Positions 1-64,000 of a stretch of 64,000 nucleotides of DNA are shown piece after piece. Numbering within the stretch: the first letter of the stretch is position 1; every line of letters starts with the position of its first letter. The translations under genes and the position numbers were made by a program. The stretch comes from Eubacteriales bacterium. Lineage in GTDB: Bacteria; Bacillota; Clostridia; Oscillospirales; Oscillospiraceae. The DNA is taken from NCBI GenBank assembly GCA_030536515.1, contig JAUNPV010000005.1, forward strand, positions 62,001 to 126,000, read 5' to 3'. The notes under the pieces are model-generated. The model did no database searches, was not told the DNA's origin, and saw nothing but the letters and a program-made list of their open reading frames with translations.

Positions 1-669
1 AACGCCTGGACCTACGACGCCCAGATTTCCCACTGCGGCCAGCAGGTGATTTTCCCCGACGGACGGATCACCAAGGTCCTGGACAGCGGCGAAATACGCA
101 TCCGGGACCGGGTCCAGAGCCTGAAGGAGCTGCTCAACGACGGCACCATCGAATCGGGCCTGTGCACCAAGCTCTACCGGGCAGACCTGTTCGAGGGGCT
201 GGCGGGGTGGATGGACTGCTCCATCCGCAACAACGAGGACCTGCTGATGAATTACTATCTGTTCAGCCGGTCCCACCGCTCGGTTTTCGAGGCGGTGTGC
301 CCCTATCACTATATTCTGCGCCAGGGCTCTGCCTCCTACCGGGCTCTGAGCCATTATCTGATTTTCGACCCCATCCGGGTGCGCCAGCAGATTCTTGGAA
401 GCTGCGGCCCGGAAATGCAGGCGGCAGCCCGGGAGGCGCTGCTGCGGAACCTGCTGTTTGCCTATGCCCGGCTGACCATGGCTCCCGCCGGGAGCTTCCG
501 GGAGGAAAAGGCCCAGGTGCGGTGTCTGTTGACCCAGCAGAAGCCCTGGTTTTCCCTGCTGAGCCACCGCAACCGGCTCCTGGCGAACATGATTGTCACT
601 GCCCCCTGGACCTTCCGGGTATCCTACAGGGCCTTTGCCGCCCTGTTCCTGCGGAAGGAGCAGCACTGA
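1..669 (+). CDS. GT2-type glycosyltransferase, C-terminal part (cut by window edge)
   Basis: The frame is open from base 1 to a TGA at 667-669 and has no start codon that looks real, so the gene begins before the window. The visible 222 residues match the C-terminal half of the family-2 glycosyltransferases that follow: a segment with 'CTKLYR' (compare 'NKLYRR' in the next gene), then an acidic 'NNED' segment, then a helical tail. The GT-A nucleotide-binding part is missing. It probably adds a sugar to a surface polysaccharide repeat unit on the cytoplasmic face of the membrane. The next gene starts 16 bases downstream, so they look co-transcribed. Donor and acceptor cannot be told. Confidence 0.8.
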   Translation, partial: NAWTYDAQISHCGQQVIFPDGRITKVLDSGEIRIRDRVQSLKELLNDGTIESGLCTKLYRADLFEGLAGWMDCSIRNNEDLLMNYYLFSRSHRSVFEAVCPYHYILRQGSASYRALSHYLIFDPIRVRQQILGSCGPEMQAAAREALLRNLLFAYARLTMAPAGSFREEKAQVRCLLTQQKPWFSLLSHRNRLLANMIVTAPWTFRVSYRAFAALFLRKEQH

Positions 670-685
670 TTTTGGAGGATATGTT

Positions 686-1666
686 ATGAAGGAGCTTCCG
701 CTGCTCAGCGTGATTGTGCCGGTGTACAAGGTGGAGGCCTACCTGGACCGGTGTGTGGACTCCCTGGTCCAGCAGACCTATGACAACCTGGAAATCCTGC
801 TGGTGGACGACGGGTCGCCGGACAGCTGCGGCGTTCTGTGCGACCGCTGGGCCGCCAGGGACCCCCGGGTCCGGGTGATTCACCAGAAAAACGGCGGTGC
901 CGGAAAGGCCAGAAACACTGCCCTGGACCAGGCCCGGGGAGAGCTGATTGGCATGGTGGACAGCGACGACTATATCGAGCCCCATATGTATCAGCGGCTT
1001 TACAGCCTGCTGGGGGAGAATATTGACATTGTGGAATGCCAGAGCGTCGCTACAGAAAATGACTATGCCCCGCTGGATGATGGAAAAGAGTTTGAGATGA
1101 CAGAAGTGTCGCCGGTAGAGGCGATGAGGGAGCATATCCAGAATACCATGTTTACACAGGTTATATGGAACAAGCTCTACCGCCGCAGCGTCATTGGGGA
1201 CATCCGGTTTCCCGAGGGCAACCTCATCGACGACGAGTTCTTTACCTACCGGGTCATCGGAAACGCCCGGCGGCTGGCCCACACTTCAGCGAAGATGTAC
1301 GCCTACCGGCAGCAGCCCGGCAGCGTCATGCACGAGACCTTTTCCCTGCGGCGGCTCCAGGGCCTCCAGGCGAGGAAGGAGCGGCTGGACTACCTGAAGG
1401 CGCAGATGCCGGAGCTTGTCTACGAGGCCTCGGTCAATCTGTATTTCTTCTGCATCTACGCCGAAAAAATGAGCCTGCGCTTTCTCCCCGCCCACCAGCT
1501 CCCCCAGGCCAGGACCATGATTCGGAAGTTTGCCGCCGGGCTGACCCCGCTGAGACCCAGCAGACGCAATCCCCCGGCGGTGAATTTCTGGCTGGTGCTG
1601 GCCCAGATATCCTTTGACGGGGTCTGCAAAATTCAGAATTATTTGGACATCAAAAAACAACTGTGA
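686..1666 (+). CDS. GT2 family glycosyltransferase
   Basis: This is a 326-residue protein. I start it at ATG 686, preceded by GGAGG at 674-678; the open frame extends upstream but overlaps the previous gene. The GT-A fold opens with 'LSVIVPVYKVEAYLDRC'. 'VDDGSPD' at residues 40-46 is the nucleotide-binding loop, and 'DSDD' at 92-95 is the metal-binding DxD. The 'NKLYRRS' and 'IDDEFFTYR' segments further on recur in four of the neighbouring paralogues and probably shape the acceptor site. It is expected to transfer a nucleotide-sugar residue to a growing surface glycan. The next gene follows after 8 bases. Confidence 0.93.
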   Translation: MKELPLLSVIVPVYKVEAYLDRCVDSLVQQTYDNLEILLVDDGSPDSCGVLCDRWAARDPRVRVIHQKNGGAGKARNTALDQARGELIGMVDSDDYIEPHMYQRLYSLLGENIDIVECQSVATENDYAPLDDGKEFEMTEVSPVEAMREHIQNTMFTQVIWNKLYRRSVIGDIRFPEGNLIDDEFFTYRVIGNARRLAHTSAKMYAYRQQPGSVMHETFSLRRLQGLQARKERLDYLKAQMPELVYEASVNLYFFCIYAEKMSLRFLPAHQLPQARTMIRKFAAGLTPLRPSRRNPPAVNFWLVLAQISFDGVCKIQNYLDIKKQL

Positions 1667-1674
1667 GGTGTACC

Positions 1675-2592
1675 ATGGAATTTACACACAAGGTGACGGT
1701 ATTCACCCCCACCTACAACCGGGCCTATATTCTGGAAAACCTGTACCGCTCCCTCCAGCGGCAGAGCTGCACCGAATTTGAGTGGCTGGTGGTGGATGAC
1801 GGCTCCTCCGACGGCACGGAGGTGCTGGTGGACGGTTGGCAGCGGGAAAACAATCCCTTTCCCATCCGCTATGTAAAAAAGGACAACGGCGGCAAGTGCC
1901 GGGCCATCAACCTGGGGCTGCAAATGGCAAAAGGGGAGCTGTTCTTCACCGTGGATTCTGACGACTACCTCACCGACGATGCCATCGAAAAGGTCATCCG
2001 CTGGGAGGCGGAGCTTCCCAGGGACGGGAACTTCTGCGGCTATGTTGCCAACCGGGGCATCACCCCGGACGAAACCCCCAACACCATTCTGGACTGCGAA
2101 TTTTTGGACGGCAACGCCTTCGACCTGTATGGCCCCGTGGACGGGGAGCGTGCCTTCATCTTCTACACGGAGATTCACCGGAAGTACCTCTACCCGGAGT
2201 TCCCCGGGGAGCGGTTTATGACCGAGGCCGTCACCTGGAACCGCATGGCCCGTGACGGCTACAAAATGCGCTTTTACAACGACATCATCTGGATTTGGGA
2301 GTACAAGCCCGACGGCCTGACCAGAGCTGGTTATAAGGTGTTCCTGGACAATCCCCAGGGCACCGGCCTGTTCTTCCGGGAGCAGTACGCCTTCCTCCAC
2401 AAGCCCTTTTATCAGAAGGTGAAGCTGTGGTACGGCTTCACCTGCCAGAACATCGGCCGCTGCACCACGTCCCAGACGGCGGCCTACATCGGCTGCCCGG
2501 AGTGGGCGGTGGAGCTGTTCAAGGGCATCCACGCCCTGCAGCCCAACCGGCGGCTCCAGGCTATGAAACAATTTTTTGGAAAAAAGAGGTAA
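1675..2592 (+). CDS. GT2 family glycosyltransferase
   Basis: This is a 305-residue protein starting at ATG 1675, with GAGGTG eight bases upstream; an in-frame GTG at 1663 is less likely. It starts with 'VTVFTPTYNRAYIL', has 'VDDGSSDGT' at residues 40-48 and 'DSDD' at 94-97. It is a different subgroup from its neighbours. It lacks the 'NKLYRR' segment and has 'YNDIIWIWEYKPDGLT' in the second half, a pattern of transferases with an 'NGGKCRAINLG' acceptor loop. The role is transfer of one sugar in the polysaccharide unit. It lies 4 bases before the ABC exporter permease gene, in the same operon. Confidence 0.92.
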   Translation: MEFTHKVTVFTPTYNRAYILENLYRSLQRQSCTEFEWLVVDDGSSDGTEVLVDGWQRENNPFPIRYVKKDNGGKCRAINLGLQMAKGELFFTVDSDDYLTDDAIEKVIRWEAELPRDGNFCGYVANRGITPDETPNTILDCEFLDGNAFDLYGPVDGERAFIFYTEIHRKYLYPEFPGERFMTEAVTWNRMARDGYKMRFYNDIIWIWEYKPDGLTRAGYKVFLDNPQGTGLFFREQYAFLHKPFYQKVKLWYGFTCQNIGRCTTSQTAAYIGCPEWAVELFKGIHALQPNRRLQAMKQFFGKKR

Positions 2593-2596
2593 CACC

Positions 2597-3451
2597 ATGT
2601 CCCAAAGCCCTTCCAGCTATCACACCCACATTTCCGCCCGGCACCGGTGGTTTGACCTGAACCTGCGGGAGGTCTGGCAGTACCGGGACCTGATTGTTCT
2701 GTTCACCAAGCGGTCCTTTGTGGTGTCCTACAAGCAGACCATTTTAGGCCCCGCCTGGATTTTCCTCACCCCCCTGTTTTCCTCCATCGTCCAGGCCTTT
2801 GTGTTCGGCGGCATTGCCGGCATCGGCACCGATGGGGTGCCGGGGCTGCTGTTTTATCTGTGCAACAATGCAGTGTGGGCCTATTTTTCCACCTGTCTCA
2901 TCAACAACGCCTCCACCTTTACCGCCAACGCCGGGGTCTTCGGCAAGGTCTACTTTCCCCGGCTGACCACGCCCATTTCCAACGTGATTTCCAGCATCAT
3001 CCGCTTCGGCATTCAAATGCTGCTGGTGCTGCTGTTTATGAGCTATTACCTGGTCCGGGGCAGCCTCCACCCCCGGTGGGCCATGTGGCTGCTGATTCCC
3101 GTGGAGCTGGTTCACTTGGGGCTGCTGGGCATGGGCCTGGGCATCATTATTTCCAGCCTGACCACCAAGTACCGGGATTTGACGGTGCTGGTGGGCTTCG
3201 GCGTGTCGCTGTGGATGTACGCCACTCCGGTGGTGTACCCTTTGTCCACGGTGGCCGACGGGTGGATCAAAAATCTGCTGCTGGTCAACCCGGTGACCCC
3301 CTCGGTGGAGCTGCTGCGCAGCGCCATTCTGGGGGCCGGCACGGTGTACTGGGATGCCTACGCCCTGTCCTGGGCGGTGTCCCTGGTGGTGACCGTGCTG
3401 GGCATTATGATTTTCAACAAGGTCGAGCGGACCTTTATGGATACAGTGTGA
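2597..3451 (+). CDS. ABC-2 type polysaccharide export permease (Wzm/TagG-like)
   Basis: This 284-residue membrane protein has about six hydrophobic segments. The N-terminal cytoplasmic part 'LREVWQYRDLIVLFTKRSFVVSYKQT' (written here in pieces: LREVWQYRDL, then KRSFVVSYKQT) is the hallmark of O-antigen and teichoic-acid exporters, where it forms the gate helix. ATG 2597 follows GAGGTAACACC. It pairs with the ATPase encoded 12 bases downstream to flip lipid-linked polymer across the membrane. The surrounding glycosyltransferases indicate the cargo is the glycan made by this cluster. In Gram-positive bacteria this could be a teichoic-acid-like or capsular polymer; the sequence does not decide which. 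Confidence 0.92.
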   Translation: MSQSPSSYHTHISARHRWFDLNLREVWQYRDLIVLFTKRSFVVSYKQTILGPAWIFLTPLFSSIVQAFVFGGIAGIGTDGVPGLLFYLCNNAVWAYFSTCLINNASTFTANAGVFGKVYFPRLTTPISNVISSIIRFGIQMLLVLLFMSYYLVRGSLHPRWAMWLLIPVELVHLGLLGMGLGIIISSLTTKYRDLTVLVGFGVSLWMYATPVVYPLSTVADGWIKNLLLVNPVTPSVELLRSAILGAGTVYWDAYALSWAVSLVVTVLGIMIFNKVERTFMDTV

Positions 3452-3463
3452 GGAGAGGAAAGC

Positions 3464-4765
3464 ATGAGCAGTTTGAACGAAAAACCCGTTGCCATCCGCC
3501 TTTCCGGCGTTAAGAAAATGTACCGCCTGGGCCAGATTGGCGGCGGCACCCTGACTGCGGACCTGCAAAGCTGGTGGGCCAGAGTCCGGGGGAAGGAGGA
3601 CCCCAACATCCCCGTGAACATGGACCAGCGGCTCATCGGCCAGACCTTCATGGCCCTGAACGGCATCGACCTGGAGGTAAAAAAGGGCGAGGCCCTGGGC
3701 ATCATCGGCGGCAACGGCGCAGGAAAAAGCACCATGCTGAAGCTGCTGTGCCGGGTCACCGCCCCCACCGAGGGGGAAATCGACATCTACGGCCGGATTG
3801 TGTCCATGCTGGAGGTGGGCACCGGCTTCAACGGCGAAATGACCGGCCGGGAGAACGTCTACTTAAACGGCGCCATCCTCGGCATGACCAAGGCGGAAAT
3901 TGATGCTAAAATGGAGGACATCATCGAATTCTCCGAGGTCCGGGACTTCATCGACACCCCGGTCAAGCGCTATTCCTCCGGAATGTTTGTGAAGCTGGCC
4001 TTCTCCGTGGCGGCCCACCTGGACAGCGAAATCATGATCATGGACGAGGTCCTGGCCGTGGGCGACATGGCCTTCCAAAAAAAATGCCTGACCAAAATGC
4101 GAGAAGCCGCCACTCAGCAGGGAAGGACGGTGCTGTATGTCAGCCACAACATGAACACCATCCGCCAGCTCTGTGACCGCTGCGTTGTCATGGACAAAGG
4201 CCGCATCATCTTCCAGGGCGACGTGGAGGAGGCTATTGAGATTTATATGAACAACGAGGCCATGCAGGGCCAGTGGGCCGAAGGCCAGAGTGAGCGGGAC
4301 CTGACAACCTGCGAGACCCGGTCACCATGGGCAGAGGGAAAGGCAAGAATCGTGTATCTGAAGCTGCTGGGTAAGGAGAATGCCCTGTATGCGCCTGGCG
4401 AAAAAATGAAATTCCAAATCCGGATTTTGGCCAATCAGACAATCGAAAACCTGCGCCTACGAGTGGAGATTCGCTACGGTGATGATACCCCTGTGGGGAC
4501 AATGCCAGGCGTATCGTTGGGAACGGTGGAGGCGCAGACGACCAGGGACTTTACCGTGGAGTTTGACCCAATTGGCCTGACTGTAGGACGGTATCGAGTG
4601 GATATGGTGCTGTTCGAGCTGGATGAATTCGGTAACAGCTTTGACCAGGAGCTTCTGCTGCCTGCGTTCCGAATGGAAGTCAGGGAAGAGCAGGGGCTGG
4701 TCTGGAGTCCCCAAAATTGGGGGCATATTCGGTTTGCCGATGCAACCGTGACAAAACTGAACTAA
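3464..4765 (+). CDS. Polysaccharide ABC exporter ATPase with C-terminal Wzt-type domain
   Basis: This is a 433-residue protein. The ATPase part has Walker A 'GGNGAGKS' at residues 82-89, signature 'YSSGM' at 170-174, Walker B 'IMIMDE' near 190-195 and the H-loop 'VSHNM' near 224. An insertion before Walker A (about residues 25-60) is typical of the Wzt/TagH group. Residues from about 290 to 433 form a beta-rich domain like the carbohydrate-binding domain of Wzt, which recognises the chain end of the polymer. By eye the last third of the gene is less GC-rich than the ATPase part, suggesting that the specificity domain was exchanged. It is the partner of the permease upstream. Confidence 0.93.
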   Translation: MSSLNEKPVAIRLSGVKKMYRLGQIGGGTLTADLQSWWARVRGKEDPNIPVNMDQRLIGQTFMALNGIDLEVKKGEALGIIGGNGAGKSTMLKLLCRVTAPTEGEIDIYGRIVSMLEVGTGFNGEMTGRENVYLNGAILGMTKAEIDAKMEDIIEFSEVRDFIDTPVKRYSSGMFVKLAFSVAAHLDSEIMIMDEVLAVGDMAFQKKCLTKMREAATQQGRTVLYVSHNMNTIRQLCDRCVVMDKGRIIFQGDVEEAIEIYMNNEAMQGQWAEGQSERDLTTCETRSPWAEGKARIVYLKLLGKENALYAPGEKMKFQIRILANQTIENLRLRVEIRYGDDTPVGTMPGVSLGTVEAQTTRDFTVEFDPIGLTVGRYRVDMVLFELDEFGNSFDQELLLPAFRMEVREEQGLVWSPQNWGHIRFADATVTKLN

Positions 4766-4774
4766 GGTAAGCAT

Positions 4775-5914
4775 ATGAAGAAAATCAAAATCGTCTTTAT
4801 CCAGGACAAGCTGGTCTGCGGCGGCGCAGAGCAGGCGCTGTTTGATTTGGCAAATCTGCTGGACCGGGAGAAATTTGATATAACGGTGCTGGTGCAGAAG
4901 CCGGGCGGGCCCTGGGACCAGAAATTCCGGGACGGCGGTGTGAATGTAATCTATGATTACTCCTGCCGGAAGGCAACAATCAATCCCGTCGTAAAAGCCC
5001 GGAATATTTCCAGAAAGCTCCGTACAGCTGCGGCCTACCGGCGCAACGGAGAGGGACTGCTGGATGTGGTATGCCCTGGGGCGGATATCATTGTTTCCTA
5101 TTCCATGTGGGACCATGCCCTGTGCGGCTTTGCCCAGGGGGCAAAATCTGTAAAATTTATCCATGGCAATATGCAGACCAATGAGCAGTTCCGAAATCTG
5201 ATTCTGCGGGATGAGAAGCTGCTGCCCCGGTACAGCCGCATTGTCTGTGTGTCCCAGGCGGCCTGGGCTGCCTTTGTAGCCGTTACCGGAAGGCGGGATG
5301 GCGTGGAGATGCACTTTAACCCCATCGACAGCGATGCCGTCTGCCGGAAGGCAGAGCAGCCGGTGAGCATTCCCAATGACCTGCCGGTAATCTGCGCTGT
5401 GGGGCGTCTGGCGAAGGAAAAGGGCTTTGAGCGGCTGATTGTCATTCATCAGCGTCTGGTGGAGCAGGGAATCGCTCATCGGCTGGTGATTGTTGGCGAC
5501 GGACCTGACCGGGATTACATTCGCCGCATCGTAAAGGCGGTGGATGCCCAGGACACTGTGATTTTGGCCGGATATCAGGAAAATCCGTATCCTTATATGA
5601 AAAACAGCCGCTTCGTGGTATGCTCCTCCTTCACCGAGGGGCTGCCGGTCATTGCTATGGAGGCCCTGTGCATGGGTGTGCCTGTGGTGGCGGCGGTACC
5701 CGCTGTCGGCGAGGCCTTTGGCGACGAGCCCTGCGGCCTGATTACGGAAAACGACAATGCAAGCCTGATGGAGGGCATTCGCCGGGCTCTGACTGATGAG
5801 GAATTTTACTGCCAGATGAAGGCCGCCGCCCAGCGGCGCAGTGCATTCTTCTCGGGAAAGCGGATGGTCAGGGAAATCGAGGATATGTTCCTGCAAATGA
5901 TGCAGGAGGACTAA
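4775..5914 (+). CDS. GT4 family glycosyltransferase
   Basis: This is a 379-residue GT-B protein. The N-terminal domain opens with 'KIVFIQDKLVCGGAEQALFDL', given here as its key part GGAEQ, the usual donor-side loop. The C-terminal domain has 'AVGRLAKEKGFERLI', 'LVIVGDGPDRDYI', and the E-x7-E signature in 'SSFTEGLPVIAMEAL', all typical of Glycos_transf_1 retaining transferases. ATG 4775 follows TAAGGTAAG nine bases after the exporter ATPase gene. Its codon use is more mixed than that of the GT2 genes and resembles the 3' end of the ATPase gene, so the two may have arrived together. Sugar and linkage are unknown. Confidence 0.93.
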   Translation: MKKIKIVFIQDKLVCGGAEQALFDLANLLDREKFDITVLVQKPGGPWDQKFRDGGVNVIYDYSCRKATINPVVKARNISRKLRTAAAYRRNGEGLLDVVCPGADIIVSYSMWDHALCGFAQGAKSVKFIHGNMQTNEQFRNLILRDEKLLPRYSRIVCVSQAAWAAFVAVTGRRDGVEMHFNPIDSDAVCRKAEQPVSIPNDLPVICAVGRLAKEKGFERLIVIHQRLVEQGIAHRLVIVGDGPDRDYIRRIVKAVDAQDTVILAGYQENPYPYMKNSRFVVCSSFTEGLPVIAMEALCMGVPVVAAVPAVGEAFGDEPCGLITENDNASLMEGIRRALTDEEFYCQMKAAAQRRSAFFSGKRMVREIEDMFLQMMQED

Positions 5915-5994
5915 ATGCTGTAAATTCAGCGAATAATACCCATATATTCCGAGGGAAACTCTGCCAGAGCTTCCCTGGCAGGAGGTACAGAGCA

Positions 5995-6978
5995 GTGGCA
6001 GAAATATCGATTATGATGGCAGCCTACAATGCAGAAGCCTACATCCGGCGGGCCCTGGACAGCATCCTGGCCTCTACGTTTGCGGATTTTGATATCATCG
6101 TGGTGGACGACGGGAGCAAGGACCGGACCGGGGCCATTGCCGATGAATATGCGGGCCGGGACAGCCGGGTCCATGTGCTCCATCAGCCCAACTCCGGGGT
6201 CTGCGTCACCCGGAACAACGCCATCGACTGGGCCTATGAGCACAGCGACAGCGACTGGATTATTTTCATCGACAGCGACGACTGGATTCACCCGGAGATG
6301 CTGGAGCGGCTGCTGAAGGCCGCCACCGACAACGGCGTCCACATCAGCGCCTGCGGCTATGTGGAGACCACCGGGGAAAGCCCGGTCATTGACCCCGCCG
6401 ACCTGGTCCCCCAGGTGTGGGAGCCCATGAAATTCTACCAGGCGGACTATGTCAACGCCATTATGACCTGCTGCAAGCTCTACCACAAGGACTGCTACCG
6501 CACCGTCCGGCACCCCACCGACAACTACTTTGATGATGAATTTGTCTCCTACAAAATGCTCTACGCCGAGGAAAAAATGACGGTGATTCCCGCTCCGCTG
6601 TACTGCTACTTCATCAACAGCACCGGCCTGACCAAAAACACCTGGTCCCCCAAGCTGCTGGATGCCTGGGTGGCCTACGAGGAGCAGATTGCCTTTTTCA
6701 AAGAAAAGGGCCGGGAGGACCTGGTGAACTTCCGCTACCGGGGGTATCTGGAAAACGCCATGGTCAACTACCACGCCGCCCAGCAGGCCGGGGACAGCCC
6801 GGAAATGGCGGCGGCCCGGGCAAAAATTGACAAGCGGATCAAACAGCTCCTGCGCCGGATGTGGCGCCAGGGCTGCATCCAGTTCTGGATTGACTATGAC
6901 ATCCTGTACACCTTCTACCCCCTGCTGACCCGGGGCTACCGGCTGTGGATCACCCGCCTGGGAGGGAAGCTCAAATGA
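5995..6978 (+). CDS. GT2 family glycosyltransferase
   Basis: This is a 327-residue protein with a GTG start at 5995, chosen because GGAGGT lies at 5981-5986 and no in-frame ATG precedes the conserved 'EISIMMAAYNAEAYIRRAL'. 'VDDGSKDRTG' near residue 37 and 'IDSDDW' near 90-95 mark the nucleotide-sugar and metal sites. The C-terminal part ends in basic and aromatic segments that may touch the membrane. Its stop codon overlaps the start of the next gene (ATGA), which indicates translational coupling. A gap of 80 bases separates it from the GT4 gene. It acts in the same glycan pathway. Confidence 0.92.
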   Translation: MAEISIMMAAYNAEAYIRRALDSILASTFADFDIIVVDDGSKDRTGAIADEYAGRDSRVHVLHQPNSGVCVTRNNAIDWAYEHSDSDWIIFIDSDDWIHPEMLERLLKAATDNGVHISACGYVETTGESPVIDPADLVPQVWEPMKFYQADYVNAIMTCCKLYHKDCYRTVRHPTDNYFDDEFVSYKMLYAEEKMTVIPAPLYCYFINSTGLTKNTWSPKLLDAWVAYEEQIAFFKEKGREDLVNFRYRGYLENAMVNYHAAQQAGDSPEMAAARAKIDKRIKQLLRRMWRQGCIQFWIDYDILYTFYPLLTRGYRLWITRLGGKLK

Positions 6979-8000
6979 CCGCCGTCACGGTCATCGTGCC
7001 GGTGTACCGGGCGGAGGCGTACCTGGGGGCCTGCATTGAAAGCATTTTAAATCAGACCTTTTCCGACTTTGCCCTTATCCTGGTGGACGACGGCAGCCCG
7101 GACCGCTGCGGAGAAATCTGCGAGGCATATTCCCAAAAGGACAGCCGCATCCGGGTCCTCCACCAGGAAAACCAGGGCCAATCCGCCGCCCGGAACCATG
7201 CCCTGGCGGTGACGGACAGCCCCTGGGTGTCCTTTGTGGACAGCGATGATTTGATTCACCCCCGGATGCTGGAGCTTCTGTACCGGGCTGCCCGGGAGGG
7301 AAGCGCCGGGGTCAGTATGTGCCGGATGCTGGAATCCCCCAGCCTGCCGGATACCTTTTTGGAACCAAAAACAGGGGAATTTAAGGTTTTCCACCTAGAC
7401 GACGAAACCCTTTCCCGGATGTACCGGGAGGGAACCTACCCCGCCTGGGTGTCCTGCGGGAAGCTCATCCGCCGGGAGCTGGTCCAGCGCCGCCTGTTCT
7501 GCCCGGGCAGGGTCTATGAGGACAACGAGGCGGTGTGCCGGTGGCTGGCCGGGGAGGACCTGGCCCAAATGGACGAGGAGCTGTATTTCTACCGGACAAA
7601 CCCTGAAAGCACGACAAAATCCGCCTTTTCCATGAAAAAGCTGGACTTTTTGTGGGCCTTGGAAAGCATCACCGGCTTCTATGGCTCCATGGGATTTGCC
7701 ACCACCCGGGACTGCTTTTTTGACCGCTGGGTCCGGGAATCGGCGGGCTTTTACCGGGTGGTCCGCTGGGTGGAGGGGAACAAACGGGCGGCCCGGGCCA
7801 TGAAACGGACCTTCCGCCGCTTCCTTCGGTCCCAGGGCTCCGGGCTCACCAAGCCCCAGCTGGAGGAGGTGCTGGATGCCATGCACCCCAGGCTCATCCG
7901 GCTGTACTGGCCCATGGAGGGGCTGTGCCGCACCCTCCGGCAGGAGGGCCTGGGCGGCCTTGTCCGCAAGCTGCGAAACCATAGAAAAAGGGGAGAATGA
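6975..8000 (+). CDS. GT2 family glycosyltransferase
   Basis: This is a 341-residue protein. ATG 6975 overlaps the TGA of the previous gene by 4 bases and has GGAGG at 6961-6965. The N-terminus 'VTVIVPVYRAEAYLGACI', the loop 'VDDGSPDRCG' and 'VDSDD' form the GT-A active site. 'ENQGQSAARNHAL' is the acceptor-side motif also found in the related genes. The second half has 'VYEDNEAVCRWLA', an acidic segment at the position where the paralogues carry 'DDEFFTYR'. It is a component of the polysaccharide cluster; the specific linkage cannot be inferred. The next gene begins 1 base after the stop codon. Confidence 0.92.
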   Translation: MTAVTVIVPVYRAEAYLGACIESILNQTFSDFALILVDDGSPDRCGEICEAYSQKDSRIRVLHQENQGQSAARNHALAVTDSPWVSFVDSDDLIHPRMLELLYRAAREGSAGVSMCRMLESPSLPDTFLEPKTGEFKVFHLDDETLSRMYREGTYPAWVSCGKLIRRELVQRRLFCPGRVYEDNEAVCRWLAGEDLAQMDEELYFYRTNPESTTKSAFSMKKLDFLWALESITGFYGSMGFATTRDCFFDRWVRESAGFYRVVRWVEGNKRAARAMKRTFRRFLRSQGSGLTKPQLEEVLDAMHPRLIRLYWPMEGLCRTLRQEGLGGLVRKLRNHRKRGE

Positions 8001-8001
8001 A

Positions 8002-8769
8002 ATGGCCATCCCAAAAATCATCCACTACTGCTGGTTCGGCGGGAAGCCCAAGCCGCCTCTGGCGGAAAAATGCATCGCCAGCTGGAAAAAGCACTGCCCG
8101 GACTATGAGCTTGTGGAGTGGAACGAGGGCAATTTTGACATATCCACAGCGCCGGACTACGTGCGCCAGGCCCATGGGGTGGGCCGCTGGGCCTTCGTCA
8201 CCGACTACGTGCGCCTGAAAGCCCTGACGGAGCAGGGGGGCATTTATATGGACACCGACGTGGAGGTCATCCGGCCTCTGGACGGCTACCTGCACCACCG
8301 GGCCTTTGCGGGCTTCGAAAGCCGGCAGGGCATCCAGACGGGACTGCTGGCCTGCGAGCCGGGGTTCCCGCTGTTCCGGGACTTTATGAAATTCTACGAT
8401 ACCGCCGTCTTTCTCCGGCCCGACGGCTCCCACGACACCACCACCAATGTGCAGATTCTGACGAAGCTCTGCCGGCAGCGGGGCCTTCAGATGAATGACC
8501 GGTTCCAGGAACTGGAGGGGCTGGCGGTGTATCCGAAGGAAGTTTTCTGCCCCGTGGATTTTGATACAAAAAAGCTGAAAAAAACCGGGAAAACTCACAC
8601 CATCCACTGGTTTTCCGGCTCCTGGCACACAGAGGAGGAGCTGGCCGCCGAGACCGCCGAAAAGCGCCGCCAGCGCCAGGACAGGCAAAGCCGCCTGCGC
8701 TACGGCCTGGGCAAGGCCCTTTTCGGCGAAAAGGGCTATGCGAAAATAAAGGAAATTCTGAAAAAATAG
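8002..8769 (+). CDS. GT32-like capsular polysaccharide glycosyltransferase
   Basis: This is a 255-residue protein starting at ATG 8002, with GGGAGAATGA just upstream. It starts 'IPKIIHYCWFGGKPKPPLAE' and has 'DTD' at residues 84-86 in 'GGIYMDTDVEVIRPL', the DxD of the Gly_transf_sug (Och1/capsule) group. 'FVTDYVRLKALTEQGG' just before it is the usual helix that holds the donor nucleotide. The basic C-terminal tail (EKRRQRQDRQSRL) may bind membrane. Proteins of this kind add mannose, galactose or glucose to capsular units. It is followed by a 104-base gap holding a palindromic repeat. Confidence 0.9.
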   Translation: MAIPKIIHYCWFGGKPKPPLAEKCIASWKKHCPDYELVEWNEGNFDISTAPDYVRQAHGVGRWAFVTDYVRLKALTEQGGIYMDTDVEVIRPLDGYLHHRAFAGFESRQGIQTGLLACEPGFPLFRDFMKFYDTAVFLRPDGSHDTTTNVQILTKLCRQRGLQMNDRFQELEGLAVYPKEVFCPVDFDTKKLKKTGKTHTIHWFSGSWHTEEELAAETAEKRRQRQDRQSRLRYGLGKALFGEKGYAKIKEILKK

Positions 8770-8777
8770 AAACGACC

Positions 8778-8850
8778 CGTAGGGAACGGATTTATCCGTT
8801 CCGCTTGCAACTGCCCGGTTTCAACGGAACGGATGAATCCGTTCCCTACG
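8778..8850. repeat. Palindromic intergenic repeat, CGTAGGG family
   Basis: A 25-base arm at 8778-8802 (CGTAGGGAACGGATTTATCC and onward) returns as an inverted copy at 8826-8850, with one mismatch near the middle. Each arm contains its own smaller palindrome around GGAACGGAT. The outer ends CGTAGGG and CCCTACG are shared with other intergenic elements in this window at 25735, 30626 and 43037. It lies inside the glycosyltransferase operon and could fold in the transcript. Confidence 0.75.
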
Positions 8851-8873
8851 GTGGGGAAAAAGGAGGGAGTCCC

Positions 8874-9842
8874 ATGTCTACGATCAGCGTTATTGTCCCG
8901 GTTTATAAGGTGGAGGCCTACCTTCACCGGTGCGTCGGGAGCATTCTGGCCCAGACCTTCGGGGATTTTGACCTGGTCCTGGTGGACGACGGCAGCCCCG
9001 ACAACTGCGGCCGCCTCTGCGAGGAATTGTCCAAAACCGACTCCCGCATTCAGGTGATTCACCAGGAAAACGGCGGCCTGTCCGCCGCCCGGAATACGGG
9101 CATCGAGTGGGCCATGGAAAACAGCGGCAGCCAGTTTCTTGCCTTCATCGACAGCGACGACTGGGTGGACAGGACCTACTTAGAGCAGCTGTACCGGGCG
9201 GCCACAGAGGGGGGCGTCCGCCTCAGCGTCTGCGGCCTGTACCGCACCGCCGGCGAGAGCCGGGAAGATTCCCCCGCCTACGCCTGCCAGGTGATGGCAG
9301 TGGAGGACTACTATTGCAGCCCCACCATCCACGGCGGCGTCACCGCCGTGGCCTGGAACAAGCTCTACCACAAATCCCTGTTCCAGACCCGCCGCTACCC
9401 TGTGGGCAGGCTCCACGAGGACGAATTCACCACCTACCGCCTGGTCTACGAGGCCGGAACTGTGGCGGTGGTCCCCGGGGCGCTGTACGCCTATTTCCAG
9501 AACGACAGCGGCATCATGCGCTCCAAATGGAGCCCCCGGCGGATGGATGCCTTGGAGGCTATGGAGGGCCAGATGGCCTTCGCCCAGGCGGAGCACCACC
9601 CGGCCCTGCTTCAAAAGGCAGCCAAGCAGTACATCTACGCCGTCCACGACCAGCTTTCCCAGGCGGACTCCAGCTATCGGCCGGTCCTGCGGAAAAAGCT
9701 CCGCTTCGGCCTGAAACAGGGGCGGCTCTGCGGGGCGTTCCCCCGGACCCGCCAGACCCGGTGGGCCTACGAGGAGGCCTATCCCATGAAGCCGGTGTGG
9801 TGGCTCCTTTCGAAGCTGGAAAGGAGGGACGGCCATGCGTGA
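8874..9842 (+). CDS. GT2 family glycosyltransferase
   Basis: This is a 322-residue protein. I start at ATG 8874, which has AGGAGGGAG directly upstream; the open frame continues back into the palindromic repeat but that part is not protein-like. The active site is shown by 'ISVIVPVYKVEAYLHRC', 'VDDGSPDNCG' and 'IDSDDW'. 'NKLYHKSLF' and 'LHEDEFTTYRL' match the acceptor-side blocks of the other GT2 paralogues in the cluster, so these genes probably arose by duplication. It overlaps the next start by 8 bases. It transfers one sugar of the surface polysaccharide; donor unknown. Confidence 0.92.
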   Translation: MSTISVIVPVYKVEAYLHRCVGSILAQTFGDFDLVLVDDGSPDNCGRLCEELSKTDSRIQVIHQENGGLSAARNTGIEWAMENSGSQFLAFIDSDDWVDRTYLEQLYRAATEGGVRLSVCGLYRTAGESREDSPAYACQVMAVEDYYCSPTIHGGVTAVAWNKLYHKSLFQTRRYPVGRLHEDEFTTYRLVYEAGTVAVVPGALYAYFQNDSGIMRSKWSPRRMDALEAMEGQMAFAQAEHHPALLQKAAKQYIYAVHDQLSQADSSYRPVLRKKLRFGLKQGRLCGAFPRTRQTRWAYEEAYPMKPVWWLLSKLERRDGHA

Positions 9843-10812
9843 CGTGATTTCGGTGATTGTGCCGGTGTACAATGTGGCGGCCTATCTGCCCCAGGCCCTG
9901 GACAGCATTCTGACCCAGGACTATGAAAAGCTGGAAATTATCCTCATCGACGACGGCTCCCGGGACGACTCCGGCGCCATCTGCGACCGCTACGCCGCCG
10001 GGGACCCCAGGGTCCGGGTGATTCACCAGAAAAACGGCGGGGCCGCCGCCGCCAAAAATGCAGGCCTGCGGGCGGCCACGGGAGAATTTCTGAGCTTCGT
10101 GGACAGCGATGACTATTTGGAGCCCGGGGTCTACGGCTACATGGCGGCGCTGCTGAAAAGCGAGGCCGCCGACGTGGTCCAGTTCGCCCACCGGGACGTG
10201 TACCAAAACCGCCGGGAGGACAGGGTTCTGCACACCGGCCGGACCCAGGTGGATGTGCGGACCTACCTAAAGCGCTTCCCCTCGGACTGGACCTGCGCCC
10301 TGCTGTGGAACAAGCTCTACCGCCGAAGCCTCTTTGACGGCATCCTCTTCGAGGAGGGCCACCGCATCGACGACGAATTTTTCACCTACCAGGGCATTAT
10401 GAACGCCAAAAAAATCCTGGTGGACGATAAAATCATCTACAACTACCGCCGCCGGGCCTCCTCCGCCATGAACGCCCCCAAAGCCGGAGAGCAGCTGATG
10501 CTGGACCGGGTGGACTTTATGCTTAAGCGCCGGGACAAAATCGCCGCCCGCTTCCCGGACCTGGCCCCTTTCTACGACCAAAGCCTGATGGAGGCCTTCC
10601 TCTACCTGTCCCAATACCCGGACAACACCCCCGCCACCCTGGCCCGCCTGAAAAGGGAGCTGAAAAAATACCTGAAAAACCCCAAAACCACCCGCCCCCC
10701 CAAATACCTGTGGCTGCCAATGGGAAAGCTGCTTTTCACAGGAACGAAAAAGCTGCTGACCCACTGCAATCCCAGAGCAGACGACGGGGACCGGGATGAA
10801 TATTTTGCTTGA
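9835..10812 (+). CDS. GT2 family glycosyltransferase
   Basis: This is a 325-residue protein starting at ATG 9835, inside the end of the previous gene (GGAAAGGAGGG upstream). It contains 'ISVIVPVYNVAAYLPQAL', 'IDDGSRDDSG', 'VDSDDYLEPGVY', 'NKLYRRSLF' and 'IDDEFFTYQGI'. These blocks are very close to those of the gene at 686, making the two the most similar pair seen here. The C-terminal region is basic (LKRELKKYLKNPK). It is the last gene of the tightly packed glycosyltransferase run before the membrane glucosyltransferase gene 14 bases downstream. Confidence 0.92.
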   Translation: MRDVISVIVPVYNVAAYLPQALDSILTQDYEKLEIILIDDGSRDDSGAICDRYAAGDPRVRVIHQKNGGAAAAKNAGLRAATGEFLSFVDSDDYLEPGVYGYMAALLKSEAADVVQFAHRDVYQNRREDRVLHTGRTQVDVRTYLKRFPSDWTCALLWNKLYRRSLFDGILFEEGHRIDDEFFTYQGIMNAKKILVDDKIIYNYRRRASSAMNAPKAGEQLMLDRVDFMLKRRDKIAARFPDLAPFYDQSLMEAFLYLSQYPDNTPATLARLKRELKKYLKNPKTTRPPKYLWLPMGKLLFTGTKKLLTHCNPRADDGDRDEYFA

Positions 10813-10826
10813 GGAAGTAGAATTCT

Positions 10827-12350
10827 ATGGATTGGATAAAAAAGTACAGAAAATCCCCTGAATTTGTTGCCATGGTATCTGCGCTGATTATGGGATACAT
10901 CACCCACAACTTTGCGCTGGTCAATGTGATGCACAATATTGACGATATTGGCAATCAGCCCTATGGGTATGGCGTCGGATTGACTTCCGGGCGATGGCTA
11001 TTGACACTGCTGGGAGATACGGCGCAGTCATTTGGACTGAATCTGAATTTGCCGTTTGTGAATGGCCTTGTGTTCTTAATCCTGATTTCGATTGCGGCAG
11101 GTTTCCTGGTGTCTGTCTTTGCAATCAAAAGTAAACTCTCAGCAGGAATGATTGGTATGCTGCTTGTGGTGTTCCCTTCGGCTGCCACGGCTCTGATCTA
11201 CCGCTTCACGGCACCCTTCTACGCTATGGCGTTCCTGATGGCAACACTTGCTGTTTGGGTTTCAGAAAGGCAAAAATGGGGTGTGCTCCTGGCAGCACTT
11301 TTGATTACCTGCTCCTTGGGGATTTACCAGGCATATGTTGCGCTGAGCATCGGAATGTTTGTCCTGCTTCTGATTCAGAGGGCTTTCTTAGGTGAACCCA
11401 TTCCAGCGCTGCTGCGCAGAGGTCTGCGGGCCTGCCTGACATTGATTTTGGGCCTGCTGGGGTATTTCCTGTGCCTAAAAATATGCCTGGCACTTTATGG
11501 AACAGTGCTTAGTGACTACAATGGCATGAACAACATGGCGGGTCTGGCACTCAAGAATATTCCTGGGCAGGTAGTAAAGGCGTTTTACGATTTTTGCAAA
11601 TTCCCGTTGACCAATTATTGCAGTCTGGCAGGGAATAAGCTGATTAAGATTGCCTATCTTCTGCTGGGAGTGGCTTCTTTTGGGCTGGTGCTTTATTTGC
11701 TGTTCCAGGTGAAGAAAGACGTTATCCGGGTTGCCGCAGTTATTCTGCTTCTTGCTGCATTCCCCGTTGGTGTTAATTTTGTGGAAGTCATGTCACCGGG
11801 TGCATGGATGTACACCATGATGGTGTATGCCTTTGTGCTGGTCCCGTGCGCCCCCCTGATTCTGCTGGAGTGTATTCCCGAGAAAGTGTGGCGTCCAGCA
11901 GTGGTGAAATGCTTGTCAGTTGTCACCATTGCCCTGATTATGGCTTATGGCTACCAAATCCATGCAAACTATACAGCAAATTACTATATTAACCGGCAGA
12001 CCGAAAACTACATTTCCTCTATTGTGACCCAAGTGCGGATGACCGAGAAATTTGATGCAGACAAGAAATGGGCACTGCTGGGTAATATTCAGGACCCGCT
12101 GCTGGATTCTCCATGGGAGTATGAGCTGTCAAACGGGGGACTCTTTGGAACGGAACGCACACTGAACGATATTAGCCGGTATTACTGGTTCTGGACGTAC
12201 ATTGGCTACCGCCTGCCTATGGCAGACGCTGAAACGATTGAGAACCTGAGGGCACTGCCAGAAGTAAAATCCATGCCCTGCTGGCCCGCCGAGGGGTCTA
12301 TCAAAGTGGTCGGAGATACAGTGGTTATTAAATTTGAAGAGCTATCATAA
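10827..12350 (+). CDS. GtrII-like integral membrane glucosyltransferase
   Basis: This is a 507-residue protein with about ten hydrophobic segments. The N-terminal block 'NIDDIGNQPYGYGVGLTSGR' and the following 'WLLTLLGD' correspond to the acidic first loop of the Glucos_trans_II (GtrII) family; the acidic residues there are thought to act in catalysis with a lipid-linked glucose donor. The soluble C-terminal tail faces outward and resembles those of the two minus-strand paralogues (for example 'YYWFWTYIGYRLPMAD' against 'VEYYLGFPIPFA'). It probably decorates the exported polysaccharide with side-chain sugar. The gene is less GC-rich than the GT2 run. It ends at a strong two-way terminator. 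Confidence 0.85.
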   Translation: MDWIKKYRKSPEFVAMVSALIMGYITHNFALVNVMHNIDDIGNQPYGYGVGLTSGRWLLTLLGDTAQSFGLNLNLPFVNGLVFLILISIAAGFLVSVFAIKSKLSAGMIGMLLVVFPSAATALIYRFTAPFYAMAFLMATLAVWVSERQKWGVLLAALLITCSLGIYQAYVALSIGMFVLLLIQRAFLGEPIPALLRRGLRACLTLILGLLGYFLCLKICLALYGTVLSDYNGMNNMAGLALKNIPGQVVKAFYDFCKFPLTNYCSLAGNKLIKIAYLLLGVASFGLVLYLLFQVKKDVIRVAAVILLLAAFPVGVNFVEVMSPGAWMYTMMVYAFVLVPCAPLILLECIPEKVWRPAVVKCLSVVTIALIMAYGYQIHANYTANYYINRQTENYISSIVTQVRMTEKFDADKKWALLGNIQDPLLDSPWEYELSNGGLFGTERTLNDISRYYWFWTYIGYRLPMADAETIENLRALPEVKSMPCWPAEGSIKVVGDTVVIKFEELS

Positions 12351-12389
12351 TAAAAGTCACCGGGATCAGAATTGTCCCGGTGACTTTTA
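12351..12389. terminator. Bidirectional intrinsic terminator between convergent genes
   Basis: The stem AAAAGTCACCGGGA pairs with TCCCGGTGACTTTT across a 9-base loop. Because it starts with an A-run and ends with a T-run it works on both strands, ending the plus-strand polysaccharide operon and the minus-strand GtrII operon. Confidence 0.93.
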
Positions 12390-12392
12390 TTG

Positions 12393-13949
12393 CTAAGATA
12401 GTTTTACAACAAGAATATCGCCAAAGAATTTCAAAGATCCATCATAAGGATAACAGGGCATATTCGCATATTCATAAGTGTTTTTGATTGCGTCTACTTC
12501 TTCACCCGATGCAAATGGAATTGGGAAGCCCAGATAGTATTCGACAAACTGTGCATTGGAGTAGCTGTCTGGATACATTCCCTCAACGCCTGTGAGAGAA
12601 CGTGATTCAAAGAGGTACCGATCATGGTAGATGGGACATTGATAATCTCCAATGAGTGCCAATCTCGTGCTTTCGTTAAACTCTGGCATCATTTTCATAT
12701 CTGCGGTGACAGATGTGAAGAATGCATACGTATTCTCGTATTGTAAGTGAAGATTCAAAGCGGCAGCGTTGGCAAGGTAGACATTGGAAGCAACAAATAA
12801 GGCCAACGAAAGAGAAACAATGTCAACAGCACAAAGATGCACACGATGCAGAAGTTTTTCTTTGATTGGAAGATCAAGACATCTGTCGGCAAGTAAAATA
12901 ATTAAGAGATAAAAGCAGACAAACCCGTACATTACAAAGGAGTGAATTGCCGCAGGAGGGGTGACCAGATACATACAGTTGATTGCTAAAGGAAGGATAC
13001 TAAGCAAAGCTGCAAATAATAATATGCTGGCCAGCGTCTTTGTTTTTGCGAATTTTGACCATATGAGAAAGAAAACAAAAATGATTCCAAGAAATAAATA
13101 GTTTAATCGTCTGGCTAAAATTGCAGGGATCAGCCAGTTAGGCCAGCCAAATAAGAAATTGAAGAAAGACGTATAGGAAAGAGTAATTTTATCAGGAAGT
13201 TCGGAAATGCTAAAAGTCATATATTGATTTGCGTATGAGCCAAAGGATAGCCCCAGAATTTTTTGGACCACAAGTGTGGCCAGGTAATATCCAATTACGG
13301 AAACGATAAGAAAAATGATATAACCTAACCCTTTTCTAAAGACGTAAATAGCATCAGCTCCCTCTATTATTTCCTGAATAAGAATCAGAATCAGAAGACC
13401 GGAGGCCAGAGAGATGTACGCTTGATAAATGCTCAGAGAAAAAATCATGCACCCCAGTGAAAAGACCACCGAGAGAAAGGTCGGCTTTTTTAGTAGGGCA
13501 CCTGCAGTGACAGTCATCAGAATAGCCAGACAAAATGAGCTGGCAGTAAACATATAGGACATCATGGCAGTAAAGGAAGGAAAAGTAGCAATAATCCCAG
13601 CCAGGAGAATTTGAAGAAGATTGCTGCGTATGCTGAATATCTTCACTATAACACAGACTGATAGTGCAATCAGAAGGATTGAGAAAATACCGTAAATCCA
13701 TGGCATGGAAAAATTCGGAAAGAACCGTTCACAGATTTCGAGCCCCCATCGCCCTAAAATTGTAGTTCCGCCTTTGCTGAATAAATAGAATACATCATCA
13801 TGGTTCACCAGCTTATTTGTAAGCGAAAAACCATATGCTAAAAAAGAAAATGCTATGGAAGACAAAAGCGGAATCTGATATGTTTTGGCTTTAGAAAGAA
13901 GAAAATTGAAGCATCGCTCCATAAAAAAGAAAGATTTTAATTGGTTCAT
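12393..13949 (-). CDS. GtrII-like integral membrane glucosyltransferase
   Basis: This is a 518-residue polytopic protein starting at ATG 13949, with AGGAGGGTCC upstream. After an N-terminal helix it shows 'ANKLVNHDDVFYLFSKGGTT'-like sequence (read in the protein as NKLVNHDDVFYLFSKGGTT) and 'LGRWGLEICERFFP', the same first-loop block as its downstream-neighbour paralogue. About eleven hydrophobic stretches follow, then a soluble tail with 'YLGFPIPFASGEEVDAI'. The gene is clearly AT-richer than the next one although the proteins align well, so it was probably acquired separately. It is the second gene of a minus-strand pair, 24 bases from the first. Confidence 0.87.
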   Translation of the reverse strand: MNQLKSFFFMERCFNFLLSKAKTYQIPLLSSIAFSFLAYGFSLTNKLVNHDDVFYLFSKGGTTILGRWGLEICERFFPNFSMPWIYGIFSILLIALSVCVIVKIFSIRSNLLQILLAGIIATFPSFTAMMSYMFTASSFCLAILMTVTAGALLKKPTFLSVVFSLGCMIFSLSIYQAYISLASGLLILILIQEIIEGADAIYVFRKGLGYIIFLIVSVIGYYLATLVVQKILGLSFGSYANQYMTFSISELPDKITLSYTSFFNFLFGWPNWLIPAILARRLNYLFLGIIFVFFLIWSKFAKTKTLASILLFAALLSILPLAINCMYLVTPPAAIHSFVMYGFVCFYLLIILLADRCLDLPIKEKLLHRVHLCAVDIVSLSLALFVASNVYLANAAALNLHLQYENTYAFFTSVTADMKMMPEFNESTRLALIGDYQCPIYHDRYLFESRSLTGVEGMYPDSYSNAQFVEYYLGFPIPFASGEEVDAIKNTYEYANMPCYPYDGSLKFFGDILVVKLS

Positions 13950-13973
13950 GGACGGACCCTCCTGGTTCGTATT

Positions 13974-15521
13974 TCAGGACAGCTTCACCACCAGCACGTC
14001 CCCGATCATTTGCATACTGCCGTAATAGGGATACACCGGCATGGCGGCGTAGGCGGCTGTGGATTTGATGGCTTGGGTTTCTTCGTCGGTGGCGAAGGGG
14101 ATGGGGAAGCCTATGTAATATTCCACAAAGCGGTTTTTGGAATAATTATCCGGAAAAAAGCCGACGGTTCCCTGCAAATTGTTGACTTCCCGGAAGTGGT
14201 CGTAGTAGAATGCGGGACTTTGGTATTGGCCGCAGATGGCGAGTTTGGTGTTTTCGTCAAAGCCGGGCTGCAGCTGGATGTCCGCCGCCAGGGCGGTGTA
14301 GAAGGCGTAGGCGTTTTCGTAGCGCAGGTGCAGGGCCAGGGAGGCGGCGTTGGCGGTGTAGACGTTGACCGACAGAATCAGGGCCATGGCCAGGGCCGTG
14401 CCCTCCAGGGCCAGCCTTCCCAAAATCCGCCCCAGGGCGCTGGCGGGCAGCAGGGGCAGACCCACCTCCGCCAGCACCACCGCCAGGGCATAGAAGGCCA
14501 CGAAGCCGTAGAGCACCAGGGTGTGGACGGCGTCCTCGGCGGAGAACAGGTACATACAGTTCATGGCCAGAGGCAGAAGGGCCGTCAGCGCGGCGACCAG
14601 GGCCATGCGCCCCCAGTCCCGGTTCTCCCGGCTCCACAGGAGCAGGAAAACCGCCATGGCCCCCAGCACCAGGGCGTGCATCCACCGGGACAGGGCGGTG
14701 GTCATAATGCCCTGGTAGCCCTGGGTGAAGAACAGCAGGAAGCTGTGATAGGCGGCGGCGAGCTTGCCGGGGATATCCCCAAGGCTTAAGTCCATGTTTT
14801 CACCGGCGTAGCTGCTGAAGCTGTGGCCGGTGAGGCGGTTGACGAGTTGGGTGGCAATCATATAGAAAATCAGGGAGAGTACCAGGAAAACCAGGTAGAA
14901 AACACCCTTTTTCAAAACTTTTTTCACCTCAGCCCCTTCCAGCAGCTCCTGAATGAGGACCACCACAAGAAGCCCCGCCGCCACGGCCACATAGGCCTGG
15001 TAGCAGCTGAGGGAAAGCACCAGAAAGCCTAGGGCAAAGAGGGAGGACCACACAGTGGGCTTTTTCAGCAGGTACACCGCCCCCACCGACAGAAGAAAGG
15101 CCGCCAGATAGGGGGCGCTGGTGAACAGGTAGGTCAGGGTGCTGGTCATGGCGGGGAACACCGTGATGGAGCCCGCCAGCAGGCATTGCAGCAGCCGGCT
15201 GCGGACATGGAACATCCGGCAGACCATGCAGGCGGCCACGGCGGCCATGGTCACGGACAGAATGCCGTAAACCCAGGGCATGGACACCTGGGGGAAGATG
15301 CGCTCCATAATTTCCAGCCCCCACCGGCCAGATGAGAAGGTGGCCCCTGAACTAAAAAGGTTGTAGACCTCGTCGTGGTTGATGAGCTTGTTGGCGAAGG
15401 TAAAGCCGTAGGCCAGCCACCCCAGAATCAGGGAGGCCGTCAGGGGCGCTTTATTATCCCGGACCTGGTCCCAGAGCCAGCCCAGGCACCGCTCCAGAAG
15501 GAAGGGTTTTCTCTGCTCCAT
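13974..15521 (-). CDS. GtrII-like integral membrane glucosyltransferase
   Basis: This is a 515-residue protein. I start at ATG 15521, preceded by AAGGAGATTTTCC; the open frame runs further upstream through the promoter, which cannot be coding. 'FANKLINHDEVYNLFSSG' followed by 'GRWGLEIMERIFPQVSMPW' is the conserved acidic first-loop block. About eleven membrane segments follow, and the tail 'YIGFPIPFATDEETQAIKS' is shared with the neighbour. Its GC-rich codons match the host. Together with the genes at 12393 and 10827 it forms a set of three paralogues that probably modify the same glycan or alternative glycans. Confidence 0.88.
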   Translation of the reverse strand: MEQRKPFLLERCLGWLWDQVRDNKAPLTASLILGWLAYGFTFANKLINHDEVYNLFSSGATFSSGRWGLEIMERIFPQVSMPWVYGILSVTMAAVAACMVCRMFHVRSRLLQCLLAGSITVFPAMTSTLTYLFTSAPYLAAFLLSVGAVYLLKKPTVWSSLFALGFLVLSLSCYQAYVAVAAGLLVVVLIQELLEGAEVKKVLKKGVFYLVFLVLSLIFYMIATQLVNRLTGHSFSSYAGENMDLSLGDIPGKLAAAYHSFLLFFTQGYQGIMTTALSRWMHALVLGAMAVFLLLWSRENRDWGRMALVAALTALLPLAMNCMYLFSAEDAVHTLVLYGFVAFYALAVVLAEVGLPLLPASALGRILGRLALEGTALAMALILSVNVYTANAASLALHLRYENAYAFYTALAADIQLQPGFDENTKLAICGQYQSPAFYYDHFREVNNLQGTVGFFPDNYSKNRFVEYYIGFPIPFATDEETQAIKSTAAYAAMPVYPYYGSMQMIGDVLVVKLS

Positions 15522-15564
15522 TGGAAAATCTCCTTTTTTCATACATTCTTGACAGCTGCTTCTA

Positions 15565-15593
15565 TTATAGCCCCTCCGCCCACCAGCGTCAAC
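15565..15593 (-). promoter_or_regulatory. Promoter of the minus-strand GtrII pair
   Basis: On the minus strand TTGACG (15593-15588) and TATAAT (15570-15565) are spaced by 17 bases. It lies 44 bases before the GtrII start codon and is divergent from the smc promoter. Confidence 0.85.
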
Positions 15594-15627
15594 AGGAAAA
15601 ACGCCGGGGAATTGTCCAAAGAAGCTC

Positions 15628-15656
15628 TTGCAATTTCCGTCTTGTTCGACTATAAT
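15628..15656 (+). promoter_or_regulatory. Promoter of the smc operon
   Basis: TTGCAA at 15628-15633 and TATAAT at 15651-15656 are 17 bases apart, 36 bases before the GTG start of smc. It probably drives smc, ftsY, rdgB and yhbY. Confidence 0.85.
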
Positions 15657-15691
15657 AAATTGAATTACCATCTTTATCACGAGGTTTTGCT

Positions 15692-18600
15692 GTGTATTTA
15701 AAATCACTGGAATTGCAGGGCTTTAAGTCCTTTCCGGACAAGACGCTGATTCGCTTTGGCGATGACATCACCGCCATTGTGGGTCCCAACGGCTCCGGTA
15801 AATCGAATATTTCCGACGCTATCCTCTGGGTCATGGGCGAGCAGAGCTCCAAGACCCTCCGGGGCGCCAAGATGGAGGACGTGATCTTCGGCGGCACCCA
15901 GAAGCGGTCCGCCGTGGGCTTTGCGGAGGCCACCCTGACCCTGGACAACACCGACCGGGCCCTGGCCTACGATGCCGACACCGTCATGGTCACCCGGCGC
16001 TACTACCGGTCCGGGGACAGCGAATACTATATCAACAAGCAGTCCGCCCGGCTCCGGGACATTAACGAGATGTTTATGGACACGGGCCTGGGCCGGGAGG
16101 GCTACTCCAACATCGGCCAGGGCCGCATTGACGAGATTCTCTCCTTAAAAAGCGGCGACCGCCGGGAGATTTTTGAGGAGGCGGCGGGCATTTCCAAGTA
16201 CCGCCACCGGAAGGAGGAGACCGAGCGGAAGCTCCAGCACACGGAGGATAACCTCCTTCGCATCGGGGACAAGGTGTCCGAGCTGGAATTGCAGCTGGAG
16301 CCGCTGAAGCAGCAGTCCCAGAAGGCCAAGCAGTATCTGGAGCTGAAGGAGGAGCTGAAGGGCGTGGAGGTGGCCGTGTGGCTGGACTCCCTGGAGCGGC
16401 TGTCCGCCGCCGCCCAGAAGGCCCAGGAGGACTATGCCTCCGCCTCCTTTGTTTTGCAGCAGGCCCATGACGAGCTGGACGGCCTCTACCGCCAGACCGA
16501 GGAACTGGCCCGGACCCTTCACAGCCGGGACGGCGACCTGGAAACCGTCCGGGTCAAGACCAATATGCTCTCCGCCACCCACCAGCAGCTGGAGGGCCAG
16601 ATGGCGGTGCTCCGGGGCAATGTGGACAACAACAGCGCCAACATCGCCCGGATTCAGGAGGAATTGCAGGGCCAGGAGGACCGCTCCGGCGGCGTGCTGG
16701 CCCAGATTGACCAGACCCGCCAGCGCATTGCCCAGCTGGACCGGGACTTGGCGGAGAAGCGCCAGGCTCTGGATGCCTTGCAGCAGAAGCTCACCGCCAT
16801 GACCGCCAACGCCCAGGGTGCCCAGCGGCATTTCCTGGAGCTGCGGGGGAAGGAGAGCGCTCTGTCCGCCGACCTGGCAGGCCGCCAGGCCGATGTCCGG
16901 GGCCTGGAGGAAGCCCAGACCCAGACCGAGGAGCGGCTTTCTCAGCTGGAAGGGGACCTGACCGCCGGGGAAGCCCGCCGCAGCCAGGCCCAATCCGATT
17001 TGGAGGAAAGCCGACGGCAGCTGCGCACCGCCCAGGACAGCGCCCAGGCCGCCAATAACACCATCGCCGGCTACACCCTGCGGCAGTCCACCCGCCTGAA
17101 GCGCCGGGATGAGCTTCAGGAGCAGATGCGGACGCTGACCCAAAAACTGGATTCCGTCACCGCCAAAGCCCGGGTGTTCCGGGCCATGGAGCGGGATTTT
17201 GAAAGCTATAACAAGGCCGTCCGGCTGGTGATGCAGGAGGCCCAGCGTGGGTCCCTCCGGGGTATCCACGGCCCCCTGTCCCGGCTGGTCCGCACCGGCG
17301 ACGGCTATACCGTGGCCATTGAAATCGCCCTGGGGGCCGCCATGCAGCAGATTGTGGTGGGAAACGAAGCCGACGGCAAGGCGGCCATCTCCTATTTGAA
17401 GCGCACCGGCGGCGGCCGGGCCACCTTCCTGCCCATCAGCACCATCCAGGCCAAGACCCTGCAGGAAAACGGCCTGGAAAACTGCCGGGGCTTCGTGGGG
17501 GTGGCGGCCCAGCTGGTCAGCTGTGAGCAGCAGTACCGGGGCATTGTGGAAAACCTTCTTGCCCGGACGGTGATTGTCCAGGACATGGATGCCGCCATTC
17601 AGATGTCCCAGAAATACCGGGGCCGGTTCAAGATTGTGACCCTGGACGGCCAGGTGATGAACCCCGGCGGCTCCATGACTGGCGGCTCCGTCAATAAGGA
17701 TGCCGGCATCCTCTCCCGGGCCAACGAGCTGGAAAAGCTCACCGCCCAGGAAAAGGACCTGGAAAATCAGCGCATGGTCACTGAGGCGGCGCTGAACGAG
17801 GCCCAGCGCCAGGCGGACCAGGTGGAGTTCCAGCTGAGCACCGCCCGGGAGGAGCTGCGCCAGGCGGAGGACAATGTCCTGCGGCTCCAGGGCCAGGAAA
17901 AGCAGCATGAAATTCTCTTAAATGCCATTCTGGAGGCCGAGGCCTCCGCCCGGCGGGAGCAGGAGACCCTCCGCCAGCGCAGTCAGGCGGACCGGGAGCG
18001 GTGCGCCGCCCAGAATGCCAAGATTCAGGTGTACACCCAGCAGCTGGCGGACCTGCGCCGGGAGCTGGAAGCATTGGAAGGCAGCCAGACCGAGGCGGCC
18101 CAGGCGGCCCAAACCCTCACCGAGGAAATGACGGCCTTCAAAACCGAGGCCGCCGCCATGGAGGCCGAGCGGGCCACGGCCCTGGGCCACATCGAGGACC
18201 TGCAATCCCTTCGCACCGCTATGGACGGGGACCGGGAGAAGAAGCAGGCCCTTATGGATGCCATCCGGGAGGACACCGCCCGGCTGGAACGGGAGCTGGT
18301 GGAGCTGAAGGCCCGCCAGGAGGAAAACGATGCCGATGCTGGCCAGATGAGCGCCCTGCTGCAGCACACACTGACCCAGCGGGCGGAGACCGAGGCCTCC
18401 AAAACCAGAGCCGAGCGGGAGGCCCAGGAAAAGAGCAAGGATATCGTCAACATGGAGCGGGCCTGCGCCCTGCTGGAACAGAAAAAGCTGACGGCCTCCA
18501 TGGAGGAGCGGCAGATTGTGGACAAGCTGTGGGATTCCTACGGCCTGACCCCCGGCACCGCCCCGGAGCACCGGGGGACCATCGAAAATGTCACCGCCGG

Positions 18601-19264
18601 AAACCGCCGCATCGCCGAGCTGAAGCGGAAGATTGCGGGCCTTGGCACCCCCAACCTGGGGGCCATCGAGGAGTACGCCCGGGTCAACGAGCGCTATACC
18701 TATTTGGCCGGGCAGCGGGACGACGTGCTCACCTCCAAGCGGGAGCTGGAAAGCGTCATCCGGGACATCACCAAGGAAATGACCACGATTTTTGTCACCG
18801 AATTTTCCAAAATTGACCACTATTTCGGCCAGACCTTTGAGGAAATGTTCGGCGGCGGCAAGGGCCAGCTGATTTTGGAGGACCCGGAAAATCCCCTGAC
18901 CTGCGGCATCGAAATCCGGGTCCAGCCGCCGGGAAAGCAGGTCAAGACCATTACACTGCTGTCCGGCGGTGAGAAGGCCTTTGTGGCAACGGCACTGTAT
19001 TTTTCCATTTTGAAGGTCCGTCCCACCCCCTTCTGCATCCTGGACGAAATCGACGCTGCCCTGGATGACCGGAACGTGGAGCGGTTCGCCAATTACCTGC
19101 ACAACCTGTCCCAGAAGACCCAGTTCATCGTCATCACCCACCGCCGGGGCACCATGGAGGCCTCCGATGTCCTCTACGGCGTCACCATGCAGGAGCAGGG
19201 CGTTTCCAAGCTCCTGCGCCTGGATTTGAACCAGATGGAGGAGTATCTGGGGATTGTGGAATAA
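15692..19264 (+). CDS. smc: Chromosome segregation protein SMC
   Basis: This 1190-residue protein has the usual SMC length. It forms the ATPase and coiled-coil ring subunit of condensin, working with ScpA and ScpB on the nucleoid. GTG 15692 starts 'MYLKSLELQGFKSFPDK', with GAGG upstream. Walker A 'GPNGSGKSN' is near residue 33 and 'QGRIDEIL' follows. Two long coiled coils flank a hinge at about 520-660 that contains 'GIHGPLSRLVRTGDGY'. The C-terminal head has the signature 'LLSGGEKAF' and Walker B 'FCILDEIDAALDD'. The gene usually follows rnc in Firmicutes; here it instead follows the divergent polysaccharide genes. Confidence 0.98.
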   Translation: MYLKSLELQGFKSFPDKTLIRFGDDITAIVGPNGSGKSNISDAILWVMGEQSSKTLRGAKMEDVIFGGTQKRSAVGFAEATLTLDNTDRALAYDADTVMVTRRYYRSGDSEYYINKQSARLRDINEMFMDTGLGREGYSNIGQGRIDEILSLKSGDRREIFEEAAGISKYRHRKEETERKLQHTEDNLLRIGDKVSELELQLEPLKQQSQKAKQYLELKEELKGVEVAVWLDSLERLSAAAQKAQEDYASASFVLQQAHDELDGLYRQTEELARTLHSRDGDLETVRVKTNMLSATHQQLEGQMAVLRGNVDNNSANIARIQEELQGQEDRSGGVLAQIDQTRQRIAQLDRDLAEKRQALDALQQKLTAMTANAQGAQRHFLELRGKESALSADLAGRQADVRGLEEAQTQTEERLSQLEGDLTAGEARRSQAQSDLEESRRQLRTAQDSAQAANNTIAGYTLRQSTRLKRRDELQEQMRTLTQKLDSVTAKARVFRAMERDFESYNKAVRLVMQEAQRGSLRGIHGPLSRLVRTGDGYTVAIEIALGAAMQQIVVGNEADGKAAISYLKRTGGGRATFLPISTIQAKTLQENGLENCRGFVGVAAQLVSCEQQYRGIVENLLARTVIVQDMDAAIQMSQKYRGRFKIVTLDGQVMNPGGSMTGGSVNKDAGILSRANELEKLTAQEKDLENQRMVTEAALNEAQRQADQVEFQLSTAREELRQAEDNVLRLQGQEKQHEILLNAILEAEASARREQETLRQRSQADRERCAAQNAKIQVYTQQLADLRRELEALEGSQTEAAQAAQTLTEEMTAFKTEAAAMEAERATALGHIEDLQSLRTAMDGDREKKQALMDAIREDTARLERELVELKARQEENDADAGQMSALLQHTLTQRAETEASKTRAEREAQEKSKDIVNMERACALLEQKKLTASMEERQIVDKLWDSYGLTPGTAPEHRGTIENVTAGNRRIAELKRKIAGLGTPNLGAIEEYARVNERYTYLAGQRDDVLTSKRELESVIRDITKEMTTIFVTEFSKIDHYFGQTFEEMFGGGKGQLILEDPENPLTCGIEIRVQPPGKQVKTITLLSGGEKAFVATALYFSILKVRPTPFCILDEIDAALDDRNVERFANYLHNLSQKTQFIVITHRRGTMEASDVLYGVTMQEQGVSKLLRLDLNQMEEYLGIVE

Positions 19265-19281
19265 ATAACGCACCCTTCAAT

Positions 19282-19442
19282 AGCTTCCCCCGGGGGGAAG
19301 CTGGCACGGCGAAGCCGTGACTGATGAGGGATGGCGTGCAGCTTAAGATTGTACAATCTATCCAAGTGCATACGAATATTAACATATCGCCATCCCTCAT
19401 CCGACCTCGCTTGCGCTCGGCCACCTTCCCCCCGGGGGAAGG
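19282..19442. repeat. Long palindromic intergenic repeat, family A copy 1
   Basis: The element starts with a small palindrome (AGCTTCCCCCGGGGGGAAGCT), here read as arms AGCTTCCCC and GGGGAAGCT, then GTGACTGATGAGGGATGG. Its other half has CCATCCCTCATCCG and ends CCTTCCCCCCGGGGGAAGG. The inner arms GATGAGGGATGGC and GCCATCCCTCATC pair. Related copies are at 29067 and 47597. It fills most of the smc-ftsY gap. Confidence 0.8.
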
Positions 19443-19475
19443 TATTGGGGGGAATACGAAAAAAGGAGAAAAACT

Positions 19476-20381
19476 ATGGGCTTTTTTGATAAAATCAAGG
19501 CCGGCCTCACCAAGACCAGGGACGCCCTCAGCAGCACTCTGGGCAGTGTGTTTTCCGGCTTTACCGAGATTGACGACGATTTTTATGACGAGCTGGAGGA
19601 ATGCCTGATTTTGGCGGACCTGGGGGTGGACACCTCCACCAAGGCCGTCACCCGGCTCCGCAAGGCCGTGAAGGACCAGCGCCTGACCACCACCGAGGAG
19701 GCCCGTGCCGCCCTCAAGGATATTCTGGTGGAGATGCTGAACGTGGGCGACACCGCCCTGAATCTGTCCACCAAGCCCTCGGTGATTCTGGTCATCGGTG
19801 TCAACGGCGTGGGCAAGACTACCACCATCGGCAAAATCGCCAAGCAGCTCACCGACCAGGGGAAAAAGGTCCTGCTGGTGGCGGGGGATACCTTCCGGGC
19901 CGCTGCCGCCGACCAGCTGGAAATCTGGGCCCAGCGCAGCGGCGCTGCCATTGTCCGCCAGCACGAGGGGGCGGACCCGGCCTCCGTGGTTTTTGACGGC
20001 ATTCAGTCCGCCAAGGCCAGGGATGTGGACGTGGTCATCATCGACACCGCCGGCCGGCTCCACAACAAGGCAAACCTGATGAACGAGCTGAACAAAATCA
20101 GCCGCATTGTGGGCAGAGAGCTGCCGGATGCTGCCCGGGAGGTACTGCTGGTTCTGGACGGTACCACCGGCCAGAACGGCCTCATCCAGGCCAGGCAGTT
20201 CAAGGAGATTGCAGGGGTCACCGCCATGGCCCTGACCAAGCTGGACGGCACCGCCAAGGGCGGCATCGTCATCGCCGTGGCCGATGCCTTGCAGATTCCT
20301 GTGAAATTTGTAGGTGTGGGCGAGCAGGCGGAGGACCTGATGCCCTTCGTGGCCCGGGACTTTGTGGAGGCGCTGCTGTGA
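19476..20381 (+). CDS. ftsY: Signal recognition particle receptor FtsY
   Basis: This 301-residue protein contains only the NG part; there is no long acidic A domain, as is common in Firmicutes. The GTPase motifs are 'GVNGVGKTTTIGKIA' (G1), 'DTFRAAAADQL' (the insertion box and G2), 'DTAGRLHNK' (G3) and 'TKLDGTAKGG' (G4/G5). It binds the membrane and receives ribosome-SRP complexes for co-translational insertion. ATG 19476 follows AAAGGAG. It sits immediately after smc, the standard arrangement, and its stop codon overlaps the rdgB start by one base (TGATG). Confidence 0.98.
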   Translation: MGFFDKIKAGLTKTRDALSSTLGSVFSGFTEIDDDFYDELEECLILADLGVDTSTKAVTRLRKAVKDQRLTTTEEARAALKDILVEMLNVGDTALNLSTKPSVILVIGVNGVGKTTTIGKIAKQLTDQGKKVLLVAGDTFRAAAADQLEIWAQRSGAAIVRQHEGADPASVVFDGIQSAKARDVDVVIIDTAGRLHNKANLMNELNKISRIVGRELPDAAREVLLVLDGTTGQNGLIQARQFKEIAGVTAMALTKLDGTAKGGIVIAVADALQIPVKFVGVGEQAEDLMPFVARDFVEALL

Positions 20382-20986
20382 TGAAGGTTGTTTTGGCAAG
20401 TCATAACCAGCACAAGCTGGTGGAAATCAGCCGCATCACCCGGCTGTTCGACATGGAGCTGGTGCTCCAGAGCGAGCTGGGGGTGGACATCGACGTGGAG
20501 GAAACCGGCTCCACCTTTGAGGAAAACTCCTTTTTGAAGGCCGAGGCCGTCATGAAGGCCACGGGCCTGCCCGCCCTGGCCGACGACTCCGGCATTGCCG
20601 TGGACGCTCTGAACGGGGAGCCGGGCATTTACTCCGCCCGGTACGGCTTCGATGAGAGCCTGGACGACTGGGGAAGATTGCAGCTGCTGCTGAAAAACAC
20701 GGAGCACGTCCCGGACGGTGAGCGTCAGGCCCAGTTCGTCTGTGTCATCACCATGGTGACCCCCGAGGGAAAGGTAATCCAGGCCCGGGGCGAGGTCCAC
20801 GGGGAGCTGCTCCGTGCCCCCGCCGGAGAGGGCGGCTTCGGCTACGACCCCATTTTCTACTATCCGCCCTTTGGCAAGACCCTGGCCCAGGTTTCCATGG
20901 AGGAAAAGAACCAGGTGTCCCACCGGGCCAAGGCGCTGAAGGTATTTTACGAAAAATTAAAGGAGGCAGGCTATGCTGACAAGTAA
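20381..20986 (+). CDS. rdgB: Non-canonical purine NTP pyrophosphatase (RdgB/HAM1)
   Basis: This is a 201-residue protein. It hydrolyses dITP, ITP and XTP to the monophosphate and pyrophosphate, keeping deaminated purines out of DNA and RNA. The N-terminus 'VVLASHNQHKLVEI' binds the triphosphate. 'LADDSGIAVDAL', 'GEPGIYSARYG' and 'FGYDPIFYYP' are the family motifs for metal and base recognition. ATG 20381 is chosen over the overlapping GTG 20378 because of the coupled TGATG junction with ftsY. Its end overlaps the next gene by 14 bases. Confidence 0.97.
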   Translation: MKVVLASHNQHKLVEISRITRLFDMELVLQSELGVDIDVEETGSTFEENSFLKAEAVMKATGLPALADDSGIAVDALNGEPGIYSARYGFDESLDDWGRLQLLLKNTEHVPDGERQAQFVCVITMVTPEGKVIQARGEVHGELLRAPAGEGGFGYDPIFYYPPFGKTLAQVSMEEKNQVSHRAKALKVFYEKLKEAGYADK

Positions 20987-21443
20987 GGAACGGGCCGAAT
21001 ACCGGGCCCAGGCAAACACTTTGGAAACCACCCTGATGGTGGGCAAGGACGGCGTGACGGAGGCCGTGGCCGCCGAGGCCGACCGGCTGCTCACCGCCCG
21101 GGAGCTGGTGAAGGGCAAGGTGCTGGAAAACGCCCTGATGAGCGCAAGAGAGGTCTCCGACGCCCTCTGCCAGGCCACCGGCGCCGAGGGTATCGCCTGC
21201 GTGGGCTCCAAGTTCGTCATCTGGCGCTTCAGCGAAAAGTGCCAGGCCCAGCGGAATGAAGTGGGCCGGGCCAAGCGGAAGGAGACCCCCAAGTCCAAGT
21301 CCGACCCCGTGGGCAAGAGTATGCGGGCAAGACGTGCCGCCGCCCGGAAGGTCCGGGAGCAGCGCAACCAGTATTTCAAGGAGCAGGCCCTGGAAAAGGC
21401 CATCGAAAGAAGCCGGGAAAAGCAGCTCAGAGAAAAGCAGTAA
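20973..21443 (+). CDS. YhbY-type CRM-domain RNA-binding protein
   Basis: This is a 156-residue protein. Residues 1-90 are a CRM/YhbY fold ('LTSKERAEYRAQANTLE', 'VGKDGVTEAV', 'ARELVKGKVLENA', 'VGSKFVIWR'), which binds pre-50S ribosomal particles. Usual YhbY proteins are about 97 residues. Here a strongly basic extra tail of about 60 residues (KRKETPKSKS, then RARRAAARKVREQRNQ) is added, probably for extra RNA contact. ATG 20973 has AAGGAGGC upstream and lies inside rdgB. The link to ribosome assembly is from the family, not shown here. Confidence 0.93.
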   Translation: MLTSKERAEYRAQANTLETTLMVGKDGVTEAVAAEADRLLTARELVKGKVLENALMSAREVSDALCQATGAEGIACVGSKFVIWRFSEKCQAQRNEVGRAKRKETPKSKSDPVGKSMRARRAAARKVREQRNQYFKEQALEKAIERSREKQLREKQ

Positions 21444-21460
21444 TTCAAAGAAAGAACGTT

Positions 21461-21567
21461 TGTCCTTGCGAACCAGTGCCGCAGCACTTGTGGCAATCCG
21501 TATTCCCCCTGGCACCATGGAAAGAAGAACGGATTGCCACGTCGCTGCGCGCCTTGCAATGATACCA
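21461..21567. repeat. Palindromic intergenic repeat, family B copy 1
   Basis: This has the form TTGCGAACCAGTGCC ... GTGGCAATCCGT ... ACGGATTGCCACG ... CTTGCAATGATACC. The inner arms GTGGCAATCCGT and ACGGATTGCCAC are perfect inverted copies. The same frame occurs at 22788, 26400, 28968 and 46619. It separates yhbY from nadD. Confidence 0.85.
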
Positions 21568-21607
21568 TGATTTGAAGTTTCTACAAAAGAAAAGAGGCTG
21601 GGAACAC

Positions 21608-22780
21608 ATGGAACGAATCGGAATATACGGAGGCACCTTCAATCCCCCCCATATCGGCCATATCCAGGCGGCACGGTCCGCCATGGAGACCCTGGGGCTT
21701 GACAGGCTGCTGCTGATCCCCGTCAGCGATGCGCCCCACAAGACGCTGCCCCCCAATTCGCCGGCACCGGCGCAGCGGCTGCAAATGCTGGCCATTGCCG
21801 CCGCCGCCCTGCCGGGGGCGGAGGTTTCCGACCTGGAGCTGCGCCGGGAGGGGGTCAGCTACACCTATGAAACGGTGCTGGACCTGAAAAAAATGCACCC
21901 CGCCGCCGAGCTGGTGCTGCTGATGGGCACGGATATGTTCCTGCGCTTTGAGACCTGGGTCCACCCGGAGATTATCCAGGAGAACGTGACCCTGGCGGTG
22001 TTCTGCCGGGGGGACAGGGGGGAGCGGGAGGCCATTGCCCGGGAAAAGGCGGCCATGGAGGCCAGGGTAGAACTGGTGGACCACGAGCCGGTGGCCATTT
22101 CCTCCACCCAGCTGCGGCGGCTGCTGGCCTTCCACTGCGCCGACGATTTTCTGCCCCGGGGGGTGGGGGAGTACATCGCCCGGGAGGGGCTGTACGACAC
22201 CGCCGCCCACTGGAAAAACCTTCCCATGGACAAATTGGAGCAGGTGGTGGTGGGCCTTTTGAAGCCCAGCCGGGTGGCCCATGTGCTGGGCTGCCGGGAC
22301 ACCGCCCTGGCCCTGGCCAGGCACTGGGGGGCCGACGAGACGGACGCCGCCCGGGCGGGGCTTCTGCACGACATCACCAAGGCCCTGGACGGCCCCCTTC
22401 AGTTGACATTGTGCAGCAGCTATGGTAAAATACTGGGTGATTTTGCCAGAAAATACCCGAAAACCCTCCACGCTCTCACAGGAAGCCTGGTAGCGGAGCG
22501 GATTTTTGGGGAGAATAAGGCAGTGGTGGCCGCCATCGAAAGCCACACCACCGGCAAGCCCAATATGAACCTGCTGGAGGCCATCATTTACGTGGCCGAC
22601 TATATGGAGCCAAACCGGGATTTCCCCGGGGTGGAGCAGCTGCGGCGGCTGGCCTTTGAGGATATCTACGCCGCCCTGGACCTGGGGCTGCACATGACCC
22701 TGGACCACCTGGCCCGCCAGGGCAGCGAGGTCTCCCCCGAGACCAGGCAGACCCTCCAATGGCTGAACAGCCGAACATAA
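21608..22780 (+). CDS. nadD: NadD-YqeK fusion: nicotinate-nucleotide adenylyltransferase and HD-domain hydrolase
   Basis: This is a 390-residue protein. The first ~200 residues are NadD: 'IGIYGGTFNPPHIGHIQAA' holds the nucleotidyltransferase HxGH (HIGH), and 'SSTQLRR' is the C-terminal signature. It makes deamido-NAD from NaMN and ATP. From about residue 205 a YqeK-like HD domain follows ('GCRDTALALARHWG', metal-binding 'LLHDITKAL', 'SHTTGKPNMNLLEAIIYVADYMEP'), a family that splits Ap4A. In many Firmicutes these are two adjacent genes; here they are one open frame without a stop. ATG 21608 follows GAGGCTGGG. Repeats lie on both sides. Confidence 0.95.
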   Translation: MERIGIYGGTFNPPHIGHIQAARSAMETLGLDRLLLIPVSDAPHKTLPPNSPAPAQRLQMLAIAAAALPGAEVSDLELRREGVSYTYETVLDLKKMHPAAELVLLMGTDMFLRFETWVHPEIIQENVTLAVFCRGDRGEREAIAREKAAMEARVELVDHEPVAISSTQLRRLLAFHCADDFLPRGVGEYIAREGLYDTAAHWKNLPMDKLEQVVVGLLKPSRVAHVLGCRDTALALARHWGADETDAARAGLLHDITKALDGPLQLTLCSSYGKILGDFARKYPKTLHALTGSLVAERIFGENKAVVAAIESHTTGKPNMNLLEAIIYVADYMEPNRDFPGVEQLRRLAFEDIYAALDLGLHMTLDHLARQGSEVSPETRQTLQWLNSRT

Positions 22781-22787
22781 AAACATC

Positions 22788-22885
22788 TGTCATTGCGAAC
22801 CAGTGCGCACACTGGTGTGGCAATCCGTCCCCCCACGATGGATAGGGAAACGGATTGCCACGTCGCTGCGCTCCTCGCAATGACA
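22788..22885. repeat. Palindromic intergenic repeat, family B copy 2
   Basis: TGTCATTGCGAACCAGTG opens the element and CTCGCAATGACA closes it as its inverse. Inside, GTGTGGCAATCCGT pairs with ACGGATTGCCACG. It fills the nadD-rsfS gap. Confidence 0.88.
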
Positions 22886-22908
22886 GCCTCATAGAAAGGA
22901 ACGATTAA

Positions 22909-23271
22909 ATGCTAACACCCAAAGAAATCGCCTACGCAGTGACCAAGGCCCTGGATGAAAAGAAGGGCATGGACATCAAGCTGCTGAAAATCGACCGTGT
23001 CAGCTCCCTGGCGGACTACTTCATCATCTGCACCGGCACCGTCAACACCCACGTCAAGACCCTGTGCGACTACGCCGAGTACACCATGGAGAACCTGGGG
23101 GAGCCGCTGCTGGGCCGGGAGGGCCACCGGGGCAATTCCTGGGAGCTGCTGGACTACGGCTCCATTGTGGTCCACGTGTTCACCGAGGAGGCCCGGAAGT
23201 TCTATGACCTGGAGCGGCTGTGGGCCGATGCCGAGCAGATTGATTTGCACGATATTATTTTGCCTGAATAA
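22909..23271 (+). CDS. rsfS: Ribosome silencing factor RsfS
   Basis: This 120-residue protein has the full length of the family (Oligomerization/DUF143 fold). 'LLKIDRVSSLADYFIICTGT' and 'GHRGNSWELLDYGSIVVHVF' are the conserved blocks, the second being the surface that touches ribosomal protein L14 (uL14). It stops 30S and 50S subunits joining when nutrients are low. ATG 22909 follows AAAGGAACG. The usual order nadD-yqeK-rsfS is kept, and leuS starts 29 bases later. Confidence 0.96.
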   Translation: MLTPKEIAYAVTKALDEKKGMDIKLLKIDRVSSLADYFIICTGTVNTHVKTLCDYAEYTMENLGEPLLGREGHRGNSWELLDYGSIVVHVFTEEARKFYDLERLWADAEQIDLHDIILPE

Positions 23272-23300
23272 GGCCATTTGGAGACAGAGGTAGAATCGCC

Positions 23301-25724
23301 ATGAATTACGAATTTGCAACCATTGAAAAAAAGTGGCAGAAATACTGGCAGGAGAACAACACCTTCCACACCGACGTGTGGGATTTCTCCAAGCCCAAGT
23401 ATTATGTGCTGGATATGTTCCCCTACCCCTCCGGGGTGGGCCTCCACGCCGGTCACCCCGAGGGCTACACCGCCACCGACATCATGTCCCGGATGAAGCG
23501 GATGCAGGGCTACAACGTGCTGCACCCCATGGGCTATGACTCCTTCGGCCTGCCCGCCGAGCAGTACGCCGTCAGCACCGGCAACCACCCCAACGGCTTC
23601 ACCCAGGAGAACATCAAAACCTTCTCCGCACAGCTTAAGGAGCTGGGCTTCGACTACGACTGGTCCAAGATGATTGCCACCTCCGACCCGTCGTTCTACA
23701 AGTGGACCCAGTGGATTTTCAAGAAGCTCTACGAGGCCGGCTACGCCAAGCGGGTGGAAATGCCCGTCAACTGGTGCGAGGAGCTGGGCACGGTGCTCAG
23801 CAACGACGAGGTCATCGACGGCAAATCCGAGCGGGGCGGCTATCCCGTGGTGAAGAAAAACATGATGCAGTGGGTCATCGACCAGCCCGCCTTCGCCGAA
23901 AAGCTGCTGGAGGGCCTGAACGACATCGACTGGCCCGAGTCCACCAAGGAGATTCAGCGCAACTGGATTGGCAAGAGCGTGGGCGTGGAGGTGGATTTCC
24001 AGCTGGTGGGCGGCGGAGAATTCTCCATCTACACCACCTGCATCGAAACCATCTACGGCATCACCTTCATGGTCCTGGCCCCCGACGGCAAAATCGTAGA
24101 GGGCCTGCTGGACCGGGTGCAGAACCGGGAGGAGGTCCTTGCCTACATTGCCGAGGCCAAGCGCAAAAGCGATATGGACCGCACCGAGCTGAACAAGACC
24201 AAGTCCGGCTGCCCTCTGGAGGGCGTGTACGCCATCAACCCGGTCAACGGCCGGCAGGTGCCTGTGTTCATCGGCGACTTTGTGCTGGCGTCCTACGGCA
24301 CCGGCGCCGTCATGGCCGTGCCCAGCCACGACCAGCGGGACTTTGAGTACGCCCAGGTCCACCATATCCCCATGGTCCAGGTCATCGAGGGCCGGGACGT
24401 GACCGAGTGCGCCTTTGAAAAGCAGGACTACCTGGGCAAGGGCTGCCGCCTGATGAATTCCGAGGAGTTCACCGGCCTGACGGTGGAGGAGGCCAAGGAG
24501 GCCATCACCGCCAAGCTGGAAAAGCTGGGGGTGGCCAGACGGAAGAACAACTACCACTTTAGAGAGTGGATTTTCGCCCGCCAGCGCTACTGGGGCGAGC
24601 CGGTGCCCTGCGTGTACACCGAGGACGGGAAAACCGTGTTCCTCCCCGACGAGGAGCTGCCCCTGATTCTGCCCGAGCTGGAGGACTACAGAGGCCACAA
24701 CGGCCAGGCCCCGCTGGAAAACGCCACCGAGTGGAAAAAGTATGATGCCCACGGCGTGAAGGGGCTGAGAGAGACCTCCACCATGCCCGGCTCCGCCGGC
24801 TCCTCCTGGTACTACCTGCGCTACATTGACCCCAAAAACGACAAAACCTTCTGCGACCCGGAGCTTGCCAGGCACTGGATGCCCGTGGACCTGTACATCG
24901 GCGGCCCGGAGCACGCTGTGGGCCACCTGATTTACTCCCGCATCTGGAACCGGTTCCTGTACGACAATGGCCTGTCTCCCGTGAAGGAGCCCTTCCAGAA
25001 GCTGGTCCACCAGGGCATGATTCTGGGGGAGAACGGCATTAAAATGGGCAAGCGGTTCCCCGAGTTCGTGGTGAACCCCAGCGACATCGTCCGGGACTAC
25101 GGCGCAGACACCCTGCGGCTGTACGAGATGTTCATGGGCCCCCTGGAGGTGTCCAAGCCCTGGTCCACCACCGCCGTGGCGGGAGCCAAGAAGTTCATCA
25201 ACCGGGTCTGGAACTTCTTCACCGAGCCTGCCAACATCACAGACACCGACGACGGCCGCCTCACCAAAATCTACCACCAGACCGTCAAGAAGGTCACCTC
25301 CGACTTTGAAGCGCTGGGCTTCAACACCGCCATTGCCCAGATGATGGTTTTCGTCAACGAGGTCTACAAGGCAGGCACCTGCCCCCGGGCCTACGCCGAG
25401 GGCTTCATCAAAATGCTTTCGTGCATCACCCCCCACGTGGGCGAGGAGATGTGGCAGCTGCTGGGCCACGAGACTACCATTGCCTACGAGCCCTGGCCCA
25501 CCTACGAGGAGGAAAAGTGCAAGGACAGCGAAATCAACATCGCCGTCCAGATCAACGGCAAAATGCGTGGCACCGTGCTGATGGCTGCTGATCTTGACAA
25601 CGATTCCGTGATTGCCAACGTCACCGCCGACGAGAAAATCGCCCGGTTCCTGGAAAAGCAGGGGGGCAAAATCGTCAAGACCATCGTGGTGAAAAACAAG
25701 CTGGTGAACCTGATTGTGAAATAA
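23301..25724 (+). CDS. leuS: Leucyl-tRNA synthetase
   Basis: This is a 807-residue class I synthetase of normal bacterial length. The first signature is 'PYPSGVGLHAGHPEGY' near residue 40 (HAGH for HIGH). The editing (CP1) domain spans about 220-400 and includes 'TTCIETIYGITFMVLAP' and 'YGTGAVMAVPSHDQRDFEYA'. The second signature is 'GIKMGKRFPEFVVNPSD', so KMSKS is KMGKR, a form I recall from other clostridial LeuRS. The anticodon-binding and C-terminal domains follow. It charges tRNA-Leu. ATG 23301 has GAGGTAGAATCGCC upstream. No T-box leader is present in the 29-base gap. Confidence 0.98.
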   Translation: MNYEFATIEKKWQKYWQENNTFHTDVWDFSKPKYYVLDMFPYPSGVGLHAGHPEGYTATDIMSRMKRMQGYNVLHPMGYDSFGLPAEQYAVSTGNHPNGFTQENIKTFSAQLKELGFDYDWSKMIATSDPSFYKWTQWIFKKLYEAGYAKRVEMPVNWCEELGTVLSNDEVIDGKSERGGYPVVKKNMMQWVIDQPAFAEKLLEGLNDIDWPESTKEIQRNWIGKSVGVEVDFQLVGGGEFSIYTTCIETIYGITFMVLAPDGKIVEGLLDRVQNREEVLAYIAEAKRKSDMDRTELNKTKSGCPLEGVYAINPVNGRQVPVFIGDFVLASYGTGAVMAVPSHDQRDFEYAQVHHIPMVQVIEGRDVTECAFEKQDYLGKGCRLMNSEEFTGLTVEEAKEAITAKLEKLGVARRKNNYHFREWIFARQRYWGEPVPCVYTEDGKTVFLPDEELPLILPELEDYRGHNGQAPLENATEWKKYDAHGVKGLRETSTMPGSAGSSWYYLRYIDPKNDKTFCDPELARHWMPVDLYIGGPEHAVGHLIYSRIWNRFLYDNGLSPVKEPFQKLVHQGMILGENGIKMGKRFPEFVVNPSDIVRDYGADTLRLYEMFMGPLEVSKPWSTTAVAGAKKFINRVWNFFTEPANITDTDDGRLTKIYHQTVKKVTSDFEALGFNTAIAQMMVFVNEVYKAGTCPRAYAEGFIKMLSCITPHVGEEMWQLLGHETTIAYEPWPTYEEEKCKDSEINIAVQINGKMRGTVLMAADLDNDSVIANVTADEKIARFLEKQGGKIVKTIVVKNKLVNLIVK

Positions 25725-25734
25725 AACAACTGCA

Positions 25735-25900
25735 CCGTAGGGCGGCCTGGAAATTATGGTGTGATTGCCACCGGCAATCAGATCAGTTTGATCTGCTGCG
25801 CAGTGCACCACCCTCAGGCCGCCGTCGGCGCAAGCCGCAAAGCCGGTGCAGATACAAAGATGCAACGCAGCGGCGGCCTGGGGGCAGGCCGCCCTACAGG
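25735..25900. repeat. CGTAGGG-family palindromic repeat (family C) with inner variable part
   Basis: It starts CCGTAGGGCGGCCTGG and ends AGGCCGCCCTACAGG. Inside are further short palindromes (GATTGCC and GGCAATC; GCAGCGGCGGCCTGGGGGC). It occupies the leuS-rpsU space up to the rpsU promoter. Confidence 0.8.
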
Positions 25901-25940
25901 GTTTCCAGAAAAGTTTTTTGTAATATATTCGAATTCTTCC

Positions 25941-25969
25941 TTGACAAATGGGGAAAGAACGTATATAAT
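25941..25969 (+). promoter_or_regulatory. Promoter of rpsU
   Basis: TTGACA (25941-25946) and TATAAT (25964-25969) with a 17-base spacer, both perfect consensus. A strong promoter fits a ribosomal protein gene 68 bases downstream. Confidence 0.93.
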
Positions 25970-26036
25970 ATTCAAGCCTACAAAGGCCCTGAAAGCATCC
26001 TGGACATAGCCGGATGCATCGGAGGGAGGGAAAACA

Positions 26037-26219
26037 ATGTCTGAAATTCGCGTGAAGGAAAACGAATCTCTGGAAAGCGCTCTGCGTCGCTTTAAGCGTA
26101 GCTGCGCCAAGGAGGGCGTCATCGCTGAAGTGAAGAAGCGCGAGCATTACGTCAGCCCCAGCCTGAAGCGTAAGCAGAAGTCTGAAGCTGCCCGTAAGAA
26201 CAAGAGAAAGTTCTACTAA
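26037..26219 (+). CDS. rpsU: 30S ribosomal protein S21
   Basis: This 60-residue basic protein starts '[20 protein letters not shown]', the S21 signature, and ends in the basic tail '[17 protein letters not shown]'. It binds the 30S subunit near the anti-Shine-Dalgarno region and helps initiation. ATG 26037 follows GGAGGGAGGG. It has its own consensus promoter and its own terminator, so it is a single-gene unit. Codons are less GC-biased than in the neighbours (many CGT and CTG), as expected for a highly expressed gene. Confidence 0.98.
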
Positions 26220-26249
26220 TTGAAAATCCCTCTTGATTTTATGCTCAAG

Positions 26250-26281
26250 GCCGCCCTGTGGATTCCACAGGGCGGCTTTTG
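26250..26281 (+). terminator. Intrinsic terminator after rpsU
   Basis: GCCGCCCTGTGG pairs with CCACAGGGCGGC over a 3-base loop, followed by TTTTG. Confidence 0.93.
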
Positions 26282-26300
26282 CACGCTAAAATACTGCACC

Positions 26301-26374
26301 CCTTCTGTAGGGGAGGGTCACTGACCCTCCCGCCGACTTCCGAGCGGCCCGTCAAGGATGCCGGGCCCTACTGG
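26301..26374. repeat. Palindromic repeat related to family C
   Basis: It has ends like CTGTAGGGGAGGGTC and GCCGGGCCCTACTGG with an inner palindrome GGGAGGGTCACTGACCCTCCC. It is less regular than the other family C copies. Confidence 0.6.
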
Positions 26375-26399
26375 AGTGTAACGTCAAAAACGATGTATT

Positions 26400-26544
26400 G
26401 TCATTGCGAGCCAGTGGGCACACTGGCGTGGCAATCCGTTCTCTTTTTCATTTTTCCTTCGGAAAAATGAACTGCTTGGTGCTATGCACCAAGCAGAGGG
26501 GACACGGATTGCCACACCAGCGTGAGCGCTGGTTCGCAATGACA
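26400..26544. repeat. Palindromic intergenic repeat, family B copy 3
   Basis: GTCATTGCGAGCCAGTG opens it and GGTTCGCAATGACA closes it. The centre carries extra nested palindromes: CATTTTTCCTTCGGAAAAATG and GCTTGGTGCTATGCACCAAGC (each given as a whole unit of at most 21 bases shortened by its edge base). It fills the space between the rpsU unit and the minus-strand gene. Confidence 0.85.
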
Positions 26545-26571
26545 TCACAAGAGTTTAGGCGTTACAGGTTA

Positions 26572-27279
26572 CTACAGAGATTGTGCAAATAAGCCCAGCT
26601 CCTGATACAGCCCCACGGCGGCCTTTACCCCCAGCCGGTCCGCATCTTTCAGCAGCCCGGTCAAATCCTCCGCCGTCCGCCACAGGCTGAATACCGCCCG
26701 GTCCTCCTCCACCGCCACGGTATAGTGGCAGTGGAGCCTTTCATCCCGAAACCCGCCGTCTCCCGGCTCCCCGGGGACAAAGGAGGCCCCCTTGTCCGTC
26801 AGGGTCACGGTCTGAGCATCCAATGCCAGCTCCAGCCAGGTCTCCCGGCCTGCCCAGGGGGCCAGCCAATCGGCAAGGGGCACGTGGCAGGGCAGGGGCG
26901 GCAGGAACACCGGGCAGCGCAAGCCCTTGGCATAGGCAGCAGTCACGGCCACGGGGCAGGGGAGGTCGCTGCACAGCTGCTCCGCCAGAGCCTGAACCTC
27001 GTCCACTCCCGGCCGCTGGAAGTCCAGCAGCACCCCCCAGGCCCCGGTATCCCGGACGCAGGCGGCCAGCTCCCCGGCAATCCGGTCCGGGTCGTGGTCA
27101 AAAAAGGGGTTTTGGTCGTCCAGCACCACCACAGACCCGGGAGGAAGGGCCTGGGGCAGGCCGCTGAGACCCCGGCTGTAGAGGGAAAACCGGCAGGACA
27201 TCCAGGCGGCCCTGGGGGGAAGGGCGGCCGCCCCGGAAATTTCCGCAGCCGTCATGGCGAGAAAACACGCTGTTGCCAT
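26572..27279 (-). CDS. Conserved hypothetical protein, function unknown
   Basis: This is a 235-residue protein. I start it at ATG 27279, preceded by AAGGAGGATTTGTC; the open frame reaches six codons further. I do not recognise a family with certainty. It is acidic with no membrane segments. 'GSVVVLDDQNPFFDHDPDRI', then 'AWGVLLDFQRPGVDE' and 'LPCPVAVTAAYAKGL' look like successive beta strands of an alpha/beta or TIM-barrel fold. It could be a small glycoside-hydrolase-like barrel, but no catalytic pair is clear. It is divergent from yqeG, whose promoter -35 box overlaps this start codon. Confidence 0.7.
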   Translation of the reverse strand: MATACFLAMTAAEISGAAALPPRAAWMSCRFSLYSRGLSGLPQALPPGSVVVLDDQNPFFDHDPDRIAGELAACVRDTGAWGVLLDFQRPGVDEVQALAEQLCSDLPCPVAVTAAYAKGLRCPVFLPPLPCHVPLADWLAPWAGRETWLELALDAQTVTLTDKGASFVPGEPGDGGFRDERLHCHYTVAVEEDRAVFSLWRTAEDLTGLLKDADRLGVKAAVGLYQELGLFAQSL

Positions 27280-27307
27280 GGACAAATCCTCCTTCATGTG
27301 GTATAAT
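27279..27307 (+). promoter_or_regulatory. Promoter of yqeG and the M24 peptidase gene
   Basis: TGGACA (27279-27284) and TATAAT (27302-27307) are 17 bases apart, with an extended TGG before the -10 box. The -35 box begins on the last base of the divergent gene's start codon, so the two transcription units share regulatory DNA. Confidence 0.75.
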
Positions 27308-27391
27308 ACAAGTGCAAACCGTTGTTCTTCACTGAATGCCCGGTGACGCAGAGCATCGTTTTTACCATTCTATTGAGCTAGGGAGGGTATT

Positions 27392-27907
27392 ATGCCGTTT
27401 TCACTTCTGCCGACCATCATGGTCCCGGCGCTGACGGATGTGTCGCCGGAGCTGCTTCATGCCCGGAATATCCGGCTGCTGATGCTGGACTTTGACAACA
27501 CCATCGTCCCTTACACCACCAACGTCCCCACAGCGGAAATGGATGCCTGGCTGCGCCGCATGAAGGACACGGACATCACCGTGTGCATCGTGTCCAACAG
27601 CCACTCCGGCCGTGTGCCCGCCTTCTGCGAAAAATACGGCCTGCCCTGCATCACCCATGCGGTGAAGCCCTTCCACCGGGGCATCCGGAGGTGTCTGGCC
27701 CGATTCGGCGTGGCGCCTGCCCAGGCGGCGCTGGTGGGGGACCAGATTTTCACCGACACCCTGGGGGCAAACGGCTGCGGCGTGACCTCCATTCTGGTGG
27801 AGGCCATTGACAATCACAATATCTGGCTGAAGGCACGCCATGTGCTGGAACTGCCACCTATCTATTTCGCAAGAAAAAGGAGAATCATCAACCATGAAAA
27901 ATCTTGA
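27392..27907 (+). CDS. YqeG family HAD IIIA-type phosphatase
   Basis: This 171-residue protein has the length of the YqeG family. The HAD motif I is 'LLMLDFDNTIVPY' with Asp33 and Asp35. Motif II is 'IVSNSHSG', the motif III lysine lies in 'HAVKPFHRG', and motif IV is 'LVGDQIFTDTLGAN'. Members are assigned to phosphatidylglycerophosphate or other small-molecule phosphate hydrolysis; the substrate here is not established. ATG 27392 follows GGGAGGGTATT. Its 3' end overlaps the next gene by 14 bases, so the two are co-translated. Confidence 0.92.
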   Translation: MPFSLLPTIMVPALTDVSPELLHARNIRLLMLDFDNTIVPYTTNVPTAEMDAWLRRMKDTDITVCIVSNSHSGRVPAFCEKYGLPCITHAVKPFHRGIRRCLARFGVAPAQAALVGDQIFTDTLGANGCGVTSILVEAIDNHNIWLKARHVLELPPIYFARKRRIINHEKS

Positions 27908-28961
27908 CAAGTACCTGACCCTTCTGAACGGCGAGGTGGACGGCCTGCTGCTGACCTCCCGGTACAGCCGCCATTACGGCGCTGAATTCGATATCGCCGA
28001 GGGCGTGGCCATCGTCACCAAGGCCGGCTGCCGCTACTTTACCGACAGCCGCTACATCGAGTCCGCCGCCAACAACCTGAAGGGCTTCGAGGTGCTGGAG
28101 GTGAACCGGGAGAATTCCTATTCCGCCCGGCTGAACACCGCCATTGCCGACTTCGGCGTCACCACCCTGGGCTATGAGGAGGCCTACCTCACCGCAGGGG
28201 AGCTGATGGGCTACGAAAAGTCCCTGAACGCCAAGCTGGTGCCCTTCAACAAGGAAATCAGCGGCTTCCGGGGGTCCAAGGAGCCCTGGGAGCTGGAGCT
28301 GATGCGCAAGGCCCAGGTTATCACCGACAAGGCCTTCGCCGAGGTCCTGTCCCGGATTCAGGTGGGCATGACCGAGCTGGAGCTCCAGGCGGAGCTCATC
28401 TACTGCCTGTATAAAAACGGCGGCACCGGCCTGGCCTTTGACCCCATTGTGGTGTCCGGCCCCAACACCAGCCTGCCCCACGGCGTGGCCGGGGAGCGGA
28501 AAATCCAGGCGGGCGACTTCATCACCATGGACTTCGGCGCCTCCTACCGGGGCTACTGCGCCGACATGACCCGGACCGTGGCCGTGGGCTTCGCCACCGA
28601 GGAGATGGAGAAGGTCTACAACACCGTCCTGGAGGCCCAGCTGGCCGCCATTGCCGTCACCAAGGCCGGCGTTCCCGGCTGCGAGGTGGACGGCACCGCC
28701 CGGAAGATTATCACCGATGCCGGCTACGGCCCCAACTTCGGCCACGGCTACGGCCACAGCCTGGGCCTGGAAATCCACGAGAGCCCCAGCCCCAACGCCG
28801 GCAACCGGGAGCCGCTGCCTGTGGGTGCCGTCTGCTCTGCCGAGCCCGGCATTTACCTGCCCGGCAAGTTCGGCGTGCGCATCGAGGACGTGACCATCCT
28901 CACCGAGGACGGCTGCATCGATATCACCGGCAGCCCCAAGAATCTGATTATCGTCAAGTAA
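27894..28961 (+). CDS. M24 family metallopeptidase (Xaa-Pro aminopeptidase-like)
   Basis: This is a 355-residue protein. ATG 27894 follows AAAAGGAGAATCATCAACC. The N-terminal creatinase-type domain (1-125) includes 'LLLTSRYSRHYGAEFDI'. The pita-bread domain carries the five metal ligands: Asp pair in 'ITMDFGASYRGYCADMTRT', His in 'HGYGHSLGLEIHE', Glu in 'AEPGIYLPG' and Glu in 'VRIEDVTI'. It removes the N-terminal residue before proline from peptides in the cytoplasm. In many Firmicutes this gene directly precedes efp, as it does here. Confidence 0.95.
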   Translation: MKNLDKYLTLLNGEVDGLLLTSRYSRHYGAEFDIAEGVAIVTKAGCRYFTDSRYIESAANNLKGFEVLEVNRENSYSARLNTAIADFGVTTLGYEEAYLTAGELMGYEKSLNAKLVPFNKEISGFRGSKEPWELELMRKAQVITDKAFAEVLSRIQVGMTELELQAELIYCLYKNGGTGLAFDPIVVSGPNTSLPHGVAGERKIQAGDFITMDFGASYRGYCADMTRTVAVGFATEEMEKVYNTVLEAQLAAIAVTKAGVPGCEVDGTARKIITDAGYGPNFGHGYGHSLGLEIHESPSPNAGNREPLPVGAVCSAEPGIYLPGKFGVRIEDVTILTEDGCIDITGSPKNLIIVK

Positions 28962-28967
28962 AGCTCC

Positions 28968-29066
28968 TGTCATTGCGAAACCAGTGCCTCAGCACTGGTT
29001 GTGGCAATCCGTTTCCTTTTCTGCGCTGCAAGGGGATGCGGATTGCCGCACCAGTCTGCGGACTGG
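28968..29066. repeat. Palindromic intergenic repeat, family B copy 4, joined to family A
   Basis: TGTCATTGCGAAACCAGTGC ... GTGGCAATCCG ... CGGATTGCCGCACCAG follows the family B frame, but the closing TCGCAATGACA is missing. Instead it runs into a family A element, suggesting one repeat inserted in the other. Confidence 0.75.
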
Positions 29067-29192
29067 TGACTGATGAGGGATGGCGTGCAGTTCCGCTTTG
29101 TACGATGAGCGTTGGTGCGCACAACGCTTCACCCAGCGCCATCCCTCATCCGTCTTGCCCTTCGGGCAATCCACCTTCCCCCCGGGGGAAGG
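29067..29192. repeat. Palindromic intergenic repeat, family A copy 2
   Basis: TGACTGATGAGGGATGGCG pairs with CGCCATCCCTCATCCG across a variable centre. It ends with CCTTCCCCCCGGGGGAAGG, as does copy 1. Confidence 0.82.
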
Positions 29193-29236
29193 TATTGGCA
29201 AAATATCAGAAATTTATAAAAAATTTCATTTCCCTC

Positions 29237-29265
29237 TTGCAAAACCTAAGATTTTGGGTTAGAAT
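29237..29265 (+). promoter_or_regulatory. Promoter of efp
   Basis: TTGCAA (29237-29242) and TAGAAT (29260-29265) are 17 bases apart, 67 bases before the efp start. Confidence 0.8.
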
Positions 29266-29331
29266 ATACTAGCTAAAAATATGTACACAAATCAGCTTCC
29301 CCCAGGGAGGCCAACTAGGAGGATAAAGATA

Positions 29332-29895
29332 ATGATTTCTGCAGGTGAATTCAGAAACGGCGTTACCTTCGACATGGAAGGCAAGGTCATGCAGGTTGTG
29401 GAGTTCCAGCACGTCAAGCCCGGCAAGGGCGCCGCTTTTGTCCGCGTGAAGATGAGAAACGTCATCACCGGCGGCGTGACCGAGACCAGCTTCAACCCCA
29501 CTGCCAAGTTCCCCACCGCTTTTGTGGAGCGCAAGAAGATGGAGTACTCTTACAACGACGGCGAGCTGTACTACTTCATGGACCAGGAGACCTATGAGCT
29601 GGAGCCTCTGGACTCCTCCGCTCTGGACGATTCCTTCAAGTTCGTCAAGGAGAACGACATCTGCACCATTATGAGCTACAAGGGCAAGGTCTTCGGCGTG
29701 GAAGTGCCTAACTTTGTGGACCTGGTGGTCACCGACACCGAGCCCGGCTTCGCCGGCAACACCGCCACCAACGTCACCAAGCCCGCCACCGTGGAAACCG
29801 GCGCCGAGGTGAAGGTGCCCCTGTTCATCAACGAGGGCGACAAAATCCAGATCGACACCCGTACCGGCGAGTACCTGGGCCGCTCCAAGGCCTGA
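29332..29895 (+). CDS. efp: Elongation factor P
   Basis: This 187-residue protein has the standard length. ATG 29332 has AGGAGG upstream; the frame is open earlier but that part lies in the leader. The three beta-barrel domains are clear. The loop '[14 protein letters not shown]' has Lys32 at the position that reaches the peptidyl-transferase centre and is modified in Bacillus. '[20 protein letters not shown]' is domain II, and '[19 protein letters not shown]' is the C-terminal signature. It relieves ribosome stalling at polyproline. No modification enzyme is encoded nearby. Confidence 0.98.
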
Positions 29896-29928
29896 GTTCC
29901 CGCCCCCACTTGGGAAAGGAGTATTGCT

Positions 29929-30390
29929 ATGACCATTTCCGAAAAGGCCGCCTACCTCAAGGGCATGATGGACGGCATGGCGCTGAACACCGAGTCCAAC
30001 GAGGGCAAGATGATTGCCGCCATTGTGGACCTGCTTGGGGACATGACCAAGCGGATGACCGACATCGAGGAGACCACCATCGCCATTTCCGATGAGCTGG
30101 ACGAAATCGAGGAGGACCTGGACGCCATCGAGGACTTCATCATGGATGAGGACGAGGACAACGACTGGGACGACGAGGATGACGATGCCTACGACTTCTC
30201 CGAGGATGAAGACGAGGATTTCGAGGAGGGCTTTGACTTCGGCGACGAGGATTCCACCATCTACGAGGTGGAGTGCGCCTGCGGCGAGATTATCAACTTC
30301 GACGAGGAGACCCTGGAAAAGGGCAGCATGACCTGCCCCAACTGCGGTGAGACCCTGGAATTCTCCTTCGAGGACGACGACGAGGAGTAA
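29929..30390 (+). CDS. CD1247-domain protein with acidic linker and zinc ribbon
   Basis: This is a 153-residue protein. The N-terminal ~60 residues (MTISEKAAYLKGMMDGMAL, then helical sequence) match what I know as the CD1247 N-terminal domain of clostridia. Residues ~75-115 are almost all Asp and Glu with aromatic residues. The C-terminal part has 'CACGEII' and 'CPNCGETLEF', four cysteines that can bind zinc. The layout resembles small RNA-polymerase-associated or nucleic-acid-handling factors, but the function is not known. ATG 29929 follows GGAAAGGAG, 33 bases after efp, with a terminator behind it. Confidence 0.88.
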   Translation: MTISEKAAYLKGMMDGMALNTESNEGKMIAAIVDLLGDMTKRMTDIEETTIAISDELDEIEEDLDAIEDFIMDEDEDNDWDDEDDDAYDFSEDEDEDFEEGFDFGDEDSTIYEVECACGEIINFDEETLEKGSMTCPNCGETLEFSFEDDDEE

Positions 30391-30403
30391 GCAAAAAAAA
30401 ACG

Positions 30404-30443
30404 ACCCCAGGCGAAGGCTTAACTGCCATCGCCTGGGGTTTTG
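30404..30443 (+). terminator. Intrinsic terminator of the efp unit
   Basis: ACCCCAGGCGA pairs with TCGCCTGGGGT, followed by TTTTG; an A-run on the other side makes it partly two-way. Confidence 0.88.
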
Positions 30444-30457
30444 CTATAGGAGAGAAA

Positions 30458-30565
30458 ATGCTGGACCAAAATGGGTTTGATTTATGGGCAGACCAATACG
30501 ACAACAGCGTGGGCCTGTCCGAGAAATCCTCCGATACCCTTTTGCAGGGTATCGGAGGATATTGA
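30458..30565 (+). pseudogene. Remnant of a SAM-dependent methyltransferase gene (first ~30 codons)
   Basis: ATG 30458 has AGGAGAG just upstream and encodes 'MLDQNGFDLWADQYDNSVGL', the characteristic N-terminus of a group of clostridial class I methyltransferases. After about 22 codons the reading passes into a perfect hairpin (CTCCGATACC and GGTATCGGAG) and stops at 30563. The methyl-donor fold that should follow is absent; the next 290 bases are intergenic repeats. I read it as a gene start left after a deletion or repeat insertion. Expression as a 35-residue peptide is possible but unlikely to be functional. Confidence 0.65.
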
Positions 30566-30625
30566 ACAGAAGGTCTGCTTACGCTGGAACGATAAAAAAC
30601 AGGGAGGACTGTCTGACCAGCACCC

Positions 30626-30835
30626 ACCGTAGGGCGGCCTGCCCCCAGGCCGCCGCTGGCTGACGACACATGAGTGGTCCTGGCGACGCACCCAAAACCT
30701 TCTCCCCACAAGGGGGACGCCGCAGCCCCCGGGGGAAGGTTTTGACGCACCACCGTAGGGGCGGGTTATTAACCCGCCCGTCGGCCCCCAACCAGGGGGC
30801 CGCAACCGGCTTTCCACCCGGAAAGCCGGTTCATT
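30626..30835. repeat. Nested palindromic repeats (family C and others)
   Basis: A family C unit CCGTAGGGCGGCCTGCCCCC is followed by CCTTCTCCCC ... GGGGGAAGG and then by a second CCGTAGGGGCGGG with GTTATTAACCCGCCC. The units are inserted in each other and fill the space between the methyltransferase remnant and the minus-strand gene. Confidence 0.75.
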
Positions 30836-30855
30836 GTACCTGTCGGTACTGTTTT

Positions 30856-31212
30856 TCATTTCATCAGCGCATCCGCCCATTCCTTTTCCCGGAACCCGGT
30901 CAGCACGGTGTCCTCCGTGACGAGCACGGGCCGCTTCACCAGCATCCCGTCAGAGGCCAGCAGCCGCAGCTGCTCCTCCTCCGTCATGGCGGGCAGCCTG
31001 TCCTTCAGCCCCAGCCCCTTGTAAACCAGGCCGCTGGTGTTGAAAAACCGTTTAAGGGGCATCCCGCTTTTGGCATACCAGTCAGAAAGCTCCTCAAGGG
31101 TGGGTTTTTCCTCCTTGATGTGTCGGGCGGCGTATTCAACCCCATGCCCATCCAGCCAAGCCCTGGCCTTCTGACAGGTGGAGCAGGGGGGATATTCCAA
31201 AAACAGAATCAT
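30856..31212 (-). CDS. ArsC/Spx family protein
   Basis: This 118-residue protein has the standard length of the family. I start it at ATG 31212, behind AAAGGTTGG; the open frame goes further up. It is a thioredoxin-like fold with 'EYPPCSTCQKARAWL', where CSTC is the redox CxxC of Spx-type members (true arsenate reductases need only the first Cys). 'RHIKEEKPTLEEL' and 'KRPVLVTEDTVLTGF' are the usual second and last blocks. It could be a Spx-like transcription factor or a glutaredoxin-type reductase. The full CxxC favours the YffB/Spx side. It is a single gene. Confidence 0.88.
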   Translation of the reverse strand: MILFLEYPPCSTCQKARAWLDGHGVEYAARHIKEEKPTLEELSDWYAKSGMPLKRFFNTSGLVYKGLGLKDRLPAMTEEEQLRLLASDGMLVKRPVLVTEDTVLTGFREKEWADALMK

Positions 31213-31375
31213 TTGAAACCAACCTTTCTCAAAATACGCTTCACAAACTGCTTCCAGTAATGCCACTGGAAATAATGCTCCGACAGAAAGGGACGGGAGC
31301 CGTTCAGGACGATGTTTGTGACTTTTTATTCATTATACCATGCAGAAGATGGAATGTAAACGGGGCGGACGTGAA

Positions 31376-31577
31376 ATATTCTGCTGACACAGAAAGTGAA
31401 ATGTGGGCTGACACCCACGTAAAATATTGTTTTGCAAAGTGAAATGAAATTTGCCCTCACGTGCCGCAGCACATTTCACACGCCGAAGGCGTATTTCACG
31501 CTGCGTTCGCAGCATTTCACTTGCCCAAAGGGCAAATTTCACTGAAAAAAGCGCATTGCAGAAGCAATGCGCTTTTT
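31376..31577. repeat. Array of small hairpins separated by ATTTCAC
   Basis: From 31472 the unit ATTTCAC recurs four times. Between the copies lie three different perfect palindromes: ACGCCGAAGGCGT, GCTGCGTTCGCAGC and TTGCCCAAAGGGCAA. Inverted GTGAAAT copies and the palindromes TTCTGCTGACACAGAA and GTGGGCTGACACCCAC lie on the left side. The array ends with a strong terminator-like stem, AAAAAGCGCATTGC against GCAATGCGCTTTTT (31546-31577). No protein-coding sequence is evident. Confidence 0.75.
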
Positions 31578-31941
31578 CCTGGCAGGGGCACAAGGCCTTG
31601 AACGATAGTTACCTTGGCACTGATGAACTGTTGACCCGGCATGGAAGTGACAGCACCAGTCATCTTGTAGATTTTGCCGCTTGTGATATGTGAATCTGTT
31701 CCAAGTGCGGAGCGGCTTCCAGCTTTCGGCCGTAGATAGGCATACTATGGAGTTTATGAGATTAAATCGCTTTTGATTTTCACATGAATCAGAATTATTG
31801 TTCCTTATTGAGGTGGGCCCTTTTGCGGCCTACCTTTTTGCTGTTTGAAATCACCGCTCTATCGTCCTATATTATCATACTATGTGCTATATAGCTGAAT
31901 TATGATAGAATACTTTGTTGATTCTGCTCGTAATATTCATA
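31578..31941. other. Gene-free AT-rich stretch at the left edge of the accessory island
   Basis: No open frame here resembles a known protein and no repeat family of the window occurs. Sequence composition shifts from GC-rich to AT-rich along it. It may hold decayed DNA left by an insertion, but nothing is recognisable. Confidence 0.5.
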
Positions 31942-31970
31942 TTGAAATTGTAAGAATTATGAATTATACT
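31942..31970 (+). promoter_or_regulatory. Promoter of the ferredoxin-TTT transporter operon
   Basis: TTGAAA (31942-31947) and TATACT (31965-31970) are 17 bases apart. A second TATAAT stands at 32001-32006 without a good -35 box. GATATT at 31981 and AATATC at 32004 form a widely spaced inverted pair between promoter and gene, a possible but unproven site for the IclR regulator encoded at 39004. Confidence 0.7.
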
Positions 31971-32036
31971 AATGACATAAGATATTTCAGTACACCGTGC
32001 TATAATATCGTACAAACAAATGAAAGGAGCGCATAT

Positions 32037-32756
32037 ATGCAAATCAACAAGGAACTTTGCGTCAATTGCGGCAAGTGCATGAACCGCTGTCCTGTATCCG
32101 CCATTAAGCGGGTGGACAAGATCGTGAATATCGATCTGGATGAATGTGTGGAATGTGGAGTTTGTCTGCGTGCCAATGTGTGCCCAAAGGATGCAATTTA
32201 TCAGCAGGAGCTGGCTTATCCCAGATCTGTACGCAGTCTCATGAGCGATGTGCTGACCATCGCCCCTGAGTCCGGTATTTCCGGACGCGGAACCGAGGAA
32301 ATGAAGACGAACGAGGTGACCGGTCGTTTCCCCGATGGAATCATCGGAATCGCCGTGGAGCTTGGACGTCCCTGCTATGGTGCCCGCCTGTATGATGCAG
32401 AAAAAATTGCCATGGCAGTTGCCGCAGAGGGTGTAGAGTTTGAGGCCTGCAATCCTGTGACAACGATGATGAGTGACCCCCGGACCGGCAAGTTCAAGGA
32501 AGAGCTGCTCAATGAAAAGGTTTTGTCTGCCATTGTGGAAATGAGTGTTCCCTATGAAAAGGCAGAAGCAGTTCTAAAGACAATCTACAAGACAGCCGAG
32601 ACGCTGGATTGCTTCCTGAGCCTGGATATCTGTTCCAAATGTGATAAGGACGGAAATCTGCCGCATATGGAGCTTGTGAAGAAGCTGGGAGTCTGGTGCT
32701 CTCAGAACGGAAAAACCAACGTTGGTCTGGGTCGTCCCCTGTACCAGGGAAAGTAA
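32037..32756 (+). CDS. Ferredoxin-like 4Fe-4S protein with unknown C-terminal domain
   Basis: This is a 239-residue protein starting at ATG 32037, behind AAAGGAGCG. Residues 1-60 hold two ferredoxin clusters: 'CVNCGKCMNRCPVSAI' and 'CVECGVCLRANVCPKDAI'. The second has an extra residue before its last cysteine. The remaining ~170 residues, containing 'GIAVELGRPCYGARLYDAEK' and 'LDICSKCDKDGNLPHMEL', are unfamiliar; two further cysteines (CSKC) could bind metal. It is the first gene of the TTT transporter operon and is followed after 12 bases by another unknown gene, so it probably supplies electrons to an enzyme of this pathway. Confidence 0.85.
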   Translation: MQINKELCVNCGKCMNRCPVSAIKRVDKIVNIDLDECVECGVCLRANVCPKDAIYQQELAYPRSVRSLMSDVLTIAPESGISGRGTEEMKTNEVTGRFPDGIIGIAVELGRPCYGARLYDAEKIAMAVAAEGVEFEACNPVTTMMSDPRTGKFKEELLNEKVLSAIVEMSVPYEKAEAVLKTIYKTAETLDCFLSLDICSKCDKDGNLPHMELVKKLGVWCSQNGKTNVGLGRPLYQGK

Positions 32757-32768
32757 GGGAGGAAGGAT

Positions 32769-33431
32769 ATGTCTCATACATTACATCGAGTGGGTACACG
32801 TGAAAACCTTTCTCACGATTTTGTTTTTCTGTGTATGCCCAGCAAGGATATTAACCATGAGGGTTCTCACGTCCCTCTGCGGCGGTTCTTTCAGCTTTGT
32901 GAAAAGAATCACTGTGTGACCATGGGCGACTGCCGGGGCGGCAATGAGTGGTATCAGGCCAATAAGTACAAGCTCAATGATAACGAAGAGGGCCGGCAGC
33001 ACATGATTGACAATGTGGAAGATCGCGCTGTGATTACCGCCACCTTTAAGTCTGAGGAGGATGTTGTGAATATGCTCGAGGACCTGAAGAAAGAAAATCT
33101 GGGTATGTCCATTGTCGTTTCCGGTTTGGTGGATCGGGTCTCTGAGTGCGCACACAAGGCCGGGCTGAAGCCGCACACCATTGAGAATTCTCTCGGACGC
33201 ATTGGAAGAACCGAGCTTCTGCCTCCCAATGAAATCCTGGAAATTGCCACCATGTGCGGTCATTCCATGGTCTCCGTGAACTTTATTAACGAGATGATCG
33301 AAAAATGCCGTAAGGGAAAATGCACCCCTGAGGAAGCTGCAGCGGAGCTGTTTAAGCCCTGTATGTGCGGAATCTTCAATACTGACCGTGCAGCGATGCT
33401 GATTCGTACCATGCTTGCCTCCGAGAAGTAA
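32769..33431 (+). CDS. Unknown protein co-encoded with a TTT transporter
   Basis: This is a 220-residue soluble protein starting at ATG 32769 after GGGAGGAAGG. I do not recognise the family. Notable parts are 'HRVGTRENLSHDFVFLCMPS', 'VTMGDCRGGNEWYQANKY', a charged middle with 'TATFKSEEDVVNMLEDL', and 'IENSLGRIGRTELLPPNEIL'. The C-terminal 'EKCRKGKCTPEEAAAELFKP' and 'CMCGIFN' carry five cysteines, so a metal or Fe-S site is possible. It is paired with the ferredoxin-like gene and lies 64 bases before tctC. A partner enzyme subunit is plausible but is inference from context only. Confidence 0.7.
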   Translation: MSHTLHRVGTRENLSHDFVFLCMPSKDINHEGSHVPLRRFFQLCEKNHCVTMGDCRGGNEWYQANKYKLNDNEEGRQHMIDNVEDRAVITATFKSEEDVVNMLEDLKKENLGMSIVVSGLVDRVSECAHKAGLKPHTIENSLGRIGRTELLPPNEILEIATMCGHSMVSVNFINEMIEKCRKGKCTPEEAAAELFKPCMCGIFNTDRAAMLIRTMLASEK

Positions 33432-33495
33432 ACACCCCCAACAGTATTCATCAGGATTTGAATTCCTGACAATATAAAGAAAGAAGGATGGAAAA

Positions 33496-34551
33496 ATGAA
33501 GAAACTGGTTGCTCTGTTGCTCACTATCATTATGGTTCTTGCCATGACCGCCTGTGGTGGCAGAACCGAAGCTCCCACCGTCGCAACGCCTACCGAAACA
33601 CAAGCGAAAGCCACACCTACCGAAGCAGCTGAAACGGCGGCTCCAAGTTTTGAACTTCCTGGCGATGTCGAGTATGTCGTTCCTTTTTCTGCTGGTGGTG
33701 GCTCTGATCTCTATTCCCGCACCGCAGCTAACATCATGTCCGAGCTGAATCTGCTTGGTAAACGGGCTGTGACTGTAACCAACAAGCCCGGCGGCGGTGG
33801 CAGTGTCGGCGATGCCTACACCGTTACAAAGAAGGGTGATGGCACCACCATTACCGCTTACGTTTCTGCTCAGATTACCTCTCCAATCACGACTGGCACA
33901 GGCATCACCTACGATCAGTTAACCCCCATCTGTAACCTCGCTTTGGACGAGTATACGATTGGTATTTCTGCCTCGGCAGAGTATCAGACCATGGAAGAAT
34001 TCCTTGCCTATGCCAAAGCTCATCCCGGCGAAATCACCGTTGGTGGCTCCGGTATGGGTACAGAGGACAATCTTTGCACAGGCTTAATTGAGATGTACTG
34101 TGATGTTGACCTGGAGTATATCCCCTATGACTCCTCCGGAGAGGTTATGACTGCAGTGCTGGGCGGACACCTGAATGCGGGCATTTTCAATCCCAATGAG
34201 GCAATCAGCCAGTATCAGGCAGGCGAAGTTTTGCTGATCGGTGCTTTCGGACCGGAGCGCATCTCTGTGCTGCCCGAGGTTCCAACATTTACAGAGCAAG
34301 GCTACAAGGATGTCCAGTTCCAGCAGTTCCGCGGAGTATTTGGCCCACCCGATATGGAGCCTGCCGCTGTTGATTTCTGGGTAAATGTTTATAGTCAGGT
34401 TGTTGAACATCCTGATTGGACGGAAGGTTATCTGGCCAAGAACGGACTGACTGCAAACTTTATCTATGGCGAAGCGTATCAGAGCTTCATCGATAATGAG
34501 GCTGCTAAGTACCAGTCTGTTCTGGATAGTCTGGGCCTTTCGGCGAAATAA
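33496..34551 (+). CDS. TctC-type solute-binding lipoprotein of a tripartite tricarboxylate transporter
   Basis: This is a 351-residue protein. The signal peptide 'MKKLVALLLTIIMVLAMTAC' ends in a lipobox with Cys20, then a Thr/Pro/Ala-rich linker. The mature part begins 'VEYVVPFSAGGGSDLYSRT', the Bug/TctC signature that grips a carboxylate, and has 'NKPGGGGSVGDA' and 'HPGEITVGGSG'. It captures a carboxylate outside the membrane and hands it to TctAB. Family members bind tricarboxylates, dicarboxylates, aromatic acids and nicotinate, so the ligand is open. ATG 33496 follows AAAGAAGGATGG. Confidence 0.93.
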   Translation: MKKLVALLLTIIMVLAMTACGGRTEAPTVATPTETQAKATPTEAAETAAPSFELPGDVEYVVPFSAGGGSDLYSRTAANIMSELNLLGKRAVTVTNKPGGGGSVGDAYTVTKKGDGTTITAYVSAQITSPITTGTGITYDQLTPICNLALDEYTIGISASAEYQTMEEFLAYAKAHPGEITVGGSGMGTEDNLCTGLIEMYCDVDLEYIPYDSSGEVMTAVLGGHLNAGIFNPNEAISQYQAGEVLLIGAFGPERISVLPEVPTFTEQGYKDVQFQQFRGVFGPPDMEPAAVDFWVNVYSQVVEHPDWTEGYLAKNGLTANFIYGEAYQSFIDNEAAKYQSVLDSLGLSAK

Positions 34552-34669
34552 AACGCAATATTATTCCTGGAAGGAAGCGGGCAATGCCCGCTTCCCTTAC
34601 AAAAATCATCACCCAGGCGGCTTGCATAAAGCACTGCTGCTGCCGCCCATGACGGGAGGAAAAACCTTG

Positions 34670-35116
34670 ATGTCTTATCTACTGTCTTTCATCATTGAAA
34701 TCATCGGAATTTTGACCGGTCTTTTCTATGTGATTATGGGAGTCACCAAATACGGCCTGTGGGCAGGAATTACCATTAACGGTGGGTTTATGCCTGCTGT
34801 ATGCGGCGGGTTAGTATCCATTCTCTGTGTACTTCAAATAATCACAAAGATTAAAAAGGGCGTAAAACCGGATACCTTTGATCCGAAAGCGATGGTGCCC
34901 GTTGCCGCAATGGTTCTGATTTTGGTGTGCAACGCACTGATTGGGTTGCTGCCGGCCTGTATGGCAATTGCCTTTTTATGGATTAAATTCATTGAAAAGT
35001 ATTCTTGGAAGACCTCGCTTGTTGTTACGGTCATTCTCTACCTCGCTACCTATGGAATATTCAAGCTGTGGTTGAATGTTCCCTTCCCAACTGGGCTGAT
35101 TGGCGAGCTGCTGTAA
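34670..35116 (+). CDS. TctB-type small membrane subunit of TTT transporter
   Basis: This is a 148-residue protein with four hydrophobic segments. I start at ATG 34670, behind GGGAGGA at 34654-34660; an in-frame ATG at 34649 lacks a ribosome site. Length and placement between tctC and tctA fit TctB, which is the least conserved part of these transporters. It assembles with the large TctA subunit in the membrane. The 118-base gap after tctC contains a short GC-rich imperfect palindrome (GCGGGCAATGCCCGC), possibly for transcript stabilisation. Confidence 0.88.
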   Translation: MSYLLSFIIEIIGILTGLFYVIMGVTKYGLWAGITINGGFMPAVCGGLVSILCVLQIITKIKKGVKPDTFDPKAMVPVAAMVLILVCNALIGLLPACMAIAFLWIKFIEKYSWKTSLVVTVILYLATYGIFKLWLNVPFPTGLIGELL

Positions 35117-35127
35117 GGAGGATATGA

Positions 35128-36636
35128 ATGGAAAATATACTGGCTCTTTTTCAGGGCTTCTCTACAGCACTTACCCCGGCAAACTTGATTGCCGCTATGG
35201 CAGGATGCTTTATGGGTATCGTTGTCGGTGCAATGCCGGGCATTGGCTCTCTGGCAGGCTGTTCGCTCCTGCTTCCGCTAACGTTTCATATGGAGCCTGT
35301 TACCGGAATCATCATGCTGGCAGGTATTTATTATGGAAATATGTTTGGAGGTGCCTTCAGCGCAATTCTTCTGAATATTCCCGGAGATGCTCCTGCTGTG
35401 ATGACAGCCCTTGACGGCTATGCGATGACTCGGAAAAACAAAGGCGGAAAAGCCCTTTTCGCTGCCAATGTGGCATCCTTTATTGGAGGTACCATTGGAA
35501 TTATCATTCTCACATTTCTCGCTCCGACTTTGGCAAAAATTGGCCTGAAATTCGGTCCGGCCGAAATGACCACATTGCTGCTACTGGCGTTCTGCTCTAT
35601 TGGCTGGATGATGGGTGATGACCCCAAGTATGGCCTCATCTCAACATTCTTCGGTGCAATGCTGGCGCTGATTGGTATGGATCCTGTGAACGGTGCAACA
35701 CGATTTACCGGCGGAAATGTGAATCTTTTCTCCGGACTTACGTTTATTCCTGTTGTAATCGGGATGTTCGGCTTCTCTCAGGTTATTGAAATGTTCCTGA
35801 ATCGTTCTGACTTCAGCTTTCTTGGCGGTGAAAAATTGACAATCAGAGGCAGCCTTCTGAACAGGAAGGAGATGCAGGGAATTCTTCCCAACGCAATCCG
35901 AAGCGGCGTTCTGGGTTGCTTTATTGGTGTCCTTCCTGGTGCAGGTGCAACGATTGCTTCGTTTATTTCCTATATGACAGGCAAACGCATCAGCAAAGAG
36001 GGAAAGCACTTTGGTGAAGGTGTAGTTGAGGGAATCGCTTGCTCCGAAGCCGCCAACAATTCCGCTGCCGCAGGTGCATTTGCTCCTCTGCTCAGTTTGG
36101 GCATTCCGGGCTCTGGAACAGCCGCTGTTCTTCTGGGTGGCCTAATGATGTGGGGACTTCAGCCCGGTCCGCGGCTCTTTGCCGAACAGGGGGAATTCTG
36201 CTGGGGGTTGATTGCTTCCATGTATATTGGCAATGTGGTCTGTATTCTGATTGCAATTGCCGTGATTCCGTTCCTAACCAAGATTCTGAAGGTTCCCGCC
36301 GGAATCATGTCTCCCATCATCATTACGCTGTGCGTTGTCGGCGCCTATGCTGCTAACAACAATATGTTTGATGTCTATGTCATGATTTTCGCAGGGTTTA
36401 TCGGCTATTTCCTAAACAAGAACAAGTATCCTATTGCACCGTTGCTGCTGGCATTTGTTTTAACCTATGACTTGGAGAAGTACCTCTCTCAGTCTTTCCG
36501 CATCAATGGCGGAAGTGCCTCAATTTTCATCAAGAAGCCCATTGCTTTGTTTTTCCTGGCAGTCATGGTACTGATGGCGGTTGTTCCTGTGATTATTAAA
36601 AAGGTAAAAGCCATCAAAGGAACGGCAAAGGAATAG
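35128..36636 (+). CDS. TctA-type large membrane subunit of TTT transporter
   Basis: This is a 502-residue protein with about eleven or twelve membrane segments. 'GIVVGAMPGIGSLAGCSLLL' near residue 30 and 'GVLPGAGATIASFISYMTGK' near 270 are the two repeated glycine-rich motifs of TctA, expected to form the substrate path. 'SEAANNSAAAGAFAPLLSLG' and 'GIPGSGTAAVLLGGL' follow the second. It drives proton- or sodium-coupled carboxylate uptake. ATG 35128 follows AAGGAGGATATGA, 11 bases from tctB. Confidence 0.95.
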   Translation: MENILALFQGFSTALTPANLIAAMAGCFMGIVVGAMPGIGSLAGCSLLLPLTFHMEPVTGIIMLAGIYYGNMFGGAFSAILLNIPGDAPAVMTALDGYAMTRKNKGGKALFAANVASFIGGTIGIIILTFLAPTLAKIGLKFGPAEMTTLLLLAFCSIGWMMGDDPKYGLISTFFGAMLALIGMDPVNGATRFTGGNVNLFSGLTFIPVVIGMFGFSQVIEMFLNRSDFSFLGGEKLTIRGSLLNRKEMQGILPNAIRSGVLGCFIGVLPGAGATIASFISYMTGKRISKEGKHFGEGVVEGIACSEAANNSAAAGAFAPLLSLGIPGSGTAAVLLGGLMMWGLQPGPRLFAEQGEFCWGLIASMYIGNVVCILIAIAVIPFLTKILKVPAGIMSPIIITLCVVGAYAANNNMFDVYVMIFAGFIGYFLNKNKYPIAPLLLAFVLTYDLEKYLSQSFRINGGSASIFIKKPIALFFLAVMVLMAVVPVIIKKVKAIKGTAKE

Positions 36637-36877
36637 CCAATTTATACGAATTCTTAATAAAACGATTTATCGTTTTATTGGGCGGCTTTTGCCGCCTCAT
36701 CGCCGCAGGCGATTAAAAATGAAGTACAATCCGTTTCTTTGGGGCGTTGTGGTGAACTAAGAAAACCTGGTTTTTCTTAGTCCGGCGGAAAGCCCCCCAG
36801 CCGTCAGGCTGGATAATAAAAATCTTCTTAAAGATTTTTATTAAGAAATAGTATTATCCAGCAAGGATGGACTGCTT
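36637..36877. repeat. Run of intergenic palindromes after tctA
   Basis: AATAAAACGATTTATCGTTTTATT (36656-36679, arms AATAAAACGAT) may terminate tctA. It is followed by GCGGCTTTTGCCGC, ATCGCCGCAGGCGAT, and the palindrome with arms GGATAAT (36811) and ATTATCC (36853) enclosing AAAAATCTT and AAGATTTTT. The right part contains TTAAGAAATAGTATTAT, repeated exactly at 39869. Confidence 0.7.
36841..36857 (+). repeat. 17-bp direct repeat, left copy
   Basis: TTAAGAAATAGTATTAT here is identical to 39869-39885. The pair flanks the AEC permease, panB and iclR genes. Confidence 0.7.
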
Positions 36878-37834
36878 ATGCTCGAAAACTTTCTTTTCAG
36901 TGTTAACGTAGTGCTGCCGCTGTTTTTCTGCTGTCTGGTGGGCTTTATTGCACGTGAGCGCGGCTGGATTGCAGAGCCGTTTCTCAGCGGATGCTCCCAT
37001 ATTGTATTCTACATAGCGATTCCTGCCAATATTTTCCTGAGTATTTCCGGCGATGATTTGGGGCAGAGCTTCAGCTTCCCGCTGCTGCTGTATATATTTG
37101 CAGCGATTGTGCTTCTCAGTGCTGTTTGCGTGCTCGCAGTACCCAGGATTATCCGCAATCCATCCACCGCAGCAACCGTGGCTGTGACTGTTCTACGGGG
37201 TAATTTCGCCATGCTGGGGATTCCACTCGCTCTGAGCCTGATGGGAAGAGAGCAGGCGGGGCCCACGTTGGTCATGATTCCCTTTGCCACCATGCTGTAT
37301 ACAGTTGTATCGGTCTTTCTCCTCGTTCTGATGGGAAGCCCCGGGGGTGCCGATGGAAAAAGAAAACGAAAGGGTGCGATGATTGAGGTGCTTCATAACC
37401 CGCTCATTATTGCATCTGCTGCCAGCATTCTAGTCGCAATATCGGGCATATCGCTCCCAACCGCCGTGAATTCCACAATCCGTTACTTCGCTGACATGAC
37501 TACCGGTCTGTCCTTGATTATGCTGGGCGCTCAGCTCAATGTCCGGGAGGCATTCACCAGACTTCGTTATTCAATACCGGCAACGATTCTCCGACTGGTC
37601 GTTCTCCCGCTGATAGTTGTAACCCCGGCAGTATTTTTGGGGTTTCGCGGTCCTGAGCTTGCCTGTATCTTCATTTTCTTTGCGACACCGACCGCAATAA
37701 ACTCCTACATTCTCGCAGGCCGTCTTGGCGGTGACGGAAAGCTGGCCGGAGATATTGTCCTTGCAACCTCCTGCCTTTCGACAATCACGCTTATGGCCGG
37801 TATATTCCTTCTAAAATCTTTGCATCTATTCTAG
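36878..37834 (+). CDS. AEC family (auxin efflux carrier-type) permease
   Basis: This is a 318-residue protein with about ten membrane segments in two halves, typical of the AEC/BASS-like fold. 'IVFYIAIPANIFLSIS' near residue 45 and 'VTVLRGNFAMLGIPLALSL' near 110 are family blocks; 'FFATPTAINSYILAGRLGGD' near 270 is the crossover repeat. Bacterial members carry malate, malonate and similar acids. ATG 36878 lacks a strong ribosome site (AAGGATGGACTGCTT). It sits between the TTT genes and panB, suggesting import or export of a related organic acid. Confidence 0.9.
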   Translation: MLENFLFSVNVVLPLFFCCLVGFIARERGWIAEPFLSGCSHIVFYIAIPANIFLSISGDDLGQSFSFPLLLYIFAAIVLLSAVCVLAVPRIIRNPSTAATVAVTVLRGNFAMLGIPLALSLMGREQAGPTLVMIPFATMLYTVVSVFLLVLMGSPGGADGKRKRKGAMIEVLHNPLIIASAASILVAISGISLPTAVNSTIRYFADMTTGLSLIMLGAQLNVREAFTRLRYSIPATILRLVVLPLIVVTPAVFLGFRGPELACIFIFFATPTAINSYILAGRLGGDGKLAGDIVLATSCLSTITLMAGIFLLKSLHLF

Positions 37835-37875
37835 CAATTAACAAAACAAACAAAATCTGAAAGGACGTAACACAA

Positions 37876-38733
37876 ATGGCTAAGAAAAAAACAATCATCG
37901 ATTTCAGAAAAATGGTGGCCGAGGGCCAGAAAATTGTATACCTCACCGGATATGATTACCTGACAGCAAAGTATGAGGAGCGAGCCGGAATCGACATGAT
38001 TCTGGTCGGCGATTCTCTGGGCAACGTGATTTTAGGTCATGACAGCACGTTCCCTGTGACCATGGAAGATATGATTATGCACTGCAAGGCTGTCCGTCGG
38101 GGTGCACCCAACACATTTGTCGTCGGTGATATGCCCTTTATGTCCTATCAGCTTTCCGATGAGGAAGCCGTTGCCAACGCCGGACGGTTTGTCAAGGAAG
38201 CCGCCATGGACTGTGTCAAGCTCGAAGGCGTGAATGAGGCAGCCATCAGCCGCATTCGTGCAATTGCAGATGCCGGTATGCTGGTCATGGGCCATATCGG
38301 TCTGACTCCGCAGTTCTCTGCGCAGATGGGTGGCAACAAGGCTCAGGGAAAAAGCGCTGAAGCGGCACTGAAACTTGTTGAAGCGGCTAAAAAGATTGAA
38401 GAAGCGGGCGCCTGCTCCATCCTGGTGGAGGGTGTTCCCGCAGCTGTTGGCAAGGCAATTACCGAACAGGCCGGCATTCCCATTCTCGGAATCGGTGCAG
38501 GCTCCTACTGTGATGGCCAGCTGCTGATTTTTGCAGATATGGTCGGCTATTTTGACGACTTTACTCCCAAATTTGTCAAAAAATACGGCGATGTCGGCGG
38601 GGAGCTGCTGCGGTCCTTTACCGCTTACGCCGAGGAGGTTCGCAACGGAACATTCCCTGATGATTCCATTCACTCCTATAAGATCAAGGCCGATGAAGTG
38701 GAGGCCCTTGAGAAGTCCCTGAAGGAAAAGTAA
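37876..38733 (+). CDS. panB: PanB-like 3-methyl-2-oxobutanoate hydroxymethyltransferase
   Basis: This 285-residue protein has the usual PanB length. Metal ligands are kept: Asp in 'LVGDSLGNVILGHDST', Asp in 'VVGDMPFMSY' and Glu in 'VKLEGVNE' (the usual sequence has a glycine after EG). The general base Glu is in 'ILVEGVPAAV', and 'GIGAGSYCDGQLL' is the phosphate-like loop. The known reaction moves a hydroxymethyl group from methylene-tetrahydrofolate to 2-oxoisovalerate. panC and panD are absent here, and the gene sits in an acid-transport island, so its real substrate may be another 2-oxo acid. ATG 37876 follows GAAAGGACG. Confidence 0.88.
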   Translation: MAKKKTIIDFRKMVAEGQKIVYLTGYDYLTAKYEERAGIDMILVGDSLGNVILGHDSTFPVTMEDMIMHCKAVRRGAPNTFVVGDMPFMSYQLSDEEAVANAGRFVKEAAMDCVKLEGVNEAAISRIRAIADAGMLVMGHIGLTPQFSAQMGGNKAQGKSAEAALKLVEAAKKIEEAGACSILVEGVPAAVGKAITEQAGIPILGIGAGSYCDGQLLIFADMVGYFDDFTPKFVKKYGDVGGELLRSFTAYAEEVRNGTFPDDSIHSYKIKADEVEALEKSLKEK

Positions 38734-38939
38734 TTCTGCTGCCATTGCGAATACTGGCATTTTGTATATTCTAAAAAACGGTAAAATCGGAAGCGCACGC
38801 AGCGTCCCCACAAAACAAGCTGCCTGAGCAGAGCATTCCGTCAACGGAAATGTTACCACTCAGGCATCTTGTGCAAACCGGAAGATTTATAAAAAGTTGG
38901 ACGGATTCCTTGATGAATGATAATCTGTATTATAATTGC
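38734..38939. other. Intergenic region with probable terminator after panB
   Basis: TGCCTGAG (38819) and CTCAGGCA (38860) pair around an inner stem TTCCGTCAACGGAA, followed by TCTTG. A fragment TGCCATTGCGAATACTGGCA at the left resembles a broken family B repeat. Confidence 0.5.
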
Positions 38940-38968
38940 TTGACTTTTCTGGAAAAAACTGCTACATT
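38940..38968 (+). promoter_or_regulatory. Promoter of the IclR-type regulator gene
   Basis: TTGACT (38940-38945) and TACATT (38963-38968) are 17 bases apart, 35 bases before the start codon. Confidence 0.65.
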
Positions 38969-39003
38969 TATGGTACATCATATTAGGAAAGCAGAGACTC
39001 GCC

Positions 39004-39768
39004 ATGATTGTTAAGCAGAAATTTGAGCGAATAGCCCCAATTCAATCGGTAGAACGAGCGATTTGGATTCTAAAGTGCTTTGAAGAAAACTCGGAGCTGA
39101 GTCTTTCGGAAATCTCACATATACTTAGCCTGCATAAGAGCACAGCCTTTGGGCTGGTGTCCTCTCTGGAGGCCTATAGGTTGGTGGAACAGGATCAGAG
39201 CAGTGGAAAATACCATCTGGGGATTGGGCTGTTCCGCTTGGGCAGTAAGGTCAATATTGACCTGCGGAGTATCGTTACGCCTTACTTGGACCAATTGGTA
39301 GGCATCAGCGGCGAAACGGTTAATTTTGTGATTCCAGATGGGAACTGCGTAATCTATTTAGAAAAAAAAGAAAGCCCTCACTCCATGCGTATTGCAACCA
39401 CCCTTGGGCAGCGGGAACCTATGTATCGCACCTCCACGGGAAAGGCGATTCTTGCCAATCTTCCACTGCCGATGGCACGGAGTATTTTGGAATGCACAAA
39501 ATTCGAGCGCTCGACCAGCAATACCCACCTTTCTGTAGGTGATGTTCTCCAGGAGCTGAATGAGATTCGCCAGCGCGGCTACGCGGTAGATCAGGAAGAA
39601 CTGGAATATGGACTTGTGTGCATTGGTTCGTGTGTGTTTGACTCCACCGGAAAGCCTGTTGGTGCAATCAGTATTTCTGGTCCGACTCTTCGAATGACGG
39701 AGGAGAAGCGAAATCAGTTCGCAGTTTGCCTCATGGACTGCTGTCGGCAAATCAGTTCCCATTTGTAA
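39004..39768 (+). CDS. IclR family transcriptional regulator
   Basis: This is a 254-residue protein. Residues ~15-75 form a winged helix ('SVERAIWILKCFEENSELSL', 'LHKSTAFGLVSSLEAYRLVE'). The effector domain follows, with 'RIATTLGQREPMYRTSTGKA', 'LNEIRQRGYAVDQEELEYGL' and 'GAISISGPTLRM', matching the IclR ligand pocket. Such proteins sense organic acids. Its place at the end of the island suggests that it controls the TTT, AEC and panB genes. Its own promoter and a terminator mark a separate transcript. ATG 39004 follows AGGAAAGCAGAGACTCGCC. Confidence 0.94.
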   Translation: MIVKQKFERIAPIQSVERAIWILKCFEENSELSLSEISHILSLHKSTAFGLVSSLEAYRLVEQDQSSGKYHLGIGLFRLGSKVNIDLRSIVTPYLDQLVGISGETVNFVIPDGNCVIYLEKKESPHSMRIATTLGQREPMYRTSTGKAILANLPLPMARSILECTKFERSTSNTHLSVGDVLQELNEIRQRGYAVDQEELEYGLVCIGSCVFDSTGKPVGAISISGPTLRMTEEKRNQFAVCLMDCCRQISSHL

Positions 39769-39798
39769 CAACGTATTAAGCCTTTATGTTTTCAGCAC

Positions 39799-39841
39799 AG
39801 CGAGAGGAACCTGGACTCAGATTCCTCTCGCTTTACTGTTT
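39799..39841 (+). terminator. Intrinsic terminator after iclR-type gene
   Basis: AGCGAGAGGAA pairs with TTCCTCTCGCT over a 12-base loop, followed by TTACTGTTT. Confidence 0.85.
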
Positions 39842-39868
39842 CTATATGAATAATTGTTTGACTTTATT

Positions 39869-39885
39869 TTAAGAAATAGTATTAT
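39869..39885 (+). repeat. 17-bp direct repeat, right copy
   Basis: TTAAGAAATAGTATTAT again. This copy overlaps the last codons and stop of the MATE gene on the other strand and could be an insertion boundary. Confidence 0.7.
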
Positions 39886-41270
39886 TCGTCAGCAGGAACA
39901 GCCAAATGGAGCCAGTGTTTTTTGCGGAAGTGGGCCCAGAGGATCACCGTGCGCACAGCCCATTCGGCCCAGAGGGTGAACCAGACGCCGTCCAGGCCCC
40001 AGCTTAAGCGGATGGCGAGGACGTAGCCCAGGCCCACCCGGACCAGCCACATGGTGGCGAAGGACAGCACCGAGGGGAACGTAGCGTCGCTGGCGGCCCG
40101 GAGAACGCTGGGCATCACGTTGGAAATGGGCCAGAACAGCAGCGTGGGCAGAAGAATGCTGTGCAGAATCCCCAGGGCCTGGGCCCCGGTGTCCGGAGCG
40201 GCGTGGTAGAGACTTGTCAGCATGAAGGGAAACAGGGGATACAGCACCGCCATGGCGGCGGCCAGGAGCAGCAGCCCCAGCACAATCATCCGCTTGCCGT
40301 AGTCATAGGCCCACTGCTTTTCGTTGGCGCCGATGCACCGGCCCACCACCGTGACGCTGAGATTTCCGGCTGCGCTGGCGGCGGCGGTGACCAGGCCGAA
40401 AATGGAATTGGCAATGGCGTGGACCGCCACCGCCGCCGTGCCCAGCTGAACCAGAAACCCGGTGACCAGAATGTTGCCGCCGTAGAGGAAAATCTGCTCT
40501 AGGCCCAGGGGAATGCTGACGTGGAGAATGGTGTTGAAAATAGGCCTTCGGAAGGTGAACAGGGACCGCAGGTCCATGCGGATGGGCAGGTCCCGGGGCA
40601 GCAGCAGAAACAGCAGGGCGCACACCGACCCCAGCAGCCGGGCGGCAATGAGGGCCAGGCAGCTGCCAGTGATGTCCATGCGCAGCACGTTGATGAACAG
40701 AACGCTGAACAGCAGGTTGGCCACATTGATGATGATGGTCAGATACAGGCACTTTTTGGACTCGCCCAGGCCCCGGAGGATGCTGAACACAGCGGTGTAC
40801 ACGGTGAAAATAATCAGCGACACAGCAGCTCCCTGGAGATACCGGACCGCCTTGTCCAGCACCGCCGGCTCCGCCTGGCCAAACAGCAGGCACAGGGTCT
40901 GCCTGGGAAACAGCACCAGCGGCAGGCTCAGCGCAATGCCCACCAGGCCGATGAGCCACAAAATATGCCCGGCGGCCTCCTTCACCCGGACTAAGTCCCT
41001 GGTGCCGAGGGCCTGGGTCACCGCCACGGTGCCGCCGGCGGAAATGCCGTTGAGGGCGCAGACCACCATGGTCATAATGGGGTTGGCCAGATTCACCGCC
41101 GCCACGGAATCCTCCCCGGAGGAGCTGATGAGGGCGGTGATGAGGGCCAGAATGAACATAATGGACAGCGAATCCAACACAAAGGGAACCGCCATGCTGT
41201 AAATTTCCCCGGCGGAAAACACAGGAGAGGTCAGCAGCCGGTCCGCCCGGCTGCGCAGCTTCTGATACAT
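39882..41270 (-). CDS. MATE family multidrug/sodium antiporter
   Basis: This is a 462-residue protein with twelve membrane segments in two MatE halves. I start at ATG 41270, behind GAGGCG; a GTG 18 bases upstream is less likely. The first half contains 'NLANPIMTMVVCALNGISAG' and 'GTVAVTQALGTRD'; the second 'IPLGLEQIFLYGGNILVTGF'. These are the usual lines of the pump's ion and substrate chambers. It exports cationic compounds using a sodium or proton gradient. It is GC-rich like the core genome and so marks the right edge of the AT-rich island. Confidence 0.93.
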   Translation of the reverse strand: MYQKLRSRADRLLTSPVFSAGEIYSMAVPFVLDSLSIMFILALITALISSSGEDSVAAVNLANPIMTMVVCALNGISAGGTVAVTQALGTRDLVRVKEAAGHILWLIGLVGIALSLPLVLFPRQTLCLLFGQAEPAVLDKAVRYLQGAAVSLIIFTVYTAVFSILRGLGESKKCLYLTIIINVANLLFSVLFINVLRMDITGSCLALIAARLLGSVCALLFLLLPRDLPIRMDLRSLFTFRRPIFNTILHVSIPLGLEQIFLYGGNILVTGFLVQLGTAAVAVHAIANSIFGLVTAAASAAGNLSVTVVGRCIGANEKQWAYDYGKRMIVLGLLLLAAAMAVLYPLFPFMLTSLYHAAPDTGAQALGILHSILLPTLLFWPISNVMPSVLRAASDATFPSVLSFATMWLVRVGLGYVLAIRLSWGLDGVWFTLWAEWAVRTVILWAHFRKKHWLHLAVPADE

Positions 41271-41304
41271 AAAAACGCCTCGATGCACCTAAGATTTCCC
41301 ATGT

Positions 41305-41333
41305 ATCATATACCGGACCGGAGGGAATGTCAA
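41305..41333 (-). promoter_or_regulatory. Promoter of the MATE gene
   Basis: On the minus strand TTGACA (41333-41328) and TATGAT (41310-41305) are 17 bases apart, 34 bases before the start. Confidence 0.85.
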
Positions 41334-41412
41334 TGCCGTTGTGAGGGGATTTTTGCAAATAAATGGCATTGCTTAAAAGCCACGGACCGGTGCCTCCGAA
41401 AGCGGATACTGC

Positions 41413-41441
41413 TTCACATTTCCGCCCTGGTATGATATAAT
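41413..41441 (+). promoter_or_regulatory. Promoter of the two-component system
   Basis: TTCACA (41413-41418) and TATAAT (41436-41441) are 17 bases apart with an extended TGA before the -10 box. Confidence 0.85.
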
Positions 41442-41475
41442 GAGCATTCAAAGAAACGGCGGGAGGTGCGGTGTT

Positions 41476-42147
41476 ATGGATGAGATTTTGGTGGTTGAGG
41501 ATGATTTGGGGCTGAGCCGGGGGCTTTGTCTGGCTTTGAAGGGGGAGGGGCGGCTGGTGGTGCCCTGTCTGAACCTGAAAACCGCCCGGGAGCAGCTGGC
41601 CCTGGGGGAGGCGGCGCTGGTGCTGCTGGATGTGAACCTGCCTGACGGCAGCGGGCTGGATTTCCTCCGGGAGCTGAAGCAGGCGGATCCGGCCCGGCCG
41701 GTGATTCTGCTGACGGCCAACGATACGGACATGGACATTGTTGCGGGGCTGGAGCAGGGAGCGGACGATTACATCACCAAGCCCTTCTCCCTGTCGGTGC
41801 TCCGGGCCAGGGTCAACACCCAGCTGCGCCGGGCCGCCGGGCCCGGGCGGGTGTTTGCGGCGGACCGCTTTGTCTTTGACTTTGGCAGGATGCAGTTTAC
41901 CGCCGGCGGAGCCGCTGTGGAGCTGAGCAAAACCGAGCAGAAGCTCCTGCGGCTGCTGGTGGAGCATCCCGGCGTGGCCCTGAGCCGGGGGGAGCTGATT
42001 GACCGCATCTGGACCGACGGGGCGGAATACGTGGACGAAAACGCCCTGTCCGTCACCGTTAAGCGGCTGCGGGACAAGCTGGGGGCCGCCGACTGGATTC
42101 AGACGGTCTACGGCATCGGCTATGTATGGGGGAAAAAGCATGGATAA
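41476..42147 (+). CDS. OmpR/PhoB-type response regulator
   Basis: This is a 223-residue protein starting at ATG 41476 after GGGAGGTGCGGTGTT. The receiver domain has the acidic pair in 'ILVVEDD', the phosphorylated Asp52 in 'LLDVNLPDG' and the Lys in 'YITKPFSL' near 102. The C-terminal winged helix includes 'LSKTEQKLLRLLVEHPG' and 'VDENALSVTVKRLRDKLG'. It overlaps the kinase gene by 8 bases. The ABC transporter downstream suggests it answers a cell-envelope antibiotic or peptide signal, as in BceRS-type systems. Confidence 0.95.
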   Translation: MDEILVVEDDLGLSRGLCLALKGEGRLVVPCLNLKTAREQLALGEAALVLLDVNLPDGSGLDFLRELKQADPARPVILLTANDTDMDIVAGLEQGADDYITKPFSLSVLRARVNTQLRRAAGPGRVFAADRFVFDFGRMQFTAGGAAVELSKTEQKLLRLLVEHPGVALSRGELIDRIWTDGAEYVDENALSVTVKRLRDKLGAADWIQTVYGIGYVWGKKHG

Positions 42148-43027
42148 GTGGCTTTTGCTGGCCCTGGTCATTATGGCGGCGGTGCTCTGGGCCATGGGCC
42201 GCCGCAGCAAAAAAACCGTGGACACCATCTCCCGGATGCTGGACGACGCTTTGGAGGGGACCTACGCCGAGGCGAATTTTGACGAAAGCCGCCTGTCGGC
42301 TCTGGAGACGAAATTCGCCCACTACCTGTCCGCCTCCGCCATTTCCGCCCGGAACGTAGCCGCCGAGAAGGACAAAATCAAGACCCTCATCGCCGATATC
42401 TCCCACCAGACCAAGACCCCCATTGCCAATTTGCTGCTGTACAGCGAGCTGCTGGCGGAGCAGCATCTGCCCGGGGAGGCGGGGGCCAGTGTGGAGGCCA
42501 TCCGGGCCCAGGGGGAGAAGCTGCGCTTTCTCATTGATTCTCTGGTGAAGCTGTCCCGGCTGGAAAACGGCATTCTGACCATGAGCCCCCAGCCCTCGCC
42601 GGTGCAGCCCATGCTGGGGGAGCTGCTGCGGCAGTACGCCCCCCGGGCGGCCCGGAAGGGGCTGACCCTTTCCGTTCCCGAAACCGACCTCGCCGCCTGC
42701 TTTGACCCAAAGTGGACGGCGGAGGCCCTGGGCAATCTGGTGGACAACGCCGTTAAGTACACGCCTTCCGGGTCCGTCACCGTTTCCGCCAGGGCCTACG
42801 AGCTGTTCGTCCGCATCGACGTCACCGACACGGGCATCGGCATTGGGGAAGAGGAACAGGCGAAGATTTTTGCCCGCTTCTACCGGTCGGAGGCCGTCCG
42901 GGGGGACGAGGGTGTGGGCATCGGATTGTACCTGGCCCGGGAGATTGTAACAGGCCAGGGAGGCTATCTGAAGCTGGATTCCACCCCGGGAAAGGGCTCC
43001 ACTTTTTCGGTGTTTCTGCCCAGGTAG
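42140..43027 (+). CDS. Sensor histidine kinase with a single N-terminal membrane segment
   Basis: This is a 295-residue protein. Residues 1-20 (MDKWLLLALVIMAAVLWAMG) are the only membrane segment, and there is no extracellular sensor domain. The dimerisation helix has His89 in 'LIADISHQTKTPIANLLLYS'. The ATP lid motifs are 'LGNLVDNAVKYTPSG' (N box), 'VTDTGIGI' (G1) and 'GVGIGLYLAREIV' (G2). Short kinases of this kind usually depend on a partner transporter to detect the signal; the FtsX-type transporter follows 250 bases downstream. The start is set by translational coupling with the regulator gene. Confidence 0.94.
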   Translation: MDKWLLLALVIMAAVLWAMGRRSKKTVDTISRMLDDALEGTYAEANFDESRLSALETKFAHYLSASAISARNVAAEKDKIKTLIADISHQTKTPIANLLLYSELLAEQHLPGEAGASVEAIRAQGEKLRFLIDSLVKLSRLENGILTMSPQPSPVQPMLGELLRQYAPRAARKGLTLSVPETDLAACFDPKWTAEALGNLVDNAVKYTPSGSVTVSARAYELFVRIDVTDTGIGIGEEEQAKIFARFYRSEAVRGDEGVGIGLYLAREIVTGQGGYLKLDSTPGKGSTFSVFLPR

Positions 43028-43036
43028 AAAACGCAT

Positions 43037-43146
43037 CCCCGTAGGGCGGCCTGCCCCCAGGCCGCCGCAAGTGAAGGCAAAGCATCTGTTTGAATGCCCC
43101 GGACGGGTGGGTGCCCGGCGGCCTGAGGGCAGGCCGCCCTACAGGG
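43037..43146. repeat. CGTAGGG-family palindromic repeat (family C)
   Basis: CCGTAGGGCGGCCTGCCCCC at the left and GGGCAGGCCGCCCTACAGGG at the right are inverse copies around a variable centre. It separates the two-component genes from the ABC transporter. Confidence 0.85.
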
Positions 43147-43213
43147 AATGCTTCAATTCTTTCAAAACTGTTAGAATTGCCCACTGTCTTGAAAGATTGT
43201 GGAAAGAATTGTA

Positions 43214-43258
43214 TGGTATAATCTGTATGCAGGGATGAGAAAGCCTGCATACAGATTT
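43214..43258 (+). promoter_or_regulatory. Promoter -10 element directly followed by a terminator-like leader hairpin
   Basis: An extended -10 box TGGTATAAT (43214-43222) is followed at once by the stem ATCTGTATGCAGG (43221-43233) and CCTGCATACAGAT (43244-43256), then TTTTTCTT and the ribosome site. No clear -35 box is seen. The hairpin may be an attenuator or an operator palindrome for the regulator encoded upstream. Confidence 0.65.
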
Positions 43259-43275
43259 TTCTTGGAGGTATGTGT

Positions 43276-43944
43276 ATGAATATTTTAAAGGCCGCCGACC
43301 TGGTCAAAATCTACGGGTCCGGGGAAAATGCCGTTCACGCCCTGGACGGGGTCAACTTCTCTGTGGAGAAGGGGGAGTTTGTGGCGGTGGTGGGGACCTC
43401 CGGGTCCGGTAAGTCCACCCTGCTGCATATGCTGGGCGGGCTGGACCGGCCCACCTCCGGCACCGTCACCGTGGACGGCAGGGACATTTTCTCCCTCAAG
43501 GACGAGGCCCTGACCATTTTCCGCCGCCGGAAAATCGGCTTTGTGTTCCAGAATTACAACCTGGTGCCCGTGCTGAATGTGTACGAAAACATCGTCCTGC
43601 CTGTCCAGCTGGACGGCAACACCCCGGACAAACACTACATCGGCAGCATCATCGAAACCCTGGGGCTGGAATCCAAGCTGCGAAACCTGCCCAACAACCT
43701 CTCCGGCGGCCAGCAGCAGCGGGTGGCCATTGCCCGGGCCCTGGCGGCCAAGCCTGCCATTATCCTGGCCGACGAGCCCACCGGCAACCTGGACTCCAAA
43801 ACCAGCCAGGATGTGCTGGGCCTGATGAAGGTCACCAGCCAGAAATACGCCCAGACCATTGTGATGATTACCCACAACGAGGAAATCGCCCAGCTGGCCG
43901 ACCGCATCATCCGCATTGAGGATGGCCGGATTGTCAGCCGGTAG
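43276..43944 (+). CDS. ABC transporter ATPase of the MacB/BceA type
   Basis: This is a 222-residue protein. ATG 43276 stands seven bases after GGAGGT; an ATG at 43270 is too close to it. It has Walker A 'GTSGSGKST' at residues 40-48, Q-loop '[16 protein letters not shown]', signature '[15 protein letters not shown]' and Walker B '[12 protein letters not shown]', with 'MITHNEEIA' as H-loop. These match the ATPases of peptide-sensing and detoxifying exporters. It energises the large FtsX-type permease encoded 12 bases downstream. Confidence 0.95.
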
Positions 43945-43956
43945 GGAGGGGCGGCT

Positions 43957-46611
43957 ATGAATGTGAAAAACAAGGGCTGCATCCGGCGGCTGAGCCTGCG
44001 GCAGCTGAAAGCGGGAAAAATGCGCAACCTCATCGCCATTGCAGCCATCGCTCTGACCACCCTGCTGTTTACCTCGCTGTTCACCGTGGCCATGTCGCTG
44101 AACGCCAGCTATGAGGAATACACCTTCCGCCAGGTGGGCGGCAGCAACCACGGCACCTTCAAGGAGGTGGACCAGGCGAAAATCGATGCCCTTTCCGGCC
44201 ACCGGAAGGTGAAGGCCTACGGCCTGCGGACCGTCTGCGGCTTTTCCAGCCAGGTCCCCTTTGCCAAGACCCCGGCGGAAATCAGCTGGATGGACAAAAA
44301 CACCACCAAATGGAGCTATGCCGCCCCCACCACCGGCCGGATGCCGGAAAGCGGCATGGAGATTGCCATGGACACCGAGGCGCTGAGAAAGCTGGGCGTT
44401 CCGGCGGAGCTGGGCCAGCAGGTCAGTCTGACCTACGAGGTCCAGGGGAAGGAAGACACCCTGGGGGAAAAGCTGACCCGGACCGACGTGTTCACCCTGG
44501 TGGGCTTCTGGGAATATGACCCCATTATGCCTGTCCACTATCTCAACATCTCCCGGGACTATTTGCAGCAGGTCCAGGACCAGGTCCTTCAGGCGGGCGG
44601 CGAGATGTTCCGCACGGACATGAACATCATGCTTGCCTCCTCCGTGAACATCCGGGGGACCATGGAGTCCATCGAACGGGACCTGGGCTACCAGTGGGAG
44701 GACACGAATGCGGACAACTGCGTCCGCATCGGCGTGAACTGGGGCTATACCTCGGCGGAGCTGGGCTCCAACATGGACCCCACCACGGTGCTGGCCATGG
44801 GGGCCTTCCTGGTGCTGGTGGTGCTGACCGGGTATCTGATTATTTACAACATTTTCCAAATCTCCGTCAGCAACGACATCCGCTTTTACGGCCTGCTGAA
44901 AACCATCGGCACCACCCCCCGGCAGCTGCGGCGGATGGTCCGCCAGCAGGCGATGTATTTGTCCCTGGTGGGCATTCCTATGGGCTGCGTCCTGGGCTAT
45001 GGGGCGGGCGTTGTGCTGCTGCCCCGGGTCATGTCCGTTTCCAGCCTGACCACGGTGACGGTCAGCGCCTCGCCGCTGATTTTTGCGGGGGCGGCCCTGT
45101 TCTCCCTGGCCACGGTGTTCCTGTCCTGCGCCAAGCCCAGCCGGAAGGCCGCCCGCATCACCCCGGTGGAGGCGGTGCGCTATACGGAAGCCGCTGGGGG
45201 AAAGAAGCAGCAGCGGGCCACCCGGGGGGCCGGGGTCCGGCAGATGGCCCTTGCCAACCTGGGCCGGAACCGGACCAAAACCGCCCTGGTGATTGTGTCG
45301 CTGTCCCTGGCGGTGGTGCTGCTCAATGCGGTGTTCCTGTTTACCAATGGGTTTGATATGGAAAAATACCTGGCCTATTTTTCCTCCACGGACTTCGTCC
45401 TGGGCACGCCCGCCTATTTCCGCTCTGACGGAGATACACTGGAGGCGGAGCTGACGGATGAGGCCCTGGCCCCGGTTTTGAGCGGAACCGATGCCCAGAC
45501 AGGCGGCTCCGTCTACACCGGCGCAGGAGCCTATCCCCAGGCCTGGCTGACGGACCGGGAGCTGGCCGCCATCATCGGTCCCGGCGCAGAGAAAATCATG
45601 GAGCAGTATCGGCAGATGGCAGCAAAGCGGGGGGACCTGACCAGCACTCAGATGCTGATTGAGGGAATGGATGAGGGCCTGTTTTCCAAGCTGACCGTCT
45701 ACGAGGGCAGCCTGGAGCCTCTGACGGACCCCAGCCAGAACGCCATTGCCCTGGTGGCCAGTCTGGACGACTACGGCGAAATCTACAATTATCCCTTACA
45801 GAAGGTGGGCGACACCTTAACCGTCACCTATGTGGACGAGGGCCGCTACTACGACAGCCGCACCGGCGAGCTTTGCAGCAACGAAACGCCGGAGGAATTT
45901 CTGGAATACCGGGTGGAGAAAAGCCATGACGTGACCTACACCGTCTGCGCCCTGGTGGGGGTTCCCGACAGCTTGAGCCACCGGTTCGGTCTGATGACCG
46001 GATTCAGTGCGGTGCTGTCCAGTGAAGTCCTCCAGCGGGACTACGGAGCCAATGTCCAGCGGATGCTTTACGCCTTCGACACCCCCGATGGGGCATCGGA
46101 GGCGGCGGCGGAGCAGTTCCTGGCGGACTACACCGCCGGGGAGGCCTCCGGCCTCATGTACGAAAGCAAGGCCCTGCTCCGTGCTGACTTTGACAATTTC
46201 CGCAATATGTTCGTCCTGGTGGGGGCGGCCCTGTGCTTCATTGTGGGGCTGGTGGGCATTTTGAACTTCTTCAACGCCATCCTCACCAGCATCCTCACAA
46301 GACGCCGGGAGTTCGCCATGCTCCAGTCCGTGGGCATGACCGGCAGGCAGCTGAAGGCCATGCTGGTCTGGGAGGGCCTGTTCTACGCCGGAGCGGCGGG
46401 CCTTGCCACCCTGGCGCTGTCGTTGGCATTGAACCCCCTGGTGGGGCGGCTTCTGGGCAGTATGTTCTGGTTTTTCAGCTACCGCTTCACCATTTTGCCG
46501 GTGCTGGTGGTCATCCCGGTATTCCTGGCCCTGGGCGCCGCGCTGCCTCTGACCATCTACCGCTTCACCGCCAAAAAATCCATCGTAGAACGCCTCCGGG
46601 AGGCGGAGTAA
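43957..46611 (+). CDS. FtsX-like ABC transporter permease
   Basis: This is an 884-residue protein. The first membrane segment is at about 22-45. An extracellular region (~50-285) follows, then three membrane segments with an FtsX domain (~285-410, '[20 protein letters not shown]'). After a fourth segment near 445 comes a second outer region (~470-750), and a final FtsX domain ends the protein (~755-880, '[20 protein letters not shown]'). It has two FtsX domains, unlike the single-domain MacB. It probably removes or senses an antimicrobial peptide with the adjoining two-component system. GTA(G)GGAGGGG precedes ATG 43957. Confidence 0.92.
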
Positions 46612-46618
46612 AAAGGCT

Positions 46619-46763
46619 GTCATTGCGAACCAGCCCGCAGGCTGGTGTGGCAATCCGTTCTCCTTTTCATTTTTCCTTCGGAAAAATGAACTGGCTGGCC
46701 CAACGGGCCAGCCAGAGGGAATACGGATTGCCACGCCAGTGTGCCCACTGGCTCGCAATGACA
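46619..46763. repeat. Palindromic intergenic repeat, family B copy 5
   Basis: TGTCATTGCGAACCAG opens and CTCGCAATGACA closes it. The centre carries the same CATTTTTCCTTCGGAAAAAT palindrome as copy 3 and a different one, GGCTGGCCCAACGGGCCAGC. Confidence 0.88.
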
Positions 46764-46786
46764 AGCCTAATTCTGAAACAAAAATC

Positions 46787-46816
46787 TCCTGAAACCATCG
46801 GTTCCAGGAGATTTTC
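46787..46816. terminator. Small hairpin between convergent genes
   Basis: AAAATCTCCTG and CAGGAGATTTT pair around AAACCATCGGTTC. The A- and T-runs on its sides fit a two-way terminator for the FtsX permease gene and the DUF6320 gene. Confidence 0.8.
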
Positions 46817-46821
46817 CTACA

Positions 46822-47517
46822 TTATAAAAAGAATTTCCGTTCCAACGATTCCCGCATGGGGCGGCAGATGGCGATGGTCAGCAGCATGATGCCCAGCAGC
46901 CCCAGCACCGTCAGGGGGTACAGGGACCACAGGCTGGCCCGGGGGGTGTGGAAGGTCAGGTTGGCTAAGTACTCCACCAGCAGCATAAACGCCCCGGTGG
47001 CAATGCTGGCCCCGCCGAACACATACAGCTTTCCCCGGCGCAGATACCGCAGCAGGGTGACCACGGTGGTGGTGATGACCATAATGCCGCCGGTCACCGG
47101 GAAGGCGAAGGACAAAAACCAGCCCCCGCCGGTGGCAAGGTCGATGTACAATAGATACAGCATCACCGCCCCAAAGTCAATGGGCACGAACACCACCGGG
47201 TTCGGGTGGAGGAACCACCCGGGCAGCACCAGAATCACATAGCTCAGCAGCAGCGCCCCCACCACATACCCGGACCAGGTGACACCCCGGTTCAGCTGCA
47301 AGTCGCACAGCAGGGTGATGAGCATGGGCAGCAGAAACACCACCGTCACCACAAATTGAGCCCCGATGGGGTTGACCTGGGGGCTGGGCCGCCGGTCCGC
47401 CGGGTACAGCGGCTCCCCCTGAGGCTGGGTCAGCTGGGGGTGGAACACCACCGTGCCGCACAGGGGACAAACCCGCTCGCTGTCCGCCAGCTTGACCCCG
47501 CATTGAATACAGTACAT
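46822..47517 (-). CDS. DUF6320-type zinc-ribbon membrane protein
   Basis: This is a 231-residue protein. ATG 47517 follows AAAGGAGATTTTGGTC. The N-terminus 'MYCIQCGVKLADSERVCPLC' is a two-CxxC zinc ribbon. A Pro-rich linker leads to six hydrophobic segments. I know this layout as DUF6320, found beside acyltransferase-like genes in clostridia, and indeed a condensation-type acyltransferase gene follows on the same strand upstream (47798-49954). Function unknown. A role in membrane-linked lipid or ester metabolism is only suggested by that neighbour. Confidence 0.85.
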   Translation of the reverse strand: MYCIQCGVKLADSERVCPLCGTVVFHPQLTQPQGEPLYPADRRPSPQVNPIGAQFVVTVVFLLPMLITLLCDLQLNRGVTWSGYVVGALLLSYVILVLPGWFLHPNPVVFVPIDFGAVMLYLLYIDLATGGGWFLSFAFPVTGGIMVITTTVVTLLRYLRRGKLYVFGGASIATGAFMLLVEYLANLTFHTPRASLWSLYPLTVLGLLGIMLLTIAICRPMRESLERKFFL

Positions 47518-47596
47518 GACCAAAATCTCCTTTTTGTCCTACGGTTTACTTTTAGAAATGTGCTTATCTGCTTTGCTCAGCAAAAGCACGACGCAA

Positions 47597-47757
47597 AGGC
47601 TTCTCCTTGAGGAGAAGCTGTCATAGGCCCCGTCAGGGGCCTATGACTGATGAGGTGTTTTCCCGGTGTGTACTACAGAAACGCTGTGGTATATGCAGCG
47701 TGTACACACCTCATCCGTCACGGCTACGCCGTGCCACCTTCCCCTCAAGGGGAAGGC
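47597..47757. repeat. Palindromic intergenic repeat, family A copy 3
   Basis: It starts with GGCTTCTCCTTGAGGAGAAGC, has ATGACTGATGAGGTG and CACCTCATCCGTCACGG as inner arms, and ends CCTTCCCCTCAAGGGGAAGG. Inner hairpins such as ATAGGCCCCGTCAGGGGCCTAT are extra to the other copies. Confidence 0.82.
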
Positions 47758-47797
47758 TTTGCTGCGCTAACCCGATAAGCATATTTAGAAATTCGTA

Positions 47798-49954
47798 TCA
47801 GCATTGGCTGCTGCTCTGGACCTCGGGGCACAGCCCCTCCTCCCGCAGCACGGCGTAAAAGGCCCGTTCCAGCTCCGGCTCCCGGATGTTCCGGATGAAA
47901 TTGATGGACAGCATCCCGCCGTAGGACAGCACGCCGCAGTTGTGGGGGGCCTTGGCCTGGGGGCCGATGATGAAATCAAACCGGGTGACATAGCCCTCCA
48001 TGGCCTCGGGGACCTGAACCCTGCCCAGATTGGACAGGCTCAGGCAGGACTTTCGCTCGCCCACCGCGTCAAAAACCGCCTTCATGGCCACGTTTTTCAC
48101 AAACAGCGGCATGATTTTCAAAATCAGACTCCGCTCGCTGTTGACGTTGGTGGCGATGCGGGCGCTCATCTGCTTGGGGTTGACGTCATAGCCCAGCTTG
48201 TGGTGGACAATGGCGCAGATTTCCTCCAGGGTGTAATCCCCCAGCTTGGGGTCGATGCCCGGGGAGGAATAGAGGGCGAAGTTCCGCAGGGTCCGGCTGG
48301 GAAACAGCCGCCGCAGGTCCACGGGAATCAGCACCTTCAGCGCCCGCCGACGGCGGCGGAAGGGGACCTTCTCCCGCTGAAGAGTTTGCAGCGCCTGGAG
48401 CATCACGGCGCACAGGTACTCCGTCAGGCTGACCTGGCGGGCGTGGGCCTTTTCCAGCACCTCCGCCGCAGAAATCCGGAAGCAGGTCAGGTCCAGCACT
48501 CCCTCGGGCTCGGGGGTGCCGCTCAGCCGCCAGGCGTTGGCCTCGGCCCGGCTGGCGCTGATGTCCCCGGCGTATTTGAGAAAGCTGTCCTCAAATTCAT
48601 CCGCCGAAGGCGCCTCCAACCGGCCCAGCACCCCCAGCTCCGGGGGCACGGCCACCCGGTATTTTTGCAGCAGATACTCGGCCAGCAGGGTTTTCAGAAA
48701 AATCAGCCCGCCGTTTCCGTCGGTGATGGCGTGGAAAAACTCCACGGCCACCCGCTTTTTGTACACAATCACCCGCAGGGCGCACCGGCGGATTTCCTCC
48801 AGGGTCATCCGGGTGAGGGGATAGCTGCTTTCCGGCCGCAGGGCCGGGGCCTGGGGGACCTGCTCCAGATAATACCAGAACACCCCCCGCCGCAGCCGCA
48901 CCGCCATGGAGGGAAACCGCCGCACGGTCACATCCAGCGCCGACTGCATGACCTGGGGGTCGATGTCCTCCACCAGGTCGGCGGAGAGGCGGAAGATGTT
49001 GCTCCAGCTGCGCCGGAGGGCGGCGGGGTAGATTTTCGCCGCATTGTCCAGTCGCATCCATTTCAGCTTCCGCTGGGGGCCCAGGAACTTGTCCAGAAAG
49101 CCGTTGACGGTGTCAAAATCCCCCTGGTTTTCGTTGAGGTCATAGAGCACATAGGCGTGCCACCGCTCCGGGGCCACAATCATCTGGCTGCGGCAGCCGG
49201 CCTTCAGCAGCTTCTCGTGAAGCATTCGGGTGTCGTCCAGCATGATTTCATCCCCGCCCACAAAGAAAAGGGAGGGGGGAAGCCCCTGCAGCTCGCCGAA
49301 CAGCGGGGACACCAGCGGGTCCCGGAGGTCGCCTGCATAGCACTGGGCGTAAAAGCCCAGCAGGGAAGCGGTCATGGTGGGGTCGATGTTCCGGTTGGTT
49401 TCGTAGGAATCCCCGGAGGCCGTCAAATCGGTCCAGGGGGAAATGGCAATGACCCCGGCGGGCAGAGGCAGCCCCAGCTCCTTCAAACGCAGGCACAGGC
49501 TGTAGCACAGGCCGCCGCCGGCGCTTTCGCCGCACAGGACAATCCGGCCGTAGCCCTTGTCCAGCAGATAACGGTAGGCAGTGAGGGCATCGTCCAGGGC
49601 GGCGGGATACCGGTGCTCCGGGGCCAGCCGGTAGGCGGCGCAGAACACCCGGAGGCCGCAGCGCACGGCCAGGGTGGAGGCGAAGCCCTTGGCGTATTCC
49701 AAATCGCCGCAGGTGTAGCCCCCGCCGTGGAGGTACAGCAGCACCCCCTGCCGCCGCTCGTCCATGGGCGTAATCCAGGCCCCCTGGAACGTTTCAAAAG
49801 GGTGGACCTTCACCAGCACCTCCCGGCGGTGGTGGGCCTCCATCAGCTCGCCCAGCTTATCCTGGCCCTTGCGGCTGGCCTCCAGAGAGCAGCCGCAGAT
49901 CAGGGGCTTCAAAATCCCCAGCTGCGCCCGAACCATTTTCGCAGGCAGCCCCAT
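47798..49954 (-). CDS. Fused alpha/beta hydrolase and condensation-type (alcohol) acyltransferase
   Basis: This is a 718-residue protein starting at ATG 49954 behind AAGGAGGGATTGCCG. Residues 1-~290 are a hormone-sensitive-lipase-type hydrolase: oxyanion 'HGGGY' at 76-80, nucleophile Ser144 in 'GESAGG', then 'GGDEIMLDDT' and 'ERWHAYVLY' for Asp and His. From ~300 on is a fold of the alcohol acetyltransferase / condensation group, with 'FFHAITDGNGG' matching HxxxDG. One half may cut and the other form acyl esters, so it could remodel a lipid or move an acyl group. Usually these are separate genes. It has its own promoter at 49983-50011. Confidence 0.88.
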   Translation of the reverse strand: MGLPAKMVRAQLGILKPLICGCSLEASRKGQDKLGELMEAHHRREVLVKVHPFETFQGAWITPMDERRQGVLLYLHGGGYTCGDLEYAKGFASTLAVRCGLRVFCAAYRLAPEHRYPAALDDALTAYRYLLDKGYGRIVLCGESAGGGLCYSLCLRLKELGLPLPAGVIAISPWTDLTASGDSYETNRNIDPTMTASLLGFYAQCYAGDLRDPLVSPLFGELQGLPPSLFFVGGDEIMLDDTRMLHEKLLKAGCRSQMIVAPERWHAYVLYDLNENQGDFDTVNGFLDKFLGPQRKLKWMRLDNAAKIYPAALRRSWSNIFRLSADLVEDIDPQVMQSALDVTVRRFPSMAVRLRRGVFWYYLEQVPQAPALRPESSYPLTRMTLEEIRRCALRVIVYKKRVAVEFFHAITDGNGGLIFLKTLLAEYLLQKYRVAVPPELGVLGRLEAPSADEFEDSFLKYAGDISASRAEANAWRLSGTPEPEGVLDLTCFRISAAEVLEKAHARQVSLTEYLCAVMLQALQTLQREKVPFRRRRRALKVLIPVDLRRLFPSRTLRNFALYSSPGIDPKLGDYTLEEICAIVHHKLGYDVNPKQMSARIATNVNSERSLILKIMPLFVKNVAMKAVFDAVGERKSCLSLSNLGRVQVPEAMEGYVTRFDFIIGPQAKAPHNCGVLSYGGMLSINFIRNIREPELERAFYAVLREEGLCPEVQSSSQC

Positions 49955-49982
49955 CGGCAATCCCTCCTTGCAGTTTTTCCCC

Positions 49983-50011
49983 ATTATATCATGGCAGCCC
50001 GGGGTTGTAAA
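49983..50011 (-). promoter_or_regulatory. Promoter of the hydrolase-acyltransferase gene
   Basis: On the minus strand TTTACA (50011-50006), a 17-base spacer ending TGA, and TATAAT (49988-49983). It is independent of the invertible promoter further right. Confidence 0.87.
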
Positions 50012-50031
50012 GTAACAAGCCCATCCCAAAC

Positions 50032-50063
50032 AAAAAACCGGAAGCCCAGCGGAAGGCTTCCGG
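50032..50063 (-). terminator. Intrinsic terminator left of the invertible segment
   Basis: On the minus strand CCGGAAGCC pairs with GGCTTCCGG over 8 bases and is followed by TTTTTTG. It lies between the invertible promoter and the hydrolase gene and should stop transcripts leaving the segment leftward. Confidence 0.85.
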
Positions 50064-50099
50064 ATTATTTCTGTTTATCAGACCCCAGCCGGGCCGATA

Positions 50100-50121
50100 T
50101 TTCGCAGAGTAGGCCCCTCTG
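50100..50121 (+). repeat. Left inverted repeat of a probable invertible segment
   Basis: This 22-base sequence starts TTTCGCAGAGTAGGCC. Its exact reverse complement stands at 51529-51550. The two enclose 1407 bases carrying the recombinase gene. Confidence 0.85.
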
Positions 50122-50151
50122 CGTCAGGCTGCGCTCATCTATACATTAGCG

Positions 50152-50180
50152 ATTATACATCCTTTTCCTGGAAAAAGCAA
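50152..50180 (-). promoter_or_regulatory. Outward-facing promoter inside the invertible segment
   Basis: On the minus strand TTGCTT (50180-50175) and perfect TATAAT (50157-50152) are 17 bases apart. Transcription would begin near 50145 and cross the left inverted repeat. In the present orientation it meets the terminator at 50063-50032. After inversion it would map to 51470-51498 and read right into the TetR-SipW-TasA operon. Confidence 0.75.
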
Positions 50181-50331
50181 GGGGTAAACGAAAATAAAGG
50201 CTTTTTTTCGGAGGGCGGTCCCGGTTTTTTCAGAATTCGCCGCTATGCTGTATATGGGAAGGCCGGGGCGGGCTGCTTCCGCAGTCAAATCCGCAGTCCT
50301 TCTACAGTTCTTAAAGGGAGGAACCATCCAA

Positions 50332-51444
50332 ATGGCGAAAGGCGAAAACATTTTCAAACGGAAGGACGGCCGCTGGGAGGCCCGCTACATCAAGGGCCGG
50401 GAGCTCTCCGGCAAAATCAAATACGGGTTCTGCTACGGCAAAACCTACACCCAGGCCAAGGAAAAGGTCACCCTGGCCAGGGCCGCCCTGCTCAGCGGAG
50501 GCCCCGGCCCCTCCGCCGCAGGCCGCCACCGGTTTGCATTTTTCTGCGACCAGTGGCTTCAGGCCGGGCGGGGCCGGTTCAAGGAGGCCACCTGCGTCAA
50601 ATACCAGACCGTGCTGGACCGGCACATCAAGCCCAGGCTGGGGAGCTGCTATCCCCTGGCGTTCTGCGATGAGCTGGTGGCGGGGTTTACGGGGGAGCTG
50701 CTGGCCCAGGCACTGGCCCCCAAAACCGTCAAGGACATTCTGGTGGTGCTGCGCTCCATTCTCAACTACACCGCCAAGCAGTTCCCGGGGACCTTCCCCC
50801 GGGTGGACATCCCCTACCCCAGGGAGGGGAAACGGGAAATGCGGGTGCTGACCCGGGAGGAGCAGGGGGCCTTTGTGGGCTTTCTGCTGGCGGACCTGGA
50901 CGAATGCAGATTCGGCATTCTCCTGGCCCTGCTGACGGGCATCCGGATTGGGGAGCTGTGCGCCCTGCGCTGGGAGAATATCTCCCTGGACGACAATACT
51001 TTGAAAATCACAGCCACCATGCAGCGTCTGGCAGACAGCAGCCCCCACCGGACGGCAAAGACAAAAATCCTCATCGGCCCGCCCAAAAGCGGCACCTCCG
51101 CCCGGACGATTCCCCTCAGCGACGATGCCGCCGCCCTTTGCAGGCGGATGCAGCCCGGAAGCCCGGAGGCCTATGTTTTGACGGGCACTGCGGCGTATAT
51201 GGAGCCCCGGGCCCTGCAATACCGGCTGTCCCGCTATACCGCCAGCTGCGGCCTGGAGGGGGTCCACTTTCACACCCTGCGGCACACCTTCGCCACCCGC
51301 TGTGTGGAGGTGGGCTTTGAAATCAAGTCGCTCAGCGAAATCCTGGGCCACGCCAGCACCACCATCACCCTGGAGCGCTACGTCCACGCCTCCATGGAGC
51401 TGAAACGGGACAACATGAACAAGCTGACCATGGTGGGGCTGTGA
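50332..51444 (+). CDS. Tyrosine recombinase inside an inverted-repeat-bounded segment
   Basis: This is a 370-residue protein. ATG 50332 follows AAAGGGAGGAACC. The N-terminal ~60 residues (KGENIFKRKDGRWEARYI) are the arm-binding AP2-like domain of Tn916/phage-type integrases; ~80-170 is the core-binding helix domain. The catalytic part shows Arg in 'LLTGIRIGELCALRW', His-x-x-Arg in 'HTLRHTFATR', His in 'LGHASTTITL' and the nucleophile Tyr in 'LERYVHAS'. No excisionase, phage or conjugation genes accompany it. Its position between perfect inverted repeats points to a DNA invertase acting on its own segment. Confidence 0.95.
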   Translation: MAKGENIFKRKDGRWEARYIKGRELSGKIKYGFCYGKTYTQAKEKVTLARAALLSGGPGPSAAGRHRFAFFCDQWLQAGRGRFKEATCVKYQTVLDRHIKPRLGSCYPLAFCDELVAGFTGELLAQALAPKTVKDILVVLRSILNYTAKQFPGTFPRVDIPYPREGKREMRVLTREEQGAFVGFLLADLDECRFGILLALLTGIRIGELCALRWENISLDDNTLKITATMQRLADSSPHRTAKTKILIGPPKSGTSARTIPLSDDAAALCRRMQPGSPEAYVLTGTAAYMEPRALQYRLSRYTASCGLEGVHFHTLRHTFATRCVEVGFEIKSLSEILGHASTTITLERYVHASMELKRDNMNKLTMVGL

Positions 51445-51528
51445 TTTTCCGCAGTCAAGGTTTTGTGTCATTTCCCCGTGGGCCGGGAAAAGGGGCAGCG
51501 CCTGCAAGGCATTTTCCCCTGCCTTTGA

Positions 51529-51550
51529 CAGAGGGGCCTACTCTGCGAAA
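51529..51550 (-). repeat. Right inverted repeat of a probable invertible segment
   Basis: This is the exact reverse complement of 50100-50121. It stands 70 bases before the TetR gene. A weak hairpin GGGCCG/CGGCTT followed by ATTTTTTC lies at 51565-51588 between it and that gene and could temper read-through. Confidence 0.85.
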
Positions 51551-51619
51551 GGTGCCTGCTTTCGGGGCCGTTGGCGGCTTATTTTTTCAAAACACTGTAG
51601 CGAATGCCCACAGGAAAGG

Positions 51620-52249
51620 ATGAACGAACCGTTGACCCAGGACAAGCGACACGCTCTGCTGTGCAGTGCCGTGCGGGCGGTGGCCCGCTATGGCATGAAG
51701 GACGTGAGCACCCGCCGCATCAGCGCCGATGCCGGCGTGAACGATGCTTACATCTACCGTTACTTTCAGGACAAGGAGGACCTGCTGGTCCAGGCCTTTC
51801 TGCTGGAAAATCAGCAGTTCATGGCCCAGGCCATCAAGCAGATTGACCAGGTCCGGCAGTCTGCTCCCCGGGAGTCCCTGGATAAGCGGTTTGAAACCGT
51901 GTTTTACGCCGCCTGGCGGTATCTGCTGGACAGGCCGGAGGTGTGCCGGTTCTTCCTTTACTACTATCTCTCGCCCAACTTTGCCCAGCACGCCCGGGCA
52001 CCCTACCGCCGTCAGCTGGATGAGCTGGCGGAGAAGGTCCGCCCCCTGTTTGCCAGCGGGGAGGAGGCCAAGCAGAGCCTGTATGCCCTGTTTGTGCTGC
52101 TGAATGCCTTTGCCGTTCAGGTGCTGAACGGCGAGCAGCCGGACACCCCGGAAACCGGGCGGCGGGTCCTGCAAATGACCTTCGCCGCCGTCCGCTCCCA
52201 AATGGGCCCGGAAAATACCACTGGAAAGGCAGCGTCCCAGCCGCTGTGA
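51620..52249 (+). CDS. TetR family transcriptional regulator
   Basis: This is a 209-residue protein. ATG 51620 follows GGAAAGG. The N-terminal helix-turn-helix reads 'AVARYGMKDVSTRRISADAG' then 'VNDAYIYRYFQDKEDLLVQA', the TetR signature at about 20-60. The rest is a helical ligand and dimer domain without strong similarity I can name. It is the first gene of the SipW-TasA operon, so it likely controls surface-fibre expression, perhaps on top of the inversion switch. I see no convincing promoter between the right inverted repeat and this gene in the present orientation. Confidence 0.93.
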   Translation: MNEPLTQDKRHALLCSAVRAVARYGMKDVSTRRISADAGVNDAYIYRYFQDKEDLLVQAFLLENQQFMAQAIKQIDQVRQSAPRESLDKRFETVFYAAWRYLLDRPEVCRFFLYYYLSPNFAQHARAPYRRQLDELAEKVRPLFASGEEAKQSLYALFVLLNAFAVQVLNGEQPDTPETGRRVLQMTFAAVRSQMGPENTTGKAASQPL

Positions 52250-52264
52250 TGCAGGAAAGAGAAC

Positions 52265-52819
52265 ATGGGAAAAGCAAAGAAGATTTTCAACATCATCACC
52301 AGCATCCTGGTGGCCCTGGCGGTGGTTCTGGCCATTGCGCTGGCGGGGGTCCGGCTTGTGGGGCTTCGGGTGTTCACGGTGCTCTCCGGCTCCATGGAGC
52401 CGGCCTACCACGTGGGCTCCCTGATTTACGTCCGGAAGGTGGACTATCAATCCCTCCGGCCCGGGGATGTCATCACCTTCATGCTGGATGAGGACACCGT
52501 GGCCACCCACCGGATTGTGGCCGTGGTCCCGGATGAGGAGGACCCCTCCGTCCTGCGCTACCGCACCAAGGGCGACGCCAACGACACCGAGGACGGCTCC
52601 CTGGTCCATTATAAAAACGTCATCGGCACGCCGGTGTTCACCATCGCCAAGCTGGGCTACCTGGCAAGCTATATCCAGAATCCCCCCGGCACCTATGTTG
52701 CCATCAGCGTGGGCGCAGTGCTTCTGCTTCTGATGTTCCTGCCGGATTTGCTGTTCGAGGACAAGAAGGAAGAACAGCAGAAGCCCTCCCGCCGGAAAAA
52801 AGGCAAATTCGAGCGCTGA
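52265..52819 (+). CDS. sipW: SipW-type (ER-type) signal peptidase I
   Basis: This is a 184-residue membrane protein with an N-terminal and a C-terminal membrane segment. The catalytic Ser is in 'VLSGSMEPAYHVGSL', and the general base is His in 'TVATHRIVAVV' instead of Lys; this Ser-His arrangement defines the SipW/ER type. 'YRTKGDANDTEDGSLV' is the third conserved box. It cleaves the special signal peptides of TasA- and camelysin-like proteins, four of which are encoded directly downstream. ATG 52265 follows AGGAAAGAGAAC. Confidence 0.95.
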   Translation: MGKAKKIFNIITSILVALAVVLAIALAGVRLVGLRVFTVLSGSMEPAYHVGSLIYVRKVDYQSLRPGDVITFMLDEDTVATHRIVAVVPDEEDPSVLRYRTKGDANDTEDGSLVHYKNVIGTPVFTIAKLGYLASYIQNPPGTYVAISVGAVLLLLMFLPDLLFEDKKEEQQKPSRRKKGKFER

Positions 52820-52907
52820 AAAGCCCCCGGCTCCGGGGCAAACCACAGGGTTACGCCGAAAGGCTCCCGAAATAAATGAGTTTCCAAAAATGTAAGGAGG
52901 AAATTTT

Positions 52908-53486
52908 ATGAAAAGAACACTCGCACTGCTCCTGGCCTTCGTCCTGGTAATCGGCGCAACGGTTGCTGGTACTTTGGCCTACCTGACCGACACCTCTAAG
53001 GAAGTTAAAAATACCTTTACTATCGGAAAAGTTGGTATTGACTTGCACGAAACTGAAGTAGGTAGTGACACTATTTCTTATGGCAACACCTACGCCTTGA
53101 TTCCTGGTACTACTTATGAAAAGGACCCCGTTGTCAGTGTTGACGAGGGTAGTGAGGACTGCTACCTGTTCGTCAAATTTATCGGACCCGACCCCAAACC
53201 CGAATGGCTGGACTACACTACTACCCTTGATAGCACAAATGGATGGACTCCGGTTGCTGGAGAAACAAATGTGTGGTATCGTGAAGTCAACAAGACGGAT
53301 ACGACTCGTTCCTGGAAACTTCTTGTGGATGACGAAGTCACCGTAACCGACCAATTGACTCAGGATAATATGCCTGCTGCTAATGCTACACCGACTCTGA
53401 CTTTCACCGCATATGCTTGCCAGAGGGCTAACTTGAGTGTAACTGAGGCCTGGGCCCAAGTGAAGGACCTTGATCCCGAAGCCTAA
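52908..53486 (+). CDS. TasA/camelysin-like SipW-dependent secreted protein
   Basis: This is a 192-residue protein. ATG 52908 follows AAGGAGGAAATTTT. The signal 'MKRTLALLLAFVLVIGATVA' ends in 'GTLAYLTDTSKE', the SipW cleavage region. The mature part begins with 'NTFTIGKVGIDLHETEVG' and is all-beta, with many Thr, Asp and Val, as in TasA fibre subunits. Only two Cys occur (CYLF, CQRA). It is likely exported and assembles at the surface. Codons are far less GC-biased than those of sipW, suggesting strong expression or recent transfer. Confidence 0.88.
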   Translation: MKRTLALLLAFVLVIGATVAGTLAYLTDTSKEVKNTFTIGKVGIDLHETEVGSDTISYGNTYALIPGTTYEKDPVVSVDEGSEDCYLFVKFIGPDPKPEWLDYTTTLDSTNGWTPVAGETNVWYREVNKTDTTRSWKLLVDDEVTVTDQLTQDNMPAANATPTLTFTAYACQRANLSVTEAWAQVKDLDPEA

Positions 53487-53536
53487 GCAATTATTCACAT
53501 CGTATTCCTAAAAATGAGTATAAAGGAGCAAACAAC

Positions 53537-54160
53537 ATGAAAAAGAAAATCCTGGCCCTGTGCCTGGTCGTTGCCCTGGCTGCAACCGCAGTCATTGGCG
53601 GCACCCTGGCATACTTCACCGACACTGATAATAAGATCAACACCTTTACTGTTGGCAATCTCGACATTGCACTGAATGAGGATGAGTGGGTTGCAGATAA
53701 TGCAAAGGACATTACCCCTGGTACCTCCGTTCCCAAGAATCCTGTTGTCGTTGTTGTTGCTAACAGCGTTGACTCCTATGTCCGTGTGACGGTTAAGATG
53801 CCTAGCTTTGTCTATGATGCATCCGATTTCTTCCACGATAATGAGTCTGCCATGGTTAACTTCGCAGGCCAGTCCACTGATTTTGAAGTTGTTGGTGACC
53901 CTATTGTTGCTGACGGTTTCACCACTGTTGTCCTCAAGTATAAAGCAGCAGTTCCCAGTGCTACGACCGACACTGAACTGCCCGCTATCTTCACCTCTGT
54001 GGATTTCAGTGCAAGCATCACCCAGGGTGATGACCTGTATAAGTCCATGGCTGCTGCTAAATGGGATGTTGTTGTGACTGCCTATGCCGTTCAGGCAGAT
54101 AATACCGAAAGCGAGTCTAAGGCCTTCACGACTGCCTTTGACAAGATTTTCTCTGAGTAA
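53537..54160 (+). CDS. TasA/camelysin-like SipW-dependent secreted protein
   Basis: This is a 207-residue protein starting at ATG 53537 behind AAAGGAGC. The signal 'MKKKILALCLVVALAATAVI' leads to 'GGTLAYFTDTDNKINTFTVG', the same cleavage box as its neighbours. 'DITPGTSVPKNPVVVVVANS' matches the conserved first strand pair of TasA and CalY, where the N-terminal strand of one subunit is thought to complete the next. It has no cysteine after the signal peptide. It is the likeliest main fibre subunit by length, codon use and ribosome site strength; that is inference. Confidence 0.88.
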   Translation: MKKKILALCLVVALAATAVIGGTLAYFTDTDNKINTFTVGNLDIALNEDEWVADNAKDITPGTSVPKNPVVVVVANSVDSYVRVTVKMPSFVYDASDFFHDNESAMVNFAGQSTDFEVVGDPIVADGFTTVVLKYKAAVPSATTDTELPAIFTSVDFSASITQGDDLYKSMAAAKWDVVVTAYAVQADNTESESKAFTTAFDKIFSE

Positions 54161-54162
54161 CC

Positions 54163-54253
54163 TAATCCCCCCACCCTGCGCCCCCCCGGGGCGCAGGGCA
54201 TACAAGGGTATTTCACTTAACCCGGAATATCCTTGTATGCCCTGTGCAATTGC
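54163..54253 (+). promoter_or_regulatory. Two strong hairpins inside the TasA-like operon
   Basis: CTGCGCCCC pairs with GGGGCGCAG (54177-54197). Directly after it GGCATACAAGG pairs with CCTTGTATGCC (54198-54242). There is no T-run, so this is not an ordinary terminator. It may protect the upstream mRNA and set different amounts of the subunits. Confidence 0.6.
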
Positions 54254-54298
54254 AGGACAGATGAGAAAAATGAAAAAATCCAAACAGAGGTGAAGCCA

Positions 54299-54862
54299 AT
54301 GAAAAGAAGACTGTTTGCAGCAGCCGTGCTGGTTTTGTGCCTGTCCCTGCTGGCCGGCGGGACCCTGGCGTATTTTACCGCCGAGGACACCGCCCGCAAC
54401 GTCATAACCACCGGCGATATCAGCATCCGGCTCCAGGAGTGGGCCGATGCGGAGAAAACCACCCCCTTCCCCCAGGGCGGCGTCAGCGGCGTCATGCCCG
54501 GCACTGAGGTCACCAAAATCGTCGAGGTCAAAAACGCCGGCGCCAACGAGGCCTATGTCCGGGTCAAGGTGGACAAGTCCCTGACCCTGGCCAAGGGCGT
54601 GGAGGGCAAGCCGGACCTTGGCCTGCTGGTCATCGACTTTGCCGACGACAACTGGACCGCAAAGGACGGATTCTACTATTATAACAAGCCCCTGAAGCCC
54701 GGCGCTGTGACGGAGCCGCTGTTTGCCTCCGTCAGCTTTGACGCCTCTATGGGCAACATCTATCAGAACAGCACCGCTTCTGTGGATGTCAAGGCCTATG
54801 CCGTTCAGGTGGCCAACAACGGAAGCAGTCCCCTGGAAGCCAAGGGCTGGCCCGAACCGTAA
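54299..54862 (+). CDS. SipW-dependent TasA-like secreted protein
   Basis: This is a 187-residue protein. ATG 54299 follows AGAGGTGAAGCCA. Signal 'MKRRLFAAAVLVLCLSLLAG' and 'GTLAYFTAEDTARN' show the SipW cleavage box. 'VMPGTEVTKIVEVKNAGANE' and 'AYVRVKVDKSLTL' are the beta-strand blocks seen in camelysin. It is GC-rich, unlike the two preceding subunits, so it may have been in the locus longer. It is likely a minor or capping subunit of the fibre, an inference from its distance to the other two. Confidence 0.87.
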   Translation: MKRRLFAAAVLVLCLSLLAGGTLAYFTAEDTARNVITTGDISIRLQEWADAEKTTPFPQGGVSGVMPGTEVTKIVEVKNAGANEAYVRVKVDKSLTLAKGVEGKPDLGLLVIDFADDNWTAKDGFYYYNKPLKPGAVTEPLFASVSFDASMGNIYQNSTASVDVKAYAVQVANNGSSPLEAKGWPEP

Positions 54863-54874
54863 GGAGGTAGCCAT

Positions 54875-55903
54875 ATGAAAAAACTGAAAGTCGTGGCGCT
54901 GGTGCTGTGTCTGGCGGTGCTTATCTCCGTCTGGACCCCCGGTACCCTGGCCACCCAGACGGACACCGCCGAAACCCGGACCCCCACCTGCGGCCAGACC
55001 GCTCACGTCCACACCGACGCTTGCTATACCCGCAGCGAAACCCCGGTCTGCGACCAGCCGGGCCACGTCCATACCGATGCCTGCTATGAGGTAAAGACGG
55101 TCTGCACCCTTCCCGAGGATGAGACCCACACCCATGTGGATGCCTGCAATGAGAAAACCCTCACCTGCCAGGAGCCCCAGGGCCACAACCACACCGATGC
55201 GTGCTATAAGAAGCTCACCTGCAACCTCTCCGAGCACACCCACACCGACAGCTGCTACCCCGCCCCGGCGACCGCCCCCACCCAGCCCGCCTGCACCTGC
55301 GGCGAGGCACTGAAAGAGGAAAACGGGGAAAAGCTCCACCTGGACGGCTGCCCCGCCAAGCCCACCCAGCCCACCTGCATCTGCAAGACCAATGAGGACG
55401 GCACCAAAACCTACGTAGAGGGCTGCCCCGTCTGCGAAAAACCCGCCGAAACCACAGACCCAACCACCGCCCCCACGGAAACCACGGAAGTGACCACCCC
55501 CACCTGCACCTGCGGCACAACCGACGGCACCCACACCGAAACCTGCCCTCTGTTTAAACCCACCGCCGACCCCATCACCCACCTGGAAACCTGCCAGGAG
55601 GGCTGCACCGGCGAAAATTGCCTGTGCCCTTGCCATGAGCTGAGCCTGTTTGAACGGCTGATGGCCTGTGAAACGCTGGATGAGCTGTTTACTATTGTGG
55701 ACACTACACCGGAGGATGAGCTGATGGCTCTGACAGATGAGGAAAATGCAGAAATCGAGGCGAAAATTACTGCCCTTGAGGGTGAGCCGCTGCCTCCGGT
55801 GGTGCTCGAAGAATGTGTGAATGAGTCTGTAATCAGTGAAATCATTTATCCTGCGGTCAATTTCGATAATGTTGCGCCCTTTGGTGCACCTGTCGAAGGA
55901 TGA
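54875..55903 (+). CDS. Secreted protein with Cys/His 'HTHTDACY' repeats
   Basis: This is a 342-residue protein starting at ATG 54875 behind AAGGAGGTAGCC. An N-terminal signal peptide is clear. Residues ~35-130 hold five repeats built on 'HVHTDACY' (variants HVDAC, HNHTDACY, HTHTDSCY), each with a Cys about ten residues before. Three longer Cys blocks (CTCGEALK, CICKTNEDG, CTCGTTDG) and a Thr/Pro linker follow, then 'CQEGCTGENCLCPCHELSLF'. The pattern suggests metal-binding or disulfide-linked surface modules; no known catalytic motif is seen. The last ~80 residues are acidic and AT-rich in DNA. It sits between fibre genes. Confidence 0.82.
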   Translation: MKKLKVVALVLCLAVLISVWTPGTLATQTDTAETRTPTCGQTAHVHTDACYTRSETPVCDQPGHVHTDACYEVKTVCTLPEDETHTHVDACNEKTLTCQEPQGHNHTDACYKKLTCNLSEHTHTDSCYPAPATAPTQPACTCGEALKEENGEKLHLDGCPAKPTQPTCICKTNEDGTKTYVEGCPVCEKPAETTDPTTAPTETTEVTTPTCTCGTTDGTHTETCPLFKPTADPITHLETCQEGCTGENCLCPCHELSLFERLMACETLDELFTIVDTTPEDELMALTDEENAEIEAKITALEGEPLPPVVLEECVNESVISEIIYPAVNFDNVAPFGAPVEG

Positions 55904-55920
55904 GAGGGAGGAGGCAGAAT

Positions 55921-58860
55921 ATGAAGAAATCGAAGGCGATATCTCTGCTCCTGGCCCTGTCGCTGCTGCTGTCCCTGGCCGTTCCCGGTACCCTGGCTCT
56001 CCCTGTCCGGGCAGCCGATGAACCTCAAACGGAGGGTATGGTCATCAGCAAAACCGCCAAAGCAGACGGCGAGGGCCGCTACACCATCACCCTGGAAGCC
56101 TATGCCACAGGCGATAAAATCATCACGGAAACCACAAAAGATGTCCCCACAGATATCATTCTGGTGCTTGATCAGTCCGGCTCAATGGGTGACTCCATGT
56201 CCTCTGAGAAGGCTTATTCGGCTTATGAAGACAGAAGTAACGAATACCTTCATTACAGGCGATTCAACAAGGGAGACGAAAACCTGTATTACCCGGTTGA
56301 TGGCGGATATGTGCAAGTTCAGGTTGACCAAACTAGGGTCAATCGCTATGAGTCACTCAACAATAGTACACAAAATTACTATTACAACTATTACTATCAG
56401 AATGGAAACAATCTATACATCAAAGTCGCTGACGGACAATATCAGAATGTAACGGTTAGCGTGTCCGGAAGTTTATTTGGGGGTTATACCTATACTTATT
56501 CTGTCAATGGAACGCAGATTGCTCAGAGTGACGGTCTCACAAGTACACCGGACTTTGGAGACTATGGCCCCATCTATCAGGCTGTGCAGGTTTACCAGTA
56601 CACCTACTATTATCAGTTGCGAAACCAGAATCGTGTTGTCATCGAAACTTCCCTTGGTGAGGATACCGTTCCTAATAAAACCTATTATCAGTACGGAACG
56701 GTCAATACTTCCCGTTTGGAAGCATTGGAATCTGCGGTTACAACCTTCGCAAACAGCGTTGCTGCGAAAGCCGCCGGACCGGACGGTATCCTGGGCAATG
56801 AAGATGATGTAAACCATCGTGTTGCCGTGGTCGGGTTTGCAAGTCCTGATTCAAATACAGAACTTCTGTCTATACGCAATAATCGTGGCGGAATTGGTGT
56901 GAGTTATAATAGTATAACCTCACAGAACCTTGTTGATGTGCTCCAGAATATGGACACCCAACAGGGCCAGACAATGGTTGATAATGCGATTAGCACCTTG
57001 GATGCCAATGGCGCGACGCGGGCCGATCTTGGTATGGATATGGCCAACCGGATTCTGAATGCCAATCCTGTACCTGAAGGCGAAAGGAGAGCCAGAGTCG
57101 TTGTGTTCTTCACCGATGGTTCTCCGACATCTTCTCGTTATTTTAGTGAAGAAGTAGCTAGTGCAGCAATCACCAACGCATCCAGCATTAAAGCTGGCGG
57201 TGCAGTTGTGTACTCTGTCGGCGTTTTCCCTGGCGCTGATGCAACCTCTAACGGTATTGCTCAGGACAACAATAGCCACCGTGAGAATCAGTTTATGCAG
57301 AGTGTGTCCTCTAACAACGGCTCCCCTAAGAATCCAAGCTACTATCTTTCTGCTTCGGATGCAGGCACGCTGAACAGCATCTTCCAGCAGATTTCCGACC
57401 AAATCCAGCAGGGCGGTTCTGCTACGACACTGGATGAGAATACTGTCATTAAAGACATTATCGCTCCCGCCTTTGAACTTCCCCAGGGTGCTGGCGTTTC
57501 TGATATCACCTTGGAAACCTACAGCTATGTAGGCGAAAACAGGTGGGAAGAAAACCCCGACTCCATGGGTGCAGAGGCCACTGTGAATGGAGACAAGGTC
57601 AATGTGACCGGGTTTGATTTTGCTGAAAACTACGTTGGCACGGTCAAGCAGAACGACACAGTGACCTACCGTGGCGATAAGCTGGTCATTTCCTTCACGG
57701 TCACCCCCAAGGCCGGCTTCCTGGGCGGCAACAACGTCTACACCAACACCGATGCCGGCGTTTACAAGGATAAGGATTCCACTGAAGCGGTTTTGACATT
57801 TAACAGACCCCAGGTCAATGTGCCCATCAAGGATATCACCGTCACCGCCCAAGACAAAAACGTCTACCTCCTAGGCAGCCTCACCGCCGACCAGCTCAAA
57901 TCCGGCGCAACCGCCAAGGTGGGGGATGTGGAACTGGACCTGACCAAGCCCGACGAAAACTACGGCTTGGCAGCCTGGCAGACCGAGTATGTGGATATCA
58001 CTGTTTCCTATCTGAACAGCAAGGATGAAGCAATTACGGATTATCAGAACCTTGACCAAGACCAAGTCTACAAGGTGGTTGTCACGGTAAAGCCAAAGTC
58101 TGAGGCTAGTGCTACTTCCAGTGGGACAGCCGCTGAAGAACAGTCTGGCAACGATGAAGCAGCTATCAACGTCTTTAAGCCCGAGCTGACCTACAAGGAC
58201 GGCGAGGTTTACTACGGTGATACGGTTCCCACCGACTTCATCGAAAACCTCAGAGACACCAAGTGGAAGCACAACGAGGTTTCGGCGAATACATCTACCA
58301 TGGGTGCTGCGCCTGTGTTGATAATTGATTACACGCCGGACCCCTCCAAAGTTACAGATGGTAAAATCAATACCAAACAGGATGTGATGGTGAATGCCTC
58401 CGTAAAGATTGGCGATAAGGTTGTCACGGATGACACTACATTTGTCCACACGGCCTGCCCCGGCACGGATTGTGGTTGGACAAACCCCGAGAACGGAGGC
58501 ACCCCCGCCTTCCTCCTCCACGTCAAGACCTGCCAGCTGACCGTCATCAAGTCCGGCGGCGCAGACAATGAACCCTATGTGTTCACCGTGAAGAAGGACG
58601 ACCAGAAGTATACCGAGGTCACCATCGTCGGCAACCAGAGCAAAACCATCTACGAGCTGCCCGTTGGTAATTACACCATCGAAGAAGACACCGGCTGGAG
58701 CTGGCGGTATAACCCCACCTATGCTGATAATTCCGCAAGCCTGTCTTCTAAGAATCCCAAGGGAAATATCACCTGCACAAATACCCCGGAGAATCCCTAC
58801 TGGCTCAACGGCTACAGTGGAGTTAAAACAAATGTATCCGGCGCTAGCGGAACAAAATAA
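55921..58860 (+). CDS. Large von Willebrand factor A-domain surface protein
   Basis: This is a 979-residue protein. ATG 55921 follows GAGGGAGGAGGC. Signal peptide 1-~32. The VWA domain starts at ~75 with the MIDAS 'DQSGS' (Asp84, Ser86, Ser88). A Tyr- and Asn-rich stretch of about 165 residues is inserted before the first helix 'SRLEALESAVTTFANSVAAK'. 'GATRADLGMDMA' and 'VVFFTDGSPTSS' complete the metal site. Beta-rich modules follow, and near 880 a Cna-B-like unit ('CQLTVIKSGG', 'YELPVGNYTIEED'). There is no LPxTG or membrane tail. It is probably the tip adhesin of the surface structure. The middle of the gene is AT-richer than its ends. Confidence 0.9.
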   Translation: MKKSKAISLLLALSLLLSLAVPGTLALPVRAADEPQTEGMVISKTAKADGEGRYTITLEAYATGDKIITETTKDVPTDIILVLDQSGSMGDSMSSEKAYSAYEDRSNEYLHYRRFNKGDENLYYPVDGGYVQVQVDQTRVNRYESLNNSTQNYYYNYYYQNGNNLYIKVADGQYQNVTVSVSGSLFGGYTYTYSVNGTQIAQSDGLTSTPDFGDYGPIYQAVQVYQYTYYYQLRNQNRVVIETSLGEDTVPNKTYYQYGTVNTSRLEALESAVTTFANSVAAKAAGPDGILGNEDDVNHRVAVVGFASPDSNTELLSIRNNRGGIGVSYNSITSQNLVDVLQNMDTQQGQTMVDNAISTLDANGATRADLGMDMANRILNANPVPEGERRARVVVFFTDGSPTSSRYFSEEVASAAITNASSIKAGGAVVYSVGVFPGADATSNGIAQDNNSHRENQFMQSVSSNNGSPKNPSYYLSASDAGTLNSIFQQISDQIQQGGSATTLDENTVIKDIIAPAFELPQGAGVSDITLETYSYVGENRWEENPDSMGAEATVNGDKVNVTGFDFAENYVGTVKQNDTVTYRGDKLVISFTVTPKAGFLGGNNVYTNTDAGVYKDKDSTEAVLTFNRPQVNVPIKDITVTAQDKNVYLLGSLTADQLKSGATAKVGDVELDLTKPDENYGLAAWQTEYVDITVSYLNSKDEAITDYQNLDQDQVYKVVVTVKPKSEASATSSGTAAEEQSGNDEAAINVFKPELTYKDGEVYYGDTVPTDFIENLRDTKWKHNEVSANTSTMGAAPVLIIDYTPDPSKVTDGKINTKQDVMVNASVKIGDKVVTDDTTFVHTACPGTDCGWTNPENGGTPAFLLHVKTCQLTVIKSGGADNEPYVFTVKKDDQKYTEVTIVGNQSKTIYELPVGNYTIEEDTGWSWRYNPTYADNSASLSSKNPKGNITCTNTPENPYWLNGYSGVKTNVSGASGTK

Positions 58861-58875
58861 GGGAGGAGGAGAATC

Positions 58876-59466
58876 ATGTATCACGGAAAATATCAACCCA
58901 TGCGTCCCAGACGCAGACACTATCGAAAAGCCGGTACCCTGCTCCTCTCCTGTCTGCTCCTGCTCACCCTGGCCATCGGCGGCACCCTGGCCTACCTGAC
59001 CACCGACACCGCCCCCGTGGAAAACAGCTTCACCCCCGCCAAGGTCGATTGCACGGTAACGGAAGAGTTTAACGGCACCACCAAATCCAACGTCAACGTC
59101 ACCAACACCGGCAATATCAACGCCTACCTCCGTGTAAAGCTGGTCACCTACCGGGTCAATGACGAGGGCCAGCACATCGGCGGAACGGCTGAGATTCCTA
59201 GCTTTACGCCCGGTGATGGTTGGAAACCGCTTAACGGCTATTACTACTACACGAAGCCGGTTGCACCCGGCGATAAGCCTGCATCTGATTTGATTAGCAG
59301 TATCAATCTAACTGGTTCTTACGACGATGCAGACGGCGGCAAACAGGTGATTGAAGTCATGGCAGAGGCCATTCAGGCCGACGGAACGAACGCCGAGGGC
59401 AAGACACCTTGTGAAATTGCCTGGGGCGTTAAAATCGAGAGTGGCACAGTCACTTCCGTCGCTTAA
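58876..59466 (+). CDS. SipW-dependent TasA-like secreted protein
   Basis: This is a 196-residue protein starting at ATG 58876 behind GGGAGGAGGAG. It has a long basic N-region (MRPRRRHYRKAG) before the hydrophobic core 'LLLSCLLLLTLAIG' and the cleavage box 'GGTLAYLTTDTAPV'. The mature part has 'NVNVTNTGNINAYLRVKLVT' and a Tyr run 'LNGYYYYTKPVAPGDKP'. It is the fourth SipW-type substrate and the only one behind the VWA gene, so it may link the adhesin to the fibre. The 15-base gap fits co-transcription. Confidence 0.87.
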   Translation: MYHGKYQPMRPRRRHYRKAGTLLLSCLLLLTLAIGGTLAYLTTDTAPVENSFTPAKVDCTVTEEFNGTTKSNVNVTNTGNINAYLRVKLVTYRVNDEGQHIGGTAEIPSFTPGDGWKPLNGYYYYTKPVAPGDKPASDLISSINLTGSYDDADGGKQVIEVMAEAIQADGTNAEGKTPCEIAWGVKIESGTVTSVA

Positions 59467-59478
59467 GGAGGTACGGAT

Positions 59479-60117
59479 ATGAAAAAATTGATTTCCTTCC
59501 TTCTTGCGCTGACGGTGGTTCTTAGCCTCAGCCTCACCGCCTATGCCGACGAAATCGGCCAGGTGGTCTATTCCAAAAAGGCCTTCTCCTTCCTCCCCGG
59601 CTTCGACCAGGGCAGCCTGTCCTACCCCGATGACCTGTTCCCGGAGCTGAAAAACGTCATGCCCGGCGATGTGCTTCACCAGCAGGTGAAAATCACCCAC
59701 AAGGCCGGCCGTGGCATCAACATCCGGGTCTACATCAAGGCCGAGGGCAGCGACCTCAACCCCGAGTTCATCCGCCAGATGAACCTCCAGGTAGAGCACA
59801 AGGGCGGCGACATCCTCTACGAGGGCGACGACTATAACGCCGCCGAAAAGAGCGGCTGGATTAAGCTGGCCACCCTGGCCCCCGGCAAGTCCACCACCCT
59901 GGATTTGACCCTCACCGTGCCCATCGACATGGGCAATGAGTTCGCCGACACCCTGGGCACCGTGGTCTGGAAGTTCAAGGTGGAGGAGGTCCCCATCGAC
60001 CCCACCAACGCCAAAACCGGCGACACCAGCGCCATCGCCGCCTGGACCGCCGTCCTGACCCTCAGCGCCGCCGCCCTGGCCGTGCTGCTAATCAGGAAGC
60101 GCAGAAAAGCATCATAA
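59479..60117 (+). CDS. Membrane-anchored surface protein with sortase-like tail
   Basis: This is a 212-residue protein. ATG 59479 follows AAGGAGGTACGG. An ordinary signal peptide (MKKLISFLLALTVVLSLSLT, cleaved after AYA) is followed by a beta domain with 'NVMPGDVLHQQVKITHKAGR'. The C-terminus has 'NAKTGDTS', then a hydrophobic helix and the basic stop 'RKRRKAS', the layout of a sortase sorting signal with a non-standard pentapeptide. No sortase gene is in the window. It may tie the fibre to the cell wall or membrane, the role TapA plays elsewhere. It ends the operon at a strong terminator. Confidence 0.86.
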   Translation: MKKLISFLLALTVVLSLSLTAYADEIGQVVYSKKAFSFLPGFDQGSLSYPDDLFPELKNVMPGDVLHQQVKITHKAGRGINIRVYIKAEGSDLNPEFIRQMNLQVEHKGGDILYEGDDYNAAEKSGWIKLATLAPGKSTTLDLTLTVPIDMGNEFADTLGTVVWKFKVEEVPIDPTNAKTGDTSAIAAWTAVLTLSAAALAVLLIRKRRKAS

Positions 60118-60123
60118 TCCCCC

Positions 60124-60158
60124 GGGACAGTGCCAACTTCCGGCACTGTCCCTTTTTT
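60124..60158 (+). terminator. Intrinsic terminator ending the SipW-TasA operon
   Basis: GGGACAGTGCC pairs with GGCACTGTCCC over a 7-base loop, then TTTTTT. Confidence 0.95.
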
Positions 60159-60224
60159 GCCCCTTGACAGAACCCGAAAATCAGGCTATCGTAAAGAAAA
60201 CAGACAATTTAGGAGGGATGCCCC

Positions 60225-60737
60225 GTGCAGTATATCACCACCTACCATTCGCCCCTGGGGCCCATGCTGCTCGCCGCCGACAACCTGGGACTGACCGGAG
60301 CGTGGTTCCAGGGGGAAAAATTCTACGCCCACAGCCTGGACCCGGTCCACGAGACAGGGGAGACCCCGGCACTGTCGGCGGCCAGGGCGTGGCTGGATAT
60401 CTATTTTTCCGGCCGGGAGCCGGATTTCACCCCGCCCCTTCACATGACCGGCACGCCCTTCCAAATGGAGGTCTGGGCCCTCCTGCGGCAAATCCCCTAC
60501 GGCCGGACCACCACCTATGGCCAAATCGCAAGCCAAATCGCTCAAGCCCGGGGCCTGCCCCGAATGTCCGCCCAGGCCGTGGGCGGCGCAGTGGGCCATA
60601 ACGAAATTTCCGTCATCGTCCCCTGCCACCGGGTCATCGGCGCCAACAACAGCCTAACCGGCTACGCCGGAGGCCTCGACAAAAAATCAGCCCTCCTAAA
60701 ACTGGAGGGCGCCTACCCATGGAAGGCAGAAAAATGA
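60225..60737 (+). CDS. ogt: Methylated-DNA--protein-cysteine methyltransferase
   Basis: This is a 170-residue protein. GTG 60225 is chosen because AGGAGGGATGCCCC lies just upstream and no ATG precedes 'QYITTYHSPLGPMLLAA'. The C-terminal domain has the helix-turn-helix 'IPYGRTTTYGQIASQIA', the active-site 'VIVPCHRVIGANN' with the acceptor Cys, and 'LTGYAGGLDKKSALLKLEG'. It takes the alkyl group from O6-alkylguanine onto its own cysteine and is used once. It lies directly downstream of the fibre operon terminator and overlaps the next reading frame by 4 bases. Confidence 0.97.
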   Translation: MQYITTYHSPLGPMLLAADNLGLTGAWFQGEKFYAHSLDPVHETGETPALSAARAWLDIYFSGREPDFTPPLHMTGTPFQMEVWALLRQIPYGRTTTYGQIASQIAQARGLPRMSAQAVGGAVGHNEISVIVPCHRVIGANNSLTGYAGGLDKKSALLKLEGAYPWKAEK

Positions 60738-60934
60738 CCGAGGAGCTTGTTTACGAGGTGCTGTCCGTGGTGGAGGAAATCCCGGCGGGCAGGGTCGCCA
60801 CCTACGGCCAGCTTGCCCGCCTGACTCCGGACTGGCCGGAGCAGCGACTGCTGCTGGAGGCGGAGGGGGTTCCTATGAAGGATGAGACCCACGTCAATCT
60901 CAAAAGATTCCTGTGGAGCGAAGCACAGGAATGA
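60734..60934 (+). pseudogene. Alkyltransferase-like (MGMT family) gene with active-site segment deleted
   Basis: This is a 66-residue frame starting at ATG 60734, overlapping the ogt stop (ATGA). It begins 'LVYEVLSVVEEIPAGRVATYGQLARL', i.e. IPAGRVATYGQLARL is the usual MGMT helix, then jumps at once to 'TPDWPEQRLLLEAEGV' and 'VNLKRFLW', which normally follow the P-C/W-HRV loop. About 30-35 residues including that loop are absent while the frame is kept. It can bind neither alkyl group nor flipped base as its relatives do, so it is probably non-functional. Confidence 0.75.
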
Positions 60935-60940
60935 TTCACC

Positions 60941-60993
60941 AAACAAACCGCAGTGCCCTGCCCCGTTTCGGGGCAGGGCGCTGCGGTTTGTTT
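60941..60993 (+). terminator. Long hairpin terminator before the CRISPR array
   Basis: AAACAAACCGCAG with TGCCCTGCCCC pairs with GGGGCAGGGCGCTGCGG and TTTGTTT; a 24-bp stem with one G-T pair. It isolates the CRISPR array from the ogt transcript and works in both directions. Confidence 0.92.
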
Positions 60994-61045
60994 GGCTGGG
61001 CAGGAGAGCAACAAATTTTGCCAATGTCAACAACAACGGCAATGC

Positions 61046-64000
61046 ATTTCAATCCACGCTCCCTGTGAGGGGGAGCGACAGGGCGACACCCAGGAGACAT
61101 TGATGCAGGCCCTATTTCAATCCACGCTCCCCGTGGGGGGAGCGACAATAGTCTCGTATCACCCACTCGTCAAATTCATCATTTCAATCCACGCTCCCCC
61201 TGGGGGAGCGACCTGTGAGAACCGGTGCATATACCACAAAGCCAGAATTTCAATCCACGCTCCCCGTGAGGGGAGCGACAATATTAGAAAAACAGATACA
61301 GCAAGAAAGGAATATTTCAATCCACGCTCCCCGTGAGGGGAGCGACCTGCAAATGGTGGCAAATCATATAGTAGCATTTATATTTCAATCCACGCTCCCC
61401 GTGAGGGGAGCGACAGTGCCCAGACAAGGCCGCCAACGAAAAAGAAAAATTTCAATCCACGCTCCCCGTGAGGGGAGCGACGATGCCGTTATTGCCCCAG
61501 CCGCAGAATACGAACAATTTCAATCCACGCTCCCCGTGAGGGGAGCGACAAAGCTCTGGAAAAAGCCGCCGAGGCCTTCAATCAATTTCAATCCACGCTC
61601 CCCGTGAGGGGAGCGACTTGCGGCCCGCATGGTATCCCCTTCCAGGGTTCCATTTCAATCCACGCTCCCCGTGAGGGGAGCGACTTGGGGTGTATGCAGA
61701 CATGGCGGTTTCCGGCATATTTCAATCCACGCTCCCCGTGAGGGGAGCGACCCAGTGCTTTTAAATCTTTCTCAAAAGCATTTGAATTTCAATCCACGCT
61801 CCCCCTGGGGGGAGCGACTCCTTCTCCCCACCGAAGCACCGGCAGGGATGGTATTTCAATCCACGCTCCCCCTGGGGGGAGCGACAATAGCCTGGTCAGA
61901 TATGGCGGCGAGGTAGTCGATTTCAATCCACGCTCCCCCTGGGGGGAGCGACCTTATGCGTATTCTGGAGAAGTCCGTGGAATTGATTTCAATCCACGCT
62001 CCCCGTGAGGGGAGCGACCCCAATATTTCGTCACCTTGACCCTGGACCCGGAATTTCAATCCACGCTCCCCGTGAGGGGAGCGACTGAACTTTGCCCGGT
62101 GTCAGCACCGTCTGTGTTATTTCAATCCACGCTCCCCGTGAGGGGAGCGACATATCCCCGGCAGCAAGCTGTTGGTGATACACACATTTCAATCCACGCT
62201 CCCCGTGAGGGGAGCGACGTCCTGTCCGATCTGTGCAAGCACACCGAAGGTGAATTTCAATCCACGCTCCCCGTGAGGGGAGCGACTTCCGTTACACCCA
62301 AAAAGCTGGAGGCGGGACAAATTTCAATCCACGCTCCCCGTGAGGGGAGCGACAATGAATCCTGATTACATCATTGGTACAGACAAGCCATTTCAATCCA
62401 CGCTCCCCGTGAGGGGAGCGACCCGGCCAGTATTCCACAACCGGCGGCGGTACGCCATTTCAATCCACGCTCCCCGTGAGGGGAGCGACATTGCCGGTAC
62501 CGCCATGGCCGGGCAGTTTGCCGGATTTCAATCCACGCTCCCCGTGAGGGGAGCGACCTATCAGGTGGTTGACGGCCATCTTGAAATTGATATTTCAATC
62601 CACGCTCCCCGTGAGGGGAGCGACTGCAGGGAAGCAGCCTCACACATGACGAGGATAAATTTCAATCCACGCTCCCCGTGAGGGGAGCGACTCCTACCGT
62701 TTTTGCATTCCGAAACGGACTATCATTTCAATCCACGCTCCCCGTGAGGGGAGCGACTGCCAATTCCAGCGGCGAGTTTCAGACTGTCCGTATTTCAATC
62801 CACGCTCCCCGTGAGGGGAGCGACTCTTAACTCACTTTACGCCGTGGACAGCGGTCTATTTCAATCCACGCTCCCCGTGAGGGGAGCGACCCCATCCGCC
62901 ATCGTTCTTTAGTCCATCACCACCCATTTCAATCCACGCTCCCCGTGAGGGGAGCGACACGCCATTCCACCCGGCAGCATAAGCCCTGTCTATTTCAATC
63001 CACGCTCCCCGTGAGGGGAGCGACGCTTCCGGGCCACCTCCCGCTGGGCACGGGGAATATTTCAATCCACGCTCCCCGTGAGGGGAGCGACAACCTCCCG
63101 TCAAGTCCACCAAATGTACTTATACATTTCAATCCACGCTCCCCGTGAGGGGAGCGACGTATGAGGACGGAACAAACACAACCGAGGACAGTATTTCAAT
63201 CCACGCTCCCCGTGAGGGGAGCGACTCAACAATCGCATTACCTCATACAAGAGGCTGTATTTCAATCCACGCTCCCCGTGAGGGGAGCGACGCAGCCACG
63301 CCCCTGTTATATATCAAAATGCGCTATTTCAATCCACGCTCCCCGTGAGGGGAGCGACAGGGAGGAACACCAAAAATCAATAAGGAGGAAAATTTCAATC
63401 CACGCTCCCCGTGAGGGGAGCGACTGATGTGTGCAGTAATAAGGCACCAAAGCAAGACATTTCAATCCACGCTCCCCGTGAGGGGAGCGACGACCGAGTA
63501 CGTGGACGCCGACGCCGTGGACAGCATTTCAATCCACGCTCCCCGTGAGGGGAGCGACTAAACATTTCCTTTTTTATTTTCTTTAATTAGAATTTCAATC
63601 CACGCTCCCCGTGAGGGGAGCGACCGCCTCTTATATGGTACTAGCTTTAAGGCTCCATATTTCAATCCACGCTCCCCGTGAGGGGAGCGACTGTAAGGTT
63701 TGTAATTAACTTTATCATAGTCTAAATATTTCAATCCACGCTCCCCGTGAGGGGAGCGACGATATGATTGTATTATGTGGTCTGGTAAGTATAATTTCAG
63801 TCCACGCTCCCCGTGAGGGGAGCGACCAATACAAAAGTTTCCTTTTGCAAATACATTTTTATTTCAATCCACGCTCCCCGTGAGGGGAGCGACAAATTTA
63901 CAGAGGGAGGAACCAAAATGAGTGAAATTTCAATCCACGCTCCCCGTGAGGGGAGCGACATATACGTTGATTTATCGGACCCAGAATCAATAAATTTCAA
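61046..64000 (-). CRISPR. Type I-C-like CRISPR array, at least 44 repeats, continuing past the window
   Basis: A 33-base repeat recurs 44 times in full plus a cut copy at 63994-64000. Read on the minus strand it begins GTCGCTCCCCTCACGGGG and ends GTGGATTGAAAT, with a palindromic core; this is the type I-C kind and the end GAAAT sets the crRNA direction. Spacers number 44 and are 33-36 bases. The three leftmost repeats (61046, 61114, 61181) and three at 61786-61952 differ in the core (for example CCCTGGGGGG), and the copy at 63794 has one change (TTTCAGTCC). The degenerate end should be leader-distal, so leader and cas genes lie right of the window. Confidence 0.97.

Follow-up and report, generated by a model that had tools for sequence, protein, structure and literature searches.

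A Candidate Self-Contained Phase-Variation Cassette With Its Own Tyrosine Recombinase Adjoins a SipW/TasA-Type Operon in a Eubacteriales Bacterium

Results

Inverted Repeats Enclose a Tyrosine Recombinase Gene Beside a SipW/TasA-Type Operon

The DNA that we examined, hereafter the window, comprises 64,000 nt from a Eubacteriales bacterium (assembly GCA_030536515.1, contig JAUNPV010000005.1, positions 62,001–126,000 of the forward strand), and all coordinates given here are positions within it. Two inverted repeats of 22 nt each, 100% complementary and 1407 nt apart, lie at 50100–50121 and 51529–51550, exactly where the original prediction had placed a perfect 22-bp pair. They bound a candidate invertible segment of 1451 bp (50100–51550), and we could also confirm the predicted single tyrosine recombinase gene between them: the sole plausible gene inside encodes a 370-aa protein (50332–51444, + strand) that matches PF00589 (E = 1e-23) and PF14659.

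Within window positions 1–60900, and with 300–5000 bp between starts, this pair is the second-longest perfect inverted repeat. The longest, a GC-rich 30-nt pair at 25868/30658 without a recombinase nearby, looks like a dispersed-repeat artefact, from which the 22-bp repeat differs in having only two genomic copies, as no third copy was found at up to 3 mismatches in the whole 2.63-Mb genome. The longest inverted repeat in 20 Markov surrogates of the window measured 17 nt, vs. 22 nt in the real sequence, and this maximum, together with the uniqueness of the repeat in the genome, led us to reject a chance origin.

The genes to the right of the segment, all on the + strand, run co-directionally with each other and with the recombinase gene. 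The putative target operon begins with a TetR-family regulator (51620–52249; Pfam and NCBIfam), followed by a SipW-type signal peptidase I (52265–52819; TIGR02228 above cut-off) and three SipW-dependent-type secreted proteins, the first at 52908–53486 (TIGR04088 above cut-off) and the second and third, both Peptidase_M73/camelysin-like, at 53537–54160 and 54299–54862. Further along are a secreted-looking 342-aa protein without a Pfam or NCBIfam match (54875–55903), a large secreted-looking protein with a von Willebrand factor A domain (55921–58860), a BsaA-family-like SipW-dependent protein (58876–59466; TIGR04090, below cut-off), and a 212-aa protein with a C-terminal hydrophobic stretch and basic tail, read by eye as a possible surface anchor (59479–60117). 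The TIGR04088 SipW-dependent signal scored above cut-off in three window proteins, and the equivalog models of the Bacillus tapA-sipW-tasA operon scored below theirs (NF046067 SipW, E = 2.7e-31, 108.6 bits with a cut-off of 190; NF046066 TasA, 19.7 with a cut-off of 450). Judged by these profile matches, the putative operon is the same kind of secretion system as tapA-sipW-tasA, not the equivalog operon itself. An operator for the TetR protein could not be established.

An Outward-Facing Promoter Meets a Terminator in the Present Orientation

Just inside the left repeat we found the predicted promoter, TTGCTT-17-TATAAT, on the minus strand at 50180–50152, facing outward (left). It scored 18.7, vs. 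14.4 for the best inward site. Since a score of this size was reached by 16 of 580 210-bp strand tiles and is not rare, the weight of this promoter comes from its conservation in relatives. The terminator said to face it outside the left repeat is also present, as a strong intrinsic terminator at 50063–50038 on the minus strand (−19.4 kcal/mol, z = −4.3) rather than at 50063–50032, and beyond it lies a separate promoter-like site for the leftward neighbor gene (TTTACA-17-TATAAT, 49983–50011, minus strand).

After inversion the promoter would occupy 51470–51498 on the + strand, as had been predicted, with 121 bp rather than about 115 to the TetR ATG at 51620. In line with the claim that the operon shows no promoter of its own, a consensus scan of 49900–53000 returned no + strand promoter ahead of it, and the best + strand score in 51551–52290 (15.8) stayed below the 18.7 of the switch promoter. 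Between TetR and the right repeat, at 51565–51590, lies a weak terminator-like hairpin carrying a T run, which would dampen the ON state.

Flanking Inverted Repeats Are Characteristic of the Recombinase Family

To place the window in context, we drew relatives of the recombinase from two sources. Matches at E ≤ 0.001, ordinary integrases included, occurred in 113 of 119 genomes around the window's own, and 16 loci with flanks were taken from among the better of these matches (62% to about 33% identity, fragments included). A scan of named species contributed the best 80 of at least 570 relatives, which, judged by their titles, came mostly from Clostridia MAGs, with isolates that included Blautia parvula, Schaedlerella arabinosiphila and Butyricicoccus pullicaecorum. 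With the window this made 97 loci (numbered with the prefix L), of which 95 were examined, since L100 and L122 dropped out because of contig edges. The near-identical loci L109, L110 and L111 enter the repeat, promoter and spacer figures separately, as three.

An inverted repeat with a score of at least 16 surrounded the recombinase in 66 of the 95 loci (window included, in a set that includes the best 80 of at least 570), and a direct-repeat control at the same score yielded 5 of 95. The 29 loci without a flanking repeat at this score include some cut off by the end of a contig, a few that narrowly miss the threshold and others with none; a wider search placed the repeats of L069 and L128 further out, and in L102 and L119 the repeat pair stands beside the gene instead of around it. 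Other tyrosine recombinases had flanking inverted repeats in only 2 of 23 cases, one of which proved to be a family member (L021, listed as L050 in the 95) while the other (L030) sits between inverted copies of an SLH gene. None were found around 18 viral-contig recombinases at ≤32% identity, some of which have little flank on one side, in a set that excludes three weak or partial matches (L171, L182, and L188). Closer relatives on viral contigs (≥39% identity) carried inverted repeats in 3 of 9 cases, and plasmid-borne relatives in 6 of 7. The 2/23 and 0/18 controls make it unlikely that the window holds an ordinary integrase with incidental repeats.

Outward Promoters Are Conserved and Terminators Recur in Relatives

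In all 66 repeat-flanked loci (window included, the set again including the best 80 of at least 570), the best sigma-70-like site facing outward scored higher than the best one facing inward. Median scores in the interval from the left repeat to the gene were 19.95 outward and 16.25 inward, with shuffled sequences at about 16.7; the outward promoter reached p < 0.05 in 59 of the 66 loci (40 shuffles each), and the −10 box ended 23–37 bp from the repeat in 44 of them.

Terminators were counted in 71 or 72 loci of a 72-locus set, to which congeneric loci had been added and from which duplicates had been dropped, with one shuffle per locus. Of 71 loci, 34 had one within 150 bp outside the promoter-side repeat, facing outgoing transcription (shuffles, 5), which suggests that the promoter points at a terminator in roughly half of the deposited copies, as it does in the window. 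Outside the other repeat, the count was 14 of 71 (shuffles, 4), with the window's weak hairpin at 51565 among the 14. The rule has exceptions, since L070 has matches outside both repeats and L149 has one on the target side.

Between the recombinase stop codon and the right repeat, 24 of 71 loci have a terminator (shuffles, 2), and the window, in which no clear one was found in this interval, does not belong to these. Because of this gap, and with recombinase and operon co-directional in the present orientation, transcription of the recombinase gene could continue into the operon when the switch is OFF. It is on this ground that one might picture a segment that does invert while its operon is expressed now, by read-through, so that ON and OFF would be reversed or graded. 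We regard such an arrangement as improbable, given that no good promoter leads into the recombinase, the inward site being the lower one in each of the 66 loci, that of the window included, and that terminators recur in the family both behind the recombinase and outside the promoter-side repeat.

Core Sites Share a Spacer Within Each Locus

The 22-bp repeat constitutes most of a 27-bp core site at each end of the segment. The left site (50100–50126, + strand) consists of repeat 50100–50121 plus the remainder of a 10-7-10 dyad, TTTCGCAGAG TAGGCCC CTCTGCGTCA; the right site (51524–51550, minus strand), which contains repeat 51529–51550, reads TTTCGCAGAG-TAGGCCC-CTCTGTCAAA, with the same spacer in inverted orientation. 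Relatives share a common, lox-like geometry in which an arm, TTTCGCAGAG, is followed by a 7-bp spacer and a second arm, CTCTGCGAAA, and in which the arms are conserved.

Spacer averages were computed for 62 of the 66 repeat-flanked loci, after removal of four with low-scoring cores (L113, L121, L132, and L136); one misplaced core (L130) was kept. Between the two ends of a locus, spacers agreed at 0.97–0.98 per position, with most arm positions lower, a within-locus identity that is inflated upward by the choice of the 66 loci for repeat identity. Between loci, agreement at the five middle positions was 0.25–0.36, and the 62 loci contained 56 distinct spacers. Where two repeat-flanked cassettes share a genome, their spacers were unlike in all six genomes compared, by 1 to 6 of 7 bases (one pair includes L056, whose recombinase has an in-frame stop). 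A spacer that is common to both partners, asymmetric and present in inverted order fits the needs of site-specific inversion, and because the window spacers match in opposite orientation, inversion rather than excision is expected.

The dyad of the window's right site is shorter than that of its left site, and the assembly contains a single orientation of segment 50100–51550, both of which would suit a cassette that once inverted and has since decayed or become locked. That the window copy is such a relic seems to us improbable, and slightly more so than expression by read-through: its 22 bp are identical at both ends, imperfect inner arms at one or both ends also occur in relatives (L059, L079, and L083, for example), and the recombinase frame is intact, with R205, H314, R317, H340, and Y350, which are invariant across 51 family members, all present. 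We take these five to be the catalytic residues (R, H-x-x-R, H, and Y) of tyrosine recombinases.

Candidate Arm-Type Motifs Flank the Recombinase Gene

The nearest solved relatives of the window recombinase are the Int proteins 6EN0, 6EMY, and 6EMZ, and those of the family are 6EMY, 6EMZ, and 6EN0–6EN2 (profile E = 4.9e-33; single sequence E = 5.1e-12), which are presumably Tn1549 integrase. Arm-type sites are expected in the Tn1549/Tn916 integrase group. Motif matches on the + strand on either side of the window gene comprise a left pair, GCAGTCA/GCAGTCC, 12 bp apart (50281–50299), and a right pair, GCAGTCA/TGTGTCA, 13 bp apart (51451–51470, at 51451 and 51464).

In the extended set of 72 loci, 46 had, on the recombinase strand, a GTCA pair 10–13 bp apart in the stretch that leads from the left repeat to the gene (at most 2 in shuffles), and 55 had one in the stretch from the stop codon to the right repeat (at most 3 in shuffles); on the opposite strand the figure was 1 of 72 for each side. 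The window's left pair (50281/50293) falls outside the 46 because its second motif reads GTCC. We infer that the GTCA motifs serve a Tn916/Tn1549-like integrase as arm-type sites and that they would be bound by the N-terminal domain of the recombinase, a putative arm-binding domain on the combined evidence of sequence and motifs.

Homologous Loci Occur in Flipped Orientation

We observed both orientations at one locus between congeneric relatives from species other than the window's. The recombinases of L070 and L071, from genomes of one genus, are 99% identical. When their segments (97.2% identical) are set in one orientation, the same flank of about 9 kb with an SLH-protein gene (96–98.5% identity) lies at opposite ends; the contig of L071 stops 2 bp past the repeat. 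L156 and L157 come from another two genomes of that genus and have both flanks exchanged around an 84.9% identical segment, the right flank of one corresponding to the left flank of its partner in reverse (75.4% over 1261 bp) and the remaining two flanks agreeing likewise (77.5% over 191 bp). Weaker, one-sided exchanges were seen for L113 or L135 vs. L127, L078 or L080 vs. L152, and L065 vs. L146. The same orientation was commoner, in 18 of 21 homologous flank pairs, 6 of which come from the L109–L111 triple.

In 18 of the 80 named loci (the best 80 of at least 570) a contig end fell no more than 700 bp from the recombinase, vs. 6.3 expected; mixed orientations would cause such an excess, and repeats could too. 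Among the genomes searched, the genus of the closest locus (L057) is represented by that locus's own genome alone. Three Enterococcus raffinosus plasmids (L189–L191) carry one locus of a distant relative in a single orientation, and the flanks of a fourth (L192) are unlike theirs.

The flipped loci also bear on whether the segment might be a miniature mobile element, an integrase gene with terminal inverted repeats serving as transposition ends, whose insertion ahead of the operon was fortuitous. Its kinship with the Int proteins of 6EMY–6EN2 and the arm-type motifs around the gene would be at home in such an element, as would the many different genes that cassettes of this one family adjoin, from which it follows that cassettes have moved in evolution. 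Mobility of this kind, however, does not account for homologous loci flipped in place with both flanks exchanged, for dyadic core sites whose asymmetric spacers are inverted relative to each other, or for a conserved outward promoter, and the bases directly outside the two window repeats disagree (CGGGCCGATA/GGTGCCTGCT). We therefore consider this the least probable of the alternatives, and very unlikely.

Cassettes Adjoin SipW/TasA-Type and Other Genes

In seven further loci the cassette has SipW/TasA-type genes as neighbors, with five of these loci oriented as in the window and two opposite. In L057 (recombinase 77% identical to that of the window), L060, L079, L043, and L050 they lie on the right, the OFF side; in L045 and L061 they lie on the left with the promoter facing them, the ON side. 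Other genes intervene between cassette and sipW in L050 and L061, and the seven do not include L052, where a recombinase fragment carrying a stop adjoins a SipW relative. L060, L059, and L044 have a TetR relative next to the cassette, and the latter two have no SipW gene within the stretch examined. Mapped onto the recombinase tree, the SipW neighborhood requires 3 changes, of which well-supported branches force 2; the pairing is thus clustered and yet not confined to a single lineage.

Pfam was run on 20 of 38 other first right-side ORFs, which need not be targets where the target lies to the left. Thirteen matched: SLH, Listeria-Bacteroides repeat (2), pilin-type N-methylation motif, sortase (below cut-off), TadZ, TetR, HTH_3, protein kinase, histidine kinase, GTPase-type, helicase, and epimerase. 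The other 7 matched nothing.

Discussion

We conclude that segment 50100–51550 is probably, with a probability of roughly 0.8, a self-contained phase-variation cassette that is OFF in this assembly. Its anatomy, its conservation in relatives and the flipped homologous loci are direct observations. The reading of the locus as self-contained promoter inversion, put forward in the original prediction, draws strong support from the relatives, in which the outward promoters (66/66), the spacers, the flipped loci and the SipW/TasA pairing all argue for it.

As we envisage the switch, the tyrosine recombinase would bind the two inverted lox-like core sites, assisted by the arm-type motifs on either side of its gene, and would invert the segment. 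In the present orientation the outward promoter would fire leftward and be stopped by the terminator at 50063–50038 (OFF); following inversion it would drive the TetR-SipW-TasA-type genes from a position 121 bp ahead of them (ON). From the sequence we infer that the window copy does invert, that its own recombinase would suffice, that the arm motifs would be bound, and that the promoter would be active and drive an operon dependent on it.

With less confidence, we lean toward a broader view, in which a portable cassette of about 1.5 kb, derived from a domesticated Tn1549/Tn916-type integrase, is common to Clostridia and a small number of other bacteria; it would comprise recombinase, arm sites, lox-like cores, an outward promoter and often a terminator, and is found beside SipW/TasA-type operons, S-layer/repeat-protein and pilus-type genes, and regulators. 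Conserved arms combined with private spacers would let several such cassettes coexist in a genome without cross-recombination, and strand exchange would keep the paired spacers identical. Private spacers thereby yield a prediction of how switches operating side by side in a genome are kept from interfering with each other. Self-contained phase switches of uncultured gut Clostridia can be recognized by the combination of an RKDGRWE-type recombinase, CGCAGAG-N7-CTCTGCG ends, GTCA arm pairs and an outward promoter, a signature that also connects switching in these bacteria with SipW-dependent and S-layer genes. A screen designed around short segments that contain just a promoter may miss some of the 1.5-kb segments that hold a gene.

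Several known systems resemble parts of this arrangement. Hin of Salmonella is a serine recombinase with a Fis-bound enhancer, and the Hin segment also carries the promoter for a surface-structure operon. The likeness to Hin/hix lies in the position of recombinase and promoter, both inside the segment, whereas the window enzyme is a tyrosine recombinase that has lox-like core sites and putative arm-type motifs. For Hin, one source places the recombinase gene inside the invertible segment; the same text gives the E. coli fim switch as about 300 bp containing the promoter only (PMC5903667). The window shares with fimS/FimB-FimE, and with other tyrosine-recombinase invertons, the recombinase type, short inverted repeats, promoter inversion and a surface target, but its recombinase lies inside a 1451-bp segment and not outside a short promoter-only one. 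In Providencia stuartii, as far as the available description goes, an 844-bp invertible segment near a fimbrial locus encloses a recombinase ORF (PMC5903667); compared by that description, it differs in being gammaproteobacterial and in its 14-bp imperfect repeats, and the type of recombinase is not stated there.

Inversions in Clostridia are known from genome-wide screens. In a study of hCom2, inverton group 139, which is linked to the tyrosine-type invertase group 35, counts 33 invertons, 32 of them from Clostridia, and two example segments span 255–257 bp (PMC11892184), lengths which, set against the window by description, indicate a recombinase near the segment and not inside it.

The novelty originally claimed for the window stands in part. 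Recombinase-inside layouts have precedents in Hin and P. stuartii, to the extent that the source at hand describes them (PMC5903667), and the SipW/TasA target held up, in that the titles and abstract openings of the open-access papers searched, a scope outside of which key subscription papers lie, gave no report of a switch for a SipW/TasA operon. With the Tn916/Tn1549 group the recombinase shares its sequence relation to solved Int proteins; no excisionase or transfer genes were found within segment 50100–51550, and, unlike in Tn916 and Tn1549, the window sites are inverted, so that inversion is the expected outcome. While recombinase-inside switches as such were already known, what seems new here is a putative switch cassette built on a recombinase related to Tn1549 Int.

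Repeat Layouts Among Related Recombinases

The family of the window's tyrosine recombinase has both of two layouts, one in which the inverted repeats lie around the recombinase gene, as in the cassette at 50100-51550, and one in which a repeat pair lies beside it. The second was found at two loci in other genomes, L102 and L119, where the repeat pair adjoins the gene rather than enclosing it and is spaced by 412 bp and 183 bp, respectively. At a further locus, L030 (G115:C96), a 33%-identical recombinase is flanked by long inverted repeats that, as read by eye, seem to contain portions of two SLH-type genes, and for this reason the layout suggests that two surface genes could be expressed alternately.

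Switch Promoter and Other Window Features

Within the spacer of the switch promoter (TTGCTT-17-TATAAT, 50180-50152, minus strand) lies a palindrome, TTTTCCTGGAAAA (50163-50175), which is a possible operator, for example for the TetR protein encoded by the first gene of the putative target operon (51620-52249). Elsewhere in the window, a GC-rich, perfect 30-bp inverted repeat (25868-25897 and 30629-30658) resembles a dispersed small repeat rather than a switch. The window also holds a Gut-1 RNA (RF01706) at 31468-31544 on the minus strand (75.5 bits). At about 61000-64000, regular repeat units (FQSTLPVRGAT / SIHAPREGSD) were read by eye in ORF translations, and these repeats look like a CRISPR array.

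Shared-Element and Megaplasmid Relatives

Butyricicoccus pullicaecorum, Blautia glucerasea and Agathobaculum massiliense share a near-identical element (L109, L110 and L111) that includes a cassette of the window's recombinase family. An Erm(B)-like methyltransferase gene lies 449 bp outside the cassette's terminator-side repeat, and the cassette promoter points away from this gene, the sequence ahead of which matches annotated plasmid erm(B) leader regions. Distant relatives (35%) with flanking inverted repeats were found on megaplasmids of Enterococcus raffinosus (L191) and E. gilvus (L193), and downstream of both loci lie an HTH gene, SecA2/SecY2 genes and a WxL-protein operon.
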